Below, one piece after another: positions 1-64,000 of a stretch of 64,000 bases of DNA (position 1 is the first letter of the stretch; every line of letters starts with the position of its first letter). Under the pieces are notes generated by a model. It searched no databases. It was not told where the DNA came from and was given only the letters and a program-made list of their open reading frames with translations. The DNA lies in contig NZ_WMIC01000002.1 of NCBI RefSeq assembly GCF_009711135.1, positions 1-64,000 on the forward strand, in the 5' to 3' direction. The translations under genes and the position numbers were made by a program. This DNA is from Flavobacterium sp. LC2016-01 (lineage in GTDB: Bacteria; Bacteroidota; Bacteroidia; Flavobacteriales; Flavobacteriaceae).

Positions 1-862
1 CCTGCTGTATAAGCTGTTGAGTTTACTGACCATGTGTAAGTATCGCCTGAGCAGATTGTTGCTGTCGTAACCACTTTTGCCGGTTTTGGAGTAACAGTCA
101 ACTGCAGTTCCTGATCTGCCGTGCATCCATTGTTTGCAACTGTGTAAGTTCCGCCTGTTGTATAAGCTGTTGTGTTTACCGACCATGTATAAGTATCGCC
201 AGAGCAGATAGTCGCTGTCGTGATTACTTTTGCCGGTTTCGGCGTTACTGTCAGCTGCAGTTCCTGATCTGCAGTGCATCCGTTGTTTGCAACTGTGTAA
301 GTTCCGCCTGTTGTGTAGGCTGTTGAGTTTACTGACCATGTATAAGTAGCACCCGAGCAGATTGTTGCTGTCGTAACCACTTTCGCCGGTTTTGGAGTAA
401 CTGTCAGCTGAAGTTCCTGATCTGCTGTACAGCCGTTATTTGCAACGGTATAAGTGCCACCTGTTGTATAAGCTGTTGAATTTACTGACCATGTGTAAGT
501 ATCACCAGAGCAGATAGTCGCTGTCGTGATTACTTTTGCCGGTTTTGGAGTTACTGTCAACTGCAGTTCCTGATCTGCCGTGCATCCATTGTTTGCAACT
601 GTATAGGTTCCGCCTGCTGTATAAGCTGTTGAGTTTACTGACCATGTGTAAGTATCGCCTGAGCAGATTGTTGCTGTCGTAACCACTTTTGCCGGTTTTG
701 GAGTAACAGTCAACTGCAGTTCCTGATCTGCCGTGCATCCATTGTTTGCAACTGTGTAAGTTCCGCCTGTTGTATAAGCTGTTGAGTTTGCTGACCATGT
801 GTAAGTATCGCCAGAGCAGATAGTCGCTGTCGTGATTACTTTTGCCGGTTTCGGAGTTACTG
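1..862 (-). repeat. 153-bp tandem repeat array inside the adhesin gene
   Basis: The word cctgatctgc recurs at 110, 263, 416, 569 and 722, an exact 153-bp period. Five complete copies plus a sixth cut by the window edge encode 51-residue units (ATICSGDTYTWS ... TVANNGCTADQELQLTV). Copies differ by only a few substitutions (for example SGATY for SGDTY, NTTAY for NSTAY), which points to recent expansion or gene conversion. The total copy number is unknown because the array continues to the left. Confidence 0.95.
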
Positions 863-3800
863 TAACATTTACAGCGGTTCTAATACTCTCACAACTATTT
901 GTAGTCTGACTTACATAATAAGTCCCATTTGCAAGAGTTTCAGTTCCTAAATATAATGTTCCCCCAGAATTGGCATTGTACCATTTTAAATCGTTTCCTG
1001 TTGCAGCTAAATCACTTACTTTTTTTCCATCTACAAAACAAAATGTTTGATCTGAAGCTAAAGGAGCCGAAGGAATAGTATTCACAGTCACATTCACAGC
1101 TGTTGAAGATGCACTATAGCAACCAGAAGCATTTGAAACCTGAACACTATAATTTCCAGAATTTGAAACCGTAATAGATTGAGTTGTCGCTCCATTCGAC
1201 CATAAATAACCTATTCCGCTAGTTGCAGTCAAAACTACATTTCCGCCTGTACAGAATGTTGTTGAACCTCCTGCAGAAATACTTGGTGTTGTTGGCGTAG
1301 GATTTACGGTAATTGCAACCAAAATTCTTCCACTTTCACAATTGTTAAGCGTTTGGCTTACATAATAATTTCCCGATACTACAGTTTCAGTTCCATTATA
1401 AAGTGTGCCTCCTGTGCTAGCACTGTACCACTTTAAATTTGTTCCTGTTGTAACAGTTAAATCAGCGACTTTTTTAGCATCGATAGTACAAAATGTTAAA
1501 GAATTAGCTGTTGGAGCTGCTGTATTATAAATCGTGACTGCTACTGGTGTCCTTACACTTTCACAACTATTTGACGTCTGAGTTACATAATAAGTCCCAG
1601 TAGTTAGCGTCTCTGAACCTGTATAAAGCGTCCCACCAGTACTAGCACTATACCATTTAATACCTGTTCCTGTAGGAACTAGATTACTGACTTTTTTCGC
1701 ATCTGGCAAACAGAATGATTGAGATGAAGCTGTTGGTGCAGCCGTGTTATTTACCGTAACAACAACCATTCTTCTTGCACTCTCGCCACAGCTATTTGTC
1801 TGACTTACATAATAACTTCCTGAAGAAAGAATCTCTGTTCCATCATAAAGTGTACCTCCTGTTAACTGATTATACCATTTTAAATTAGTTCCTGTTGCAA
1901 CTAAATTATTTACTGTTTTTTGATCGGTACCGCAAAAAACTTGCGATGATGCAGTCGGTGCAGATGGAATATCATTTATTGTTACTGCTACTAAAGTTCG
2001 CGCACTTTCCCCACAACTATTCGCTGTCTGGCTAACATAATAATTTCCAGTAACCAACGTCTCAGTTCCTGCATATTGTGTTCCTCCCGTTAAAGCATTA
2101 TACCATTTTAAGTTGCTTCCCGTAGCAATTAAATTATTTATTATCTTATTCTCAGCCACACAAAAAGACTGAGCTGAAGCTACTGGTGCAGAAGAAGAAC
2201 TTATCGTTACCTGAACTGATCTTCTATCACTTTCACAACCATTTGTTCCTGTTTGACTTACATAATAGGTACCAGCCGTCAGCGCTATATTTGTTGCATA
2301 TTGCGTTCCATTTGTTGATGCATTATACCACTTTAAATTTGTCCCTGTCGCTACCAGATCACCTACAGTCTTATTTTCAGAAGCACAAAATGATTGATTA
2401 GCAGCTGTTGGAGTGGCTGGTTTAAGAGTAACTGTTATTGAATTTGAACTATCACTGATACATCCTGAACTGCTGACTATTCTAAGAGAATAAGTTCCAT
2501 CAGCACTAATTGTAATGCTTCGGCTGGTCGCTCCATTGGACCATAAATAACTGCTTCCTCCATATGAGCTCGAATTACCATCTGATCTTAAAGTGATGTT
2601 TCCAGCGGTACTGCCACAAGATGCCGCTCCCGCAGTAACACTAATTGTCGGAGTATTTGGCTTTGAATTTACTGTCATCACAACTGATTTTACAGTTGAA
2701 CATCCTTCAGCTGAAACTGCTTTTATATAATAAGTTCCTGCCGTTGCCGCCGTTGGAGTTGAATATACTGCCGTTGCTGCCGCATTTGTAAAATATGAAA
2801 AAGTCAAATTACTAGAACTTCCAGCAGTAACTGCAGCAGCTGTTAAATCACCAGTTGCAGGTGAACAAACGACTATAGGGTTAGTTACAAGAGTGGGAAT
2901 AGGATTTGGATTCACTGCCGCACTTGCCGAATTATTTGCCGTATTTGTATCTATCGAAGCTGGCAATGATGCCGTATTTGTATAATTCCCAGATGATTTT
3001 ACAGTACACGTAATTTTTAATGTAACCGATGTCTGAGCATCTACATCACCAATACTCCAAGTTCCTGCTGTAGAATCATAAATACCAACTGATGGAGTTG
3101 AACTTACGTACGTGTACCCTGAAGGAAGTAAATCAGTTACCGAAACTCCAGATACATTATTTCCTCCTAAATTGCTGACCTTAACAGTAAATTCTACATT
3201 AGATCCAATACATGGCGATGCATTGTCAACCGTTTTTGTAATTCCAAGATCAGTACATAAAGTAACACTAACTGGCTTTGATTGGGTTTGAGCTCCACAA
3301 GCCAAAGTTGATGATACAGAATAGTTACCAGTTTTAGTAGCTGTATAAGTTGATGAATTTGCTCCAGTGATTGCTGTTCCATTAAAATACCATTGGTATG
3401 GAGCAAAATTTGCTGGGGTTGTAAGTTCAGCAGTATTATTGGTACATCCTCCACCAGAAATATAAGTTAAAGTTGGATCTTCTGGCTGCGCAGCAAAATT
3501 AGAGAAAAATCCTGCCATCGAAAACCCTCCTCCTTGCTGTACAATTGATACCGTCATTTTAGTAGCACTTGTAATAGAGAGAACATCTGGACTTCCTATT
3601 TGAGTATCTTCAAAATTTATTAAATACCAGCCTGTAGTTCCTAATTGATGACGAGCTGCAATACCACTCACCGTTTCAATATTTGTCCCGTTGACCATTA
3701 CTGCATCAGTAGCACTTCTCAAGAGGATATAGCCAAAATAAGGCAATGTACCTGTGCCGTAATTTCTAAATTTTGCTGTTTCTATAAAATTAGAACCGCC

Positions 3801-4853
3801 ACATTCAGATACTGGGGCAATTGTAGATATATCAACTTCACAAGATTGCGCTGTACCTGAATACACCACAATTTTTTTATCGGCAGAAACTCGCGAGGCA
3901 GAGAAAGGTGTTGCTAAAATACCATTGTTAAAAGTATAAAAACTTCCTGCGGTCGCTAGATTAACATTTGTCGTTCCTGTTACAGCACCTGCAGTTGAAT
4001 AGGTATTGATCACTAAATTTGTATCGTCTTTAGTAGCGACAATAGTCGTTCTCTCAGCGGTATCATTTCCTTTTCCTCTTTCGATAAAATATTCAGTCCC
4101 CAAAACTGATTCTGGAGGAATCTGATTATAAGCACTATCACCACAACCATCAGGCGTGTCAATTGCCGCTGATGTATTCATCACAGCCGGACTCGAAGAC
4201 TCTACTAAAGTTCCAATTGGCGCTTTAAATAAATAACTTTGACCAGCATTTAAAGTAGTTACAATTAAATTATTTATTTTTATTGTGGTATTAGCAACCG
4301 TAGACATAATGGTATAAATCGGTCGCTGATCCCCATAGTTGTTGAAGTTTCCTAAAGAACCATCTCTGTAATAACCAACTCTAAATCGTACTCCAAGTCC
4401 TGCATCACCAAAACTTGTCAATGCGGCATTTCCTTTAAGATAAGCATCATTATTATCTCCAGATCCATCATCAGAAGCAACATTTCTCATGTTTACCGAT
4501 GTAGGTCCAGTACTTGTAACAATCAATCCTGCTCCATCAATCACAGTATTTAGCGCATACATTGGTAGATTTTTTGCCAAAAGCGTAAATCTGTAAATTG
4601 CCGGGCTTCCTTTTACTGCTGTTAAAGTTGTCTCTACAACACCGTTACTTCTAGACAGAGTAATGGTTACGGGCGTTACTGAATTGGTTGCAATTACAAT
4701 TTCATTCGATTTACTAAAATATTGCCATGGTGCAGGTGCTATATAGTGTTTTGTATAGAACTGAGCCGAAGCATTGTAACTAATCAATAATAAAAATGCA
4801 ATAAAAAAGGTGAGCCTAGAAAATCTAGACTGATTAGAAGTAGAGTTACGCAT
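1..4853 (-). CDS. Giant secreted Ig-like repeat adhesin (5' part, runs off left edge)
   Basis: About 1617 residues of a larger protein are visible; no stop codon before the window edge. Start ATG at 4853 gives a Sec signal peptide (basic start, hydrophobic residues about 14-26, cleavage after NASA at 30). Residues about 130-430 resemble an IgGFc-binding-type N-terminal domain. About 530-645 is a DUF11-type domain (LGITKTVDN to TANNSASA). About 815-1330 holds six Ig-like repeats with FC, LKWY, GTxY, YYVSQT and CES signatures, interrupted by one different Ig-like module. From about 1331 on come near-identical 51-residue repeats beginning TPKPAKV. This composition is typical of Bacteroidota surface proteins exported by the type IX system (SprB-like adhesins), whose sorting domain would lie at the unseen C-terminus. 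Role in adhesion or gliding is inferred. Confidence 0.85.
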   Translation of the reverse strand, partial: MRNSTSNQSRFSRLTFFIAFLLLISYNASAQFYTKHYIAPAPWQYFSKSNEIVIATNSVTPVTITLSRSNGVVETTLTAVKGSPAIYRFTLLAKNLPMYALNTVIDGAGLIVTSTGPTSVNMRNVASDDGSGDNNDAYLKGNAALTSFGDAGLGVRFRVGYYRDGSLGNFNNYGDQRPIYTIMSTVANTTIKINNLIVTTLNAGQSYLFKAPIGTLVESSSPAVMNTSAAIDTPDGCGDSAYNQIPPESVLGTEYFIERGKGNDTAERTTIVATKDDTNLVINTYSTAGAVTGTTNVNLATAGSFYTFNNGILATPFSASRVSADKKIVVYSGTAQSCEVDISTIAPVSECGGSNFIETAKFRNYGTGTLPYFGYILLRSATDAVMVNGTNIETVSGIAARHQLGTTGWYLINFEDTQIGSPDVLSITSATKMTVSIVQQGGGFSMAGFFSNFAAQPEDPTLTYISGGGCTNNTAELTTPANFAPYQWYFNGTAITGANSSTYTATKTGNYSVSSTLACGAQTQSKPVSVTLCTDLGITKTVDNASPCIGSNVEFTVKVSNLGGNNVSGVSVTDLLPSGYTYVSSTPSVGIYDSTAGTWSIGDVDAQTSVTLKITCTVKSSGNYTNTASLPASIDTNTANNSASAAVNPNPIPTLVTNPIVVCSPATGDLTAAAVTAGSSSNLTFSYFTNAAATAVYSTPTAATAGTYYIKAVSAEGCSTVKSVVMTVNSKPNTPTISVTAGAASCGSTAGNITLRSDGNSSSYGGSSYLWSNGATSRSITISADGTYSLRIVSSSGCISDSSNSITVTLKPATPTAANQSFCASENKTVGDLVATGTNLKWYNASTNGTQYATNIALTAGTYYVSQTGTNGCESDRRSVQVTISSSSAPVASAQSFCVAENKIINNLIATGSNLKWYNALTGGTQYAGTETLVTGNYYVSQTANSCGESARTLVAVTINDIPSAPTASSQVFCGTDQKTVNNLVATGTNLKWYNQLTGGTLYDGTEILSSGSYYVSQTNSCGESARRMVVVTVNNTAAPTASSQSFCLPDAKKVSNLVPTGTGIKWYSASTGGTLYTGSETLTTGTYYVTQTSNSCESVRTPVAVTIYNTAAPTANSLTFCTIDAKKVADLTVTTGTNLKWYSASTGGTLYNGTETVVSGNYYVSQTLNNCESGRILVAITVNPTPTTPSISAGGSTTFCTGGNVVLTATSGIGYLWSNGATTQSITVSNSGNYSVQVSNASGCYSASSTAVNVTVNTIPSAPLASDQTFCFVDGKKVSDLAATGNDLKWYNANSGGTLYLGTETLANGTYYVSQTTNSCESIRTAVNVTVTPKPAKVITTATICSGDTYTWSANSTAYTTGGTYTVANNGCTADQELQLTVTPKPAKVVTTATICSGDTYTWSVNSTAYTAGGTYTVANNGCTADQELQLTVTPKPAKVITTATICSGDTYTWSVNSTAYTTGGTYTVANNGCTADQELQLTVTPKPAKVVTTATICSGATYTWSVNSTAYTTGGTYTVANNGCTADQELQLTVTPKPAKVITTATICSGDTYTWSVNTTAYTTGGTYTVANNGCTADQELQLTVTPKPAKVVTTATICSGDTYTWSVNSTAYTA

Positions 4854-5867
4854 ACGCAAGTGAGATTTGAGAGCAAATATTGCCAGCTGAAAAAACAACT
4901 ATGTTTTTCAGCATATTGGACAGATACGAAAAAATGAAGGGATTGGATTTTGAATAAAAAATAAAATCTTGTTTCAGATTTTTATCAAAATCAAAATACA
5001 TTTGAACCTCTAAAGGTTCAAGACATAAAAATTGTCTCATAGGTTATTTGGGTAGTTTTGGTCTCGCGAAAGTATATAAACACCTAATAACTAGCTACAT
5101 TAGTCGATAAACTACCTATAAAAACGTTGAATAACACCTTTTTACAGCTAAATTCAGTTTCAAAAATCAGTAAAATTACTTATTTCGCAACAAAACAGAA
5201 GAATTTTCCTAAATTATTAATAATAACTCATAAATATCAAATATTTAAAAGAAAAACATCAAAATATCTTACAAAATAAACAATTTTAAATAGCATGAAT
5301 TTTTTTAACATTTGTTTGCTTTTTTTATTCATTCCAAATCACAATATTTTAATTTTTCCAAATCTGTTTTTTTTATATAAAATTTTCCTTTTAACTATTT
5401 TACTAGCAAAGAAAGACAATGTTAATTTTAGACTTAATTTTATACTAAGTCTGTTTTAAAAAACAAAACAACTGATTATCAGTGTTTTAAAATAATTAAT
5501 TTATAATATTATAAATCAACCAATTTTTATACATAATTTGGAATTCTATTTTATTCGAAGAAAACTGATTCAACCTTAGATTCGTTCATATAAGATAAAC
5601 TTTACAAGCCATTTATTGCTAATAATAAATAGGAAATTAAAATTAAAGGTAGATTATGAAACAAATCATGAGCTGGTATGTCATTTGTCGATAATTAGTA
5701 TCGACAAACTACATTCGATGTGTTTTATTTCTTACATAGGCAAAAAGACACACGTATTAAACTAAAACATAGCTTCTTACAAAAAAATGTGTCCTGCTCG
5801 AGTGAAGATTTACAAATGAAAAAGAGAATATAATTGAGTGGAAATTTAAAACTATATCCGAATTAAT
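4854..5867. other. Gene-free AT-rich kilobase between queG and the adhesin
   Basis: No convincing ORF, RNA gene or strong TAnnTTTG promoter was found. It must hold the adhesin promoter and leader, and the end of the ruvB-P450-queG transcript. Visible structure: a perfect 8-bp stem at 5002-5021, a perfect 9-bp stem at 4886-4912 (both in the adhesin leader), and a perfect 10-bp inverted repeat at 5684-5708. A TCGAYAAACTAC word occurs both at about 5104 and 5702. Confidence 0.6.
5684..5708. repeat. Perfect 10-bp inverted repeat, 5-bp spacer
   Basis: TTTGTCGATA (5684-5693) and TATCGACAAA (5699-5708) are perfect reverse complements around ATTAG. There is no T-run typical of a terminator directly after it. 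It could be an operator or a structured RNA/DNA element; function unknown. Confidence 0.7.
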
Positions 5868-6794
5868 TTATTCTAAAAAAGAAATATTTCGTTTTAATCC
5901 TTCAAACTTGGTTCTTTTAATTGGAGAATTTTTAAAAACGATACGGAAGGTTTCCTCTGTAATTTCTGTCCAATCTTTTTTGGAAAAAGAAAGTAAATCA
6001 GGGTTGGGATTAAATAAAGGTTCTGAATGAGGTTTTGAAAAACGATTCCACGGACAAACATCTTGGCAAGTATCACATCCAAACATCCATTCATCAAATT
6101 TTCCCTTCATTTCATACGGAAGATTTTCTTTTAATTCGATAGTATAATAGGATATGCATTTACTGCCATCAACAACATAAGGAGCAACAATTGCCTGCGT
6201 AGGACAAGCATCAATACACGCAGTACAAGAACCGCAATGATCAGTTACTTTGTGATCATATTCTAAATCGAGATCCAAAATAAGTTCTGCAATAAAATAA
6301 AAAGAACCTACTTTCTGCGTTATTAAATTACTGTTTTTCCCAATCCAGCCTAAACCGCTTTTTGCTGCCCAAGCTTTGTCCAGAACTGGCGCAGAGTCAA
6401 CAAATGCTCGACCTGAAACGTCACCAATATTCTCTTGAATAGAATGCAGCAATTCTTTTAGCTTTTCTTTAATAACAAAATGATAATCTTGGCCATAGGC
6501 GTATTTTGATATTTTAAAGCTGGTACTATTCTGAGATTCTGAAGGAAAATAATTAAGCAGGAGAGAGACTACGCTTTTAGCATCGTCAACCAGTAAAGTT
6601 GGATCTAAACGTTTATCAAAATGATTTTCCATATAAGTCATCTGACCGTTGTGGTTATTATTCAGCCATTTTTCAAGACGAGGTGCCTCGTCTTCAAGAA
6701 AACCAGCTTTTGATATGCCACAAGAAAGGAAACCAAGTCTCTTAGCTTCTTCTTTTATAAACTTTGAATATGTCTCTTTCGAATTAATGCTCAT
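5868..6794 (-). CDS. queG: Epoxyqueuosine reductase QueG
   Basis: 308 residues, the usual size for short-form QueG. It performs the last step of queuosine synthesis in tRNA, reducing epoxyqueuosine with a cobalamin cofactor and two [4Fe-4S] clusters. Both ferredoxin-like cysteine motifs are visible: [12 protein letters not shown] (about residues 189-200) and [12 protein letters not shown] (about 242-253). The [19 protein letters not shown] region is characteristic of the family. The start overlaps the end of the P450 gene by 4 nt (ATGA), so the two are probably translationally coupled. A YhhQ-type queuosine precursor transporter lies elsewhere in the window (51923). Function is confident from family motifs. 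Confidence 0.95.
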
Positions 6795-8137
6795 CTTTTA
6801 GACAATGAAATTTCAACATTAACAGGTTTCAAAGTAACCAAAGGGTTAAATTCTACAGTGGCTGTATTTGATACAATAACATAACGTTTGACAATATGAG
6901 AGAGTGCCAAGCACATTTCATAAATAGCAAAACCAGCTCCAATACACATTCGCGGTCCAGCTCCAAAGGGATAAAAATATTTCATCGACTCCTTCTTTTG
7001 TTCACCAAGAAAGCGCTCTGGAATAAATTTATCAGGATCTTGCCAATATTTTGGATTTCGATGCAGTTCATAAAATGAAACTCCAATCAAAGTCCCTTCT
7101 TTGATTTTAAAGTTACCCAAAGTGTCATCTTCAACATTTTGCCTATCTGTAATCCAAGCTGGAGGATATAAACGCATAGATTCATTCAAAACCGCATTTA
7201 TATATGTCATTTTTTGCAGCTGTTCAATAACATTATCGGTCTCCGATTCAATTTCTGTAATCTCATCAAAAACCTTTTGCTGAACGTCAGGATTACTTCC
7301 TAAAAAATGAAGCGTAAAAGTCAATGCATTTGCAGTCGTTTCATGACCTGCAATAAACAAAATCTTAATTTCATCAATTAGTTGCTGCATTGCCATAGAC
7401 TCCCCAGTATCTTCATACCTAGTTTCCATCAGCATATTAAGCAAATCATTAAAGTCTTCATTCGAAGCACTTCTCTCTTCGATAATTTCCTTAATAATTT
7501 GGTTATTTTCGTCAGCTAATTTCAAATGTTTTTTAACCTGGCCACTTAATGAGAACCATAAAGCCTTATGAGGAAGCCTTATTTCTTTAACTAAAAATTT
7601 TTGAACTTCTTCAATTATAAATTTAATACGATGGAGTTTTTCTTCAGAAATTGAAAATTCAAATAATGACTTTGCCACAACGTTAAACGCCAATTGGCTC
7701 ATCGCTGGAAAAGCATTAAAGATTTCATTTTCTTTTAAAGTATCAATTTCAGAAATGATAGTCTTATTCATATTATCAACCAGCATATTCATTTTTTGTT
7801 TATGAAATGCGGGCTGAATAAGTCTTCGTTGTTTTAACCAAGAATCACCATCACTTGTTAAAAGCCCTTTTCCTAAATATTTAGAAAGATAAACAGACTG
7901 GAACTTTGACTTTTGATAATTCTTTTGATTCTTAACCAAAATGTACTCCGCAATTTCATTATCTCTGGATAGAATTAAGTGTTTAGAGAATCCAATTTTT
8001 AAAGAAAACGAATCCCCCAATTTATCAAAATATCTTTTATGAAAAGGAATCGGATTTCTACGGATACCCTCAGCATCAAGAAAAAATCTAAATAGCGGAA
8101 GTTTATTGGGATAATTATATTTTTTGTCTGAAGACAT
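6791..8137 (-). CDS. Cytochrome P450
   Basis: 448-residue soluble P450 with no membrane anchor. Visible motifs: I-helix oxygen-binding AGHETTA (about residue 265), K-helix ESMR (ExxR, about 318), and heme-binding [14 protein letters not shown] with the proximal cysteine near residue 397. The overall pattern resembles the CYP102/CYP4-like class of bacterial P450s. Substrate cannot be read from sequence; fatty acid or terpenoid hydroxylation is only a guess. No ferredoxin or ferredoxin reductase gene is adjacent, so the redox partner must be elsewhere. It lies between ruvB (10 bp away) and queG (4-nt overlap), which suggests one transcript. Confidence 0.93.
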
Positions 8138-8147
8138 AAAGATGAAT

Positions 8148-9170
8148 TTAAAACAACCCTCCTTGAATATTAGTATTTATTTTACCTAGATGTTTATACG
8201 CTTTGTCAGTAACTTCACGTCCTCGAGGAGTACGCATAATAAATCCTTCTTGAATTAAAAACGGCTCGTAAACTTCTTCGATGGTTTCGCTGCTTTCAGA
8301 AACCGCAGTAGCTAAAGTTGAAAGTCCAACTGGTCCGCCTTTGAATTTATTAATAATAGTCAATAAGATTTTATTATCCATTTCATCAAGCCCATTCGCA
8401 TCAACATTTAAAGCTTTTAAGGCATACCTTGAAATTTCGATATCAATTCTTCCATTTCCCTTTATCTGAGCAAAATCACGTACTCTTCGTAATAATGCAT
8501 TTGCAATACGAGGAGTTCCTCGGCTACGGCCCGCGATTTCAATTGCAGCTTCTAGATCAATAGGCATTTTTAATATTCCTGCACTTCTTTCAACAATTGT
8601 AGTTAAAAGTTCAGTAGTATAATATTGTAAACGAGATGAAATTCCAAAACGGGCTCTCATTGGAGCGGTCAATAAACCAGAGCGTGTAGTAGCTCCAATC
8701 AATGTAAACGGGTTCAAATTAATTTGCACTGTCCTGGCATTAGGGCCAGATTCGATCATAATATCGATTTTAAAATCCTCCATTGCCGAATATAAATATT
8801 CTTCAACAACAGGGCTTAATCGATGAATTTCATCAATAAACAAAACGTCTCGTTCATCCAAATTAGTCAATAACCCTGCTAAATCGCCAGGTTTGTCTAA
8901 TACAGGTCCAGAAGTTATTTTAATTCCAACTTGAAGTTCATTAGCCAAGATATTAGCCAATGTAGTTTTACCAAGTCCCGGAGGTCCATGAAAAAGTGCA
9001 TGATCAAGTGCTTCACCACGCTGATTAGCCGCAGCAACAAAAACTTTTAAATTTTCTAAAACTTGATCTTGTCCGGCAAAGTCGTCAAATGACAGCGGAC
9101 GCAATCTTTTTTCAAGATCTAATTCTTCTGGGTTATATCCTTTTGTAGTAGGATCAAGATTTTCATTCAT
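8148..9170 (-). CDS. ruvB: Holliday junction branch migration helicase RuvB
   Basis: 340 residues, typical length. RuvB is the AAA+ motor that, with RuvA, drives branch migration of Holliday junctions for RuvC cleavage. The N-terminal [11 protein letters not shown], Walker [10 protein letters not shown] (about 64-72), Walker B LFIDEIHR (about 115-122), sensor GATTR and the C-terminal winged-helix segment ([10 protein letters not shown]) are all visible. It is the first gene of a unit with the P450 and queG. Identification is essentially certain. Confidence 0.97.
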
Positions 9171-9174
9171 CTTA

Positions 9175-9182
9175 CAAAGATA
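9175..9182 (-). promoter_or_regulatory. Possible -7 box directly before ruvB
   Basis: Minus-strand TATCTTTG fits TAnnTTTG but lies only 4 nt before the ruvB ATG, and no clear -33 TTG is placed correctly. If used, the mRNA would be leaderless or nearly so. It may be a chance match. Confidence 0.3.
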
Positions 9183-9242
9183 TAGAAACTAATCAGTTTG
9201 TAAAACAGTAAACCACTACGTTTAAAATTTTAACTAAACAAA

Positions 9243-9272
9243 AAAAAGACTATCATTTCTGATAGTCTTTTT
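9243..9272 (-). terminator. Intrinsic terminator of the act-cox operon
   Basis: Perfect 13-bp stem AAAAAGACTATCA/TGATAGTCTTTTT around TTTC, 9 bp after the coxA stop, with T-runs on both sides. Confidence 0.9.
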
Positions 9273-9280
9273 AAATATTT

Positions 9281-11083
9281 CTAGTGGTGTAAAACTTCTT
9301 CACCTTCTTTCATCGGTACATTTTGAGGAACAAAATCTACATCGTGATTTGGGTTACTATAGTCATACGGCCAACGATATACATGAGGAATTTCACCTGG
9401 CCAGTTTCCGTGAATATGTTCAACTGGTGTAGTCCATTCTAATGTTGTAGATCTCCATGGATTCTGAACTGCTTTCTTACCGTAGAATATACTGCTAAAG
9501 AAGTTGTATAAGAATACTAATTGGAAAGCACCACCTACAAGCGCGAATGTTGTAATTAAAACATTCACATTTTGTAAATCATCAAATAATGGAAAGTTTG
9601 TGTTTGTATAATAACGTCTTGGCAAACCAGCTAATCCAATAAAGTGCATTGGGAAGAATACCCCATAAGCACAAACAGCAGTTACCCAGAAGTGAATATA
9701 ACCTAAGTTTTTATTCAACATTCTTCCGTACATTTTAGGGAACCAGTGGTAGATACCAGCAAACATTCCGTAAAGTGCAGATATACCCATTACTAAGTGA
9801 AAGTGAGCAATTACAAAATATGTATCGTGAACGTTAATATCTAAAGTACTATCTCCTAAAATGATTCCTGTTAAACCTCCAGTAATGAAAGTAGAAACCA
9901 TTCCAATAGAGAATAACATTGCAGGATTGAATTGTAAGTTACCTTTCCATAAAGTTGTAATCCAGTTGAACGCTTTTACAGCAGATGGAATCGCAATCAA
10001 TAAAGTTGTGAAAGTAAATACAGATCCTAAGAAAGGATTCATACCAGAGATAAACATGTGGTGACCCCATACAATAGTTGATAAAAATGCAATTGCAAGA
10101 ACTGACATAATCATCGCTCTATATCCGAAGATTGGTTTACGAGAGTTCGTAGCCATAATTTCAGAAACAAGACCCATTGCTGGTAAGATTACGATGTAAA
10201 CCTCAGGGTGACCTAAGAACCAGAATAAGTGCTCAAACAATACCGGAGAACCTCCTTGGTAGTGTAAAACTTCTCCAGCAATATAGATATCAGATAAGAA
10301 GAATGAAGTACCAAAACTTCTATCAAAAATCAACAATAAAGCTGCAGACAATAATACTGGAAATGAAATAACACCAATAATAGCTGTTACAAAAAATGTC
10401 CAGATTGTAAGAGGAAGTCTAGTCATAGACATTCCTTTTGTTCTTAAGTTAATAACAGTTACAATGTAGTTTAATGATCCCATTAATGAAGATGCAATAA
10501 AGATAGCCATTGAAACTAACCATAAAGTCATACCAGTTCCAGAACCTGGAATTGCTTGTGGCAATGCACTTAATGGAGGATAAATTGTCCAACCTGCAGA
10601 AGCTGGTCCAGCTTCAACAAATAAAGAAGATAACATTATTACAGCAGACAAGAAAAATAACCAATACGAAATCATATTCATGAATCCAGACGCCATATCT
10701 CTCGCTCCAATTTGAAGTGGAATAAGTAAATTACTAAAAGTTCCACTTAAACCAGCTGTCAATACAAAGAATACCATGATGGTACCGTGAATTGTAACTA
10801 AAGCCAGATAAATATCATTTGCCATTACTCCATCAGGTGCAAATTTATCTCCTAGTAAAACATTAAATATTTTAAAAGACTCTTCTGGCCATGCCAATTG
10901 CATTCTGAAAAGCAAAGACATTGCAATACCAATAATCCCCATAATAATACCAGTAATCAAGTATTGTTTGGCAATCATTTTGTGATCAATACTAAAAATA
11001 TATTTAGTAATGAACGTGTCTTTATGATGATGTTCGTGCTCGTGATCGTGTCCGTGATCGTGACCGTGCGCTTCTGCTGACAT
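9281..11083 (-). CDS. ctaD: Cytochrome c oxidase subunit I (heme-copper aa3 type)
   Basis: 600 residues, about twelve membrane helices. This is the catalytic subunit that reduces oxygen at the heme a3-CuB site and pumps protons. Visible hallmarks: WFLGHPEVYIVILPAMG, IVWGHHMFISGMNP (CuB histidines) and VHDTYFVIAHFHLVMG (heme histidines). The N-terminus carries an unusual histidine-rich stretch, HGHDHGHDHEHEHHHKD (about residues 6-22), before the first helix. It is the last gene of actABCDEF-coxB-coxA and is followed by a strong terminator. Subunits III and IV are not present here. Identification is secure. Confidence 0.96.
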   Translation of the reverse strand: MSAEAHGHDHGHDHEHEHHHKDTFITKYIFSIDHKMIAKQYLITGIIMGIIGIAMSLLFRMQLAWPEESFKIFNVLLGDKFAPDGVMANDIYLALVTIHGTIMVFFVLTAGLSGTFSNLLIPLQIGARDMASGFMNMISYWLFFLSAVIMLSSLFVEAGPASAGWTIYPPLSALPQAIPGSGTGMTLWLVSMAIFIASSLMGSLNYIVTVINLRTKGMSMTRLPLTIWTFFVTAIIGVISFPVLLSAALLLIFDRSFGTSFFLSDIYIAGEVLHYQGGSPVLFEHLFWFLGHPEVYIVILPAMGLVSEIMATNSRKPIFGYRAMIMSVLAIAFLSTIVWGHHMFISGMNPFLGSVFTFTTLLIAIPSAVKAFNWITTLWKGNLQFNPAMLFSIGMVSTFITGGLTGIILGDSTLDINVHDTYFVIAHFHLVMGISALYGMFAGIYHWFPKMYGRMLNKNLGYIHFWVTAVCAYGVFFPMHFIGLAGLPRRYYTNTNFPLFDDLQNVNVLITTFALVGGAFQLVFLYNFFSSIFYGKKAVQNPWRSTTLEWTTPVEHIHGNWPGEIPHVYRWPYDYSNPNHDVDFVPQNVPMKEGEEVLHH

Positions 11084-11113
11084 ATATGTGTACTTTAAAT
11101 TTTCTTAATAATA

Positions 11114-12310
11114 TTATTTAACCGCAACTTTAGCTACAGCTGCTTTTACAGTGTCAATAACCGCTTTAACGGTATCTATTACTTTTGCAGTTGTATCAGT
11201 TGTTGGAGCAGTTGCTTCAGCTGCTTTTTCTTTTTCAGCAGCTGCCGCCGCTTTAATATCTTGAGCTAAAGTAGTTTTTTCACTTAACCATTTTTTATAA
11301 TCTTCAGGAGTATCAACAACAACTTTCATTTGCATGTTGTAGTGAGAAGCCCCACAAATCTTATTACATAATAATAAATAATCAAATGTATAAGGATCTA
11401 AAGCTGTACCGCCTTTAGCAACTAACTCTACACTTTTTTCTGCTCTAAGTTTATTAATGTTAGCCACTTTTTCTTTCATAAAGTCTAACTCTCTATATTC
11501 AGCAGTTGTATAAGTTGGAATAAAAGCAAATTCAGTTACCATTCCTGGTACACAGTTCATTTGCGCTCTAAAGTGAGGCATATAAGCTGAGTGCAAAACA
11601 TCCTGAGAACGCATTTTGAAATGCACTTTTTTCCCTTTTGGAATATGTAATTCAGTAACTACAATATCATCTTGAGCATTAGGATCAGACATATCAACAC
11701 CTAAAGTATTAATACCTTCAATTAAACGTACGTTTGCCTTTCCTAAAGTATTATCAGCACCAGCATATCTTGCAGTCCATTTAAACTGTTGAGCATATAA
11801 TTCAATCTCAATAACATCTTCGTCTTTATCAACAAACATAATATTGTTCCAAGCATATAATCCGTAAAGAATTAAACAAGCAAGAACTACTGATGGAATG
11901 ATACTCCAAATTGCTTCAAGTTTATTACTATCTGCAAAGAATAAAGCTTTTCTATCTTTATGTCCTCTATTTTTAAAAGAAAACCAATACAATAAACCTT
12001 GTGTAATAAATTGAACTACAAAAATTAAAACCCAAGTAATATTCATCAAATTATCCACTAAAAGCCCATGCTCTGAAGCTGGAGTATGAAGTGCTAAACC
12101 ACCCCATTTTAGCAAACCGTAAATCGTAAATATATAAATGAAAGCTAAAAAGCCAAACATAACATATCCCTGCACATTATTATCATTATCTGATGCAACT
12201 TGCGAATCGTCCGAAGATGAACCGACCTGAGTAAGATCAAATATCTTCGTCAATTGCCATAATGCAACTGCTAATAAAACTACAACTATAATTACCAACA
12301 AACTTGTCAT
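11114..12310 (-). CDS. ctaC: Cytochrome c oxidase subunit II
   Basis: 398 residues. Subunit II carries the CuA centre that accepts electrons from cytochrome c or, here, probably directly from alternative complex III. The CuA motif CNKICGASHYNMQM is visible near residue 320, with the upstream histidine in LHSAYMPHFRAQMN. The N-terminus has four predicted helices (about 3-22, 50-70, 88-112, 133-160) rather than the usual two, so about 80 residues are extra. The C-terminus ends in an alanine/lysine-rich tail (from about 355) likely to be amphipathic. No cytochrome c domain is fused. It sits between actF (19 bp) and coxA (30 bp). Confidence 0.95.
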   Translation of the reverse strand: MTSLLVIIVVVLLAVALWQLTKIFDLTQVGSSSDDSQVASDNDNNVQGYVMFGFLAFIYIFTIYGLLKWGGLALHTPASEHGLLVDNLMNITWVLIFVVQFITQGLLYWFSFKNRGHKDRKALFFADSNKLEAIWSIIPSVVLACLILYGLYAWNNIMFVDKDEDVIEIELYAQQFKWTARYAGADNTLGKANVRLIEGINTLGVDMSDPNAQDDIVVTELHIPKGKKVHFKMRSQDVLHSAYMPHFRAQMNCVPGMVTEFAFIPTYTTAEYRELDFMKEKVANINKLRAEKSVELVAKGGTALDPYTFDYLLLCNKICGASHYNMQMKVVVDTPEDYKKWLSEKTTLAQDIKAAAAAEKEKAAEATAPTTDTTAKVIDTVKAVIDTVKAAVAKVAVK

Positions 12311-12329
12311 CTGTTTACTTCTTTAAATA

Positions 12330-13724
12330 TTAATAATGAAAATGTTTACTTTCTTCAATGAAAGGATTTCTTTTTGCCAACAAAGGAGCTTTAGTTAATG
12401 CAGTAAATACAACAAAAATAAATAAACCTAAGAAGAAAAGAATAGATGCAATTTCAGGAACACCAATAAACCATTTGTCTCCAACAGTACCAGGCATAAT
12501 CATATTAAAGAAATCTACATAGTGACCTAATAAGATAACAATACCTGCCATTACAATTACCCAATTAAGACGTTTAAAATCTGTATTGATTAATATTAAC
12601 AATGGGAATACAAAGTTCATAACCACAGCACCAAAGAATGGCAAGTTATATAATTGAATTCTTGTTACAAAGTAAGTTACTTCTTCTGGAATGTTAGCAT
12701 ACCAGATTAACATAAATTGAGAGAACCATAAGTAAGTCCAGAAAACACTGATACCAAACATAAATTTAGCTAAGTCGTGAATGTGACTTGTATTTACATA
12801 TTCTAAATATCCTTTTGATTTCAAATAAATTGTTACCAATGCAATACTCGTAATACCACTTACGAAGAAAGAAGCAAATACATACCATCCGAACAATGTA
12901 CTGAACCAGTGTGGATCAAATGACATAATCCAGTCCCAAGACATAATAGATTCTGACACAATAAAGAATACTAAGAAGCCCGCAGACATTTTAAAATTCT
13001 TTTTGTAGTAAAGATCATCATTAGCCTCATCTTGAGCTAAACAGTTCTTTCTAGAATAAATTCTGTAAAGATTCCATCCTAATAAAAAGACAAATGCTCT
13101 AGCAATCCAAAAAGGAAAATTTAAATAACCTGATTTTCCAGCGATAATTGCATCATAGTTTGGATCACCCGGTTTAGTAACTCCTTCTCCAAGCCAAACA
13201 AAAATATGGTTGAAATGCAATCCGCATAAAATTAATATTACAAAGAAAATTATTGAACCAGCTGGCAAATAAGCAGTAATACCCTGCATTACTCTAAATA
13301 AAACTGGAGACCAACCTGCTTGAGCAACTTGTTGAATAGCATAAAATGCTAAAACTCCCATAGAAAGCAGTAAAAAGAAAATACATGCTACATATAATGC
13401 AGACCAAGGCTTATTTTGCAATTGGTGCAAAACGTGCTCCAAATGTTTTTCGTGTTCGTCAGCACCAGAAACTTCTGCATGCTTTGCTCCTTTGTGTTCT
13501 TCATGTGAAGCTTCAGCAGCTTCATGATGACCTGCTTCTTTATGAGATGCCTCTGCAGACTCCTCATGTGCAGTACCATGAGCCCCATGAGCATCTGCTG
13601 CTAGTATTTTTTCAACTTCTTGAATATCTTTAGGTGCACTTAAAAAACCATACCCAATTCCTAATAGTCCAAGAACCATTAAGATGATAGAAAAAGTTTT
13701 TAATTTACTTGAAAATGTATACAT
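12330..13724 (-). CDS. actF: Alternative complex III subunit ActF
   Basis: Integral membrane quinol:cytochrome c oxidoreductase subunit, about ten helices, paralogous to ActC and part of the quinol side of the complex. I prefer the ATG at 13724 (MYTFSSKLK), which puts a helix right at the N-terminus; an in-frame ATG at 13751 would add nine residues and directly follow the actE stop. After the first helix comes a strongly histidine-rich loop (about residues 44-100: HGAHGTAHEE, HKEAGHHEAAEASHEEHKG) not needed for the fold. Order and spacing within the act operon make the assignment firm. Confidence 0.9.
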   Translation of the reverse strand: MYTFSSKLKTFSIILMVLGLLGIGYGFLSAPKDIQEVEKILAADAHGAHGTAHEESAEASHKEAGHHEAAEASHEEHKGAKHAEVSGADEHEKHLEHVLHQLQNKPWSALYVACIFFLLLSMGVLAFYAIQQVAQAGWSPVLFRVMQGITAYLPAGSIIFFVILILCGLHFNHIFVWLGEGVTKPGDPNYDAIIAGKSGYLNFPFWIARAFVFLLGWNLYRIYSRKNCLAQDEANDDLYYKKNFKMSAGFLVFFIVSESIMSWDWIMSFDPHWFSTLFGWYVFASFFVSGITSIALVTIYLKSKGYLEYVNTSHIHDLAKFMFGISVFWTYLWFSQFMLIWYANIPEEVTYFVTRIQLYNLPFFGAVVMNFVFPLLILINTDFKRLNWVIVMAGIVILLGHYVDFFNMIMPGTVGDKWFIGVPEIASILFFLGLFIFVVFTALTKAPLLAKRNPFIEESKHFHY

Positions 13725-13751
13725 ATCTATTACGATCAGTTTGTTCAACAA

Positions 13752-14297
13752 TTATAATTGGCTTTTTAGTTTTAGAACATAGTCAGCAACTAACCAACGT
13801 TCGTGGGCACTTAATTGATTTGCGTGTGAACCCATTGCATTTAAACCATAAGTCTCAACGTGGAAGATACTTCCTTCAGTAATTACCCTGTCTTTATAAC
13901 TAGGTACACCAAGAAATTTTTCTCTTTCAACTAATTTACCTTTACCGTTACCAGCTGCACCATGACAGCTAATACAATAAATTTCGAAAAGTTCTTTTCC
14001 TTTTCCAGAATTTCTATCTGCTTCAGTCAAAGGCGATTTTAAATTAGCTTTTGCCAATTCATAACCTGCAGTCGAATTTTCATACTCATAAGGTTCAAAA
14101 CCTCTATTAATAGTTCCTTTAACAGGAAGCTGACCTTCTTTTCCTTCCTTAAATATTTTCGCTTCTGCGTAAGGCTCATAACCTACAGACTCATACATAT
14201 TTGGGAAATACTGATAGTTTGGTGCCGAATTATTGTGGCAAGAAGAAACTAAAATAGTTATACCAACTAAAAGTGTTATTTTATATATCCTTTTCAT
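13752..14297 (-). CDS. actE: Alternative complex III subunit ActE, monoheme cytochrome c lipoprotein
   Basis: 181 residues. Starts with a lipoprotein signal (hydrophobic segment ending VSSC at residues 17-20). One heme c site, CISCH (about residues 107-111), followed by GAAGNGKG, and a C-terminal segment likely to hold the axial methionine (GLNAMGSHANQLS). In this complex ActE carries electrons from the multiheme subunit toward the oxidase. It is 8 bp after actD and directly abuts actF. Family and context agree. Confidence 0.93.
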   Translation of the reverse strand: MKRIYKITLLVGITILVSSCHNNSAPNYQYFPNMYESVGYEPYAEAKIFKEGKEGQLPVKGTINRGFEPYEYENSTAGYELAKANLKSPLTEADRNSGKGKELFEIYCISCHGAAGNGKGKLVEREKFLGVPSYKDRVITEGSIFHVETYGLNAMGSHANQLSAHERWLVADYVLKLKSQL

Positions 14298-14305
14298 AGC
14301 TACAA

Positions 14306-14830
14306 TTAATTCTTTTCAATTACTTTAACTTCAACAGCTCCTGTACCTTCGAAGAAAGAAACCAATTCAGCTTCATTATCGTTTACAGCCACTTCCATTA
14401 AGAAATGGTCGTCTGTTGTTCTTACATCAGGATTTTCGGCTTCCTTAAATGGCCATAATCTACTTCTCATATAAAAAGTAATTACCATTAAGTGCGCAGC
14501 AAAAAATACAGTCATCTCAAACATAATTGGCACAAAAGAAGGCATATTTTGAATGAAACTAAAACTTGGTTTTCCACCAATGTCCTGTGGCCAGTCATGA
14601 ATCATGATATAACTCATCATTGTTGTTGCAACAGAAATACCAACACATCCATATAGGAAAGCACAAATTGCTAATCTTGTTGGTGCTAAGCCCATGGCTT
14701 TATCCAATCCGTGAACTGGGAATGGAGTAAAAACCTCTTCAATATGATGATGAGCAGCTCTGGTTTTCTTTACTGCATCCATCAAAATATCATCGTCATT
14801 ATAAATGGCGTATATTACTTTATTACTCAT
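14306..14830 (-). CDS. actD: Alternative complex III subunit ActD (DUF3341)
   Basis: 174 residues: a cytoplasmic N-terminal domain (YAIYNDDD, then HHHIEEVFTPFPVHGLD) and two membrane helices (about 53-78 and 98-122). This is the DUF3341 family, a structural subunit on the inner face of the complex without cofactors. The start overlaps the end of actC by 8 nt. Identification rests on the characteristic PFPVHGLDKAMGL motif and the operon position. Confidence 0.92.
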   Translation of the reverse strand: MSNKVIYAIYNDDDILMDAVKKTRAAHHHIEEVFTPFPVHGLDKAMGLAPTRLAICAFLYGCVGISVATTMMSYIMIHDWPQDIGGKPSFSFIQNMPSFVPIMFEMTVFFAAHLMVITFYMRSRLWPFKEAENPDVRTTDDHFLMEVAVNDNEAELVSFFEGTGAVEVKVIEKN

Positions 14831-16226
14831 GATGTGAATCTTTACTATTTGCTCTTTCTCTAATGTAATTATCTCCTGTTCCTTTCAAAATTGTTTTTAC
14901 CTCCGCCTGAGCAATTACAGGGAATGTTCTAGAGTATAATAAAAACAATACAAAGAAGAAACCAATTGTTCCGATGAAAATTCCAATATCAACAAATGTT
15001 GGTGAGAACATTGTCCAAGAAGATGGAAGGTAATCTCTATGTAAAGAAGTAACAATGATTACGAATCTTTCAAACCACATTCCGATGTTTACCACAATCG
15101 AAATAATAAATGAAAACATGATACTTGTTCTTAATTTTTTGAACCACATAAATTGTGGAGAGAAAACGTTACAAGTCATCATTGACCAATATGCCCACCA
15201 GTAAGGTCCAGTAGCTCTATTTAAGAATGCATATTGTTCATACTCTACACCTGAATACCAAGCTACAAATAACTCAGTGATGTAAGCCACACCTACGATC
15301 GAACCTGTAATCATGATAATGATGTTCATTAATTCGATATGCTGTAATGTGATATACGCTTCAAGGTTAGAAACTTTTCTCATAACAATCAACAATGTGT
15401 TTACCATCGCAAATCCTGAGAATACCGCTCCAGCAACGAAGTATGGAGGGAAGATTGTTGTATGCCATCCTGGAATTACAGAAGTAGCAAAGTCCATCGA
15501 TACAATCGTGTGTACAGAAAGTACAAGAGGAGTAGCTAAACCAGCTAATACTAATGATACTTCTTCAAAACGCTGCCAGTCTTTTGCTCTACCGCTCCAT
15601 CCAAAACTTAAGATAGAATAAACTCTTTTGTTAAATGGAGTAATAGCTCTATCACGAAGCATTGCAAAGTCAGGTAATAAACCAGTCCACCAGAAAACTA
15701 ATGAAACTGAAAGATAAGTTGAAATCGCAAATACGTCCCATAATAATGGTGAGTTAAAGTTTACCCATAATGATCCAAACTGATTTGGAATAGGCAAAAC
15801 CCAGTATGCTAACCATGGACGTCCCATGTGAATAATTGGAAATAAACCTGCTTGAACTACTGAGAAGATAGTCATTGCTTCTGCAGAACGGTTAATAGCC
15901 ATTCTCCAACGTTGACGGAAAAGTAATAGTACTGCAGAAATCAAAGTTCCAGCGTGACCAATACCAACCCACCAAACGAAGTTAGTAATATCCCAAGCCC
16001 AGCCAACTGTTTTATTTAATCCCCATGTTCCAATACCGGTAGATACGGTGTAAATTATACAACCTAACCCCCAAAGGAAGGCTATTAATGCGATTGAAAA
16101 TACAATCCACCATTGTTTATTTGCAGGTCCTTCAACAGGCGCTGCCACATCTACAGTTACATCGTGATAAGATTTATCACCAATAACTAAAGGTTTTCTA
16201 ATGGGTGCTTCGTAGTGAGACGACAT
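14823..16226 (-). CDS. actC: Alternative complex III subunit ActC (NrfD-like)
   Basis: 467 residues, NrfD/PsrC-type membrane protein with about ten helices. It is a quinol-oxidation subunit of the complex. The hydrophobic segments, the GIGHAGTLISAVLLLFRQ region and HMGRPWLAYW are typical of the family. Upstream actB is 33 bp away and actD overlaps its end. Assigned from operon order and family character. Confidence 0.94.
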   Translation of the reverse strand: MSSHYEAPIRKPLVIGDKSYHDVTVDVAAPVEGPANKQWWIVFSIALIAFLWGLGCIIYTVSTGIGTWGLNKTVGWAWDITNFVWWVGIGHAGTLISAVLLLFRQRWRMAINRSAEAMTIFSVVQAGLFPIIHMGRPWLAYWVLPIPNQFGSLWVNFNSPLLWDVFAISTYLSVSLVFWWTGLLPDFAMLRDRAITPFNKRVYSILSFGWSGRAKDWQRFEEVSLVLAGLATPLVLSVHTIVSMDFATSVIPGWHTTIFPPYFVAGAVFSGFAMVNTLLIVMRKVSNLEAYITLQHIELMNIIIMITGSIVGVAYITELFVAWYSGVEYEQYAFLNRATGPYWWAYWSMMTCNVFSPQFMWFKKLRTSIMFSFIISIVVNIGMWFERFVIIVTSLHRDYLPSSWTMFSPTFVDIGIFIGTIGFFFVLFLLYSRTFPVIAQAEVKTILKGTGDNYIRERANSKDSHHE

Positions 16227-16259
16227 AATCCTTTATATTGTTTCTTATTAATAATTTTA

Positions 16260-19200
16260 CTAAGTATTTCTAACTTTAACGTGGTACACCACATTAGGTT
16301 TTGTTCCTACATGCTCTAATAAGTGATATGATCTTTCATCAGCAGCTAATTTTGCTACCTTACTATCAGCGTCATTTACATCACCAAATATCATTGCTCC
16401 AGAAGAACAAGCACTTGAACAAGCAGTTTGGAATTCACCATCTCTAACTGGGCGACCTTCGTTTTTAGCTTTCAATTTAGTAGCTTGTGTCATTTGAATA
16501 CACATAGAACATTTTTCCATTACTCCACGAGAACGAACATTTACGTCTGGGTTTAATACCATACGACCTAAATCATCATTCATATGATAATCGAATTCAC
16601 TGTTTTTGTTATACAAGAACCAGTTAAAACGACGAACTTTATATGGACAGTTATTTGCGCAGTAACGAGTACCAACACATCTGTTATATGCCATGTGGTT
16701 TTGACCTTCACGTCCGTGAGAAGTAGCAGCAACAGGACAAACTGTTTCACAAGGTGCGTGATTACAGTGTTGACACATTACAGGTTGGAATGCCACTTGT
16801 GGATTTTCTCCAGCTTTTTCCATTTCATTGAATGTAGACAATGAACTTGATAAACCAGCAATTCCTTCTTTTCTTTTGTTATCACCTTCGAAAGTACTTT
16901 CAGAAGAATAATATCTGTCAATACGCAACCAGTGCATATCACGGCTTCTTCTAACTTCAGCTTTACCAACTACAGGTACATTGTTCTCTGCGTGACATGC
17001 AATAACACATGCTCCACATCCAGTACAAGCATTTAAATCAATAGAAAGATTAAAATGATGACCTGTTGAACGATCAAATGATTCCCATAAGTCAACAGTT
17101 GTAGCTTCAACTTCTTGGTGATCTAAAGATACCATTGGTTTTTCATTCCAATGCTCAGCATCTTCAGAATTGAATACTGTTAAAGTAGTTTCTTTAATAA
17201 TATCCCCTCTACCCATTAACGTTTTTTGTCCTTGAACACAAGCAAACTCATGAACACCATTAGCTTTAGCTAAAGTTATAGACTGAACATTATTGAAGTT
17301 TTTATATAAAGCGTAAGCATTAATACCTACTTGCATTTCTTCTTTTAAGTCTGCCTTGCGACCATATCCAACTGCAAATCCAATTGTTCCAACAGCTTGT
17401 CCTGGTTGAACAATAACTGGAACATTTTCGATTTTCACACCATCAGCAGTTGTGATTGTAGCATAACTACCATTCAAACCACCATTAGCAACGATCTCAT
17501 TTGATAAATCGTATTTCTTAGCATCTGCGTTTGAAACAGTAATATAGTTATCCCAAGAAACTCTTGTGATTGGATCTGGAAACTCTTGCAACCAAGGATT
17601 GTTTGCATGTTGTCCATCACCCAAACCTGTTTTAGTATACAATACTAATTCAAGACCTCCAACAGATTTTGATTTAGAAAGCGCACTTGCTGCACCAGCC
17701 GAATCAAAAGCTCCGCCAGATAAAGCAGCTGAACCAGTTACAAAAACACCATCATGTAATACTTTATTCCAAGAAGAACCAGCAATTAAACCAGCAGAAT
17801 TAGCTTTAAGGTAATCGTAGAAAGTTCCACCAACACCATTTAAAGACAATAAAACATCTTGAAATTGTTTTGTATTAAAGATTGGACGAATTGTTGGCTG
17901 TGTTAAACTATATGTTCCTTTTGTAATAACAACATCTCCCCAAGACTCTAAATAATGAGGTGCAGGAGCCGCAATTTTTACAATAGAAGCAGTTTCATCA
18001 TCTTTTAAAGAAAAAGCAACAGAAGTTTCTACTTTTTTCAATCCAGATACAAAAGCAGCTGAATCAGCTAATGTGTAAACAGGATTAACTCCACTCATGA
18101 TTAAAGTATGAACACTTCCTGCATTCATATCTTTTACCAATTGAGCAACAACTGCATTAGAACCTTTTCTAATTTGTCTAGTACCAACAGTACTAAAAGC
18201 CTCACTTGCTAATTTTTGATTAATAGCCAAAACTAACAACTGAGCATTTTTATCTTCGATTCCAGATACTAAAACCCCTTTAGAACCTGCTGAATTTAAA
18301 TTCTGAGCAGCTTTTACTACTTCAGCTTTAAAAGCACCATCTAAAGAAACAGGAATAGAAGCACCTACAACTATATTATAAATTTGAACTAACGCTTGTT
18401 TTTGATCAGCAGTAGTCATTGGAACACGCTTATCAGCAGCTGCTCCAGATAATGTCATGTTTGATTCAAACTGAATATGACGAGACATTGTTTTTTTCCC
18501 TTCAGATCCAGATGGAATTCTTCCTTTCGCATATCCAGAATCATATCCTCCACCTTGCCAGTCTCCTAAGAAATCAGCACCAACAGATACAATTAATGAA
18601 GATTTTGAAAAATCATAATCAACTAATGCTCTTTCTCCATAAGCTGTTTCGAATGCATCTAACGCCTCAGAAGAAGAAACTGCATCATAAACAACATGTT
18701 TTGCATTAGGGTTTTTAGCAATAAACTCACCTATTAATTTCTCAGTAGATGGACTTGCTAAAGTATTTGTTAACAATACAACTTGACCTCCTTTTGCTTT
18801 TGCTTCTGCAAGACTCGCTTTAATTTCTGAATCAACAGCAGGCCAGCTGCTCTTTTTTCCTTTCAATCTTGGCTCTTGCAAACGAGAACTATCGTATAAT
18901 CCTAAGATTGATGCATGAACTCTAGCATTAGCAGCAAATTTAGCACCTTCAATAGTATTGTTTTCAACTTTAATTGGACGACCCTCACGAGTTTTTACCA
19001 AAAGATTTGCAAAATCAAAACCATCAAAAACAGTAGTTGCATAATAATCAGCAACACCAGGAATGATTTGCTCTGGTTGTAAAACATAAGGGATAGACTT
19101 GTGCACAGGACCCTCACAAGCAGCAAGTGTAACAGCTGCAGTACTAAATCCTACGTACTTTAAAAAGTCACGACGTGAAGTTCCTGAAGAAGCTAAAGCC

Positions 19201-19325
19201 TCTGCATTTCCTAAGAATTCATCAGTAGGAATTTCTTCAACAAATTCGTTATTTCTAAGCGCCTCAACAATAGAACCATTCTCTAGTTCTTCAACACTTT
19301 TCCAGTATTTTTTGTTTGATGACAT
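16260..19325 (-). CDS. actB: Alternative complex III subunit ActB, iron-sulfur/molybdopterin-like fusion
   Basis: 1021 residues. A twin-arginine signal SRRDFLKYVGF (about 49-59) ends in a lipobox-like LAAC. The middle (about 80-740) is a molybdopterin-oxidoreductase-like domain, which in this family lacks the cofactor. The C-terminal part (about 765-1000) is a ferredoxin domain with cysteine clusters CTGCGACVIACH, CQHCNHAPCETVCP, CVGTRYCANNCP and CSMCI...CSSACSSG, enough for four Fe-S clusters. It relays electrons between the quinol site and the hemes of ActA. 32 bp separate it from actA and 33 from actC. Confidence 0.95.
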   Translation of the reverse strand: MSSNKKYWKSVEELENGSIVEALRNNEFVEEIPTDEFLGNAEALASSGTSRRDFLKYVGFSTAAVTLAACEGPVHKSIPYVLQPEQIIPGVADYYATTVFDGFDFANLLVKTREGRPIKVENNTIEGAKFAANARVHASILGLYDSSRLQEPRLKGKKSSWPAVDSEIKASLAEAKAKGGQVVLLTNTLASPSTEKLIGEFIAKNPNAKHVVYDAVSSSEALDAFETAYGERALVDYDFSKSSLIVSVGADFLGDWQGGGYDSGYAKGRIPSGSEGKKTMSRHIQFESNMTLSGAAADKRVPMTTADQKQALVQIYNIVVGASIPVSLDGAFKAEVVKAAQNLNSAGSKGVLVSGIEDKNAQLLVLAINQKLASEAFSTVGTRQIRKGSNAVVAQLVKDMNAGSVHTLIMSGVNPVYTLADSAAFVSGLKKVETSVAFSLKDDETASIVKIAAPAPHYLESWGDVVITKGTYSLTQPTIRPIFNTKQFQDVLLSLNGVGGTFYDYLKANSAGLIAGSSWNKVLHDGVFVTGSAALSGGAFDSAGAASALSKSKSVGGLELVLYTKTGLGDGQHANNPWLQEFPDPITRVSWDNYITVSNADAKKYDLSNEIVANGGLNGSYATITTADGVKIENVPVIVQPGQAVGTIGFAVGYGRKADLKEEMQVGINAYALYKNFNNVQSITLAKANGVHEFACVQGQKTLMGRGDIIKETTLTVFNSEDAEHWNEKPMVSLDHQEVEATTVDLWESFDRSTGHHFNLSIDLNACTGCGACVIACHAENNVPVVGKAEVRRSRDMHWLRIDRYYSSESTFEGDNKRKEGIAGLSSSLSTFNEMEKAGENPQVAFQPVMCQHCNHAPCETVCPVAATSHGREGQNHMAYNRCVGTRYCANNCPYKVRRFNWFLYNKNSEFDYHMNDDLGRMVLNPDVNVRSRGVMEKCSMCIQMTQATKLKAKNEGRPVRDGEFQTACSSACSSGAMIFGDVNDADSKVAKLAADERSYHLLEHVGTKPNVVYHVKVRNT

Positions 19326-19357
19326 TGTATATAAATATTAAAATCTTAATAATTCGA

Positions 19358-20689
19358 TTAATAGTGGCATTTACCGCATTCTAAACCTCCCATTTGCGCT
19401 GCAGTCAATTTCTCTACACCGTATTTTTTAGAAAGTTCAGCATGAATTTTATCATAGTAAGCATTTCCTTCCATCTTAACATCAGTTTTTCTGTGGCAAT
19501 CAATACACCATCCCATTGTTAATTTAGAATATTGCTTCATGATTTCAAATTCTTGTACCGGACCATGACAAGTCTGACACTCAATTCCCGCAACAGAAAC
19601 GTGTTGTGAGTGATTGAAATATACAAAATCAGGAAGATTATGAATACGAACCCATTTTACAGCCTGTGGTTTTCCAGTATAAGCTTGTTTAGTTTTATCC
19701 CAACCAACAGCATCATATAATTTTTGAATTTGAGCATCATAAAATGCTTTGCTGTACTCAGGAGTAGCAGTAGTTTCAGCAACTTCAGAAATATTTTTAT
19801 GACAGTTCATACAAACATTCAAAGAAGGAATACCTGCAGTTTTACTAACACGAGAAGCAGAGTGACAATATTTACAATTGATTTCGTTATCTCCAGCGTG
19901 AATTTTATGAGAATAATGAATAGGCTGAATTGGCTCATAGTTTTGATCTACACCAACTTGCATTAAATATCCGTAAACAAAATAACCACTCGCCAAAAGC
20001 AAGAAAATCGAAGTAACCAATACTAAAAATTGATTTCTAGCAAAAGCTTTCCAAATCGGCAATCTACCTTCTTTAGGAGTAACTTCAATACCGTTATTAC
20101 TTGCCACTTTAGTCAACACTTTGTTCACCATGAACAACATCACTACTAAAATAGCCATTACAAGAGCAAGAGCACCTAAAATAACATTATTAGAAATAGC
20201 ACCGCTCTCTACAGCAGTACCTGGAGGCGTAGCTGCTCCACCTGGAACCGCAGCCGCTTCAACTTTTTTCTCAGAAGTATAAGCAATAATATTATTAATA
20301 TCACCCTCAGATAATTGAGGAAAAGGAGTCATTACTGCCTTATTATTTTCTTCAAAAAGCTTAACAGCAGCAGCATCTCCTGACTTAATCATATCAGAAC
20401 TGTTGTGCACCCACTTGTAAATCCAAGCCATTTCATGCCTGTCAGCAACCCCTCTTAACGCAGGACCTGTTGATTTAGCATCTAATTTGTGACATGCAGC
20501 GCAATTTGCATTAAATAGTTCTTTCCCTTTTGCTGGATCACCACCCGCAGTTGCTGCAGGAGCAGCAGCTTCAGGCGCCGCAGGAGCAGCAGCATCTTGA
20601 GCAAATGAAGTTAGGGAGAAAATCAGCGTTAGCGATAAGCTAAGGAGCAATTTTCTTGAGATCGAATTATGGTTACCCACCTTTTTCAT
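19358..20689 (-). CDS. actA: Alternative complex III subunit ActA with extra N-terminal heme domain
   Basis: 443 residues and six CxxCH sites. After a signal peptide (to about residue 30) and an alanine/proline linker comes a small class I cytochrome c domain (CAACH near 56, likely ligand in MTPFPQ). Then a first membrane helix (about 170-188), a second one (about 210-233), and the pentaheme domain: CKYCH, CMNCH, CQTCH, CIDCH and CGKCH. The classical ActA has five hemes, so the N-terminal monoheme domain is a fusion. First gene of the operon; a good promoter lies upstream at 20777-20806. Confidence 0.94.
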   Translation of the reverse strand: MKKVGNHNSISRKLLLSLSLTLIFSLTSFAQDAAAPAAPEAAAPAATAGGDPAKGKELFNANCAACHKLDAKSTGPALRGVADRHEMAWIYKWVHNSSDMIKSGDAAAVKLFEENNKAVMTPFPQLSEGDINNIIAYTSEKKVEAAAVPGGAATPPGTAVESGAISNNVILGALALVMAILVVMLFMVNKVLTKVASNNGIEVTPKEGRLPIWKAFARNQFLVLVTSIFLLLASGYFVYGYLMQVGVDQNYEPIQPIHYSHKIHAGDNEINCKYCHSASRVSKTAGIPSLNVCMNCHKNISEVAETTATPEYSKAFYDAQIQKLYDAVGWDKTKQAYTGKPQAVKWVRIHNLPDFVYFNHSQHVSVAGIECQTCHGPVQEFEIMKQYSKLTMGWCIDCHRKTDVKMEGNAYYDKIHAELSKKYGVEKLTAAQMGGLECGKCHY

Positions 20690-20776
20690 ATAGTATAATA
20701 ATTATCTACTAATTTTTTGGTATGATTTTTACTGTAACAAAGCTGTAAAAACAAATACCCTCTTTTAAAACTTGCA

Positions 20777-20806
20777 CAAAAATACGACTTATGAACTATT
20801 CTCAAA
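20777..20806 (-). promoter_or_regulatory. Promoter of the act-cox operon
   Basis: Minus strand: TTTG (20803-20806), 18-bp spacer, TATTTTTG (20777-20784), matching the Bacteroidota -33/-7 consensus. This predicts a leader of about 80 nt before actA. Confidence 0.7.
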
Positions 20807-20882
20807 ACCTTAAAATAGTCTTAAATATCAATTTATATCAATTCTAAATAATATTAAAATTTTCCATACAAACTTTAAATAC

Positions 20883-20890
20883 TATTTTTG
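20883..20890 (+). promoter_or_regulatory. Possible -7 box of the SPOR protein gene
   Basis: TATTTTTG fits TAnnTTTG 18 bp before the ATG at 20909. No good -33 element is seen, so support is modest. Confidence 0.4.
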
Positions 20891-20908
20891 CATAAAAACC
20901 ATCACATT

Positions 20909-21298
20909 ATGAGAATTTTAACCCCTTCAAAAAGAGTTTTCTTAACACTGACAGTATTCATGTTAGCATATAATATTCATGCTCAGGATCAAAATTTAAC
21001 AGTAAATCAAGACCCTAAATTTGAACAGTTATTGAATGAGAAACGAAAAATTAACACATCAATAAGTACAAACGACACATACAGAATTCAAATTTTTAGC
21101 GGAAAAAGCGACGAGGCAAAAAAAACGCTCGCTGATTTTAAAAGAGAATTCAGCACTATTGACGGAACAATAATTTTCAATACGCCAAACTACAAAGTAA
21201 TAGTTGGGAATTTTAAAACCCGAATTGAGGCAGAGCGAAATTTGGCCGATATAAAAGACAGATACAAAAGTGTCTTTTTACTTAAGCCAGGCAAATAA
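20909..21298 (+). CDS. Small exported SPOR-domain protein
   Basis: 129 residues from the ATG at 20909 (MRILTPSKR). An upstream TTG start at 20888 is unlikely because it falls in the -7 box. A signal peptide ends at NIHAQ (about residue 25). Residues about 50-125 form a SPOR-type domain (YRIQIFSGKSDEAKKTLADF, YKVIVGNFKTRIEAERNL), which in characterised proteins binds septal peptidoglycan lacking stem peptides. Role in cell division or wall binding is inferred. Monocistronic; divergent from actA and followed by a terminator. Confidence 0.85.
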   Translation: MRILTPSKRVFLTLTVFMLAYNIHAQDQNLTVNQDPKFEQLLNEKRKINTSISTNDTYRIQIFSGKSDEAKKTLADFKREFSTIDGTIIFNTPNYKVIVGNFKTRIEAERNLADIKDRYKSVFLLKPGK

Positions 21299-21315
21299 AA
21301 ACAGCTGTTAAACAT

Positions 21316-21352
21316 AACAAAAAAAGCGAGATTAAATCTCGCTTTTTTTGTT
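21316..21352. terminator. Bidirectional terminator between convergent genes
   Basis: Near-perfect 18-bp inverted repeat with GCGAGATT/AATCTCGC core flanked by A7 and T7, between the SPOR gene and the DUF4920 gene. Confidence 0.92.
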
Positions 21353-21384
21353 ATTTTAAACTTTACAACAACACTAATTTAAAC

Positions 21385-21897
21385 CTAATTCACCACCTTA
21401 ATTCCACTCGCTACAAATCGAATTTCTTCTTTTGGAGCAGTAATTGCATTTATTTCCGCTTGTGATTTTTTAGCGTCTTTAGCGTAATGTTTCAGCTCAT
21501 CAACTGATGTGATTTTTTTCTTGGCATCGCCCTCTAAAACAACATTTTTTCCTTTTAATGCTGTTGGTACAAAAAAACCATAATCTTTCATTTTCACAAA
21601 AAAAGACGAACCATTTTCCGTTTTAATAGTTACCCAACATCCTCTTTTTTCACAAACATCTGTCACCTCTCCTTTTACCGCAATATTTTCAACTTTCTTC
21701 TGATCTTTAAATTTACTCTCTAATTTTTCAACAGAGATTGCCTTGCCAACCGCAATGCCAGAAACATCAGCACCATAATAATCTCCTAATACAGCATTAC
21801 CCGCCGGTGGAGCGCTTTTTTCTACCGCTTCTTGAGCAAAAGAAAAAGTAGAAATACCAATAAAAAGAACAGCTGTGTAAATTAATTTTTTCATCAT
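21385..21897 (-). CDS. Exported DUF4920-domain protein
   Basis: 170 residues, starting MMKK (either Met possible). Signal peptide to about residue 22 (TFSFAQ). The mature part matches DUF4920, an OB-fold-like family common in Bacteroidota, with the VKGEVTDVCEKRGCWVTI signature: two cysteines five apart that could bind metal or form a disulfide. Function is not established. Monocistronic, convergent with the SPOR gene. Confidence 0.85.
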   Translation of the reverse strand: MMKKLIYTAVLFIGISTFSFAQEAVEKSAPPAGNAVLGDYYGADVSGIAVGKAISVEKLESKFKDQKKVENIAVKGEVTDVCEKRGCWVTIKTENGSSFFVKMKDYGFFVPTALKGKNVVLEGDAKKKITSVDELKHYAKDAKKSQAEINAITAPKEEIRFVASGIKVVN

Positions 21898-21983
21898 TAA
21901 ATAATTTTACTCAAAAATAAGAAATTAAAACAAATAAGATACTGGCAAAAATCACACTTCCATCCTAAAAGTACAAGCATAAA

Positions 21984-22011
21984 AAAAGTCTCAATTTTCA
22001 TTGAGACTTTT
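21984..22011 (-). terminator. Terminator of the rimP-nusA-infB operon
   Basis: Perfect 11-bp stem AAAAGTCTCAA/TTGAGACTTTT with loop TTTTCA, about 20 bp after the infB stop. Confidence 0.88.
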
Positions 22012-22029
22012 AAATATATTAATTGAAAA

Positions 22030-24918
22030 TTATTTCAATTTCTTTTTGATTGCAACTTCATGGTATGCTTCAATAACATCTCTTTCTTCGATGTCATTAA
22101 ATCCTTTAATCTGAATACCACAATCGTATCCTTTTGTTACTTCTTTAACATCATCTTTGAATCGTTTTAAAGCAACAAGTTCACCTGTATGAACAACAAC
22201 TCCTTCTCTGATAACTCTAATCTTAGAACTTCTCAAGATCTTACCATCGGTTACCATACAACCTGCGATTGAACCCACTTTAGAAATTTTGAAAATCTCA
22301 CGAATTTCAGCAGTTCCTAAAACTTCTTCTTTCATTTCAGGAGCTAACATTCCTTCCATCGCATCTTTCAAGTCATCGATTGCCGCATAGATGATAGAGT
22401 AGTAACGGATATCAATTTCTTCTTTATCTGCAAGCTGTCTTGCATTTCCAGCAGGGCGAACATTAAATCCGATAATAATAGCATCTGATGCAGAAGCCAA
22501 GTTAACGTCGGTTTCAGTAATTGCACCAACACCTTTATGAATAATATTAATTTGAACTTCTTCTGTAGAAAGTTTAGAGAACGAGTCTGATAAAGCTTCA
22601 ACAGATCCATCAACGTCTCCTTTAAGAATCACGTTTAATTCTTTAAACTGACCAAGAGCGATACGACGTCCAATTTCATCAAGTGTAATATGTCGTTGAG
22701 TACGTACAGACTGTTCACGCATTAATTGAGAACGTTTAGATGCAATTTGTTTTGCTTCTTTTTCATCTTCAAAAACATTGAACTTATCACCCGCCGTAGC
22801 AGCTCCATCTAAACCTAAAACAGATACCGGAGTTGAAGGTCCTGCCGTTAAAACAGTATGCCCTCTTTCATCATGCATCGCTTTAATCTTACCATGATGC
22901 TTTCCAGCCAACATATAATCTCCAATTTTTAATGTTCCTTGCTGAACCAAAATTGTAGATACATATCCTTTTCCTTTATCTAAGAAAGCCTCAACAACAG
23001 TTCCTTGAGCCGCTTTATTAGGATTCGCTTTTAAATCTAAGATTTCAGCTTCCAATAAAACTTTCTCTAATAATTCTTTTACACCTGTTCCAACTTTTGC
23101 AGAAATATCATGTGACTGAATTTTTCCACCCCAATCTTCAACAAGTAAATTCATCCCAGCCAAACGCTCTTTGATTTTCTCAACGTTAGCATTTGGTTTA
23201 TCAATTTTATTGATTGCAAATATAATTGGCACTCCCGCAGCTTGTGCGTGAGAAATTGCTTCTTTTGTTTGTGGCATGATGTCATCATCCGCCGCTACAA
23301 CGATAATAGCAATATCGGTAACTTGAGCTCCACGTGCACGCATCGCGGTAAACGCCTCGTGACCTGGTGTATCTAAGAAAGCAATTTTTTGACCATTATC
23401 TAAAGTTACTCCATATGCTCCAATGTGCTGTGTAATACCTCCAGACTCACCAGCGATAACATTTTCCTTACGAATATAATCCAGTAAAGATGTTTTACCG
23501 TGGTCAACGTGACCCATTACAGTAACAATTGGCGCTCTCACTACTAGATCTTCTTCTCTATCTTCAACTACAGTGATAGCTTCTTCAATATCAACAGTGA
23601 TAAACTCAACTTCATAACCAAATTCATCAGCAACGATAGTTAAGGTCTCAGCATCTAAACGCTGATTCATTGTAACCATGATTCCAAGAGACATACAAGT
23701 TCCAATTACCTTAGTAATTGGCACATCCATCATGATAGCAATTTCACCTACTGTAACGAATTCTGTAACTTTAATAGTTTTGCTTCCTTCGTCAAGCGCT
23801 CTTTGTTCATCATCAGATTTCTGACGGTGTGTTTCTCTTTTATCTCTTCTGTATTTAGCCGCTTTAGATTTACCCCCTTTACCTTGAAGTTTTTCAAGAG
23901 TTTCTCTAATTTGGTTTTTTACTTCTTCTTCAGTAGGCTCAACTTTTGCAACAATAGCAGGACGGTTTCCTTTTACAAAACCAGGTCTTGCACTTCTGTT
24001 AGCATTAAAACCTCCGCCTCCTGTATTTGGAGTAATTTTGTTAGGGTTTGGTGTCCCTGGCGCATTTCCTGTTGCAGGTTTTGGCGCACCTGGCGCACCC
24101 GGTTTAGGAGCAATTCTTTTACGCTTATTTTTATTAGCGTTATTATTATTTCCAGCTCCAGGAGCTCCTGGTTTATTTGGAGTAATTTTTGGCTCCTCTT
24201 TTTTCTTTTTAGGCTTATTAAATTGAGATAAATCAATTGTTTGTCCTGTTAGAGTAGTTCCAGATAATTTTTGATATTGAGTAGTGATTGTTTCTTCAGC
24301 GGTTGCAGGATCTGTTGAAACAATAGGCTCCTGAGCCGTTTTAGAATTTTCACTTTTCACTTCTTTTTTCTCAGTAATAATAGGTTTTTCCACCTTTTTC
24401 TCTTCAGAAACAACTACAGGAGCAACTGGCTCAGGCTGTACAATTTCTTTTTGAACAGGTTTTTCTGGTTGAGTTGGAGTAACGACTGCTGCTTTCGGTT
24501 CTTCAGTTTTAACTGGTTCCTCAGAAGGAGTAGAAACAACTGCAGGTTTCTTTGGATTTAAATCAATTTTACCAACTTGAACAGGTCCAGTTACAACAGC
24601 TCTCGCTTTTATAATCTCTTGCTGTTTTTGACGTTCTTCGTCTTGTCTGCGTTTGTCTTCAATCTCTTTCTCACGTTCAACACGTAATGCCTCTTTTTCT
24701 TTTCTTTTCTCTTCTCCTACCTCTTTAGAAGCTTCCTTATTCCCCTTATCGCCCGCAAATTGGCTTTGTAGGATATTAAACTCGCTATCAGAAATTTTAG
24801 CGTTCGGATTTGCATCAATAGCAATTCCCTTATCTTTTAGATAATCAACAGCTCTTTCTAATGAGATATTTAATTCCCTTAAAACCTTGTTTATTCTTAT
24901 TACTCTCTCTTCAGACAT
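22030..24918 (-). CDS. infB: Translation initiation factor IF-2
   Basis: 962 residues. GTPase that brings initiator tRNA to the 30S subunit and promotes subunit joining. N-terminal IF2-N domain (residues 1-50), a long low-complexity linker rich in K, E, P and G (about 60-350), a second IF2-N domain (about 385-435), then the G domain with [16 protein letters not shown] and NKID (about 468-585) and the C-terminal domains. The linker is proline/glycine rich, as is usual in Bacteroidota. 58 bp after nusA. Confidence 0.98.
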
Positions 24919-24976
24919 ATAACCTTTTTATTATTACCTTTTTCGTTGTGTTGTTAGAGCAGATATCAGCTATTTC

Positions 24977-26230
24977 CTAGCTATCAAACTCTTCTTTTAG
25001 TATTTTCATAACATCAAGAATAGTTTCCTCTTCTAAATCTGTTCTTCTTACTAAATCTTCTACTTCTTGTTTTAAGATACTTTTTGCAGTATCTAAACCT
25101 ATTTTAGCAAATTCTTCAATTACCCAGCCTTCGATTTCGTCTGAAAACTCTGTCAATTCAACATCGTCTTCGTCAGCAGTTGCACCTGCAACATCTCCTT
25201 CACGAATAACATCTAACTCGTAACCTGTCAGCTGACCCGCTAATTTAATATTGTGACCACCTCTACCAATTGCTTTAGAAACTTCTTCTAATTTCAAGAA
25301 AACTTCAGCTCTTTTATTTTCTTCATCGATTTTGATTGAAGAAACTTTTGCAGGGCTTAATGCTCTTGTAATAAACAATTGAATATTATTTGTATAGTTG
25401 ATTACGTCAATATTTTCGTTTCCTAACTCACGAACGATTCCGTGAATACGAGATCCTTTCATACCAACACAAGCTCCAACCGGATCAATTCTATCATCGT
25501 AAGAATCAACCGCAACTTTTGCTTTTTCACCAGGAATACGCACTACATTTTTAACTGTAATTAATCCGTCAAAAACTTCAGGAATTTCTTGCTCAAATAA
25601 TTTTTCCAAGAACTTTTCAGAAGTTCTAGACATAATAATTTGAGGTTTATTTCCTTTTAATTCAACGCTTTCTATAATTCCACGAACGTTATCTCCTTTA
25701 CGGAAAAAGTCAGATGGAATTTGTTTTTCCTTTGGAAGTACAATCTCGTTCCCTTCATCATCAACTAAGATAACTACTCTAGGACGTACGTGGTGTACTT
25801 CGGCAGTATAAATATCACCAATAATATCTTTAAATTGTTTGTAAAGATTTGTATTATCGTGTTCGTGAATTTTAGATATTAAGTTTTGACGCAAAGCCAA
25901 AATAGCTCTTCTTCCTAAATCAATCAATTTAACTTCTTCAGAAACTTCTTCACCAATTTCAAAATCCGCTTCAATCATTCTTGCTTCAGTCAAAGTAATT
26001 TCTTCATTTTCAAAATCAAGATCTTCGTCAGCAACAATTACTCTTCTTCTCCAAATCTCCATATCTCCTTTATCAGGATTTATAATGATGTCGAAGTTAT
26101 CATCAGAACCGTATTTTTTCTTTAATGCATTTCTAAACACGTCCTCTAAAATTGCCATAAGCGTTACACGATCAATAAGTTTATTATCTTTAAACTCTGA
26201 GAATGAATCGATTAATGCTAAATTTTCCAT
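24977..26230 (-). CDS. nusA: Transcription termination/antitermination factor NusA
   Basis: 417 residues: N-terminal RNA polymerase-binding domain, S1 domain (about 135-200), and two KH domains (about 200-345, with GACVGMKGSRIHGIVREL and KAIGRGGHNIKLAGQLTG). It lacks the acidic repeats of enterobacterial NusA and ends in an acidic tail. NusA modulates pausing and stimulates hairpin-dependent termination. Middle gene of rimP-nusA-infB, 13 bp after rimP. Confidence 0.97.
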   Translation of the reverse strand: MENLALIDSFSEFKDNKLIDRVTLMAILEDVFRNALKKKYGSDDNFDIIINPDKGDMEIWRRRVIVADEDLDFENEEITLTEARMIEADFEIGEEVSEEVKLIDLGRRAILALRQNLISKIHEHDNTNLYKQFKDIIGDIYTAEVHHVRPRVVILVDDEGNEIVLPKEKQIPSDFFRKGDNVRGIIESVELKGNKPQIIMSRTSEKFLEKLFEQEIPEVFDGLITVKNVVRIPGEKAKVAVDSYDDRIDPVGACVGMKGSRIHGIVRELGNENIDVINYTNNIQLFITRALSPAKVSSIKIDEENKRAEVFLKLEEVSKAIGRGGHNIKLAGQLTGYELDVIREGDVAGATADEDDVELTEFSDEIEGWVIEEFAKIGLDTAKSILKQEVEDLVRRTDLEEETILDVMKILKEEFDS

Positions 26231-26243
26231 GCGAATTCTTTAA

Positions 26244-26708
26244 TTAAAATGTTACTGTAACAATTGCCTCTTTAATTTCTGTATAAGGTATTTGTTGCTC
26301 TTTTTGAACTGTTTCTTTTCCTTTTCCTACTTTTTTCGGTTCTCTTGCTTCCCAAGACAAAATTATAAAAACATCGTTAGCTTCAACCAATTCTGCCTCA
26401 ATTTTTTCATTATTTGTAGTAACAATCAGCGTTCTACCAATATTTTTCTTGTATTGTCTGGTTAATTTCAAAGGTGATCCTACTCCAACTGATGCTACTT
26501 CAAGCGAAAAATCCTGCTCTTCACGATCCAGATTATTCTCGATTGCGCGACTTACGTCAATACAATCCTGCAGTGCTACTCCATTATCTCCGTCTAAACC
26601 AACACTAATTTTGAAAGAATCCGAAATAGACAAATCAATCAAAAAGATTGAAGGCTTTTCCAGAAGAGCTTCTGTAATTAATCCGTTTACTTTTTCTTTA
26701 AATGTCAT
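26244..26708 (-). CDS. rimP: Ribosome maturation factor RimP
   Basis: 154 residues from the ATG at 26708 (MTFKEKV). An upstream ATG at 26744 would add 12 residues but lies inside a hairpin and gives a non-conserved start, so I reject it. RimP assists 30S maturation. The conserved YxLEVxSPG motif region appears here as [15 protein letters not shown], followed by the C-terminal SH3-like domain. First gene of the rimP-nusA-infB operon with a clear promoter and a terminator-like hairpin in the leader. Confidence 0.94.
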
Positions 26709-26721
26709 AATTTTATAAAAA

Positions 26722-26742
26722 GAGGGGACACTTAGTCCCCTC
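26722..26742 (-). terminator. Terminator-like hairpin in the rimP leader (candidate attenuator)
   Basis: Minus strand: GAGGGGAC, loop TAAGT, GTCCCCTC, then TTTTT. A perfect GC-rich 8-bp stem, located between the promoter and the rimP ATG at 26708. No upstream gene on this strand needs a terminator here. Confidence 0.8.
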
Positions 26743-26770
26743 ATTATTTAGATTTTAATAAATAACGGTG

Positions 26771-26799
26771 CAAATATAGTGATTTTTTTATAAACCAAA
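26771..26799 (-). promoter_or_regulatory. Promoter of rimP-nusA-infB
   Basis: Minus strand TTTG (26796-26799), 17-bp spacer, TATATTTG (26771-26778): an exact match to the Bacteroidota consensus. Predicted leader about 55-60 nt, containing the hairpin at 26722-26742. Confidence 0.8.
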
Positions 26800-26803
26800 T
26801 AAA

Positions 26804-26834
26804 TTGATTGCTCTAAAAATATTTCTTATCTTTA
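26804..26834 (+). promoter_or_regulatory. Probable promoter of the universal stress protein gene
   Basis: TTG (26804-26806), 20-bp spacer, TATCTTTA (26827-26834), one mismatch to TAnnTTTG. It is divergent from the rimP promoter. Confidence 0.5.
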
Positions 26835-26883
26835 TAGTAGCATTAAAATAAGAGATTACCCAAATAATTTAACCTAAAAAATT

Positions 26884-27708
26884 ATGAAACGAATTCTAGT
26901 CCCTACTGATTTTTCAGAACATGCTGAAGATGCCTTAAAAGTTGCTGCACAAATTGCTAAAAAAAATGATTCTGAAATTATCATTTTGCACATGCTTGAA
27001 TTGCCGCACCAAATGAATGACGCCATCCTTGGCGGCGCAAGCATCCCCGAAACCATGCTTTTTATGAAAAAGGCAAATGAAATGCTTGACGAAATATCAT
27101 CAAAACCTTATCTGGACGGAATTTCTGTGACCGAAATTGTAAAAATAGACAAACCAATTCACGGAATTAAACAAGTAAGTCAAGATTACGAGGTTGATCT
27201 AATCATTATGGGATCTCATGGCTCGTCTGGTGTTGAGGAACTTTTAATAGGCTCTAATACTGAAAAAGTAGTACGAAATTCTGAAATTCCTGTTTTAGTA
27301 ATTAAAAAAGACATTTCTAATTTTAAAGTTGACGACATTGTTTTTGCTTCTGATTTCTCTGAAGAAACTAAAAAACCATTTGAAAAACTGCTGAATTTTA
27401 TCAAATTTTTTGATTCAAAAATTCATCTTGTTACAATTTGCACACCAAACAGCTTTAAACCAACGCACGTTATTCAAAAAGCCATGAACGAATTTGTAAC
27501 GCAATTTAACATCACCAATTACTCCACTCACATCTATAACGACACTAATATTGAAAAAGGGATTATCAACTTTTCTAACAGTATAAATGCAGACATTATT
27601 GGAATGTGCACGCATGGCCGAACTGGATTTGCACATTTTTTCAACGGAAGCATCAGCGAGGGGCTAGTAAATCACGCTATCAGACCCGTTATTACTTTAA
27701 AAATTTAA
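26884..27708 (+). CDS. Tandem-domain universal stress protein
   Basis: 274 residues made of two UspA domains (about 1-140 and 145-274). The first ends with the nucleotide-binding pattern GSHGSSGVEELLIGS (G-2x-G-9x-GS), intact. In the second the equivalent is CTHGRTGFAHFFNGS, with cysteine replacing the first glycine, so ATP binding there is less sure. Such proteins are linked to stress survival and stasis. Monocistronic, with a terminator directly downstream. Confidence 0.92.
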   Translation: MKRILVPTDFSEHAEDALKVAAQIAKKNDSEIIILHMLELPHQMNDAILGGASIPETMLFMKKANEMLDEISSKPYLDGISVTEIVKIDKPIHGIKQVSQDYEVDLIIMGSHGSSGVEELLIGSNTEKVVRNSEIPVLVIKKDISNFKVDDIVFASDFSEETKKPFEKLLNFIKFFDSKIHLVTICTPNSFKPTHVIQKAMNEFVTQFNITNYSTHIYNDTNIEKGIINFSNSINADIIGMCTHGRTGFAHFFNGSISEGLVNHAIRPVITLKI

Positions 27709-27730
27709 ACAAATAAATATCAACTTTACA

Positions 27731-27764
27731 AAAATCGCCTTTCGTCTGGAAGGCGATTTTTTTT
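27731..27764 (+). terminator. Terminator after the universal stress protein gene
   Basis: Perfect 11-bp stem AAAATCGCCTT/AAGGCGATTTT with an 8-nt loop, followed by T-rich sequence. Confidence 0.9.
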
Positions 27765-27784
27765 ATTAATTCGACTTCGCAATA

Positions 27785-27827
27785 TGAGCTTTATAACAAA
27801 GTTAAATTGAGCTTTACAACAAAGTTA
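27785..27827 (+). promoter_or_regulatory. Direct repeat upstream of the aldehyde dehydrogenase gene (candidate operator)
   Basis: TGAGCTTTATAACAAAGTTA (27785-27804) and its copy with one change, at 27808-27827, period 23 bp. Tandem half-sites roughly two helical turns apart are the usual arrangement for AraC-family regulators, and one is encoded at 29367. Confidence 0.5.
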
Positions 27828-27881
27828 TGCGCCTTATTAATTCTGAAATTTGTCAAATAAAAATTCATTAAATCATACAAC

Positions 27882-29303
27882 ATGAAAACAATAGACAAAA
27901 TTTACATTAACGGGGAATTTGTTTCACCAAAAGGAACAGAATATTTTGAACTAATAAGCCCAACCACAAATGAAAAACTGGGAAAAGTTCGCCTAGGAAA
28001 TACCGAAGACACTCAAAATGCAATAAACGCAGCCAAAAATGCTTTTAAAACCTTTTCCAAAACTTCTATTTCAGAAAGAATTCAATACTTAAAAAACATC
28101 AAGACTTCTGTTGAAAAGAGAAAAACAGGCTTCATTGATGTAATGATTGAAGAATATGGAGGCACATTTCAATTTGCCTCTATAAGCTATGAATATATGC
28201 TGAAAGGCTTTGATTCGGCAATCAACTTGTTAAGCAGTTACAATTTTATTAAAACAATGGGAGAATCTGAAGTTCAAATGACTCCAATTGGCGTTGTCGG
28301 AATTATCATTCCTTGGAATTCAAGCAACGGTTTTATTAGCAGCAAATTATCAACAGTAATTGCTGCGGGATGCACAACTGTAATCAAACCAAGCGAAATG
28401 AGTGCTCAGCAAACACAGCTGATGATGGAATGCCTACACGATGCACAACTCCCAAAAGGTCTTGTAAATATCGTCAACGGATTAGGAGAAGTAGTCGGCG
28501 GAGAAATTAGCCGTAATCCTGATATTGCAAAAATCTCTTTTACCGGATCCACAACTATCGGGAAAATTATAGCGAAAGAAGCCGTCGACACAATGAAACG
28601 CGTGACTCTGGAACTTGGAGGAAAATCTCCAAATATTATTTTAGACGATGCCGATTTTTCAAAAGCAATTCCCCTCGCCATAAGCGCCGCATTTATGAAT
28701 AATGGACAAGCCTGTATTGCCGGAACACGATTATTGATTCCTGAAAACAAACTAGAAGAAACCAAAATTCTAATTAAAGAAATCATTTCAAACATAATTG
28801 TTGGAGATCCTAAAAATCCAAATACTGCAGTAGGCCCAATGGTAAGCACAAAGCAATTTAACCGCGTTCAAGATTACATTCAAATTGGGATTAATGAAGG
28901 TGCCGAAATTTTAGTTGGAGGATCAGGAAAACCTGAAGGTTTAGAAAAAGGAAATTTTGTAAAACCAACCGTTTTTGTAAATGCAAACAATCAAATGCGT
29001 ATTGCCAGAGAAGAAATATTTGGTCCTGTACTAACCATCATCACTTATAAAACCGATGAAGAAGCAGTTGAAATTGCCAACGACACAACTTATGGATTGC
29101 AAGCTTATGTAAGCTCTTCAGACAACGAAAGAGCTCACCAGATCGCTTCACAAATCAACGCAGGACGCGTTCAAATAAATGGAATTGGACACGATCCACT
29201 AGCTCCTTTCGGCGGGTTCAAACAATCTGGAATTGGCCGAGAATTTGGAACAATTGGACTTGAAGCTTATTTAGAACCAAAAGCACTGATTCAGCCAAAA
29301 TAA
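27882..29303 (+). CDS. Aldehyde dehydrogenase family protein
   Basis: 473 residues, NAD(P)-dependent aldehyde dehydrogenase fold. Visible: cofactor and catalytic residues in PWNSS (N), LELGGKSPNII (general base Glu, about 240), NNGQACIAGTRL (catalytic Cys, about 274), and EEIFGPVLTI. These are standard in the superfamily; the particular substrate cannot be deduced. It is followed by an AraC-family regulator on the same strand and preceded by a 20-bp direct repeat, so inducible expression is likely. Confidence 0.92.
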   Translation: MKTIDKIYINGEFVSPKGTEYFELISPTTNEKLGKVRLGNTEDTQNAINAAKNAFKTFSKTSISERIQYLKNIKTSVEKRKTGFIDVMIEEYGGTFQFASISYEYMLKGFDSAINLLSSYNFIKTMGESEVQMTPIGVVGIIIPWNSSNGFISSKLSTVIAAGCTTVIKPSEMSAQQTQLMMECLHDAQLPKGLVNIVNGLGEVVGGEISRNPDIAKISFTGSTTIGKIIAKEAVDTMKRVTLELGGKSPNIILDDADFSKAIPLAISAAFMNNGQACIAGTRLLIPENKLEETKILIKEIISNIIVGDPKNPNTAVGPMVSTKQFNRVQDYIQIGINEGAEILVGGSGKPEGLEKGNFVKPTVFVNANNQMRIAREEIFGPVLTIITYKTDEEAVEIANDTTYGLQAYVSSSDNERAHQIASQINAGRVQINGIGHDPLAPFGGFKQSGIGREFGTIGLEAYLEPKALIQPK

Positions 29304-29310
29304 TCATTTG

Positions 29311-29352
29311 AGATCCGGAATTCTTTTCATAAAAAGATTTTCCGGATCTTTT
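29311..29352 (+). terminator. Terminator after the aldehyde dehydrogenase gene
   Basis: Long hairpin: AGATCCGGAA (29311-29320) pairs with TTCCGGATCT (29340-29349), and the loop has an inner CTTTT/AAAAG stem. A short T-run follows. Confidence 0.75.
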
Positions 29353-29366
29353 AGTAATTTTACGAT

Positions 29367-30173
29367 ATGACTACAAAAGCAAATCCAAAACCAAAAATAC
29401 TTTACTCCTGCTATTATGCACGCAGCCGAGAAGGAGAACATTTTATTCCGGAACACGTTTTTAGCTATCAAATTTCTGGAGAAATGACAGCTACAGACAG
29501 CAAAAACACTTATCACACAAAGGCTGGAGATTTTCGTTTCAGCAAAAGAAATCATTTGGCAAAATTCACCAAGATTCCGCCTGAGAATGGAGAATTTAAA
29601 GCAATCTCTCTTTTTTTAGACCAAGAAATTCTTCGTGAAATAAGCAAAGAATATGATTTTAAAATCAACAAAAAAGCCGATTCAGAAGCCATGATCACTC
29701 TGGCTCCAAATCCGCTTTATAAATCTTTCATGGAATCATTAATTTCCTACCTTGAAGTTGAACAAGAAAACAATGAAGCTTTATTTAATTTAAAAATAAA
29801 AGAAGCCGTTCATCTTTTATTAAAAGTAAATCCAGAACTAAAAGACATTCTATTTGATTTTAATGAACCCGGAAAAATTGACATCGAAGCTTTTATGAAC
29901 AAAAATTTCCATTTCAATGTTCACCTACATCGTTTTGCTTACTTAACAGGACGCAGTTTAGCAACATTTAAAAGAGATTTTCAGAAAACATTTCAACAGA
30001 CACCTGGAAAATGGTTACTAAACAAAAGACTTCAGGAAGCCTATTATTTAATAAGCCAAGGCAATCCGCCATCAGAGGTTTATATCGGAGTTGGTTTTGA
30101 AGATTTATCTCATTTTTCATTTTCTTTTAAAAAGAAATTCGGCATAGTTCCTTCTTCTTTAAACCAAAAATAA
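29367..30173 (+). CDS. AraC-family transcriptional regulator
   Basis: 268 residues. The N-terminal part looks like a small cupin-type sensor domain (HTKAGDFRFSKRNHLAKF). The C-terminal about 95 residues are the double helix-turn-helix of AraC/XylS proteins, with LTGRSLATFKRDFQKTFQQT and GFEDLSHFSFSFKKKFG (about 190-260). Its neighbour is the aldehyde dehydrogenase gene, and the direct repeat at 27785-27827 is a plausible binding site. Ligand unknown. Confidence 0.9.
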   Translation: MTTKANPKPKILYSCYYARSREGEHFIPEHVFSYQISGEMTATDSKNTYHTKAGDFRFSKRNHLAKFTKIPPENGEFKAISLFLDQEILREISKEYDFKINKKADSEAMITLAPNPLYKSFMESLISYLEVEQENNEALFNLKIKEAVHLLLKVNPELKDILFDFNEPGKIDIEAFMNKNFHFNVHLHRFAYLTGRSLATFKRDFQKTFQQTPGKWLLNKRLQEAYYLISQGNPPSEVYIGVGFEDLSHFSFSFKKKFGIVPSSLNQK

Positions 30174-30314
30174 GCCTCCCGTGGTTAAAACCAAGGGCTA
30201 TATTTAAAATACGAAATATTCTTTAAAAACATCCTTAAGCCCTTTTCACATACCTTAACGCGCTTTGCGATTAAAAAAGATAACCTCAAAAATACCATAC
30301 TGAGTTTACAGCAT
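30174..30314. other. Intergenic stretch before the tRNA cluster
   Basis: No gene seen. A weak hairpin CCC-TGGTT/ACCA-GGG at about 30179-30202 may terminate the AraC gene; the rest is AT-rich without clear features. Confidence 0.4.
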
Positions 30315-30344
30315 AAAAAAAGCCTCTCATTTCTGAGAGGCTTT
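30315..30344 (-). terminator. Terminator of first tRNA-Gln gene
   Basis: Stem AAAGCCTCTCA/TGAGAGGCTTT (loop TTTC), T-run on the minus strand, directly after the tRNA 3' end. Confidence 0.88.
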
Positions 30345-30347
30345 ATG

Positions 30348-30418
30348 TTGGTCTACTAGGACTCGAACCTAGAAAGACTGCACCAAAAACAGTTGTGTTA
30401 CCATTACACCATAGACCA
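30348..30418 (-). tRNA. tRNA-Gln (TTG), copy 1
   Basis: Minus strand folds as a full cloverleaf: acceptor TGGTCTA/TAGACCA, D stem GTGT/ACAC, anticodon loop TTTTGGT with anticodon TTG, T arm CTAGG-TTCGAGT-CCTAG, discriminator A. The CCA end is not encoded. Confidence 0.96.
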
Positions 30419-30438
30419 GCAGTGCTGTTAAGCGGGTG

Positions 30439-30468
30439 CAAAATTAGAACTTTATTTAGTTTATGCAA
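30439..30468 (-). promoter_or_regulatory. Promoter of tRNA-Gln copy 1
   Basis: Minus strand TTG (30466-30468), 19-bp spacer, TAATTTTG (30439-30446), about 20 nt before the mature tRNA. Confidence 0.75.
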
Positions 30469-30492
30469 GTTTTTTAGAAAACTTTTTTACAT

Positions 30493-30525
30493 AAAAAAAA
30501 GCCTCTCATTTCTGAGAGGCTTTTT
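30493..30525 (-). terminator. Terminator of second tRNA-Gln gene
   Basis: Stem AAAAAGCCTCTCA/TGAGAGGCTTTTT (loop TTTC), followed on the minus strand by a T-run; near-copy of the terminator at 30315. Confidence 0.88.
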
Positions 30526-30528
30526 ATG

Positions 30529-30599
30529 TTGGTCTACTAGGACTCGAACCTAGAAAGACTGCACCAAAAACAGTTGTGTTACCATTACACCATAGACCA
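30529..30599 (-). tRNA. tRNA-Gln (TTG), copy 2
   Basis: Identical in sequence to copy 1, 181 bp away on the same strand. Same cloverleaf, anticodon TTG, no encoded CCA. Confidence 0.96.
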
Positions 30600-30619
30600 G
30601 CAGTGCTGTTAAGCGAGTG

Positions 30620-30650
30620 CAAATTTAAGGCTTTATTTAGTTTGTGCAAA
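30620..30650 (-). promoter_or_regulatory. Promoter of tRNA-Gln copy 2
   Basis: Minus strand TTTG (30647-30650), 19-bp spacer, TAAATTTG (30620-30627); duplicate of the copy 1 promoter. Confidence 0.78.
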
Positions 30651-30844
30651 CTTTTTAACGAAAAAAAATCATTTTTTTATTTTTTTTTCGCTTTAGAACT
30701 CCCTAGAACAACGGAAACTACTCATAGACAACAAATTACTTTTCATAGATAGTTTTACAGAATTTTTTGTTAATGGTCGTTTCTTTACATAAAAAAACAT
30801 TTTCTTTGTAGGATAGAAAACATACAAAATTTTAACACCTAAAT

Positions 30845-33800
30845 ATGGCACAATTCAATTTCAATAAATGGAATACAATTATTGGTTGGTTTGCATTTGC
30901 AATCGCTTTAATTACCTACACTTTAACTGTCGAACCTACAATGAGCTTTTGGGATTGTGGCGAATATATTGCCACAGCAGCTAAACTAGAAGTTGGCCAC
31001 CCTCCAGGAGCACCTTTATTCCAAATGATGGGCGCCTTTTTTGCAATGTTTGCTATAGACGCACAACATGTAGCAGTGATGGTAAATATGATGTCTGTTT
31101 TTTCTAGTGCATTTACAATTCTATTTATGTTTTGGTCTTCGTCTATGATCTTAAAAAAGATTGTAGCTCGTTTTGCCGAAATTGATCAAAGTAATTCTAT
31201 TGTTATTTTAGGAAGTTCTTTTGTTGGAGCACTAGCTTACACTTTCTCTGACAGTTTTTGGTTTAATGCAGTCGAAGCCGAAGTTTATGCAATGGCTTCT
31301 CTTTTAATTGCATTGCTTTTTTGGCTTGGTCTTCGTTGGGAACAAGATATGGACAAACCAAAAGGAAACAAATGGCTTTTGATTATTTCATTAGTTATAG
31401 GTCTTTCGTTTGGTGTTCACTTTATGGCCTTACTGACTATTCCATCTATAGGTTTTCTATATTATTTTAAACATTACGAAAAAGTTACGATCAAAAATTT
31501 CCTTATTGCAAATGTTGTTGTAATTGGAATTTTATTATTCATTTTCAAGTTATTACTGCCTTTAACCATGGCCTTCTTCGGAAAAACCGAGATATACATG
31601 GTTAACAGTTTAGGACTTCCTTTTAATTCAGGAACTATTTTTGTTGCCCTGCTTTTTGTGGCTTTCTTTTATTTTGGATTAAAATACACGAAACAAAAAG
31701 GTTTAATTTTTTATAACACAATTATACTTTGTATTTTATTCATCCTGATTGGTTTCTCTACTTGGATGATGCTTCCTGTTCGTGCTAACGCAAATACGGT
31801 AATCAACGAAAATAAACCATCAGATGCGATTGAGGTTCTTGCTTATTACAATCGTGAACAATATGGTGTAAATCCATTGTTTTATGGACCGCAGTACACA
31901 GAATACTTTGCCGGTCTTGACGAAAAAACTCCTTATTTGGACAAAAAGCCAAACTACGAAAGAGATTATAAAACTGGTAAATATATCATTACCAATAACT
32001 ATAAAAACGCAGATCAAAATTCTGATGACAATCAAAAAACGATTCTGCCAAGAATGTGGAGCACCGAAATGGCACACATTCAAAATTACATCAACTTTAC
32101 AAATCCGCCTAAGTTTAAAATCAATCCGAATTATGATTTCGGAGAGGAATTAAGCAAATATGGAATCGACGCAAGCCAATTAAGTGAAGAGGAATACAAT
32201 AAAGCTACCGCTCAATTGAGAAATGAAGTTGAAAAAACAGTTTCAGAATTCAGAAAGGCATTTGCTCAAAAACAAATTGACAACGAAGGCTATGTTAAAT
32301 TCTTAAAAAGCTACGGTCAATATTTAATTATTGAAAAACCAACTGCAACAGATAACTTCTCTTTTATGTTCGAATATCAATTTGGATATATGTACTGGAG
32401 ATATTTAATGTGGAATTTTGTTGGACGCCAAAGCGATGTTCAAGGAAAATACGACAATTTAGACGGAAACTGGATCAGCGGTATTAAAGCACTTGACTCT
32501 CTACATTTGGGCTCTCAAGATAATCTGCCTTCAGATGTTTTAAACAATAAAGGCCGTAATGTTTACTATTTCCTTCCTTTTATTTTAGGTCTTATCGGAA
32601 TAATGTACCATGCTAATAAAGACCTTAAAAGTTTTTACGTGCTTTTAGCATTATTCTTATTTACCGGAATTGCCTTAAAAATCTATTTGAACGAAAGACC
32701 GTTTGAACCTCGTGAAAGAGATTATGCCCTTGTAGGATCATTTTATGTTTTTGCGATCTGGATAGGCTTTGGAGTTTATTCGCTATATGAAAGCATTCAA
32801 AAATATATTGCACCAAAAATTGCCGGACCAGTAATTATTGCCGGAACTTTATTAGCAGCGCCAGTTTTAATGGCTTCTCAAAACTGGGATGATCACGACA
32901 GATCAGGAAGATATACTGCTGTTGCTATGGCAAAAGCATATTTAAGCTCTTGTGACAAAGACGCGATTCTATTCACGATTGGAGATAATGATACTTTCCC
33001 GTTATGGTATGCACAGGAAATTGAGCATTTTAGAACCGATGTTAAAATCGTAAATACAAGTTTATTTATGACAGATTGGTATATTGACCAGATGAAAGCC
33101 AAAGCTTACGAATCTGATCCATTGCCAATATCTTTCACGCATGATGATTATGTTGGAGATAAATTGGATTACGTTGCGCATATTGAAAAAATTGACACAC
33201 GCTGGAACATCACTGATTTTATCAATTTTATTAAAAATCCAAAATCAACTGTTGGTCTTCAAAATGGTCAGACAATTCATTTCTATCCAACAAATAAGAT
33301 AAGAGTTCCTGTTGATAAAAATGCAATTATCAAGAACAAGGTCGTAAATCCTAAATACAACGATTCTATTGTACCTTATTTAGATATTGACATTAAAGGA
33401 AGCGCATTGTACAAAAACCGCTTAATGATGCTTGATATTTTGGCTAATAATAATTGGAAACGCCCAATTTATTTTAGTGGAGGTGCTTTTGATGATGAAG
33501 ATTATTTATGGCTGAAAGATTATCTGCAATTAGATGGAATGGTTTACAAATTAGTTCCTGTTAAAAACGTTCCATCAAAAGATGGCGGACCAATGGATAT
33601 GGGACAAATTGATGCTGATAAAATGTATGATATTGTAATGAAATGGGACTGGGGTAACAGCGAAAGTGATAAGATTTATCATGATCCTGAAACCAGAAGA
33701 AACAGTATTACTTACCGTACAAACTTATCCCGCTTAATGGATCAGCTTATTGCTGAAGGTAAAATTGACAAAGCTAAAAATGTTATCAATTTAGCAATGA

Positions 33801-34126
33801 CGAAACTGCCGTTAGACAAATTTGGCTATTATTCATTAGTAGAACCTTTTGCAAATGGATATTACAAAGTAGGAGAAACTGCAAAAGCCCAGGACTTGCT
33901 TAATAAATTGGTTAAAAAATACAATGAAAACCTAAATTATTATGCAACATTGCCTCCAGGAGACCAGACTGATCTTGCGATGGATATCATTACTGATATT
34001 GAGCGATACAGAAGTCTTTTACAAGTAATGAGCCACAACCATGACAAAGCTTTTTACGAAAAGCACAAAAAGACTTTTAATACGTATGTAAATGTATTCG
34101 AACGTTTTGGACGTGAAAAAGAATAA
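30845..34126 (+). CDS. DUF2723 multi-spanning membrane protein (probable glycosyltransferase)
   Basis: 1093 residues. The N-terminal about 320 residues are membrane helices with the acidic motif FWDCGEYI (about 35-42) typical of DUF2723 and of GT-C type glycosyltransferases. More helices follow at about 570-690, and a large C-terminal extramembrane part with repeats of a TPR-like character near the end (about 960-1090). Eukaryotic TMEM260, which shares DUF2723, is reported to be a protein O-mannosyltransferase, so a role in glycosylating exported proteins is plausible; this is inference. Monocistronic with a strong terminator. Confidence 0.85.
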   Translation: MAQFNFNKWNTIIGWFAFAIALITYTLTVEPTMSFWDCGEYIATAAKLEVGHPPGAPLFQMMGAFFAMFAIDAQHVAVMVNMMSVFSSAFTILFMFWSSSMILKKIVARFAEIDQSNSIVILGSSFVGALAYTFSDSFWFNAVEAEVYAMASLLIALLFWLGLRWEQDMDKPKGNKWLLIISLVIGLSFGVHFMALLTIPSIGFLYYFKHYEKVTIKNFLIANVVVIGILLFIFKLLLPLTMAFFGKTEIYMVNSLGLPFNSGTIFVALLFVAFFYFGLKYTKQKGLIFYNTIILCILFILIGFSTWMMLPVRANANTVINENKPSDAIEVLAYYNREQYGVNPLFYGPQYTEYFAGLDEKTPYLDKKPNYERDYKTGKYIITNNYKNADQNSDDNQKTILPRMWSTEMAHIQNYINFTNPPKFKINPNYDFGEELSKYGIDASQLSEEEYNKATAQLRNEVEKTVSEFRKAFAQKQIDNEGYVKFLKSYGQYLIIEKPTATDNFSFMFEYQFGYMYWRYLMWNFVGRQSDVQGKYDNLDGNWISGIKALDSLHLGSQDNLPSDVLNNKGRNVYYFLPFILGLIGIMYHANKDLKSFYVLLALFLFTGIALKIYLNERPFEPRERDYALVGSFYVFAIWIGFGVYSLYESIQKYIAPKIAGPVIIAGTLLAAPVLMASQNWDDHDRSGRYTAVAMAKAYLSSCDKDAILFTIGDNDTFPLWYAQEIEHFRTDVKIVNTSLFMTDWYIDQMKAKAYESDPLPISFTHDDYVGDKLDYVAHIEKIDTRWNITDFINFIKNPKSTVGLQNGQTIHFYPTNKIRVPVDKNAIIKNKVVNPKYNDSIVPYLDIDIKGSALYKNRLMMLDILANNNWKRPIYFSGGAFDDEDYLWLKDYLQLDGMVYKLVPVKNVPSKDGGPMDMGQIDADKMYDIVMKWDWGNSESDKIYHDPETRRNSITYRTNLSRLMDQLIAEGKIDKAKNVINLAMTKLPLDKFGYYSLVEPFANGYYKVGETAKAQDLLNKLVKKYNENLNYYATLPPGDQTDLAMDIITDIERYRSLLQVMSHNHDKAFYEKHKKTFNTYVNVFERFGREKE

Positions 34127-34150
34127 TAATATACGAAAAATATACTGATT

Positions 34151-34192
34151 AAAAAAATGCAGTGCTGTTAGATAAATAGCACTGCATTTTTT
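34151..34192 (+). terminator. Terminator after the DUF2723 gene
   Basis: Perfect 15-bp stem AAAAAATGCAGTGCT/AGCACTGCATTTTTT with a 12-nt loop. Confidence 0.92.
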
Positions 34193-34222
34193 AATTTTAC
34201 AGTATCTGTAAATCCATTCAAA

Positions 34223-34861
34223 ATGAGCTTTTATTGGGTAAAAACAAATTCATTTATAAAAAGGGTATTTTCTAAGTATTGTTGGGACATTCCAAACAAA
34301 GAAAAGAAAATATACCTCACATTTGATGATGGCCCTACCCCAGAGATTACCGAATGGGTTTTATCTGAATTGAAAAAATTTGATGCAAAAGCTACTTTCT
34401 TCTGTATTGGAAAAAACATTAACGCAAATGCCACTTTATTTGAAAGATTAATTGCCGAAGGACATGCCATTGGCAACCATACAATGAATCATATCAACGG
34501 ATGGAAAAGTCAAACCAATGATTATATTGAAAACGTAAAAAACTGTGCCTCTATTTTAGCCAATGAGCAAAAACTGAACAGTTTACTATTTCGTCCTCCG
34601 TACGGAAAAATCAAAAAAGCGCAGTCTAAAATTTTGCGAAATCTTGGTTATAAAATAGTAATGTGGGATGTTTTAAGCGCCGACTTTGACCAATCGATTA
34701 CGCCTGAGAAATGCCTTGAAAACGTTACTAAAAATGTAACTTCAGGAAGTGTAATTGTTTTTCATGACAGTATAAAAGCATCACAAAATTTAAAATTTGC
34801 TTTGCCTAAAACTTTACATTTTTTAAAAGAAAATGGATATGCTTTTGATGTTATTCATTAA
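34223..34861 (+). CDS. Polysaccharide deacetylase (NodB-type)
   Basis: 212 residues, carbohydrate esterase 4 fold. Motif 1 TFDDGPTP (catalytic base and metal Asp, about 34-41), motif 2 GNHTMNH (metal histidines), motif 3 RPPYGK and a C-terminal VFHDS motif are all present, so it should be catalytically active. Substrate may be peptidoglycan or another N-acetylated glycan. No clear signal peptide; the first 20 residues are not strongly hydrophobic. Convergent with the thioredoxin-like gene. Confidence 0.9.
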   Translation: MSFYWVKTNSFIKRVFSKYCWDIPNKEKKIYLTFDDGPTPEITEWVLSELKKFDAKATFFCIGKNINANATLFERLIAEGHAIGNHTMNHINGWKSQTNDYIENVKNCASILANEQKLNSLLFRPPYGKIKKAQSKILRNLGYKIVMWDVLSADFDQSITPEKCLENVTKNVTSGSVIVFHDSIKASQNLKFALPKTLHFLKENGYAFDVIH

Positions 34862-34884
34862 AAAACATCAATAAAGAAATTTTA

Positions 34885-35187
34885 TTATTGATTAAATTGC
34901 TCTTGAACAATTCCTATAATTGTATTCGCATCAAGCTCACCTGACTGCCTCCAGATCATCTGTCCTTCTTTATAAATCATAAGTGTCGGAAGACCCTTAA
35001 TACGAAGAGCCTCAGCTAGTTCCTGATTCTTATCTACATCAATTTTGATTACTTTGGCCTTATCACCAAGTGCAGCCGCAACATCCTTAATTACCGGATG
35101 CATAGAAACTGAAGATTCGTTCCAATCTGTGTAAAAGTCAATCAACACAGGGACTTGAGCATTTATTAGTTCTCCAAATTTTGACAT
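34885..35187 (-). CDS. Thioredoxin-fold protein lacking the active-site cysteines
   Basis: 100 residues, the normal thioredoxin length and order: VLIDFYTDW, then IKIDVDKNQELA, and cis-Pro region IKGLPTLMIYKEG. Where thioredoxins have WCGPC this protein has WNESSVS, and there is no cysteine anywhere. It therefore cannot be a dithiol oxidoreductase. It may serve as a binding or structural module. Downstream of and convergent with the deacetylase gene; a 73-bp gap separates it from the metallophosphoesterase. Confidence 0.9.
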   Translation of the reverse strand: MSKFGELINAQVPVLIDFYTDWNESSVSMHPVIKDVAAALGDKAKVIKIDVDKNQELAEALRIKGLPTLMIYKEGQMIWRQSGELDANTIIGIVQEQFNQ

Positions 35188-35260
35188 AAAACCAAAAATT
35201 TAAATTTTTTAATTTACTACATCGAGGCAAATATTCTACAAATGTAGCATTTTTAACGAA

Positions 35261-36496
35261 TTAAGCCACATTGTTGCCTTTTTTTAGTTCTATCACTGTT
35301 ATTTCGGGCATTATACCAACTCGGCCTGGATAGGCATGAAAACCAAATCCACGGTTAACATAAACGTATCTTCCGGCTGTTTCGTACAAACCTGCCCATT
35401 GTTTGTAAATATATTGCGCAAGACTCCATTTAAAATAACCTGGAATTTCGATTCCAAATTGCATGCCATGTGTATGACCTGCAAGCGTTAAATGAAAATT
35501 CTTAGGGTGTTGGTTAATTTCAGCATCCCAATGACTTGGATCGTGGCTCATTAAAATTTTAAAATCTTCCTTTGCAACATTTTCAGAAGCTTTGTGCAAA
35601 TCGCCTGCTTTCTTAAAATTAACTCCCCAGTTTTCTACTCCAATTAAAGCAATTTTATCATTGCCTTTCTGAATATAAGTATGTTCGTTCAACATTAGTT
35701 TAAAACCAATTTGGCCGTACAAGTTCTTTATCTGCTGAAAATTTTCTTCTTTTTGTTTTTCAGATGGCCAAGTAACATATTCTCCGTAATCATGATTTCC
35801 TAAAACCGAAAATTTACCATATTTATAATCCTTGATTCTGCTAAAAGTCTCCAGCCAAGGATGCATTTCTTTTGCATGTGTATTTACAATATCGCCAGTA
35901 AACAAAATCATATCTGCTTCCTGCTCATTTATCAAATCAATCGCATAATTTATTTTTTCTGGATTATCAAAACTGCCGCTGTGAACATCTGAAATCTGAG
36001 TGATTCTAAAACCATCAAAAGCATCTGGAAGATCGGGAAAAAAGATTGTTTGCTTGATTACTTTAAAATTATATTTTCCTTCAAAAATTCCATAAATCAA
36101 AGACAAAAAAGGTACTGCAGCCAAGCCTAATGCAATTTGACTGATAAATTTTCTTCTGTCTGGCATTATCTCTTTTCTTGGAGCATTATAAACGAAATAA
36201 TTCAAGATACTTGCTCCGATTCTAAAAATATCTTCACCAAACATTATTAATGTCAGTACAATTTTTGGAACATAAATCAACAGCATCAATCCTGTTGTAA
36301 ACATAAATTGCTTGGTTTGACCAACAGAACGATCTACCTGAGAAAAAGAATATATGATAAATGCTAAAAGCAAAAAACTAATAACTTGGTAGCTTATTAA
36401 AACCCATCTTAATTTAATAAGGGTACGAAAGGCTTGATAGGAATAAAATTCAATAAGCAAGAAAAGGGCGCAAAGAATTACAAAACGAAGGATCAT
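35261..36496 (-). CDS. Membrane-anchored metallophosphoesterase
   Basis: 411 residues. Four N-terminal membrane helices (about 3-110), followed by a calcineurin-like phosphoesterase domain with all metal-binding motifs: ISDVHSG (about 168), TGDIVN (about 199), GNHDYG (about 233), and AGHTHGMQFG (about 342). It resembles the YkuE/YaeI family; some members are lipid-related phosphodiesterases. Substrate not determinable. Transcribed toward the thioredoxin-like gene. Confidence 0.9.
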   Translation of the reverse strand: MILRFVILCALFLLIEFYSYQAFRTLIKLRWVLISYQVISFLLLAFIIYSFSQVDRSVGQTKQFMFTTGLMLLIYVPKIVLTLIMFGEDIFRIGASILNYFVYNAPRKEIMPDRRKFISQIALGLAAVPFLSLIYGIFEGKYNFKVIKQTIFFPDLPDAFDGFRITQISDVHSGSFDNPEKINYAIDLINEQEADMILFTGDIVNTHAKEMHPWLETFSRIKDYKYGKFSVLGNHDYGEYVTWPSEKQKEENFQQIKNLYGQIGFKLMLNEHTYIQKGNDKIALIGVENWGVNFKKAGDLHKASENVAKEDFKILMSHDPSHWDAEINQHPKNFHLTLAGHTHGMQFGIEIPGYFKWSLAQYIYKQWAGLYETAGRYVYVNRGFGFHAYPGRVGIMPEITVIELKKGNNVA

Positions 36497-36578
36497 CAGT
36501 TATAGTTTTAAGCAAAGAAACAAAGAATGAAAATTTTATTGCTTTTTATTATCAAAAATTTAACTCAATATAAAGAAC

Positions 36579-36610
36579 AAAAAGCTGGCAGATTTCTCTG
36601 CCAGCTTTTT
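36579..36610 (-). terminator. Terminator after the 61-residue secreted protein gene
   Basis: Perfect 14-bp stem AAAAAGCTGGCAGA/TCTGCCAGCTTTTT (loop TTTC). Confidence 0.9.
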
Positions 36611-36675
36611 CTCTACCAAATTTTTTAAAACCTTTTATAAACCAAAACAAAGTTTGCTGAACAAACTTGTGCCTT

Positions 36676-36861
36676 TTATTTTTGAGTTTTTGCAGCTTCT
36701 GGCTTAGCTGCCTCTGCTTTTTTAGCTTTTTTATCAGCTTTTTTGTCTTTTTTAGGAGCTTTAGCTTCTTTTGCTGGAGCTGTTTGAGCTGGAGTTGTTT
36801 GAGCGTTTACCATTGCTACTGTTCCTAGAACAGCTACTGCTAACATTATTACTTTTTTCAT
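36676..36861 (-). CDS. Small exported Lys/Ala-rich protein, paralog A
   Basis: 61 residues from the ATG at 36861 (MKKVIMLAVAVLG); an in-frame ATG at 36918 is upstream of the promoter -7 box and is rejected. Signal peptide ends MVNAQ. The mature 40 residues are almost only A, K, P, T, E and D (APKKDKKADKKAKKAEAAKP), strongly basic and probably disordered. It is clearly paralogous to the two genes at 39178 and 39419. In composition and size it resembles E. coli acid shock protein Asr, which is also under two-component control. It lies just downstream of the sensor kinase gene with its own promoter. Function inferred only. Confidence 0.8.
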   Translation of the reverse strand: MKKVIMLAVAVLGTVAMVNAQTTPAQTAPAKEAKAPKKDKKADKKAKKAEAAKPEAAKTQK

Positions 36862-36903
36862 AATTTTAAATTTTTTGCTGATTATTGTTTCATTATTATA
36901 CTT

Positions 36904-36911
36904 CAAAGATA
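36904..36911 (-). promoter_or_regulatory. -7 box of small-protein gene A
   Basis: Minus-strand TATCTTTG fits TAnnTTTG; it sits 43 nt before the ATG at 36861. No -33 TTG is present; its place is taken by the direct repeat at 36918-36939. Confidence 0.65.
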
Positions 36912-36917
36912 GAATCA

Positions 36918-36939
36918 CAAAATGAAGATTAAATGAAGA
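36918..36939 (-). promoter_or_regulatory. 11-bp direct-repeat operator upstream of small-protein gene A
   Basis: Plus-strand CAAAATGAAGA then TTAAATGAAGA: ATGAAG at 36922 and 36933, exactly 11 bp apart, the spacing of OmpR/PhoB-type sites. It ends 6 bp from the -7 box. The same arrangement occurs at 39675-39695. Confidence 0.65.
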
Positions 36940-36965
36940 TTGAATGCATCTGAAAAAATTAACTT

Positions 36966-38303
36966 TTAATTATGTTTTACACCTTCAGGAAGCAGTAATG
37001 TAAAGGTTGTTCCTTCATTTACTTTTGAAACAACTTTGATTTCGATATGATGAAAAGAAGCAATACTTTCAGCAATAGCAAGTCCTAAACCCTGCCCGTC
37101 TTGATCTGAACTGATTCTGGCGAACCTATTAAATATTTTTTCAAGATGTGCCTCACTCATTCCGAGTCCGGAATCTGTTATTGAAATAAAATAACGGCCT
37201 TTTTCAAAACCATCTTCAATGCTTATATTTCCTTGCGGGCGATTGTATTTTATTGCATTGGTAACCAAATTGTAAATCAAAATATGAATTAGCGTTTTAT
37301 TTCCGGTAAAAGCATATTCCTGTTTCATACGATTTTCAAAATGAATTTCGCGATCTTCCATTCGGTCTTGAAAATCTGACTGCAGATCATCAATAATTTC
37401 ATGAAAATTTATTTTCTCATTTGCCTCATATTGATTGTTTTCAATACGGGAAATCAGCAATAAATTATTTATGATTTTTTTGAGCATATCCAGCGTCTTC
37501 AATGAGCCTGCAATTTTATCTACCGCATTATCATCTAAAGATTCATTCTGTAATAAATTTTCAAATTTGTTTTTCAATAATGCAATTGGCGTCAGCAATT
37601 CATGAGAAACATTGGAAATAAATTGTTTTTCTTTTTTGAAAAGCTCCGCAATTCGATCCATCATTTGATTTAAAACCAAATCCAGTTCTCTAAAATCTCT
37701 AGATTTTGCTTTTATTGGTGTATGATCAAAAGCTTCAGGTTCGTTGACACGCCTTATTTTTGTATCAATAATTTTATAAAAGGGCTTGAGAAGATATTCA
37801 ATATAAACAGTATCGGCCAAAAAAGTAACGAGCAGAATCACGACTAAAACTATAATAATAAAGAACCTGATAATAAACGTAAGGTCGTTTACTTCGCTCA
37901 AACTGCTGCCAATTTCCAGCTGATAACCTTGATTTTCGTAGGTAAAATGATATTGCAGAATTCGATATTCATTTTCTTCTCCTTCAATAATTCGGTATTC
38001 GTTATTAAAGAATGTTTTTTTCTCATTTCCTTTTACAGGAATCTTTGACAGCACAAGAAATTCGCTGTGCAAAGTAGAAAACTGAGAATACGTTTCGGTC
38101 GAATCATCAGCATCTTCAATAAAATCATTGATTTCATTTTGATTCAAATGATCTATAAATTTTTTCTTTTTTTCAATCAGCCCATTATTAATATGTCTGT
38201 ACACGACATTTTCGACTAAAATTGGCAGCATCAGCCATAAAACCAAAATCACCAACAAACGTGTCAGTGCATTAAAAATCGCTAATTGGTGTTTTATCTT
38301 CAC
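36966..38303 (-). CDS. Sensor histidine kinase
   Basis: 445 residues: helix (about 12-32), extracytoplasmic sensor domain (about 33-142), second helix (about 143-163), linker, dimerisation domain with phospho-acceptor ISNVSHELLTPIALLKNK (about 233-250; HELLTP instead of HELRTP), and ATPase domain with NLVTNAIKYN, DSGLGMS and GQGLGLAIAES. It signals to the response regulator directly upstream (12 bp gap). Signal unknown. Both neighbouring transcription units encode small exported basic proteins. Confidence 0.95.
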   Translation of the reverse strand: MKIKHQLAIFNALTRLLVILVLWLMLPILVENVVYRHINNGLIEKKKKFIDHLNQNEINDFIEDADDSTETYSQFSTLHSEFLVLSKIPVKGNEKKTFFNNEYRIIEGEENEYRILQYHFTYENQGYQLEIGSSLSEVNDLTFIIRFFIIIVLVVILLVTFLADTVYIEYLLKPFYKIIDTKIRRVNEPEAFDHTPIKAKSRDFRELDLVLNQMMDRIAELFKKEKQFISNVSHELLTPIALLKNKFENLLQNESLDDNAVDKIAGSLKTLDMLKKIINNLLLISRIENNQYEANEKINFHEIIDDLQSDFQDRMEDREIHFENRMKQEYAFTGNKTLIHILIYNLVTNAIKYNRPQGNISIEDGFEKGRYFISITDSGLGMSEAHLEKIFNRFARISSDQDGQGLGLAIAESIASFHHIEIKVVSKVNEGTTFTLLLPEGVKHN

Positions 38304-38315
38304 AAGTTTACTTTT

Positions 38316-38990
38316 TTATTCGCTTATGCGATAACCCACATTTCGAACCGTTTCAAACCAATCTATAGATCTATGTTTATCTAATTTTTTTCGGAGGTTA
38401 CGAACGTGAACATCTATAAAATTGGAATCAGAATTAACTTCAAGTATATCGCCCCAAATATGCTCTGTTAGTTGAAGTCTGGTAATAACTCGGTTTTTAT
38501 TCAAAACCAAATACTGAAAAATATCAAACTCTTTTTTGGTCAAACTCAGCGGCACGTCGTTATAAGTGACTTTATAATCCTGAAGCTGCAGCAAAAATCC
38601 ATGAATACTCAAACTATTTACTGTAAAACCATGCATTCTGCGAATCACAGCGAACAATCTCGCACTAAGTTCCGTTAGCGCAAAAGGTTTCGTCAAATAA
38701 TCGTCGGCACCTAAATGAAGACCATTTATTCTGTCATCTAGTTCACCGCGGGCGGTGAGCACAATTACAGCCATTTTTGATTTTGTTTTTCGAACGGCAC
38801 TTAAGACCTCAAAGCCATCGCCGTCTGGCAAACCCAAATCAAGCAACATTGCGTCATAATCATTGCTAGCGACTTCTTCGAGAGCGTCATTGCAGGTATG
38901 CGTTATTTTACAAACATAACCTGCATTGCACAAAAAGTCGTAAACTTCTGCAGCAAGTTCTTTATTATCTTCAACAATCAAAATATTCAT
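38316..38990 (-). CDS. OmpR/PhoB-family response regulator
   Basis: 224 residues from the ATG at 38990 (MNILIVEDNKELA); a start 21 nt upstream would give a non-conserved extension. Receiver domain (1-115) with acidic pocket EDN, phospho-acceptor Asp in MLLDLGLPDG (about 51), and conserved Thr and Lys (VLTARG, LTKPFA). Winged-helix DNA-binding domain (about 130-224) ending in VRNVGYRIS. Probably regulates the small-protein genes, whose promoters carry 11-bp repeats. Operon with the kinase. Confidence 0.95.
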   Translation of the reverse strand: MNILIVEDNKELAAEVYDFLCNAGYVCKITHTCNDALEEVASNDYDAMLLDLGLPDGDGFEVLSAVRKTKSKMAVIVLTARGELDDRINGLHLGADDYLTKPFALTELSARLFAVIRRMHGFTVNSLSIHGFLLQLQDYKVTYNDVPLSLTKKEFDIFQYLVLNKNRVITRLQLTEHIWGDILEVNSDSNFIDVHVRNLRKKLDKHRSIDWFETVRNVGYRISE

Positions 38991-39064
38991 AAATACAGCT
39001 ATTAAGCGCAATTAAATTTAAGCAATTTTAAAAAACCCTGTTGCGCATTATTAAAAAATTAACG

Positions 39065-39102
39065 AACAAAAAAAGCTGACAAATTTCTTCATCAGCCTTT
39101 TC
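39065..39102 (-). terminator. Probable terminator after small-protein genes B and C
   Basis: Minus strand: GGCTGA ... TCAGC followed by a T7 run. A short stem with a 12-nt loop, weaker than the others here. Confidence 0.55.
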
Positions 39103-39177
39103 CAACCGCATTCTCCATAAACCATTATTTCTATTTTGTTTCCTTACAATGCATCGAAAACAAATCAAAAACAATCC

Positions 39178-39369
39178 TTATTTTTTCATAGTCGCTTCTG
39201 TTTTTGGAGCTTCAGTTTTTGCTGATTTTTCTTTTTTATCAGACTTGTGATTATGGTGTTTAGTTGCTTTTACCTCTTTTGCCGGTGCAGCCTGAGTTGG
39301 CGCAGTTTGAGCATTCACCATTGCACTTGTTCCTAAAATCAATACCGCTGCCATTAATAAATTTTTCAT
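39178..39369 (-). CDS. Small exported Lys-rich protein, paralog B
   Basis: 63 residues. Signal peptide MKNLLMAAVLILGTSAMVNAQ, then a basic tail with KATKHHNHKSDKKEKSAK. The signal peptide and tail layout match paralogs A and C. Histidines in the middle could bind metal or respond to pH. Only 49 bp after paralog C and without its own clear promoter, so probably cotranscribed with it. Function unknown. Confidence 0.78.
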   Translation of the reverse strand: MKNLLMAAVLILGTSAMVNAQTAPTQAAPAKEVKATKHHNHKSDKKEKSAKTEAPKTEATMKK

Positions 39370-39418
39370 GATTTCTAATTTTTAAATTATTATTTTTTAT
39401 TCTCTTAAGTTGTTTTTC

Positions 39419-39619
39419 TTATTTTTTTACTTTTGCTGTTTCAGCTTTTTTTGGAGCTTCACTTTTTACTGATTTTGTTTTTTTATCAGTTTTGCTTTTT
39501 GACTGTTTTGTTGCTTTAATTTCTTTTACAGGAACTGTTTTACCATCTTTTGCAGGAAACGCATGAACCATTGCGCTTGTTCCTAAAACTGCCACTAATA
39601 CCATCAATAAATTTCTCAT
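39419..39619 (-). CDS. Small exported Lys-rich protein, paralog C
   Basis: 66 residues. Signal MRNLLMVLVAVLGTSAMVHA, then a very basic tail (KATKQSKSKTDKKTKSVKSE). First gene of a B-C pair. Its promoter region has the same -7/direct-repeat arrangement as paralog A. No known domain; low complexity, probably disordered outside the inner membrane. Confidence 0.78.
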   Translation of the reverse strand: MRNLLMVLVAVLGTSAMVHAFPAKDGKTVPVKEIKATKQSKSKTDKKTKSVKSEAPKKAETAKVKK

Positions 39620-39660
39620 GATTTCTAAGATTTAAATTAATTACCTTTTATTTTACAGAT

Positions 39661-39668
39661 CAAAATTA
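39661..39668 (-). promoter_or_regulatory. -7 box of small-protein genes C-B
   Basis: Minus-strand TAATTTTG fits TAnnTTTG, 42 nt before the ATG at 39619. The -33 position is occupied by the direct repeat at 39675-39695. Confidence 0.65.
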
Positions 39669-39674
39669 CCTACG

Positions 39675-39695
39675 CAAAATGAAGACAAAGTGAAG
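39675..39695 (-). promoter_or_regulatory. 11-bp direct-repeat operator upstream of small-protein gene C
   Basis: Plus-strand CAAAATGAAG, one base, CAAAGTGAAG: period 11 bp. It begins 6 bp from the -7 box, exactly as at 36918-36939. Confidence 0.65.
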
Positions 39696-39740
39696 AAATC
39701 CCTGAATAAAATATTTTTAACTAGACATTAACTTTTGCTG

Positions 39741-39884
39741 TTTTTTTCCACCATATAAGTTATATAAGTTCATTTAATTTAAGGGAATTAAATTAGACGC
39801 ACTGCTGTGCGCCTCTACATTATGCGCCTCTACAGTGCGCACATTGCTAAATTGAACTTATATAACTTATATGGTGGAAAAAAA
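39741..39884. repeat. MITE-like inverted-repeat element before polA
   Basis: Perfect 32-bp terminal inverted repeats (39741-39772 and 39853-39884; core CCACCATATAAGTTATATAA) bound an 80-bp interior with GC-rich partial palindromes (GACGCACTGCTGTGCGCC) and a repeated GCGCCTCTACA word. A 25-nt part of the interior recurs at 54371 with one mismatch. No ORF inside. Non-autonomous mobile or REP-like element inferred. Confidence 0.75.
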
Positions 39885-39945
39885 ATCTTGTTAGTCTAAT
39901 TTTTGAGAACCCAATTGTTTATTTTTACAGACTAATATTTTTAAT

Positions 39946-42786
39946 ATGTCAACTCAAAAACGCCTTTTTCTTCTAGATGCTTATGCATTAATTTTTCGTG
40001 GTTATTATGCCTTTATAAAAAACCCGAGAATCAACTCAAAAGGAATGGATACATCTGCAATTATGGGTTTTATGAACTCGCTTTTGGATGTTATTAAAAG
40101 AGAAAAACCAGATCATTTAGCTGTTGCTTTTGATAAAGGCGGAAGTCAATTACGAAACGACTTATTTCCAGAATACAAAGCAAATCGTGATGTTACACCC
40201 GAAGCAATCAAAATTGCTGTACCTTATATATGTGAGTTATTAAAAGCAATGCATATTCCTATTATTGAAGTTGCCGGCTTTGAGGCCGATGATTTAATTG
40301 GAACAATTGCAAAACAAGCCGAAAAAGAAAACTACAAAGTTTTTATGGTAACGCCCGATAAGGATTTTGCACAGTTGGTTTCTGAAAATATTTTCATGTA
40401 CAAACCGGCTCGTATGGGCAACGGAATTGAAATTTGGGGCGTTCCTGAAGTATTAGAAAAATTTGAAATCGAACGTCCAGAACAAGTAATTGATTTTCTT
40501 GGAATGATGGGCGATGCTGCCGATAATATTCCGGGACTTCCTGGTGTTGGTGAAGTTACAGCCAAAAAACTCTTGAAGGAATTTGGTACAATGGAAAACC
40601 TTTTGGCTAACACAGATAAGCTAAAAGGAAAAATGAAAGAAAACATTGAGGCTAATAAAGAAAAAGGACTTTTATCTAAAAAACTGGCCACTATTTTATT
40701 AGACTGTCCAGTAACTTTTGATGAAAATGATTATGAATTAACGCGTCCTGACATTGAAAAAACAGATGCTATTTTTCAGGAATTGGAATTCAGAAGAATG
40801 GCCGAACAATTTGATAATTTGTTTAAAACTGACGGAACTCAAACAACTGCGCCGGCAGAACCAGATGCCAAACTATACAAAAAGCCACAGCCTAAAAATG
40901 AAGACCAATTTGATTTGTTTGGAAGCGCTTCCGCAGATGAAGATGCAGAAACTCCAAGAACTTCATTTTATAATACTTTAGAAAACACACCTCACTCCTA
41001 CCAGACCATTCAAGGCGATTTAGGAATAAAACTGCTTTTACAGAATTTACAAAGTCAGACTTCAGTTTGTTTTGATACTGAAACAACAGGAATTGATGCC
41101 TTGCATGCTGAACTTGTTGGGATGTCTTTTTCTTATGAAAAAGGAAAAGCATTTTATGTTCCGTTTCCGGAAAGTCAGGAAGAAGCAAAAGCTTTAGTTG
41201 ATAAATTTGTCCCGTTTTTTGAGAATGAAAACATCGAGAAAATAGGACAGAATTTAAAATACGATTTAAAAATCCTTGCGAATTACGGTGTTACTGTAAA
41301 AGGAAAACTTTTTGATACGATGATTGCACATTATTTGATCAATCCAGATATGCGTCATAATATGGATATTTTGGCCGAAACGTATTTGAAATATTCTCCA
41401 AAATCTATTGAAACTTTAATTGGTAAAAAAGGGAAAAATCAGCTTTCGATGCGCGATGTTGCATTGGAAGACATTAAAGAATATGCCGCTGAAGATGCTG
41501 ATGTTACACTTCAATTAAAAGAAATCTTTACAACCGAATTAGATAAAACAGAAACTAAAAAGTTATTTGATGAAATCGAAATTCCGTTAGTAAGCGTTTT
41601 AGCAGCAATGGAAACAGAAGGAATTCGTTTAGATGTTGATTTTTTAAGTGCCATGTCAAAAGAAATGGATGTCGAAATCAAATCTTTGGAACAGCAAATT
41701 TATGAAACCGCAGGCGAGAAATTCAACCTTGCTTCTCCAAAACAATTAGGAGATATTTTATTTGATAAAATGAAAATTGGCGGTGCAAAACAAAAGAAAA
41801 CTAAAACGGGTCAATATGCAACTGGAGAGGAAGTTTTGACTTATTTAGCCAACGATAATCCAATTGTAAAACAAATTTTGGATTGGCGCCAAATGGTGAA
41901 ACTGCAAAGTACTTACATCTTGGCTTTGCCGGAACAAGTTGATAAAAAGACATTACGCGTTCACACTGATTATATGCAGACTGTCGCTGCAACGGGACGT
42001 TTGAGTTCGAATAATCCGAACTTGCAGAATATTCCGATTCGTACCGAAAGAGGGCGTCAGATTCGTAAAGCTTTCGTAGCACGCGATGAAAACCATACTT
42101 TAATCTCTGCCGATTACTCGCAAATTGAATTACGAATTATCGCTGCTTTAAGCGGTGAAGAAAACATGATTAAAGCCTTCCAGGACGGAGAAGATATTCA
42201 TAAAGCAACGGCTGCAAAAGTATTTAATGTTGCTTTAGAAGAAGTTTCCCGCGAACAAAGAAGCAATGCCAAAACCGTAAACTTCGGAATTATATATGGT
42301 GTTTCTGCTTTTGGATTAAGTAATCAAACTTCATTATCGCGAAGTGAAAGTGCTGCTTTGATCGATGCTTATTATAAAACCTATCCAAGACTGAAATCTT
42401 ATATTCAAGAACAAATTGAATTTGCCCGCGAAAAAGGATATGTACAGACTATTTTAGGACGTCGCCGTTATTTAAAAGATATTAATTCGGCAAACGCAGT
42501 TGTGAGAAGCGCAGCCGAGCGAAATGCCGTAAACGCACCAATTCAAGGAAGCGCTGCCGATGTGATTAAAATCGCTATGATCAACATTCATAAAAAATTA
42601 CAGGACGAAAACTGGAAGTCTAAAATGTTGCTTCAAGTTCATGATGAGCTTGTGTTTGATGTACACAACGACGAATTAGAAAAAATCCAGCCGATGATTA
42701 AACACGAAATGGAAAATGCTTTTAAAATGGCAGTTCCGTTGGAAGTTGAATTAGGTTTAGGTAAAGATTGGTTGGAAGCGCATTAA
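39946..42786 (+). CDS. polA: DNA polymerase I
   Basis: 946 residues, full three-domain enzyme for lagging-strand and repair synthesis. 5' nuclease domain (1-290) with LLDAYALIFRGYYA and EADDLIGT; 3'-5' exonuclease domain (about 340-530) with FDTETTG, NLKYDLKIL and YAAEDADVT, so proofreading residues look intact; polymerase domain (about 560-946) with TGRLSSNNPNLQNIP, SADYSQIELR and LLQVHDELVFD. A mobile-looking inverted-repeat element sits 60 bp upstream, and a small secreted protein gene follows after 18 bp. Confidence 0.98.
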   Translation: MSTQKRLFLLDAYALIFRGYYAFIKNPRINSKGMDTSAIMGFMNSLLDVIKREKPDHLAVAFDKGGSQLRNDLFPEYKANRDVTPEAIKIAVPYICELLKAMHIPIIEVAGFEADDLIGTIAKQAEKENYKVFMVTPDKDFAQLVSENIFMYKPARMGNGIEIWGVPEVLEKFEIERPEQVIDFLGMMGDAADNIPGLPGVGEVTAKKLLKEFGTMENLLANTDKLKGKMKENIEANKEKGLLSKKLATILLDCPVTFDENDYELTRPDIEKTDAIFQELEFRRMAEQFDNLFKTDGTQTTAPAEPDAKLYKKPQPKNEDQFDLFGSASADEDAETPRTSFYNTLENTPHSYQTIQGDLGIKLLLQNLQSQTSVCFDTETTGIDALHAELVGMSFSYEKGKAFYVPFPESQEEAKALVDKFVPFFENENIEKIGQNLKYDLKILANYGVTVKGKLFDTMIAHYLINPDMRHNMDILAETYLKYSPKSIETLIGKKGKNQLSMRDVALEDIKEYAAEDADVTLQLKEIFTTELDKTETKKLFDEIEIPLVSVLAAMETEGIRLDVDFLSAMSKEMDVEIKSLEQQIYETAGEKFNLASPKQLGDILFDKMKIGGAKQKKTKTGQYATGEEVLTYLANDNPIVKQILDWRQMVKLQSTYILALPEQVDKKTLRVHTDYMQTVAATGRLSSNNPNLQNIPIRTERGRQIRKAFVARDENHTLISADYSQIELRIIAALSGEENMIKAFQDGEDIHKATAAKVFNVALEEVSREQRSNAKTVNFGIIYGVSAFGLSNQTSLSRSESAALIDAYYKTYPRLKSYIQEQIEFAREKGYVQTILGRRRYLKDINSANAVVRSAAERNAVNAPIQGSAADVIKIAMINIHKKLQDENWKSKMLLQVHDELVFDVHNDELEKIQPMIKHEMENAFKMAVPLEVELGLGKDWLEAH

Positions 42787-42804
42787 TTTATTTTAGATTT
42801 TTTT

Positions 42805-43293
42805 ATGTTTAAAATTAAATTGATTTCAATTCTCTTCTTTTCTATTTCTACATCATTCATTTACAGCCAGAAAGGTTTTAGAGTAGACAAAGATTATCGT
42901 ATAAAAAAGTATCAAGAAGAAATGATTCAATTTTTAATTGATCATAATCAATTTGGAACAAAAGACGAAACAAAAAAATCATTGATTAAAAAATACTCAA
43001 ATGCGATTGGTACAACTAAATGCATTGAAATTTTTTCCAATAAATCAGAAGATAGCATTTTACTAGTACGGTTTTATTCCCTTGGTTCAGGAGCAGATGA
43101 TTATTGGGGAATCCTTGAAAAGAACAACAAACATTTATTTTATTATAACAAGAAAGATATAGCTTCAGTCATAGATTATATCAAGAAATATGACACTAAA
43201 AATCAAAAAATTCTTTTAGATTATTTAAAAATCTACACTGATTGGTCTGGTCCAAATTCACATAGCCCTCAAGTCGTAGATGAAAATAAATAA
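42805..43293 (+). CDS. Exported hypothetical protein
   Basis: 162 residues with a signal peptide ending at about residue 21 (SFIYSQ). I do not recognise a domain. The mature part is charged, rich in Lys, Asp and Ile, with one cysteine (TTKCIEIF). Probably periplasmic. It follows polA by 18 bp and may be cotranscribed; a strong terminator follows. No functional link to polA is evident. Confidence 0.75.
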   Translation: MFKIKLISILFFSISTSFIYSQKGFRVDKDYRIKKYQEEMIQFLIDHNQFGTKDETKKSLIKKYSNAIGTTKCIEIFSNKSEDSILLVRFYSLGSGADDYWGILEKNNKHLFYYNKKDIASVIDYIKKYDTKNQKILLDYLKIYTDWSGPNSHSPQVVDENK

Positions 43294-43308
43294 TCTTTTC
43301 ATACCACA

Positions 43309-43340
43309 AAAAAACCATCAGTTTTAGCTGATGGTTTTTT
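43309..43340. terminator. Bidirectional terminator
   Basis: Perfect 13-bp stem AAAAAACCATCAG/CTGATGGTTTTTT (loop TTTTAG) between convergent genes ending at 43293 and 43346. Confidence 0.92.
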
Positions 43341-43345
43341 CTTTA

Positions 43346-44374
43346 TTATTTAACTTTTCTAGTCGATTCTCTTTCTTTCAAAACTGTCTTAATTACGATT
43401 GTTTCATAATCTGAAGTTTCTTCTTCGCTTTCTTCCAATCTTTTGATCAATCGTTTTGCAGCAACTTCACCAATTTCAATTCCGTGCTGGCTTACTGTTG
43501 TCAAACTTGGAGACAAGCGTCTTGAAGCTAAAATTCCGTCAGCAAAACCAATGATTGAAATATCTTCTGGAACTCGGTAACCTTTTTTCAAACTTACTCT
43601 TAAAGCGGCAACTGAATCATTTTCATCTAAAGCAAAAATAGCGTCGATTTTATGATCAAAAAGTCCATCAATTTTAGCTTTCATATCATCTTCAGAATCC
43701 GTTCTTAAAATGATATTTTCGTCAACCGGAATATTATTGTCTTTTAAAGCTTTCAAATATCCATCGGCTCTTAATTTTCCAACACTTAAATTATCTACTG
43801 AAGAAATAAGTGCGATATGTTTACATCCTAAATTGATCAAATGCTGTGTTGAGTTTAAAGCCGAATCAAAATCATCAACTACTACTTTATCACAATCTAC
43901 TTCATCTGCAATTCGGTCAAACATTACAATTGGTGTTCCATCATTAATAATAGCCGAAAAATGATTGTAATCCTGCAGTTTTTGAGCTTCTTCAGAAACA
44001 GAAAGAATGAATCCGTCAATTGTTCCGTTGCTCAGCATTTCAAGTGTATGCACTTCTTTTTCTAAAGATTCATTAGAAATACAAGTAATTACATTATATC
44101 CTTTTTTGTCTGCCACTTTTTCGATACCGCTAAACACTTTCGCGAAAAAAGAGTTTAATATATTAGGTATAATTACACCAATCGTTTTGGTTTTACGATT
44201 CTTTAAATTCAAACCAATAACATTCGGCTTATAATTTTTGAGTTTGGCATACTCCTTAATCTTCACCTTCGTCTGCTCACTAATTTCTGGACTGTCATTT
44301 AATGCCTTAGACACTGTAGACACAGAAACACCTAGTTCTTTCGCAATTTGTTTAAGAGTTGCTTTAGCTTTCAT
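43346..44374 (-). CDS. LacI-family transcriptional regulator
   Basis: 342 residues. N-terminal helix-turn-helix with hinge (TLKQIAKELGVSVSTVSKAL, about 5-24), then a periplasmic-binding-protein-like sensor domain with TIGVIIPNI and SIIGFADG. Such regulators usually control carbohydrate uptake and respond to a sugar. No sugar-use gene is adjacent; the divergent neighbours are ferritin-like proteins, so its target may be elsewhere. Has its own consensus promoter. Confidence 0.93.
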   Translation of the reverse strand: MKAKATLKQIAKELGVSVSTVSKALNDSPEISEQTKVKIKEYAKLKNYKPNVIGLNLKNRKTKTIGVIIPNILNSFFAKVFSGIEKVADKKGYNVITCISNESLEKEVHTLEMLSNGTIDGFILSVSEEAQKLQDYNHFSAIINDGTPIVMFDRIADEVDCDKVVVDDFDSALNSTQHLINLGCKHIALISSVDNLSVGKLRADGYLKALKDNNIPVDENIILRTDSEDDMKAKIDGLFDHKIDAIFALDENDSVAALRVSLKKGYRVPEDISIIGFADGILASRRLSPSLTTVSQHGIEIGEVAAKRLIKRLEESEEETSDYETIVIKTVLKERESTRKVK

Positions 44375-44399
44375 CTATTAAAATTTTATGTAATTAATA

Positions 44400-44432
44400 C
44401 AAATATAGTAGAATTACCTAAAATAAAACAAA
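44400..44432 (-). promoter_or_regulatory. Promoter of the LacI-family gene
   Basis: Minus strand TTTG (44429-44432), 21-bp spacer, TATATTTG (44400-44407), 26 nt before the ATG at 44374. Confidence 0.65.
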
Positions 44433-44568
44433 AAAGCCCTACCACTATTTGAAATTATAAAGCCTTTTTTAAAATAAAATTAAAAAAGAATGATTATCCA
44501 AAACCGCATGCCGCTAAATCTCGTTAATAACCTAATACATGTTATTAACCTTAATAAAAACCTTTATT

Positions 44569-45315
44569 ATGAAAAACGAAGTTAAAATTCATGAAGTTGA
44601 CCCTTCACTGGATAGCAGAAGGAGCTTTCTTAAGCTCAGTGGACTAACATTAGTTACCGCAGGTTTGGTTTTAGCTGGTTGCAGCAACAATGATGATGAT
44701 AACGATATGCAGGATAATACCCTGCCAGGCATAAAGAACGGAGTGTTTGATCTGGGTTCAGGAGATTTTGGCGTATTAACGTACGCGTATGCTCTAGAAC
44801 AGTTAGAAGCCGATTTTTACACGAAAGTTGTAAATGCCTCCGGTTTCAATTCTACCTTTAATGATATTGAACGTCAAGTTCTGACCGATTTATATCATCA
44901 CGAAGTAGTTCATAGAGATTTTTTTAAAGCTGCTTTGACTGGAGCTCTTCCTGATCCTAGCACACAATTGCTTCCCTCCTTAGCTTTTAACTATGGCTCT
45001 ATGAATTTTAACAGCCGCAACGAAGTTCTTGCTACTGCAAAAGCACTGGAAGACACCGGAGTTGCGGCATATAACGGTGCTGGAAAACTAATTAAAAGCG
45101 CTGACTATTTATTATTGGCCGGAAAAATTGTTTCTGTTGAAGCAAGACACGCCTCCGCCATAAGAAGCTTAATAAACCCAAATTCTAAAGATTTTGCTGG
45201 TGACGATATTATAAGCACATCAACTGGTTTAGACGTAGCGAAAGATCCTTCTAAGATATTACCTATTGCCGGAGGATTTATTACTACAAAATTTACTGCC
45301 AAATACTTACCTTAA
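44569..45315 (+). CDS. Exported ferritin-like domain lipoprotein
   Basis: 248 residues from the ATG at 44569 (MKNEVKIHE); an ATG 30 nt upstream is less likely. A twin-arginine-like signal SRRSFLKLSG is followed by a hydrophobic stretch and a lipobox (LAGC), so it should be a lipoprotein. The mature part is a ferritin-like four-helix bundle (Ferritin_2 type) with likely di-iron ligands in LEADFY, HHEVVH, LEDTGVAAY and VEARHAS (two ExxH motifs). Paired with a similar gene 26 bp downstream. Specific role unknown. Confidence 0.85.
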   Translation: MKNEVKIHEVDPSLDSRRSFLKLSGLTLVTAGLVLAGCSNNDDDNDMQDNTLPGIKNGVFDLGSGDFGVLTYAYALEQLEADFYTKVVNASGFNSTFNDIERQVLTDLYHHEVVHRDFFKAALTGALPDPSTQLLPSLAFNYGSMNFNSRNEVLATAKALEDTGVAAYNGAGKLIKSADYLLLAGKIVSVEARHASAIRSLINPNSKDFAGDDIISTSTGLDVAKDPSKILPIAGGFITTKFTAKYLP

Positions 45316-45341
45316 TATTAACTAGCTAAAACTTAGAAATT

Positions 45342-46154
45342 ATGAATATTTTAAAATTTATAGAAACCTTTACTGATGACAGTTTAATGAGAAGCACTGG
45401 TTCACGAAGAGACAGTTTTAATCAGTTTGGAAATATTGGAAGAAATCTCGCGCTGGCCTCAATCCCTTTTGGATTATCTGCTATGGCCAATAAAGCGCTT
45501 GCAAAAGATATAACACCAACACCAGCAACTCCAATTGGAGCTTTACAGTTTGCACTGACTTTAGAATATCTTGAAAACGAATTTTATGCTATGGCCTTAG
45601 ATTCCGGAGTAATTCCAGCTTCTGAAAATGGCGGACGTGATTTAAAAGTTTTTCAGCAAATAGCAGCACATGAATCAAATCATGTTAAATTTTTAATAGC
45701 TGGATTAGGCGGCACAATGAGTCCTAATTTTGTTGCAAAACCAACTTTTGACTTTACTGTAGGAGGAGCATTTGATCCTTTTCACAACTACCAAACCTTT
45801 TTGGCATTGGCACAAGCCTTCGAAGATACAGGCGTAAGAGCTTATAAAGGTCAGGCTGCCAATCTAATTTCAACACCCGATTTATTGACTGCCGCATTGC
45901 AGATACATTCAGTTGAAGCACGACATGCATCTGAAGTGCGACGCTTGCGCGGATTAAAGGGATGGATTTCAAATGCAGAAAGAGGCGCCGGTATGCCACC
46001 AGCAACACAAGCCGTTTATGATGGCGAAGGTGTTACCATGCAGGCAGGCTATAATACGGCCAGTTTGTTTGGAGCAGCCGCAGGATCAGAAGCTTATGAC
46101 GAACCGCTGAACACACAGCAAGTTGTTGACATTGCAAATTTATTCATAGTTTAA
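45342..46154 (+). CDS. Exported ferritin-like domain protein
   Basis: 270 residues. The N-terminus has a twin-arginine-like SRRDSFNQFG followed by a moderately hydrophobic stretch ending NKALAKD, without a lipobox. Ferritin-like helices carry LENEFYAMAL, HESNHVKFL, FEDTGVRAYKG and VEARHASEVRRL, again with two ExxH motifs. It is homologous to the preceding lipoprotein; the two probably form a pair outside the inner membrane. Followed by a terminator. Confidence 0.85.
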   Translation: MNILKFIETFTDDSLMRSTGSRRDSFNQFGNIGRNLALASIPFGLSAMANKALAKDITPTPATPIGALQFALTLEYLENEFYAMALDSGVIPASENGGRDLKVFQQIAAHESNHVKFLIAGLGGTMSPNFVAKPTFDFTVGGAFDPFHNYQTFLALAQAFEDTGVRAYKGQAANLISTPDLLTAALQIHSVEARHASEVRRLRGLKGWISNAERGAGMPPATQAVYDGEGVTMQAGYNTASLFGAAAGSEAYDEPLNTQQVVDIANLFIV

Positions 46155-46175
46155 CACAAAAAAATCAAAATATTG

Positions 46176-46213
46176 AACCACCTTCGCGTTATCGTGAAGG
46201 TGGTTTTTTTTTT
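46176..46213 (+). terminator. Terminator after the ferritin-like gene pair
   Basis: Stem AACCACCTTC/GAAGGTGGTT with a 10-nt loop followed by ten T. Confidence 0.92.
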
Positions 46214-46274
46214 AATGATTTAAATATAAAACTGATGGCCTGATTTTCAGGATATAAAATATTCTTTTCAGGTA

Positions 46275-46305
46275 TTTGGTTTTAAAATAATTAATTGTAC
46301 TTTTG
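46275..46305 (+). promoter_or_regulatory. Promoter of rplM-rpsI
   Basis: TTTG (46275-46278), 19-bp spacer, TACTTTTG (46298-46305): consensus match. Predicted start is just before the leader hairpin at 46307. Confidence 0.8.
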
Positions 46306-46306
46306 C

Positions 46307-46324
46307 ATCCCCTTTATTGGGGAT
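46307..46324 (+). promoter_or_regulatory. 5' hairpin in the rplM leader
   Basis: ATCCCC, loop TTTATT, GGGGAT: a GC-rich stem at the very 5' end of the predicted rplM mRNA. It may stabilise the transcript or be part of an autoregulatory leader. Confidence 0.5.
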
Positions 46325-46348
46325 GGAATGTTTAATTAAAATAATATT

Positions 46349-46804
46349 ATGGACGCATTAAGCTACAAAACAGTTTCAGCTAGCAAAGCCACTGTAACTA
46401 AAGAGTGGATTGTTGTTGACGCTGAAGGTCATAACTTAGGACGTCTTGCTTCAAAGGTTGCAATGATCTTAAGAGGTAAGTACAAGCCAAGTTACACACC
46501 GCACGTTGACTGTGGAGATAACGTAATTGTTATCAACTCAGAAAAAATTAACCTTACAGGTACAAAATTGAATGACAAAATTTACATGCGTCATACAGGT
46601 TACCCAGGAGGACAAAGAACTTTAACTGCTAAAGTATTGCAATCTAAAAACCCTGCATTACTAGTAGAAAAAGCTGTAAAAGGTATGTTACCTAAAAACA
46701 AATTAGGAGCTGAACTTTTTAGAAATCTAAATGTTGTTGTAGGAGCTGAGCACAAACATGGAGCTCAAAAACCTAGAACTGTTAACCTAAACGATCTTAA
46801 GTAA
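46349..46804 (+). CDS. rplM: 50S ribosomal protein L13
   Basis: 151 residues, family-typical. Motifs WIVVDAEGHNLGRLAS and YMRHTGYPGG are diagnostic. The stop overlaps the rpsI start (TAATG), giving translational coupling with S9, the usual L13-S9 pairing in bacteria. Controlled by the consensus promoter at 46275. Confidence 0.98.
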   Translation: MDALSYKTVSASKATVTKEWIVVDAEGHNLGRLASKVAMILRGKYKPSYTPHVDCGDNVIVINSEKINLTGTKLNDKIYMRHTGYPGGQRTLTAKVLQSKNPALLVEKAVKGMLPKNKLGAELFRNLNVVVGAEHKHGAQKPRTVNLNDLK

Positions 46805-47190
46805 TGGGAGTTATTCACAAAATCGGTAGAAGAAAAACCGCTGTTGCACGTGTATATGTTTCTGAAGGAACAGGAAAAATCACTGTAAACAAAAAAGAAT
46901 TCGCAACTTACTTTCCAACTGCAACTTTACAATACAAAGTTTTACAACCATTATCTATGACAGAAAATGCTGGTAACTTTGATGTAAAAGTAAACGTTTA
47001 CGGAGGTGGTTCAACTGGTCAGGCAGAAGCTGTAAGAATGGCATTAGCACGTGTAATGTGTGAAGTGAACATCGAAAACAGAGCTATCCTTAAACCAGAA
47101 GGTTTATTAACAAGAGACCCAAGAATGGTTGAACGTAAGAAATTCGGTCAGAAGAAAGCTCGTAAGAGATTCCAATTCTCTAAACGTTAA
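46804..47190 (+). CDS. rpsI: 30S ribosomal protein S9
   Basis: 128 residues. N-terminal GRRKTAVARVYV and the basic C-terminal tail (KKFGQKKARKRFQFSKR), whose last Arg reaches the P-site tRNA, are standard. Coupled to rplM by a one-base overlap. A 9-bp hairpin (47199-47220) follows, after which the structured rpsB leader begins. Confidence 0.98.
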   Translation: MGVIHKIGRRKTAVARVYVSEGTGKITVNKKEFATYFPTATLQYKVLQPLSMTENAGNFDVKVNVYGGGSTGQAEAVRMALARVMCEVNIENRAILKPEGLLTRDPRMVERKKFGQKKARKRFQFSKR

Positions 47191-47198
47191 TATTACCT

Positions 47199-47220
47199 GT
47201 CTTGTACATTGGTACAAGAC
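47199..47220 (+). terminator. Hairpin after rpsI (weak terminator or processing site)
   Basis: Perfect 9-bp stem GTCTTGTAC/GTACAAGAC (loop ATTG). The sequence after it is not T-rich, so termination may be partial. Confidence 0.45.
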
Positions 47221-47265
47221 TATCAATTATTTATTGAAATTAAAAAACACAGTTGTTGTTGCTCT

Positions 47266-47337
47266 CCTATCGAGGTAGGAAATAGTTTAGCATCTAAATG
47301 TATAAAGCCTGGGAAACCGCCATTTATACATTGCTAA
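47266..47337 (+). ncRNA. Structured leader RNA of rpsB-tsf
   Basis: TCCTA/TAGGA stem (47266-47280 region), then a two-part helix: TTAGC (47287-47291)/GCTAA (47333-47337), a one-sided bulge, AATGTATAAA (47297-47306)/TTTATACATT (47323-47332), enclosing GG-GAAA-CC, a GNRA tetraloop. It ends 26 nt before the rpsB ATG. Probably an S2-binding autoregulatory leader; this function is inferred. Confidence 0.6.
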
Positions 47338-47363
47338 TCAACAGAACGTAAACTAGTACAAAA

Positions 47364-48143
47364 ATGGCAAACAAAATAGAAGTAAAAGACTTACTAGAAG
47401 CAGGTGTTCACTTTGGACACATGACTAGAAAATGGGATCCAAATATGGCCCCTTACATTTATATGGAGCGTAATGGTATTCACATTATCAATCTATATAA
47501 AACTGCAGCTAAAATTGAAGAAGCTAATGAAGCTTTGAAAAAAATCGCTGCATCAGGTAGAAAAATCTTATTCGTAGCTACCAAAAAACAAGCAAAAGAC
47601 ATCGTTGCTGATAAAGCAAAAGCTGCAAACATGCCTTACATCACTGAAAGATGGCCTGGTGGAATGCTAACGAACTTCGTAACTATCAGAAAGGCAGTTA
47701 AAAAAATGTCTTCTATTGATAAAATGAAGAAAGATGGTACTTTCATGACGTTATCTAAAAAAGAGCGTTTGCAAGTTGATCGTCTACGTGCTAAATTAGA
47801 GAAAAACTTAGGTTCAATCGCTGACATGTCTAGACTACCAGCTGCATTGTTCGTAGTAGATATCAAAGCTGAACACATCGCAATAAAAGAAGCACAAAAA
47901 TTAAACATTCCAGTTTTCGCAATGGTTGATACGAATTCTGACCCAAGAGAGGTTGATTACGTTATTCCAGCAAATGATGATGCTTCTAAATCAATTGACA
48001 AAATTTTATCTTTAGTAACTGCTGCTGTAATCGAAGGTCTTTCTGACAGAGGTTCTGAAAAAGAAACTGAAGCTACTGAAGAAGTTGCTGCTGCTGTTGA
48101 AGCTGCGCCAGCTGCTGAAGCTGCTCCTGCAACTGAAGAATAA
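47364..48143 (+). CDS. rpsB: 30S ribosomal protein S2
   Basis: 259 residues. LLEAGVHFGHMTRKWDP and TERWPGGMLTNF are diagnostic. The C-terminus has a low-complexity Ala/Glu tail (EVAAAVEAAPAAEAA) beyond the conserved fold. Cotranscribed with tsf in most bacteria; here a 137-bp gap contains a degenerate repeat. Preceded by a structured leader. Confidence 0.98.
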   Translation: MANKIEVKDLLEAGVHFGHMTRKWDPNMAPYIYMERNGIHIINLYKTAAKIEEANEALKKIAASGRKILFVATKKQAKDIVADKAKAANMPYITERWPGGMLTNFVTIRKAVKKMSSIDKMKKDGTFMTLSKKERLQVDRLRAKLEKNLGSIADMSRLPAALFVVDIKAEHIAIKEAQKLNIPVFAMVDTNSDPREVDYVIPANDDASKSIDKILSLVTAAVIEGLSDRGSEKETEATEEVAAAVEAAPAAEAAPATEE

Positions 48144-48145
48144 AT

Positions 48146-48252
48146 CAAATTTAAATTCCAAATTTTAAATTCCAAATTCCAAATACAAAATTAAAAACGT
48201 TATGTTGATAATTTAATAAAATTGGAGTTTGGGATTTAGAAGATGGAATTTT
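48146..48252. repeat. AAATTCCAAATTCCAA word repeats in the rpsB-tsf spacer
   Basis: Three AAATTCCAAAT-like words (48150-48184) face degenerate inverted counterparts (TTGGAGTTTGG, GATGGAATTT; 48222-48252). It resembles the cleaner element at 63011-63164. No gene in the spacer. Confidence 0.55.
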
Positions 48253-48280
48253 TACTTTTAACATTAAAATTCAAAATATT

Positions 48281-49243
48281 ATGGCAACAATTACTGCTGC
48301 AGACGTAAATAAATTAAGACAATCTACAGGTGCCGGAATGATGGACTGTAAAAAAGCTTTAGTTGAAGCTGATGGAGATTTCGATAAAGCTATACAAGTC
48401 CTTAGAGAAAAAGGACAAAAAGTTGCTGCTAACCGTTCTGACCGTGAGTCTTCTGAAGGAGCTGCTGTTTCTTTCATTAATGCTGACAACACTAAAGGAG
48501 CTATCATCACTTTAAACTGCGAAACAGATTTCGTAGGTAAAAATGAAGCTTTCGTAACTTTAGCTAAAAGTTTAGTTGAAAAAGCTATCAACTTTTCTTC
48601 AAAAGAAGAATTCTTAGCTTCAGATTTCAACGGAATTACTGTTGCTGAAAAATTAATCGAGCAAACTGGTGTTATCGGTGAAAAAATCGAAATCGGTGGT
48701 TTTGAAATCTTAGAAGGTGCTTTTGTTGGATCTTATGTTCACGTTAACAAAATTGCTGCTTTAACTGCAATTTCTGCTGCAATTCCTAACGCTGACGTTT
48801 TAACTAAAGATGTTTCTATGCAAGTTGCTTCTATGGGAGCTGATACATTATCTTACAAAGATTTTGATCCTGCTTTCGTTGAATCTGAACTTGCTGCTCG
48901 TATTGCTGTAATCGAAAAAGATAATGAAGAAGCAAAACGTTTAGGAAAAACTTTGAAAAATGTTCCTAAATACATTTCTTTCTCTCAATTAACTCCAGAA
49001 GTTTTAAAACAAGCTGAAGAAGATGCTAAAGCTGAATTAAAAGCTGAAGGTAAACCAGAACAAATTTGGGACAAAATTATCCCAGGAAAAGTACAACGTT
49101 TCATTTCTGACAACACTACTTTAGATCAAGAAAAAGCATTACTAGATCAAAACTTCATCAAAGATGACAGTAAAAAAGTTGGTGATTACGTTAAAGGATT
49201 CAACGTTGAAATCTCAGGTTTCAAAAGAGTTACTTTAGGTTAA
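48281..49243 (+). CDS. tsf: Elongation factor Ts
   Basis: 320 residues. Nucleotide exchange factor for EF-Tu. N-terminal UBA-like segment VNKLRQSTGAGMMDCKKAL and the core TDFVGKNEAF motif are visible. Second gene of rpsB-tsf, followed by a strong terminator. Confidence 0.98.
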   Translation: MATITAADVNKLRQSTGAGMMDCKKALVEADGDFDKAIQVLREKGQKVAANRSDRESSEGAAVSFINADNTKGAIITLNCETDFVGKNEAFVTLAKSLVEKAINFSSKEEFLASDFNGITVAEKLIEQTGVIGEKIEIGGFEILEGAFVGSYVHVNKIAALTAISAAIPNADVLTKDVSMQVASMGADTLSYKDFDPAFVESELAARIAVIEKDNEEAKRLGKTLKNVPKYISFSQLTPEVLKQAEEDAKAELKAEGKPEQIWDKIIPGKVQRFISDNTTLDQEKALLDQNFIKDDSKKVGDYVKGFNVEISGFKRVTLG

Positions 49244-49262
49244 TATATTATTATTTCAATAT

Positions 49263-49297
49263 AAAAAGCCCTGAATCTTACGATTCAGGGCTTTTTT
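49263..49297 (+). terminator. Terminator of rpsB-tsf
   Basis: Perfect 15-bp stem AAAAAGCCCTGAATC/GATTCAGGGCTTTTT (loop TTAC), T8 run. Confidence 0.95.
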
Positions 49298-49391
49298 TTA
49301 TTCGACATAAACTGGACTGAAGTCCATCTCTACAATATAATTCGTTCTTTCCGGAACTACTGAAGAGCTTTTAATTCCAATACAATTCAAT

Positions 49392-49429
49392 AAAAAATCC
49401 CCGAATAACTAATTATTCGAGGACTTTTA
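49392..49429 (-). terminator. Terminator of the M3 peptidase gene
   Basis: Minus strand: stem CGAATAA/TTATTCG extended by mismatched GTCC/GGGA pairing, then T6; 17 bp after the peptidase stop. Confidence 0.75.
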
Positions 49430-49445
49430 TCAGATTCTCATCTTA

Positions 49446-51569
49446 TTATTTTTTATCCTTAATTGGAAAATTTCTTGCACGCATCAAAGCATCTGATTTT
49501 GGAGCTCTTCCTCTGAAATTTTCATAAGCTTTCTCCTGATCGATAGTATTTCCAACGCTAAAAACAGTATCATAAAGACGTTTTGCTACTGCTTTATCAT
49601 AAGGACCTTTTCCTTCTGTAAAAGCTTCCCATGCATCTGCATTGATAACATCTGCCCATAAATAACTGTAGTAACCTGCAGCATATCCATCACTTGAAAA
49701 AATATGTCCAAATTGCGGAATACGGTGACGCATTACAATTTCTGAAGGCATATGAAGCGCATCTAAAGTTTCTTTTTCAAATTTATGAGGATCAATAGGT
49801 TCTGTAGCTAAGTGAAGCTTCATATCAACTAAAGAACTTGAAATCGTCTCTACAGTAGAAAAACCTTCACCAAAATTAGATGCTTTTTCAATTCTGTCCA
49901 CTAAAGCCTGAGGCAGTGGCTGATTTGTTTTATAATGTAAAGCAAATTTATTCAACACTTCTGGAGTTGCCAGCCAGTGCTCTAATAACTGTGAAGGGAA
50001 TTCAACATAATCTCTCGCAACAGCTGTTCCTGCTAAACTTGGGTATGTTACATTTGAACATAATCCGTGAAGTGCATGCCCAAATTCGTGGAATAATGTA
50101 CTTGCATCTTCCCAAGAAATTAAAATTGGCTCATTTGGCGCTCCTTTAACAAAATTACAGTTGTTAGAAACGATTGTAAGTACATTTCCATCAAGTTTTT
50201 GCTGATCGCGGTATGCATTCATCCAAGCTCCAGAACGCTTTCCTGCGCGGGCATAAGGATCAAAATACCACAAACCAACTACTTTGCCTGTTACTTTATT
50301 ACTTACTTCCCAAACACGAACATCTGGATGGTAAACCGGAACATTTGTAACTTGTTTGAAACTTAAATTAAACAATTCACCAGCAACCCAAAACATACCT
50401 TCACGTAAGTTTTCTAATTGAAGATAAGGCTTAACTTCGTTTTGATCTAAATCATATTTTGCTTTTCTAACTTTCTCAGCATAAAAACGATAATCCCAAG
50501 GCTGAATTTTAAAGTTTCCACCTTCAGCATCAACAATTTTTTGCATTTCGGCAACGTCTTTATGAACTTGCTCAACAGCTGGCTCCCAAACTGACTCCAT
50601 TAAAGCCAAAGTCTTTTTTGGATCTTTTGCCATTTTGTTAGACAAACTCCAGTCGGCAAAAGTTGGATAACCCAATAATTTTGCTTTTTGAGTACGCAAT
50701 TGCAAAATTGAAACAAGTGTTGCATTGTTGTCATTTTCGTTTCCGTTGTCTCCACGTTTAACAAAAATATCAAACGCTTTTTCTCTTAAATCTCTTCGAG
50801 TTGAAAATGTCAAAAATGGTTCAATTGAAGAACGCGTATTGGCAATACAGCCTAAAGCATCTAACTTTCTTTCTTTTGCTTCAGCTATAGCTGCATTTTT
50901 AACTTCTGCTGGCAAACCGTCAAAATCGCTTTCTGTTTTTAAAGCTACATATTGATTATGTTCTTCTGCCAATAAATTTTGACTGAAACGTGTAAAAAGT
51001 GTAGCCAATTCTTTGTTTATTCCTGCAACTTTTGCTTTATCTGCTTCATTCAGCTGAGCTCCTTGACGAACAAAATTGGTGTAATACAACCAAATTAAAC
51101 GCTGCTGTTCTCCTGTAAGTTTGCTTTTTTCTTTTGAATTATAAACCGTTTCAATTCTGGTAAATAATTTTTTATTCTGATTGATTTTATCTGAAAACTC
51201 AGAAAATTTAGGCGACAATTCTCTGTCAATTGCACTAAATTCAGGACTGCTTAAGTTTGATCTGTAAATTCCATAAACAGTCAAAATTCTTTCGATGGTT
51301 TGCCCTGAACGCTCCATAGCAACTATCGTATTTTCGAAAGTAGCAGGTTTTGGATTGTTTGCAATAACATCTACTTCATTTAATTTTTCCTGAATTGCAA
51401 ACTGAATTGCCGGTTTAAAGTCTGAAACTTTATACTCATTAAAGGCAGGAACTCCTCCATAAGGCCCAGCCCAAGGTTTTAGCAACGGATTATCAGAATT
51501 GCTTTGTGCGGAAGCCGCAAGGAAAGTTGTACTCATGATAAAAATTGACATTAATTTTTTCATTCTCAT
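49446..51569 (-). CDS. Exported M3-family metallopeptidase (dipeptidyl carboxypeptidase-like)
   Basis: 707 residues from the ATG at 51569 (MRMKKLMS); an in-frame start at 51644 precedes the likely -7 box (51607-51614) and is rejected. Signal peptide ends AASAQ. Zinc motif FHEFGHALHGL (HExxH, about 495) and third ligand region YVEFPSQLLEHW are intact, matching the oligopeptidase Dcp/ThiO-like M3 family (peptidyl-dipeptidase). Expected to trim short peptides in the periplasm. Monocistronic. Confidence 0.92.
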   Translation of the reverse strand: MRMKKLMSIFIMSTTFLAASAQSNSDNPLLKPWAGPYGGVPAFNEYKVSDFKPAIQFAIQEKLNEVDVIANNPKPATFENTIVAMERSGQTIERILTVYGIYRSNLSSPEFSAIDRELSPKFSEFSDKINQNKKLFTRIETVYNSKEKSKLTGEQQRLIWLYYTNFVRQGAQLNEADKAKVAGINKELATLFTRFSQNLLAEEHNQYVALKTESDFDGLPAEVKNAAIAEAKERKLDALGCIANTRSSIEPFLTFSTRRDLREKAFDIFVKRGDNGNENDNNATLVSILQLRTQKAKLLGYPTFADWSLSNKMAKDPKKTLALMESVWEPAVEQVHKDVAEMQKIVDAEGGNFKIQPWDYRFYAEKVRKAKYDLDQNEVKPYLQLENLREGMFWVAGELFNLSFKQVTNVPVYHPDVRVWEVSNKVTGKVVGLWYFDPYARAGKRSGAWMNAYRDQQKLDGNVLTIVSNNCNFVKGAPNEPILISWEDASTLFHEFGHALHGLCSNVTYPSLAGTAVARDYVEFPSQLLEHWLATPEVLNKFALHYKTNQPLPQALVDRIEKASNFGEGFSTVETISSSLVDMKLHLATEPIDPHKFEKETLDALHMPSEIVMRHRIPQFGHIFSSDGYAAGYYSYLWADVINADAWEAFTEGKGPYDKAVAKRLYDTVFSVGNTIDQEKAYENFRGRAPKSDALMRARNFPIKDKK

Positions 51570-51606
51570 TAATTTGATTATAAATAATAGAAACTTGTTC
51601 TTCTTC

Positions 51607-51614
51607 CAAAAATA
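51607..51614 (-). promoter_or_regulatory. Possible -7 box of the M3 peptidase gene
   Basis: Minus-strand TATTTTTG fits TAnnTTTG, 37 nt before the ATG at 51569; no clear -33 TTG. It helps to reject the start at 51644. Confidence 0.45.
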
Positions 51615-51886
51615 CCTAAAATTTATGTACCAGCAGCATATCACAATATGTTAAAAAAATGATACAAATAAAACAATCTGATTTTTTTTAAAAAGTTTTC
51701 GAACATAAAACACAACGAAAAACCCATAAATCATTGAAATAAAACACAATACACTAACCAAAACAAATTACAATTATTAGCTTTCTGCTTATAACTCATT
51801 TACTTAGATAGCATCAAAAAAGAAAAAACTGAAAATGAAATCCTACTTGCAAAAGAATATTTAATTTATTTTCAGCTTAAAATAAT

Positions 51887-51894
51887 TAACTTTG
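51887..51894 (+). promoter_or_regulatory. Possible -7 box of the YhhQ-type gene
   Basis: TAACTTTG fits TAnnTTTG 28 nt before the ATG at 51923; no clear -33. Confidence 0.45.
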
Positions 51895-51922
51895 AATAAA
51901 ACAGATTTTATTATAAGCGTAT

Positions 51923-52585
51923 ATGTTTAAAACCAAAAAAGAAATTGTCTTTGTTATTTTGGCTGGAATATTTATAACTAATGCAGTTGTAGCTGAATTA
52001 ATTGGAGGAAAACTGATTCAAATTGGCCCATTTGTAATGAGTATCGGGATTTTGCCTTGGCCTGTAGTTTTTTTGACAACCGATTTAATAAATGAATATT
52101 TTGGCGAAAAAGGAGTAAAAAAACTCTCTTTTATAACAGCCTGTTTAATTGCTTATGCTTTTTTGATTTTATTTATGGCTATTGTAATTCCTGCTGCCAA
52201 AGGAATAAGTCCCGTAAACGACGATCAATTTCAAGCTGTTTTCGGCCAGAGTATGTGGATTATTGTCGGCAGTTTGATTGCTTTCATGGCATCGCAATTA
52301 ATCGATGTCTGGATTTTTTGGTTTTTCAAAAGACGTACTGGTGAAAGAAAAATATGGCTCAGAACAACTGGATCAACTGTAATTTCGCAATTATTTGATT
52401 CGTTTATTGTGCTCGGAATTGCGTTTTGGCTGCCTGGAAAAATTAATTTTGATACATTCATTTCTTCAGCTTTAATTGGATATACGTTTAAATTGTCAAT
52501 TGCAATACTTTTAACTCCTTTAATATACGCCGGACATCATTTGATTAAAAAATATTTAGAAGAAGATCCTCCTCACAAAGAATAA
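51923..52585 (+). CDS. yhhQ: Queuosine precursor transporter (YhhQ/VUT family)
   Basis: 220 residues, about six membrane helices. The segment LPWPVVFLTTDLINEYFGEK and SQLIDVWIFWFFKRRTG with SQLFDSFIVLG are typical of the YhhQ family, which imports queuosine precursors (queuine or preQ0/preQ1). Fits with queG at 5868. First of three closely packed genes (13 bp to the next). Confidence 0.88.
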   Translation: MFKTKKEIVFVILAGIFITNAVVAELIGGKLIQIGPFVMSIGILPWPVVFLTTDLINEYFGEKGVKKLSFITACLIAYAFLILFMAIVIPAAKGISPVNDDQFQAVFGQSMWIIVGSLIAFMASQLIDVWIFWFFKRRTGERKIWLRTTGSTVISQLFDSFIVLGIAFWLPGKINFDTFISSALIGYTFKLSIAILLTPLIYAGHHLIKKYLEEDPPHKE

Positions 52586-52598
52586 AAACATCTGGATT

Positions 52599-53276
52599 AT
52601 GAAAAATGTCAGCTTACTTATTTTATTCGCATTAATATGTCTCTCTTTTAGCTGTGGCCGTGACGAAAAAAAGCCTCCTAAAAAAACACTCATGCCTGTA
52701 AATATGCTGACACCGGCTCCCGTAAAAACTAGCGTAAAAATCGCGTCCAAAAATATTAAGGCTCCAAAAGAAATTGGAACAAAAAAACCTCCTGTAAATC
52801 AAAAAACTTTTGCAGTAAAAAGTACTATCAGCATAACGCCACTTCCAAGTCCAACAAGCAAAACAGAAAATTCGAAACCTAACATTAAAAAAGAAGTCAA
52901 TGATAAATTACTGAATTTTGTAAATGTTAGAAAAATACTCAATAACTGCAAAATCGGTCAGACTTTATCTCAAAAAGAGCTGACACAAAACTTTGAAATT
53001 CCTGAAGAAGCAGTTAAACTAGTTAAAAGCGTTACTAAAACTGCTGAAAATGAGCTATCCGTAAAATGGAAGTCAACCTGGCTTGTCGAAAAAGTGTCAG
53101 ATGCCGAACTTGAAGACGGTAAAATGATAGTAAAATTCAAAGCAAATAAAATGTATATGTCCGGTAATGCTATCGGCATAAAATACAATAGAAAAATCTA
53201 TAACGACTTAATAATAATTGGCCGTTCGGCGTATATTCCAAGTGTTAAAGGATACAGCTGGCAAATAGGAAGATAA
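52599..53276 (+). CDS. Hypothetical lipoprotein
   Basis: 225 residues. Lipoprotein signal with lipobox LSFSC (Cys about 19), then a Pro/Lys/Thr-rich disordered linker (about 20-100), then a compact C-terminal domain (about 105-225) with one cysteine (NNCKIGQTL). No family recognised. The stop overlaps the tag start by one base, and yhhQ is 13 bp upstream, so it is likely in one operon. Function unknown. Confidence 0.75.
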   Translation: MKNVSLLILFALICLSFSCGRDEKKPPKKTLMPVNMLTPAPVKTSVKIASKNIKAPKEIGTKKPPVNQKTFAVKSTISITPLPSPTSKTENSKPNIKKEVNDKLLNFVNVRKILNNCKIGQTLSQKELTQNFEIPEEAVKLVKSVTKTAENELSVKWKSTWLVEKVSDAELEDGKMIVKFKANKMYMSGNAIGIKYNRKIYNDLIIIGRSAYIPSVKGYSWQIGR

Positions 53277-53845
53277 TGGAAAAAGAAGATTTAATTCGAT
53301 GTGGCTGGTGTACTTCCAGCGATTTATACAAAAAATATCACGATGAAGAGTGGGGAGTTCCTGTTTATGACGATCCTACTCTATTCGAATTTTTAATTCT
53401 GGAAACTTTTCAGGCAGGATTAAGCTGGATTACGATTTTAAATAAAAGAGAAAACTTCAGAGCCGCTTTTGATTATTTTGATTATAAAAAAGTGGCTAAT
53501 TATTCTGAAGAAAAAATTGAAGAACTAATGCAGAATACCGGCATTATTCGGAACAAATTAAAAATTAAGGCCGCTGTTTCAAATGCTCAGGCTTTTATGA
53601 AAGTTCAGGAAGAATTTGGAAGTTTCTCTGATTATATCTGGAAATATACTGACGGAAAACCTATTCTAAACAGCCCAAAAACTTCAAAAGAAGTTCCTGC
53701 AACCACTCCCCTTTCTGATGAAATCAGCAAAGATTTAAAGAAAAGAGGATTTAAATTTGTTGGTTCAACCGTTATTTACGCGCACATGCAAGCCACCGGA
53801 ATGGTCAATGATCACGCCGAAGATTGCTGGACGAGGACGAAATAG
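53276..53845 (+). CDS. tag: DNA-3-methyladenine glycosylase I
   Basis: 189 residues. Removes 3-methyladenine from DNA in base excision repair. RCGWC near the start and the C-terminal H...C region (HMQATGMVNDHAEDCW) are the zinc ligands of Tag; YHDEEWGVP and ETFQAGLSW are family signatures, with the Glu important for base recognition. Coupled to the lipoprotein gene (TAATG). Confidence 0.96.
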   Translation: MEKEDLIRCGWCTSSDLYKKYHDEEWGVPVYDDPTLFEFLILETFQAGLSWITILNKRENFRAAFDYFDYKKVANYSEEKIEELMQNTGIIRNKLKIKAAVSNAQAFMKVQEEFGSFSDYIWKYTDGKPILNSPKTSKEVPATTPLSDEISKDLKKRGFKFVGSTVIYAHMQATGMVNDHAEDCWTRTK

Positions 53846-53850
53846 TTTTC

Positions 53851-53930
53851 AGTTTTCAGTGGCAGTCTCAGTTTTTTAAAACTTGAAATTACAAATTAGA
53901 GACTGTAAACTGAGACCGCGACTGAAAACT
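53851..53930. repeat. Inverted-repeat element between tag and the TPP riboswitch
   Basis: 24-bp arms 53851-53874 and 53907-53930 (AGTTTTCAGT...TCTCAGTTT) are reverse complements with two mismatches, 32-bp interior. It starts right after the tag stop and ends 13 bp before the riboswitch promoter. No ORF. Confidence 0.7.
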
Positions 53931-53943
53931 AAAAAAAATTACA

Positions 53944-53951
53944 TATATTTG
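53944..53951 (+). promoter_or_regulatory. -7 box of the thiamine operon
   Basis: TATATTTG, exact TAnnTTTG match, just before the riboswitch. The expected -33 position falls in the arm of the upstream inverted repeat, without a clear TTG. Confidence 0.6.
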
Positions 53952-53956
53952 CTTCA

Positions 53957-54038
53957 CACTTTAGGGGTGTCTACAACTTGTAGGCTGAGATTTTACCCTC
54001 TGAACCTGATCTAGTTCATACTAGCGTAGGGAAAAGTA
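53957..54038 (+). ncRNA. TPP riboswitch (THI element)
   Basis: The conserved core is plain: GGGGTGTC, GGCTGAGA, ACCCTCTGAACCTGATC, and CTAGCGTAGGGAAAAGT, with ACTTT (53957)/AAAGT (54034) closing P1. It lies directly upstream of thiS and should repress the thi operon when thiamine pyrophosphate is high. A CGCAT/ATGCG hairpin (about 54052-54067) and CCTAAAG, complementary to the P1 region (54082), may form the switch. Confidence 0.95.
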
Positions 54039-54114
54039 AGATGACTTATGCGCGCATTTTTATGCGTAATTGTAGCCATTCCTAAAGTATAACTATATAC
54101 TAAACTTAGAAGGA

Positions 54115-54321
54115 ATGGAACTAAAAATCAACCAACAAACTAAACATTTCAATGCTGAATCGCTAAGCGTTCAATCATTGCTCGATCTCGAAATTCCGCA
54201 CAAACAAAACGGAATCGCCGTTGCTATTAACAACACCGTTGTTCCAAAAACCAAATGGAACGAATTCTTCGTACAAGAAACTGACGAAATTTTAATTATT
54301 TCTGCTACGCAGGGAGGTTAG
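54115..54321 (+). CDS. thiS: Sulfur carrier protein ThiS
   Basis: 68 residues, ubiquitin-like fold, ending in the required GG (SATQGG). ThiF adenylates the C-terminus and it then carries sulfur to ThiG for thiazole synthesis. First gene after the riboswitch. A repeat-containing 145-bp gap separates it from thiC. Confidence 0.95.
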   Translation: MELKINQQTKHFNAESLSVQSLLDLEIPHKQNGIAVAINNTVVPKTKWNEFFVQETDEILIISATQGG

Positions 54322-56290
<1,969 letters not shown>

Positions 56291-56354
56291 AAGAAAATAG
56301 AGCAAAGAATAAAGAATATAGAAAAATTAAGAATCTAGAAGAAAGAGGAAAGAT
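56291..56354 (+). other. Purine-rich spacer thiC-thiE-like
   Basis: Made of AAAGA/AAGAAT-like words (for example AGAGCAAAGAATAAAGAATA). No gene; another low-complexity spacer in the thi operon. Confidence 0.5.
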
Positions 56355-56966
56355 ATGATTGTCATTACAAATCCTTCTGCAATTGAAAATGAAATAGACA
56401 TTCTTCATTCTTTATTTGAAGAAGGTCTGTCTTTGCTCCATATTCGGAAACCTGATTTTTCTGAGTTGGAAATGGTGCAGTTTGTTCATCCGATAAAAAT
56501 GGAATTTAGATCAAAATTGGTTTTGCACAGTCATCATGATTTGGCTAAAGACTTTGGTATCAATCGAATTCATTTTTCTGAAAAAGAAAGAAAACATATT
56601 GATGACTATCCTGCAAGGTTTCCAAAACCTTGTAGGTATAATTCAACATCAACACATTCAATTGAAGATTTTAATTCTTTGGAAAATGGTTTTGATTATG
56701 CTTTTCTAAGCCCTGTTTTTAAAAGTATTTCCAAAAAAAATTATCTGCCCAAAACTGATTTATTCGAAGCCTTAAAATCAAGAACAAATTATAAAACAAA
56801 AGTGATCGCTTTAGGTGGAATTACTCCTGAAAACATTCAAGAAACGCTCAAAAATGGTTTTGATGATGTTGCACTTTTAGGAACAATTTGGAATGCCAAA
56901 AATCCATTAAAACAATTTAAATTATGTCAGCAAATCGTCCTTTCGTACTTACAATCGCAGGTTTAG
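56355..56966 (+). CDS. ThiE/TenI-family protein (probable thiazole tautomerase-like)
   Basis: 203 residues, TIM-barrel of the ThiE/TenI superfamily: LHIRKPDFSE, INRIHFSEKE, FLSPVFKSISKKNY, and IALGGITPENI. It lacks several residues of the true ThiE at 57669 (for example HLGLSD and IGLGPF), so a TenI-like thiazole tautomerase or accessory role is more likely. The coding sequence contains an in-frame palindrome (56610-56636) encoding about ARFPKPCR. It overlaps thiD by 43 nt. Confidence 0.82.
   Translation: MIVITNPSAIENEIDILHSLFEEGLSLLHIRKPDFSELEMVQFVHPIKMEFRSKLVLHSHHDLAKDFGINRIHFSEKERKHIDDYPARFPKPCRYNSTSTHSIEDFNSLENGFDYAFLSPVFKSISKKNYLPKTDLFEALKSRTNYKTKVIALGGITPENIQETLKNGFDDVALLGTIWNAKNPLKQFKLCQQIVLSYLQSQV
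56610..56636. repeat. Palindromic element inside the thiE-like gene
   Basis: CCTGCAAGGTTT (56610-56621), loop CCA, AAACCTTGTAGG (56625-56636): 12-bp stem with one G-T pair. Reads through in frame. Confidence 0.75.
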
Positions 56967-57676
56967 ATCCTTCTGGAGGTGCCGGTATTTTAGCTGACAT
57001 CAAAACATTTGAACAGCATAAAGTTACTGGTTTTGCCATTGCGACTGCTAATACTATTCAGACCGAAAATAAATTTTATGAAATCCAGTGGGTCAATTTA
57101 AGCTTTGTTATTCGATCTATTGAGACCTTTTTTCTAACCTATAAAATCAATGTGGTCAAAATTGGTATCGTTCCTTCTTTACATTATTTAAACCGAATTC
57201 TTTCGACCATAAAACTATTGTCACCAACGACCAAAATTGTTTGGGATCCTGTTTTAAAATCGACTACAAAATTCGAGTTTTTAAATATTGAAGATCGCTT
57301 AGATTTAAACAAAATCCTTTCAAAAATTGATTTGATTACGCCAAATTATATAGAAATTGAAAAATTACTTCCTGGTTTCATAAAAGATCATCTTTGGATT
57401 GATAATGAAACTTCTAGTGCAATTCTTTTAAAAGGCGGCCATAATTTAAATGAAGTTGGAAAGGATCAATTGTTTTTGAAAAACAAAATCATCGATTTAC
57501 TTCCAACTAATAAAAACTGTTCTGAAAAACATGGCTCAGGCTGTGTACTTTCTTCGGCAATCGCTTCCAATTTAGCCCTAAATCAAACTATTGAAGCAGC
57601 TTGTCAAAATGCTAAAATCTACATCGAAAAATACCTAAGTTCATCATCAACTTTAATAGGATATCATTATGTATAA
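56924..57676 (+). CDS. thiD: Hydroxymethylpyrimidine (phosphate) kinase ThiD
   Basis: 250 residues, ribokinase fold. Phosphorylates HMP and HMP-P to give HMP-PP for thiamine coupling. N-terminal LTIAGLDPSGGAGI and C-terminal HGSGCVLSSAIASNL (anion hole and catalytic region) are visible. It overlaps the previous gene by 43 nt and the next by 8 nt, so translation is likely coupled. No C-terminal fusion. Confidence 0.93.
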   Translation: MSANRPFVLTIAGLDPSGGAGILADIKTFEQHKVTGFAIATANTIQTENKFYEIQWVNLSFVIRSIETFFLTYKINVVKIGIVPSLHYLNRILSTIKLLSPTTKIVWDPVLKSTTKFEFLNIEDRLDLNKILSKIDLITPNYIEIEKLLPGFIKDHLWIDNETSSAILLKGGHNLNEVGKDQLFLKNKIIDLLPTNKNCSEKHGSGCVLSSAIASNLALNQTIEAACQNAKIYIEKYLSSSSTLIGYHYV

Positions 57677-58307
57677 AAAACTGCAATACATTTCACAGGG
57701 AAAAACAATAGAAGAACAATTATATAATATTCATCAGGCGCTTGATGCTGGCTGTGACTGGATACAACTGCGGTTTAAAAACCAAACTGCTAAAGATATT
57801 TTTACTTTGGCGGAAGCCGTAAAACTTTTATGCAACGAATACCAGGCGAAATTTATTGTAAACGACGATTTACATCTTGCGCAGAAAATTGATGCAGATG
57901 GAGTTCATCTTGGCCTTTCGGACATGAAAATTGACGAAGCAAGAGCTATTTTGGGCAATACAAAAATCATCGGCGGAACAGCCAATACTTTTGAAGATAT
58001 TGAAAACCATGTAAAAAATGGATGCAATTATATTGGTCTGGGGCCTTTTAGGTTTACAACTACAAAAGAAAAATTAAGTCCGATTTTAGGTTTATCCGGT
58101 TATTTTGAGATTCTTCAAAAAATGAAAAAAAACAAAATTGAAATTCCGGTTTATGCTATTGGTGGAATTACTTTAAAAGATGTCAGTCCGCTAATGGAAA
58201 CAGGAATTCATGGAATTGCCGTTTCCGGGATCATCACAGAAAGTCCAGAAAAGAAATTATTAATTCAACAATTAAACGAAAAATTATATGCAAACGTCAT
58301 TGTTTAA
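57669..58307 (+). CDS. thiE: Thiamine-phosphate synthase ThiE
   Basis: 212 residues. Couples HMP-PP with thiazole phosphate to form thiamine phosphate. Motifs: [49 protein letters not shown], and YAIGGIT. It overlaps thiD by 8 nt and thiG by 20 nt. This is the canonical ThiE, as distinct from the relative at 56355. Confidence 0.95.
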
Positions 58308-59064
58308 TATTGGAGATAAAAGCTTCAAATCTCGTTTGTTTTTAGGAACTGGGAAATTTGGTTCGAACAAAGAAATGGAAACCGCCATTTTAGCGTCAGA
58401 AAGTGAATTGGTAACCGTTGCCCTAAAACGCATCGATTTGGAAACCGATACTGATGCTATTTTATCACATTTAAAACATCCGAATATTAATTTACTGCCA
58501 AATACTTCTGGCGCAAGAAATGCAAAAGAAGCTGTTTTTGCAGCACAATTGGCCCGAGAAGCATTAGAGACAAATTGGGTAAAACTAGAAATTCACCCTG
58601 ATCCAAAATACTTAATGCCGGATCCAATTGAAACTTTAAAAGCGACTGAAGAATTAGCGAAACTTGGTTTTATAGTACTTCCTTACATTCATGCTGATCC
58701 TGTTTTGTGCAAACATCTGGAAAGCGCAGGAACTTCGGCCGTTATGCCTTTGGGTTCGCCAATTGGAAGCAATAAAGGTTTGAAAACTATTGATTTTTTA
58801 GAAATTATTATTGAGCAAAGCAATGTTCCTGTTATTATTGACGCCGGAATTGGCGCTCCGTCTGACGCTGCAAAAGCAATGGAAATTGGTGCCGATGCTG
58901 TTTTGGTAAACACTGCAATTGCTGTAGCCGGAAATCCAAAATTAATGGCCGAAGCTTTTAAAGAAGCTGTAATAGCAGGAAGAAAAGCATTCGAAGCCAA
59001 AGTTGCTCATCAACACAACTATGCTGTTGCTTCAAGTCCTTTGACTTCATTTTTATATGACTAA
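58288..59064 (+). CDS. thiG: Thiazole synthase ThiG
   Basis: 258 residues, TIM barrel. Makes the thiazole phosphate from deoxyxylulose phosphate, dehydroglycine and ThiS thiocarboxylate. Signatures: [20 protein letters not shown] (Schiff-base Lys region), [14 protein letters not shown], and [12 protein letters not shown]. It overlaps thiE by 20 nt. In most relatives thiH follows directly; here a GxxExxY gene with repeats intervenes. Confidence 0.96.
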
Positions 59065-59071
59065 TTTTTAA

Positions 59072-59148
59072 TCTCTCGCAGATTTAGCAGATTGAACAGA
59101 TTTATTTGATTTAAAATACGAAAAATAATCTGCCAAATCTGTGAGAGA
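59072..59148. repeat. Inverted AATCTGC-word repeat upstream of the GxxExxY gene
   Basis: TCTCTCGCAGATTTAGCAG (from 59072, arm to 59093) and its reverse complement at 59127-59148, with two mismatches in 22 bp. It starts 8 bp after the thiG stop. The same AATCTGC words recur right after the GxxExxY gene (59586-59615). Confidence 0.75.
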
Positions 59149-59209
59149 ACATTCTATTAAAAAGTAAGAAATTTCGTTAAATTTGATTCAAAAGAATCAA
59201 ATCAAAAGT

Positions 59210-59587
59210 ATGTCAGAAAATGAAATTTCATATAAAGTCAGAGGAGCAATTTTTAAAGTATATAACAATCTAGGTCCTGGGTTATTAGAATCGGTGTATG
59301 AAAGTGCCCTTTATTATCAATTAAAAAAAGATGGATTAACAGTAATTAAACAAATTGATTTACCAGTTAAATATGATGAAATTTATTTAGACATAACTTT
59401 TAGACTAGATATTTTAGTGGAAAACAAAGTAATTATAGAACTAAAATCAGTAGAAGAGATAAAGTCTATTCACTTTAAACAATTAAATACTTATTTAAAA
59501 TTAACTAATAAAAGACTTGGATTGTTGGTCAATTTCAACTGCTCTAATATTCTTGAAAATATCCATCGCGTAGTTAATAAAATTTAA
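59210..59587 (+). CDS. GxxExxY family protein (PD-(D/E)XK-like)
   Basis: 125 residues from the ATG at 59210 (MSENEIS); a TTG at 59183 is less likely. The defining GPGLLESVYESAL motif (about 25-37) and a nuclease-like core with FRLDILVENKVIIELKSV (D...ExK) are clear. The family has no settled function. It is not a thiamine gene, yet it interrupts thiG-thiH. AATCTGC word repeats flank it on both sides, the right one starting at the stop codon, so it looks like a mobile or repeat-associated insertion. Confidence 0.88.
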   Translation: MSENEISYKVRGAIFKVYNNLGPGLLESVYESALYYQLKKDGLTVIKQIDLPVKYDEIYLDITFRLDILVENKVIIELKSVEEIKSIHFKQLNTYLKLTNKRLGLLVNFNCSNILENIHRVVNKI

Positions 59588-59615
59588 TCTGTATGATCTG
59601 CAAAATCTGCGGGAA
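59586..59615. repeat. AATCTGC-word repeat downstream of the GxxExxY gene
   Basis: AATCTG, GATCTGC, AAATCTGCGGGA in tandem (59586-59615), beginning at the last two bases of the stop codon. Same word family as the arms at 59072-59148. Confidence 0.7.
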
Positions 59616-59628
59616 ACAAAATAAAAAA

Positions 59629-60750
59629 ATGAACACATTCAAATCTATTTTCGAGCAATATAATTGGGATAACATTCAAACCAAAATATACGAAACGACT
59701 TCAAAAGATATTGAGCGGACTTTGGCTAAAACCAAATACAATCTCGACGATTTTTTAGTTTTGATTTCTCCTGTTGCTCAAAACTATTTAGAAGAAATGG
59801 CGCAGAAATGCCATGAAATTACCAAGAAACGTTTCGGAAAAACAATCCAAATGTATGCGCCATTATATTTAAGCAACGAATGTCAAAACATTTGTACCTA
59901 TTGCGGATTTAGTTTAGACAATAAAATCAAACGAAAAACACTAACCGATGCAGAAATAAAACTCGAGGTTGAAGCTTTAAAAAATACAGGTTTTGATCAT
60001 GTTTTATTGGTGACTGGCGAAGCAAATTATACGGTAAATATCAATTATTTTCTGAATGCCATTGCTTTAATCCGGGAAGAATTTTCGATTATTTCTGTTG
60101 AAGTACAGCCACTTTCTACAGAAGATTATCAGCGTCTGCATGATGCTGGAGTTTACTCCGTTTTAGTTTATCAGGAAACGTATCATCAGGAAGTTTACAA
60201 AAAATATCACACGAAAGGCAAGAAATCAAATTTTGATTATAGACTGGAAACTCCAGACCGCATAGGAACTGCCGGAATACATAAAATTGGTTTGGGTGTT
60301 TTATTAGGTTTGGAAGATTGGCGAACGGACAGTTTTTTTAACGCTTTGCATTTGGATTATCTTCAAAAGAAATATTGGCAGACGAAATATTCCGTTTCGT
60401 TTCCGCGTCTCCGTCCCGCTGAAGGCATTATCGAACCCAATTTTATTATGGATGATAAAGATTTGACACAATTGATTTGTGCGTATCGTTTGTGGAATGA
60501 AGATTTGGAGATATCAATTTCGACCAGAGAAAATGAAAAGTTTAGAAACAATATTATTCCAATTGGCGTTACAAGTATGAGTGCGGGATCAAAGACAAAT
60601 CCGGGTGGTTATGTTGTTGATCCACAGTCTTTGGAACAATTTGAAATCAGTGATGAACGCTCTGCCGCAGAAATTTCAAAAATTATAAAAAGCAAAGGTT
60701 ACGAACCCGTTTGGAAGGATTGGGACCTAGCATATAGTCAAAAGTTGTAA
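59629..60750 (+). CDS. thiH: 2-iminoacetate synthase ThiH
   Basis: 373 residues from the ATG at 59629 (MNTFKSIF); an upstream ATG at 59593 lies within repeat words and would add a cysteine-rich fake start. Radical SAM tyrosine lyase that provides dehydroglycine to ThiG. The SAM cluster motif CQNICTYCGFS (Cx3Cx2C, about 85-95) and GLGVLLGLEDWR are present. The ThiH (not ThiO glycine oxidase) route implies the oxygen-sensitive pathway. Confidence 0.95.
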   Translation: MNTFKSIFEQYNWDNIQTKIYETTSKDIERTLAKTKYNLDDFLVLISPVAQNYLEEMAQKCHEITKKRFGKTIQMYAPLYLSNECQNICTYCGFSLDNKIKRKTLTDAEIKLEVEALKNTGFDHVLLVTGEANYTVNINYFLNAIALIREEFSIISVEVQPLSTEDYQRLHDAGVYSVLVYQETYHQEVYKKYHTKGKKSNFDYRLETPDRIGTAGIHKIGLGVLLGLEDWRTDSFFNALHLDYLQKKYWQTKYSVSFPRLRPAEGIIEPNFIMDDKDLTQLICAYRLWNEDLEISISTRENEKFRNNIIPIGVTSMSAGSKTNPGGYVVDPQSLEQFEISDERSAAEISKIIKSKGYEPVWKDWDLAYSQKL

Positions 60751-60845
60751 AATCGAAAGTCATAAAGTCCAAAACTTGACTTTAATCTTTCATTTATAAC
60801 TTTTCACTTTCGACTTTCGACTTTCAAACTTTAAGACTAAAAAAA
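60751..60845. repeat. AAAGTC-word inverted repeat between thiH and thiF
   Basis: Left words ATCGAAAGTCATAAAGTC (60752-60769) face CACTTTCGACTTTCGACTTT (60806-60825). An imperfect inverted module filling the 95-bp spacer; no gene. Confidence 0.6.
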
Positions 60846-61556
60846 ATGAGCATTATCAAGGAATTCCTTCGTTACAACAGACAAACTATTCTTCCTGAAA
60901 TTGGCGATGAAGGTCAGGAAAAACTAAAAAAAGCACGAGTTTTAGTAATTGGTGCCGGTGGTCTGGGCTGTCCTATTTTACAATATATTGCCACTGCCGG
61001 CGTTGGTTTTATCGGAATTATGGATTTTGACAGCGTTGAAATTCATAATCTTCACCGACAAATATTATATACCGAAAATGAAATTGGCCAGCAAAAAGCA
61101 ATCGTGGCAAAAGATGTTGTTTCAAAATTAAACCCGCTTATTGAAGCAGTTGCGATTACTGAAAAATTAACTTCAGAAAATGCTTCGCAAATTATTGCGC
61201 AATATGACATCATTGTGGACGGTTCAGATAATTTTACAACACGTTATTTGGTCAATGATACATGCGTTCAACTCAACAAATCCTTGGTTTACGGAAGTAT
61301 TTTGAAATTTGAAGGTCAGATTGCAGTTTTTAATCATAATGGAAGTAAAAACCTTCGAGATTTATTTCCTGAAATGCCCGATCCAAAAGATGTTCCGAAT
61401 TGTAATTTGAATGGCGTTTTAGGAACGCTTCCCGGAATTATTGGTAATATGATGGCACATGAAACACTTAAAGTAATTTTGGAATTACCTTCCTTAAAAA
61501 ATGAACTTATAATTTTTAATACGCTGAATTGGAATTTTACAAAACTGAATTTCTAG
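60846..61556 (+). CDS. thiF: ThiF/MoeB-family E1-like adenylyltransferase
   Basis: 236 residues. Adenylates the C-terminal glycine of ThiS. Rossmann motif VIGAGGLGCPILQYIATAG (about 33-51), ADP-binding DFDSVEIHNLHRQ, and DGSDNFTTRY with VYGS. The usual pairs of zinc-binding CxxC are not visible; only PNC (about 182) of that region remains. Last gene of the thi operon; its stop overlaps the stop of the convergent MOSC gene. ThiF is preferred over MoeB from context. Confidence 0.9.
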   Translation: MSIIKEFLRYNRQTILPEIGDEGQEKLKKARVLVIGAGGLGCPILQYIATAGVGFIGIMDFDSVEIHNLHRQILYTENEIGQQKAIVAKDVVSKLNPLIEAVAITEKLTSENASQIIAQYDIIVDGSDNFTTRYLVNDTCVQLNKSLVYGSILKFEGQIAVFNHNGSKNLRDLFPEMPDPKDVPNCNLNGVLGTLPGIIGNMMAHETLKVILELPSLKNELIIFNTLNWNFTKLNF

Positions 61557-62347
61557 AATACAAGAACGTCTCCAACCTTAATATTTCCAGCATTCAAACT
61601 CACAATATTGGTTCCGAATAGAACCGAATTGTCTACATTTCTGTATTTGCTTAACGTTTTTAACGGTTCTTTTTTCAAACGCCCATTTTCCGGATCATTA
61701 TTAACCATAACACATCTTCCGCAGGGTTTTATGTTTTTAAATTGAACCTCTCCAATTGTAAAAGTATTAAAATCATCTTCTTCATGAGGATTTTCAGTGC
61801 TTACTACAATGTTTGGACGAAACCTTTTTATTGTGATTTTCTCATCCAATTTATCATTCAAAAAATCAAGGCTTTTTGACCCAATTAATAAATAAGGATA
61901 ACCGTCTGCCAGACTCACATTAAAAGTCTCTTTTAGTCTAGAGCTTTCGTGTTTACGAGCTCCATTTTTAAGTATTTTGACTAATTTACATTCAAAACCT
62001 AAGTGCCGGCTGAACCATTTTGATGTTTCATGATTCACCTCAACAACTTCACTTTTATCATCCCAAACATTAACCGCTAACGAATTTTCTAAATGTTCAT
62101 CAATAGAAAATTCATGCTTTTGATTTTCAAAAGTAATACTGATTTTCCCATCTGAAATCTGAGGATAAAACTGACTCATAATTCGATGTTCTCTTTGTGT
62201 TATCATTTGATTCTCTGCATCAATCAACATCCATCTTCGGTCGTTTTCAAAACCCATTTCTTCAGCTAATGCAGCTTCACAGCTTATTCCTGCCAAACTT
62301 TTTATCGGATAAATATAGATTTCTTTTACACTGTAAATTACACTCAT
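61553..62347 (-). CDS. MOSC-domain protein
   Basis: 264 residues: N-terminal MOSC beta-barrel (1-120, YIYPIKSLAGISCE, DRRWMLID) and C-terminal MOSC domain with FRPNIVV and the conserved KPCGRCVM cysteine region (about 215-222). Relatives include the mitochondrial amidoxime-reducing component and YiiM/YcbX, which bind Mo cofactor. It is expected to act as a molybdoenzyme reductase, without a fused ferredoxin here. One base after aat; convergent with thiF. Confidence 0.9.
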   Translation of the reverse strand: MSVIYSVKEIYIYPIKSLAGISCEAALAEEMGFENDRRWMLIDAENQMITQREHRIMSQFYPQISDGKISITFENQKHEFSIDEHLENSLAVNVWDDKSEVVEVNHETSKWFSRHLGFECKLVKILKNGARKHESSRLKETFNVSLADGYPYLLIGSKSLDFLNDKLDEKITIKRFRPNIVVSTENPHEEDDFNTFTIGEVQFKNIKPCGRCVMVNNDPENGRLKKEPLKTLSKYRNVDNSVLFGTNIVSLNAGNIKVGDVLVF

Positions 62348-62348
62348 T

Positions 62349-62993
62349 TTACTTACTTTTTAAAATAGACATAAATTCGTCACGATCAATTTCGCGACAG
62401 CCTAAACTTTCTAAATGCGGATTATAAACCTGACAATCTAGCAATTTGTAATTTTCTTTTTGCAAATATAAAGCTAAAGCAATAAAAGCGACCTTCGACG
62501 CATTTGAAACTTTAGAAAACATACTTTCTCCACAAAAAATATTTTCTTTCCCCAAATCAATTCCATAGAGACCACCAACCAACTTTTCGTCCTGCCAAAC
62601 CTCAACCGATTTTGCAATTCCTTCTTCATTTAGTTTGCAATATGCATCGATCATTTCGTTGGAAATCCAGGTTCCGCTTTGCCCATCGCGTTTTATCTGC
62701 TGGCAATTAGAAATAACTTCTTTGAAATTTTTATTGTAAGTAACTTTAAACATTTTCCGATTCAGAATATTTCGCATGCTTTTGGATATTACCAATTCAT
62801 CCAGAAACAATACCATTCGAGGATCTGGCGCCCACCAAAGTATTGGTTCTCCTTCATTAAACCATGGAAAAATACCGCTGTTATAAGCAAGTTTTAAACG
62901 TTCTGAACTTAAATCGCCACCAATTGCCAGAACGCCTTCTTCATCGGCTTCGGTTACTGGAGGAAAAAATAAATCTTCGAATAGATAATGCAT
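62349..62993 (-). CDS. aat: Leucyl/phenylalanyl-tRNA-protein transferase
   Basis: 214 residues. Adds Leu or Phe to N-terminal Lys/Arg of proteins, creating an N-degron for ClpS-ClpAP. Conserved FPWFNEG, WWAPDPRMVL, GGLYGIDLG, and FCGESMFS are all visible. Cotranscribed with the MOSC gene one base downstream. Preceded by a repeat element at 63011-63164. Confidence 0.96.
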   Translation of the reverse strand: MHYLFEDLFFPPVTEADEEGVLAIGGDLSSERLKLAYNSGIFPWFNEGEPILWWAPDPRMVLFLDELVISKSMRNILNRKMFKVTYNKNFKEVISNCQQIKRDGQSGTWISNEMIDAYCKLNEEGIAKSVEVWQDEKLVGGLYGIDLGKENIFCGESMFSKVSNASKVAFIALALYLQKENYKLLDCQVYNPHLESLGCREIDRDEFMSILKSK

Positions 62994-63010
62994 ATTTTAA
63001 AAAAATCAAA

Positions 63011-63164
63011 TTTTAAATTCCAAATTCCAAACGTGGAGGAAAACCTTTGTCAAAGTTTTGAACTTTGACAAAGGTCTCATAATAGCGATTTTCAATCTTT
63101 CAACAAAAAAACAAAATTCCAAACTCCAATTCATTCAACTGAATTTGGAATTTGGAATTTAAAA
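63011..63164. repeat. Nested inverted-repeat element between aat and the DUF3127 gene
   Basis: Perfect 21-bp outer arms 63011-63031 and 63144-63164 (core AAATTCCAAATTCCAAA). Inside, a perfect 14-bp hairpin CCTTTGTCAAAGTT/AACTTTGACAAAGG (63044-63074, loop TTG), possibly also a terminator. No ORF. The outer words match those at 48146 and 54338. Confidence 0.8.
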
Positions 63165-63183
63165 TATTGAAATTTCTAATCTC

Positions 63184-63555
63184 TTAGAAAGGTAAATCGT
63201 CTGGTTCGTCTTCGTTAATGCTAGCTGCTGGAGCAAATGTTTCTGCTGCTGGCATTGGAGCTCCTTGTGCTGGACCTTCTGGAGCTAATCTTTCGATTCT
63301 CCAACCTTGAATACTGTTAAAATATCTAGTTTCACCTTGTGGGTTAACCCATTCTCTTCCTCTTAAATTGATAGAAACTTTTACTGCTTCACCTTGCTTA
63401 TAGCTGCTTAATAAATCGCATTTATCTTGTGTAAATTCGATTAAAATGTGCTGTGGATACTGTTCATCTGTAGTAACTACTAATTCTCTTTTTTTGAATG
63501 CAGCACTAACTTGTTGCTCAGGATTAACCACTTTTACTTTTCCTATAACTTCCAT
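63184..63555 (-). CDS. DUF3127-domain protein
   Basis: 123 residues. The N-terminal about 90 residues match DUF3127 (KVKVVNPEQQVSAAFKKREL, VSINLRGREW, RYFNSIQGWRIE), an OB-fold-like family common in Bacteroidota and sometimes compared with single-stranded DNA-binding proteins. The tail is Pro/Ala-rich and ends in an acidic DEPDDLPF, much like the acidic tip of SSB; this similarity is suggestive only. 31 bp after the gene at 63587. Confidence 0.85.
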   Translation of the reverse strand: MEVIGKVKVVNPEQQVSAAFKKRELVVTTDEQYPQHILIEFTQDKCDLLSSYKQGEAVKVSINLRGREWVNPQGETRYFNSIQGWRIERLAPEGPAQGAPMPAAETFAPAASINEDEPDDLPF

Positions 63556-63586
63556 CTTCGTCTATAATTAATTATTGTTTCTTTTC

Positions 63587-63979
63587 TTATTTCTTAGCTA
63601 AAAGCACTTTCCAAGCCGATTCAATATCGTCATTATTCAGATATTTTTTGGCTTCTAAATGTACTTTTTCCTGATCATCTGAGCTCAAAACCCCTTTCAC
63701 AGAAAAATTTTCTTTCACAAATATACTAACTTCTTCCATTGTAGGCAAGGCCTCAATATTTCCTAGTTTGCCGAGGTCATTTCCAGTAAAAACGGGGCTT
63801 TCCTTGATGAAATTCGGAATTACATCTACACCTACACCAAGAGTTGTCAACGGTTTTGGCACTTCAAAAAGTCCTTGATTAGATCTTGAATACCAGTCTT
63901 TTCCCAACCTTGAAACCAAATCAATTTTATGCTGGTCGATTGCTCCATTTTCATCTAAAATTGACTCATGAATATGCAT
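63587..63979 (-). CDS. Uncharacterised small protein
   Basis: 130 residues from the ATG at 63979 (MHIHESILDENG); a GTG at 63988 is an alternative. No signal peptide, membrane helix or cysteine. The central segment PLTTLGVGVDVIPNFIKES is distinctive but I do not recognise the family. Probably cotranscribed with the DUF3127 gene. The upstream gene, if any, lies outside the window. Confidence 0.7.
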   Translation of the reverse strand: MHIHESILDENGAIDQHKIDLVSRLGKDWYSRSNQGLFEVPKPLTTLGVGVDVIPNFIKESPVFTGNDLGKLGNIEALPTMEEVSIFVKENFSVKGVLSSDDQEKVHLEAKKYLNNDDIESAWKVLLAKK

Positions 63980-64000
63980 TTTTACCACTTCACATAAAAT

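What the first reader, a model, noticed from the sequence alone, without database searches (positions are those of the whole stretch)
36676..39695. Two-component system flanked by three paralogous tiny exported basic proteins sharing an 11-bp direct-repeat operator
Seen: three genes (61, 63, 66 residues) with the same signal peptide ending M-V-N/H-A and Lys/Ala/Thr-rich tails surround an OmpR-type regulator and its kinase. Both promoter regions have the same layout on the minus strand: two CTTCAnTTT half-sites 11 bp apart (36918-36939; 39675-39695), exactly 6 bp, then TAnnTTTG (36904-36911; 39661-39668), with no -33 TTG. Known: OmpR/PhoB-family regulators bind 11-bp direct repeats and can replace the -35 element; the E. 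coli Asr acid-shock protein is a similar small exported basic protein under two-component control. Inferred: this is a self-contained envelope-stress module in which the regulator activates disordered cationic periplasmic proteins. Histidines in paralog B hint at pH or metal.
Basis: partly seen in the sequence, partly recalled or inferred. Interest (0 to 1): 0.8.

Follow-up and report, generated by a model that had tools for sequence, protein, structure and literature searches.

The report
Self-contained sensor cassette for cationic proteins
A Flavobacterium genome carries a compact block made of a two-component sensor system and three tiny lysine-rich genes with predicted export signals, whose two start sites share one DNA site found nowhere else in that genome at up to one mismatch; the regulator likely binds that site to switch the tiny genes on, which would make this a stress-response unit that carries its own targets.

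Summary
Three small paralogous genes (61, 63, 66 codons; predicted signal peptides, net-basic tails) flank an OmpR/PhoB-type regulator and its kinase. Both small transcription units start with CTTCANTTT-N2-CTTCANTTT, 7 bp, TAnnTTTG. With up to 2 mismatches that pattern occurs twice in the 5.24-Mb genome, only here. Of 150 genomes of the genus, 40 have the regulator: all 40 carry a site in the locus, against 1 poor match among the 110 without it. Site and gene track each other: downstream of the kinase 40 of 40 loci have both; upstream of the regulator 36 have both, 4 neither. In 20 examined regulator-less genomes the corresponding neighbourhood holds no part of the block, and in 13 the flanking genes polA and metallophosphoesterase are neighbours, so it looks gained or lost as one piece. 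An extra perfect site precedes an mprF-type gene in one genome; in two genomes a PepSY-like gene takes the upstream slot. Best reading: a class-II-activated, near-private regulon of cationic, likely disordered periplasmic proteins, analogous to Asr under RstA but not homologous. Signal and protein function are untested.

The parts
36579..36610 (-). intrinsic terminator after gene A
   Evidence: 14-pair stem plus T run; fold -26.1 kcal/mol, z -6.7
36676..36861 (-). small exported basic protein A (61 aa; tail net +8), downstream of the kinase
   Evidence: a gene of this kind in the same place in 40 of 40 loci (35 caught by the filter, 5 added by eye)
36904..36938 (-). direct-repeat site plus -7 element before gene A (CTTCATTT..TCTTCATTT, TAnnTTTG); 42 bp before the ATG
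36966..38303 (-). sensor histidine kinase (445 aa, GTG start); HisKA, HATPase_c; two TM segments and a sensor of about 110 residues between them, read by eye
   Evidence: PF00512, PF02518; net charge -9 over residues 33-142; Cache/PDC-like model of low confidence
38316..38990 (-). OmpR/PhoB-type response regulator (224 aa)
   Evidence: PF00072, PF00486; C-terminal helix NSDSNFIDVHVRNLR invariant over 14 of the 40 orthologs, those aligned
39066..39105 (-). hairpin terminator after gene B; separates the C-B unit from regulator-kinase
   Evidence: fold -21 kcal/mol, z -6.3, 0 of 200 shuffles as good; not listed by the pattern scan
39178..39369 (-). small exported basic protein B (63 aa; KHHNHK stretch, tail net +6)
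39419..39619 (-). small exported basic protein C (66 aa; tail net +11)
39661..39695 (-). direct-repeat site plus -7 element before the C-B unit; 41 bp before the ATG of C

Best explanation
This is a block of a two-component system and three tiny paralogous genes with predicted signal peptides and lysine-rich tails, in which both small-gene units begin with the same 11-bp direct-repeat site at a fixed distance from a TAnnTTTG promoter element, and the phosphorylated regulator likely binds that site to switch on the small proteins, which are predicted to be cationic disordered periplasmic stress proteins. Mechanism: the kinase would sense an envelope condition with its acidic periplasmic domain and phosphorylate the regulator. 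A regulator dimer would sit head-to-tail on CTTCAT-N5-CTTCAT. If TAnnTTTG lies at -12 to -5, the two hexamers span -39 to -23, overlapping the -33 region, so the regulator would act as a class II activator in place of a good -33 element. Two terminators bound the small-gene units, so in most species kinase and regulator are likely made from their own promoter, at a basal level, while the small proteins are made on demand. Shown here: gene layout, site conservation, spacing, near-uniqueness, co-occurrence, block-wise presence/absence. Inferred: binding, activation, class II geometry, gain/loss as a unit. Weakly inferred: the signal (acid or cationic-peptide/charge stress) and what the proteins do (charge shielding or chaperoning in the periplasm).
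For: Site near-unique: 2 hits, both here, in 5.24 Mb with up to 2 mismatches. Genus: with up to 1 mismatch, a site inside the locus in 40 of 40 regulator-positive genomes and a match in 1 of 110 regulator-negative ones; the reversed-pattern control gave 1 hit in 150. Site-gene tracking: downstream 40 of 40 both; upstream 36 both, 4 neither, none with only one. Fixed site-to-ATG distance: 61 of 70 measured lie at 41-47 bp. Alignment of the A promoter in 40 loci, anchored on the kinase stop and not on the pattern, shows the half-sites and TAnnTTTG among its most conserved columns. Missing blocks: 0 of 20 regulator-negative neighbourhoods have a hit to regulator, kinase or small gene. C-terminal helix of the regulator invariant over 14 aligned orthologs. 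Geometry like PhoP: hexamer repeat with 5-nt gap about 12 nt above the -10, class II (PMC3335776, passages). TAHHTTTG at -12 to -5 with start 4-5 nt after (PMC6847099, passages). Terminators. A perfect site before an mprF-type gene in G094 points to envelope charge.
Against: No binding, expression or phenotype data. The genomes are related, so 40 of 40 is not 40 independent trials; a one-gene tree gives about 9 changes of state. The 76- and 78-site tallies were collected with the pattern itself; one upstream site has 3 mismatches (L060) and one an 8-bp gap (L086). Half of the sites hold a TTG at 17 bp, so the box does not everywhere stand in for a missing -33. Repression cannot be excluded. 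The 20 negative neighbourhoods are a choice of 107, and kinase and small genes were not sought elsewhere in negative genomes. The small proteins' function rests on composition; no disorder or signal-peptide predictor was run. The sensor model is weak (mean pLDDT 74, no PDB match at E<=0.001).
Confidence: 0.7

Rival explanations
1. The small exported proteins are ligands: processed peptides bind the kinase's acidic sensor and drive (or shut off) their own synthesis, as in a peptide-pheromone or CpxP/MgrB-like feedback loop (these models recalled).
For: In the window's genome the only strong sites are those of the small genes; the sensor is net acidic in 39 of 40 kinases (residues 33-142, -3 to -11; L077 is 0) and the tails are basic (+5 to +14 in 79 filter-caught proteins); a KE pair in the tail (K31, E32) is invariant in 20 aligned rows.
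Against: The sensor is not hypervariable: mean identity to the window's protein 73%, against 67% for the ATPase domain, over 39 orthologs. Extra targets (mprF-type, PepSY-like) do not fit a pure pheromone circuit. No peptidase or transporter gene lies in the block.
Confidence: 0.15
2. The repeats are bound by another, unlinked OmpR-family regulator; the linked system is a bystander.
For: Eight further full-length regulators of this type, 28-32% identical, are encoded in the genome; no site lies within about 210 bp before the regulator gene in 38 of 40 loci.
Against: A site lies in the locus in 40 of 40 genomes with this regulator, and a match (a poor one) in 1 of 110 without it; in two genomes a perfect site precedes the regulator gene itself (L088, L090).
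Confidence: 0.07
3. The small proteins are metal-binding (His-rich B) and the kinase is a metal sensor of the CusS/CzcS kind.
Against: HH runs in only 2 of 35 downstream proteins, the kind present in every locus, and 1 of 25 of the C kind; the kinase scores 143.4 bits against a cut-off of 292.55 for the heavy-metal kinase model; the structural match is at background level.
Confidence: 0.1

Closest known systems
E. coli/Salmonella PhoP- and PmrA-type class II activation (OmpR/PhoB family)
   Same: Hexanucleotide direct repeat with 5-nt gap just upstream of the core promoter element, overlapping the -35/-33 region (PMC3335776, passages); the best NCBIfam model for the regulator is PmrA.
   Different: Repeat is CTTCAT, promoter element is the Bacteroidota TAnnTTTG, near-private regulon; the regulator scores 187.3 bits against the PmrA cut-off of 330.
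RstA-Asr acid response of E. coli
   Same: An OmpR-family regulator switches on a small exported protein; RstA binds the asr promoter (PMC11135836, passages incl. part of the abstract); Asr is described as an intrinsically disordered chaperone, periplasmic (PMC10746267, passages). That Asr is basic is recalled.
   Different: No Asr-family hit in this genome (E. coli control positive); here regulator and targets form one block and the genes come as paralogs.
PorXY of the type IX secretion system
   Same: PorY is the kinase's best NCBIfam model (261.8 bits).
   Different: Below the cut-off of 350; the partner has an OmpR-type DNA-binding domain, unlike PorX (architecture of PorX recalled).

Membership tests
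OmpR/PhoB-type response regulator | receiver domain followed by winged-helix Trans_reg_C domain | tested here: met
   PF00072 90.2 bits (cut-off 30.2), PF00486 78.6 bits (cut-off 26.2)
OmpR/PhoB-type response regulator | binds head-to-tail direct repeats of 11-bp period | not testable with these tools
   repeats of that period are conserved at its presumed targets; binding needs the bench
PmrA (NCBIfam NF007928) | score above curated cut-off | tested here: not met
   187.3 bits against 330
PorY kinase (NCBIfam NF052314) | score above curated cut-off | tested here: not met
   261.8 bits against 350
Asr acid-shock protein (PF06392) | match to the family model | tested here: not met
   0 matches at E<=1 in the whole genome; of 14 control genomes E. 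coli rings; no Asr among Pfam hits of A, B, C at E<=1
Asr acid-shock protein (PF06392) | induced by low pH | not testable with these tools
   needs expression data
Cache/PDC-type periplasmic sensor | fold match of the sensor domain | tested here: inconclusive
peptide-pheromone two-component system | sensor domain diverging much faster than the kinase core (criterion recalled) | tested here: not met
   mean identity over 39 orthologs: sensor 73%, ATPase domain 67%, DHp 90%

The most novel reading that the evidence does not exclude
A portable single-purpose signalling cassette: sensor, regulator and practically the whole regulon travel as one 3-kb block, and the block's output is positive charge itself. 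Tiny disordered polycations fill the periplasm when the acidic sensor domain detects a charge imbalance (acid, cationic peptides, loss of divalent cations), and by binding that acidic domain they close a negative feedback loop.
Probability: 0.2. Interest if true: 0.75.

Novelty: new variant of a known kind. Interest (0 to 1): 0.56.

Why it matters
To my knowledge few operators of Bacteroidota two-component systems are mapped (recalled, not searched for). Here comparative genomics gives a nearly base-resolved operator, its spacing to the unusual Bacteroidota -7 element, and a near-complete candidate regulon of one regulator, ready for test and for use as a small inducible promoter. It would also show an Asr-like answer (cationic, disordered, exported) evolved apart from enterobacterial Asr and gained or lost together with its own sensor.

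Tried and rejected
Wider regulon: a 3-mismatch scan (both strands) of the 40 regulator-positive genomes gave 22 off-locus sites against 8 for the reversed-pattern control (my count of the tables). All 22 were looked at (21, G053:C1:1341688). Six precede one PepSY-like exported protein (G000, G015, G042, G052, G053, G054). I do not claim it as a target: of 45 matches I compared the 30 with loci; of the 28 away from the regulator locus, 6 of 26 in regulator-positive genomes have a site with up to 3 mismatches at the expected place, the others are more degenerate, and regulator-negative G060 keeps one with 4 mismatches. One search made the comparison with 17 loci in the wrong orientation and is discarded, except that it shows for G082 a 4-mismatch site that cut off. 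Three precede a Fur-like gene with a conserved leader that looks like another regulator's; two precede the same long gene (L186, L190) at different distances; one precedes the mprF-type gene; two lie inside long ORFs; the rest look like chance. The G056 match lies inside an ORF.

Outside the genus: no ortholog at E<=1e-75 in 299 family genomes (236 genera) except the window's own (more distant forms would be missed). Of the other 79, at 33-43% identity, three (L100, L148, L167) hold a bare pair of CTTCA words at that spacing, none of them beside a small basic gene caught by my filter.

Sensor fold: weak matches only. Asr homology: rejected. Heavy-metal and PorXY assignment: below cut-offs.

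Literature: none of the papers listed by searches is about this system by title and abstract start; several listings were only a part of the papers found (e.g. 12 of 168, 8 of 47), and most subscription papers are not held. UniRef names 2 of 55 relatives 'Acid-shock protein', a label without test that I know of.

Gene calls: a composition filter plus genes added by eye (upstream in L063, L075, L076, L083, L085; downstream in L080, L081, L086, L089, L090).
Full report
What is there. The window lies in a Flavobacterium-type genome (5.24 Mb, 34 contigs; the genus is read from the named relatives). On the minus strand, in transcription order: site 39695-39661, gene C (39619-39419), gene B (39369-39178), a hairpin terminator (39105-39066), the response regulator (38990-38316), the histidine kinase (38303-36966), site 36938-36904, gene A (36861-36676), a terminator (36610-36579). 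B is 56% identical to C and 55% to A, and the next hit in the genome is E 0.39. The regulator is a standard receiver plus winged-helix protein; the kinase has HisKA and HATPase_c. The regulator's nearest eight full-length paralogs are 28-32% identical, so it is not a recent copy.

More than chance. The pattern CTTCANTTTNNCTTCANTTT-N7-TANNTTTG with up to 2 mismatches hits the genome twice, both at this locus; the reversed pattern hits 0 times.

Conservation. Of 150 genus genomes 40 have a regulator ortholog (E<=1e-55; the weakest of the 40 has E 1.4e-107). I fetched 39 loci plus the window. A site scan of the same 150 genomes, up to 1 mismatch, hit 41: the 40 positive genomes, each at least once inside the locus, and G056, whose match lies in an ORF; the reversed-pattern control had 1 hit, in G078. 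Off-locus matches in positive genomes: 2 (G094:C57, perfect; G053:C1, 1 mismatch). In the 40 loci the downstream small gene has a site in 40 of 40; upstream of the regulator 36 loci have a gene with a site (34 small basic, 2 PepSY-like) and 4 have neither (L079, L084, L087, L089). Apart from two further perfect sites right before the regulator in L088 and L090, no other site is seen on the block's strand in these 264,613 bases (up to 3 mismatches, gap 7 or 8; one upstream site with 3 mismatches, one with an 8-bp gap; ten loci had genes added by eye, see Tried and rejected). Of 76 sites taken with up to 2 mismatches, CTTCA is complete on both sides in 76, but these were chosen with the pattern. 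The alignment of the downstream promoter in all 40 loci, anchored on the kinase stop and not on the pattern, still shows both half-sites and TAnnTTTG among its best-conserved columns. Distance from site to ATG: of 76 sites, 70 had a following gene in the filter's list, and 61 of these lie at 41-47 bp. The nine others: 12 (L055, a start called too early), 37, 51 and 54 bp, and five above 2,000 bp, where the gene behind the site was missed by the filter or, at L088:2349, is the regulator itself.

Presence and absence as a block. The metallophosphoesterase gene at the left of the block is found in 147 of 150 genomes. Of the 40 positive loci, 37 have both polA and the metallophosphoesterase at the sides, and each is present in 38; G110 has neither, and in G065 the contig ends behind the block, with the metallophosphoesterase on another contig. 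I took 20 regulator-negative neighbourhoods, of 107 negative genomes with that gene: 0 of 20 have a hit to regulator, kinase, A, B or C at E<=1e-4. In 13 of 20 polA and the metallophosphoesterase are neighbours with no ORF over 150 codons between, at most about 460 bp apart, including G060, G066 and G099, close relatives of the window's species; in the other 7 other genes or a gap of about 1 kb lie there (my reading of the table). Kinase and small genes were not sought elsewhere in negative genomes. A FastTree of the metallophosphoesterase (58 tips: 38 positive, 20 chosen negative) needs 9 changes of state, shuffled labels 16.8 on average, minimum 11: patchy, not a single clade, though one gene and midpoint rooting limit this.

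How it likely works. In F. johnsoniae TAHHTTTG lies at -12 to -5, with start sites 4-5 nt after, and the -33 motif is weak (PMC6847099, passages); F. psychrophilum gives the same -12 to -5 (PMC9723704, passages). The hexamers CTTCAT-N5-CTTCAT then span -39 to -23, with predicted leaders near 38 nt in the window. This is close to PhoP architecture I: hexamer repeat with 5-nt gap, box about 12 nt above the -10, class II (PMC3335776, passages); here the gap from second hexamer to TA is 10. TTG at 17 bp before TA is present in 38 of 76 sites, inside the repeat; so the box does not simply replace a -33 element everywhere. The regulator-kinase unit has no site within about 210 bp upstream in 38 of 40 loci; L088 and L090 have a perfect one there, so autoregulation looks like a lineage trait.

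What the products may do. Tails are short, rich in K, A, T, E, P, net +5 to +14 in 79 filter-caught proteins, with a conserved PAKEVK-like core (K31, E32 invariant in 20 rows). A, B and C match no Pfam or NCBIfam family above cut-off and are not Asr. A perfect site precedes an 874-codon MprF-type gene (PF09924 190 bits, PF03706 68.6 bits) in G094, 32 bp from its ATG. MprF modifies phosphatidylglycerol with lysine and is tied to cationic-peptide resistance (PMC2774229, start of abstract in the listing); acid induction of its rhizobial relative lpiA is recalled, with PMC5936775 only seen in that listing. In G065 and G110 the upstream slot holds a PepSY-like exported protein, 37% and 43% identical to the window genome's own one; that own one scores 20.1 bits against a PF11396 cut-off of 28.3. 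Together this points to envelope charge or acid stress, but no call tests it.

Sensor. About 110 periplasmic residues by eye; net charge over residues 33-142 is -3 to -11 in 39 of 40 and 0 in L077; an invariant FS.LH.E stretch in 24 rows. The model (mean pLDDT 74) is a helix plus beta-sheet like Cache/PDC sensors, at background Z. Identity to the window's protein: sensor 73%, ATPase domain 67%, receiver 83%, DNA-binding domain 88% on average over 39, so the sensor is under ordinary constraint.

Verdict. The circuit is very likely as proposed (my estimate 0.9); the protein function is a guess with some support (about 0.5). Kind: new variant of a known kind.

Noticed in passing
39740-39884: An inverted repeat (accatataagttatataagtt... 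and its reverse copy) beside the block; about 20 similar short matches elsewhere in the genome, a REP/MITE-like element.
   Followed up: no
L175:2336-4957 (G094:C57): MprF-type gene with a perfect copy of the site 32 bp before its ATG, the only perfect off-locus site in 40 genomes.
   Followed up: partly
L083, L085 (G065, G110): A PepSY-like exported protein takes the upstream slot between site and regulator in place of the small basic genes. In G110 the block lies away from polA and the metallophosphoesterase; in G065 it lies beside polA at a contig end.
   Followed up: partly
G000:C4:247346-247891 (L176): A PepSY-like gene of the window's own genome has a 2-mismatch copy of the site 40 bp before its ATG; regulator-negative G060 has a similar sequence, so the link is open.
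   Followed up: partly
L088:2349, L090:2349 (oriented loci): A perfect extra site directly before the regulator gene in two genomes, suggesting autoregulation there. Positions are in the regulator-forward orientation used in the scripts.
   Followed up: no
L183, L184, L185 (G006, G057, G079): A conserved 3-mismatch look-alike (CTTCATTTCGTGTACATTTGCTTAATGCAATTTTG, with one base different in G079) before a Fur-like gene; probably another regulator's site.
   Followed up: no
PMC10197871 (passages): An OmpR-family response regulator of F. johnsoniae (FJOH_RS14175) was mutated in one line of a coevolution experiment with Burkholderia thailandensis; whether it is this regulator was not determined.
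   Followed up: no
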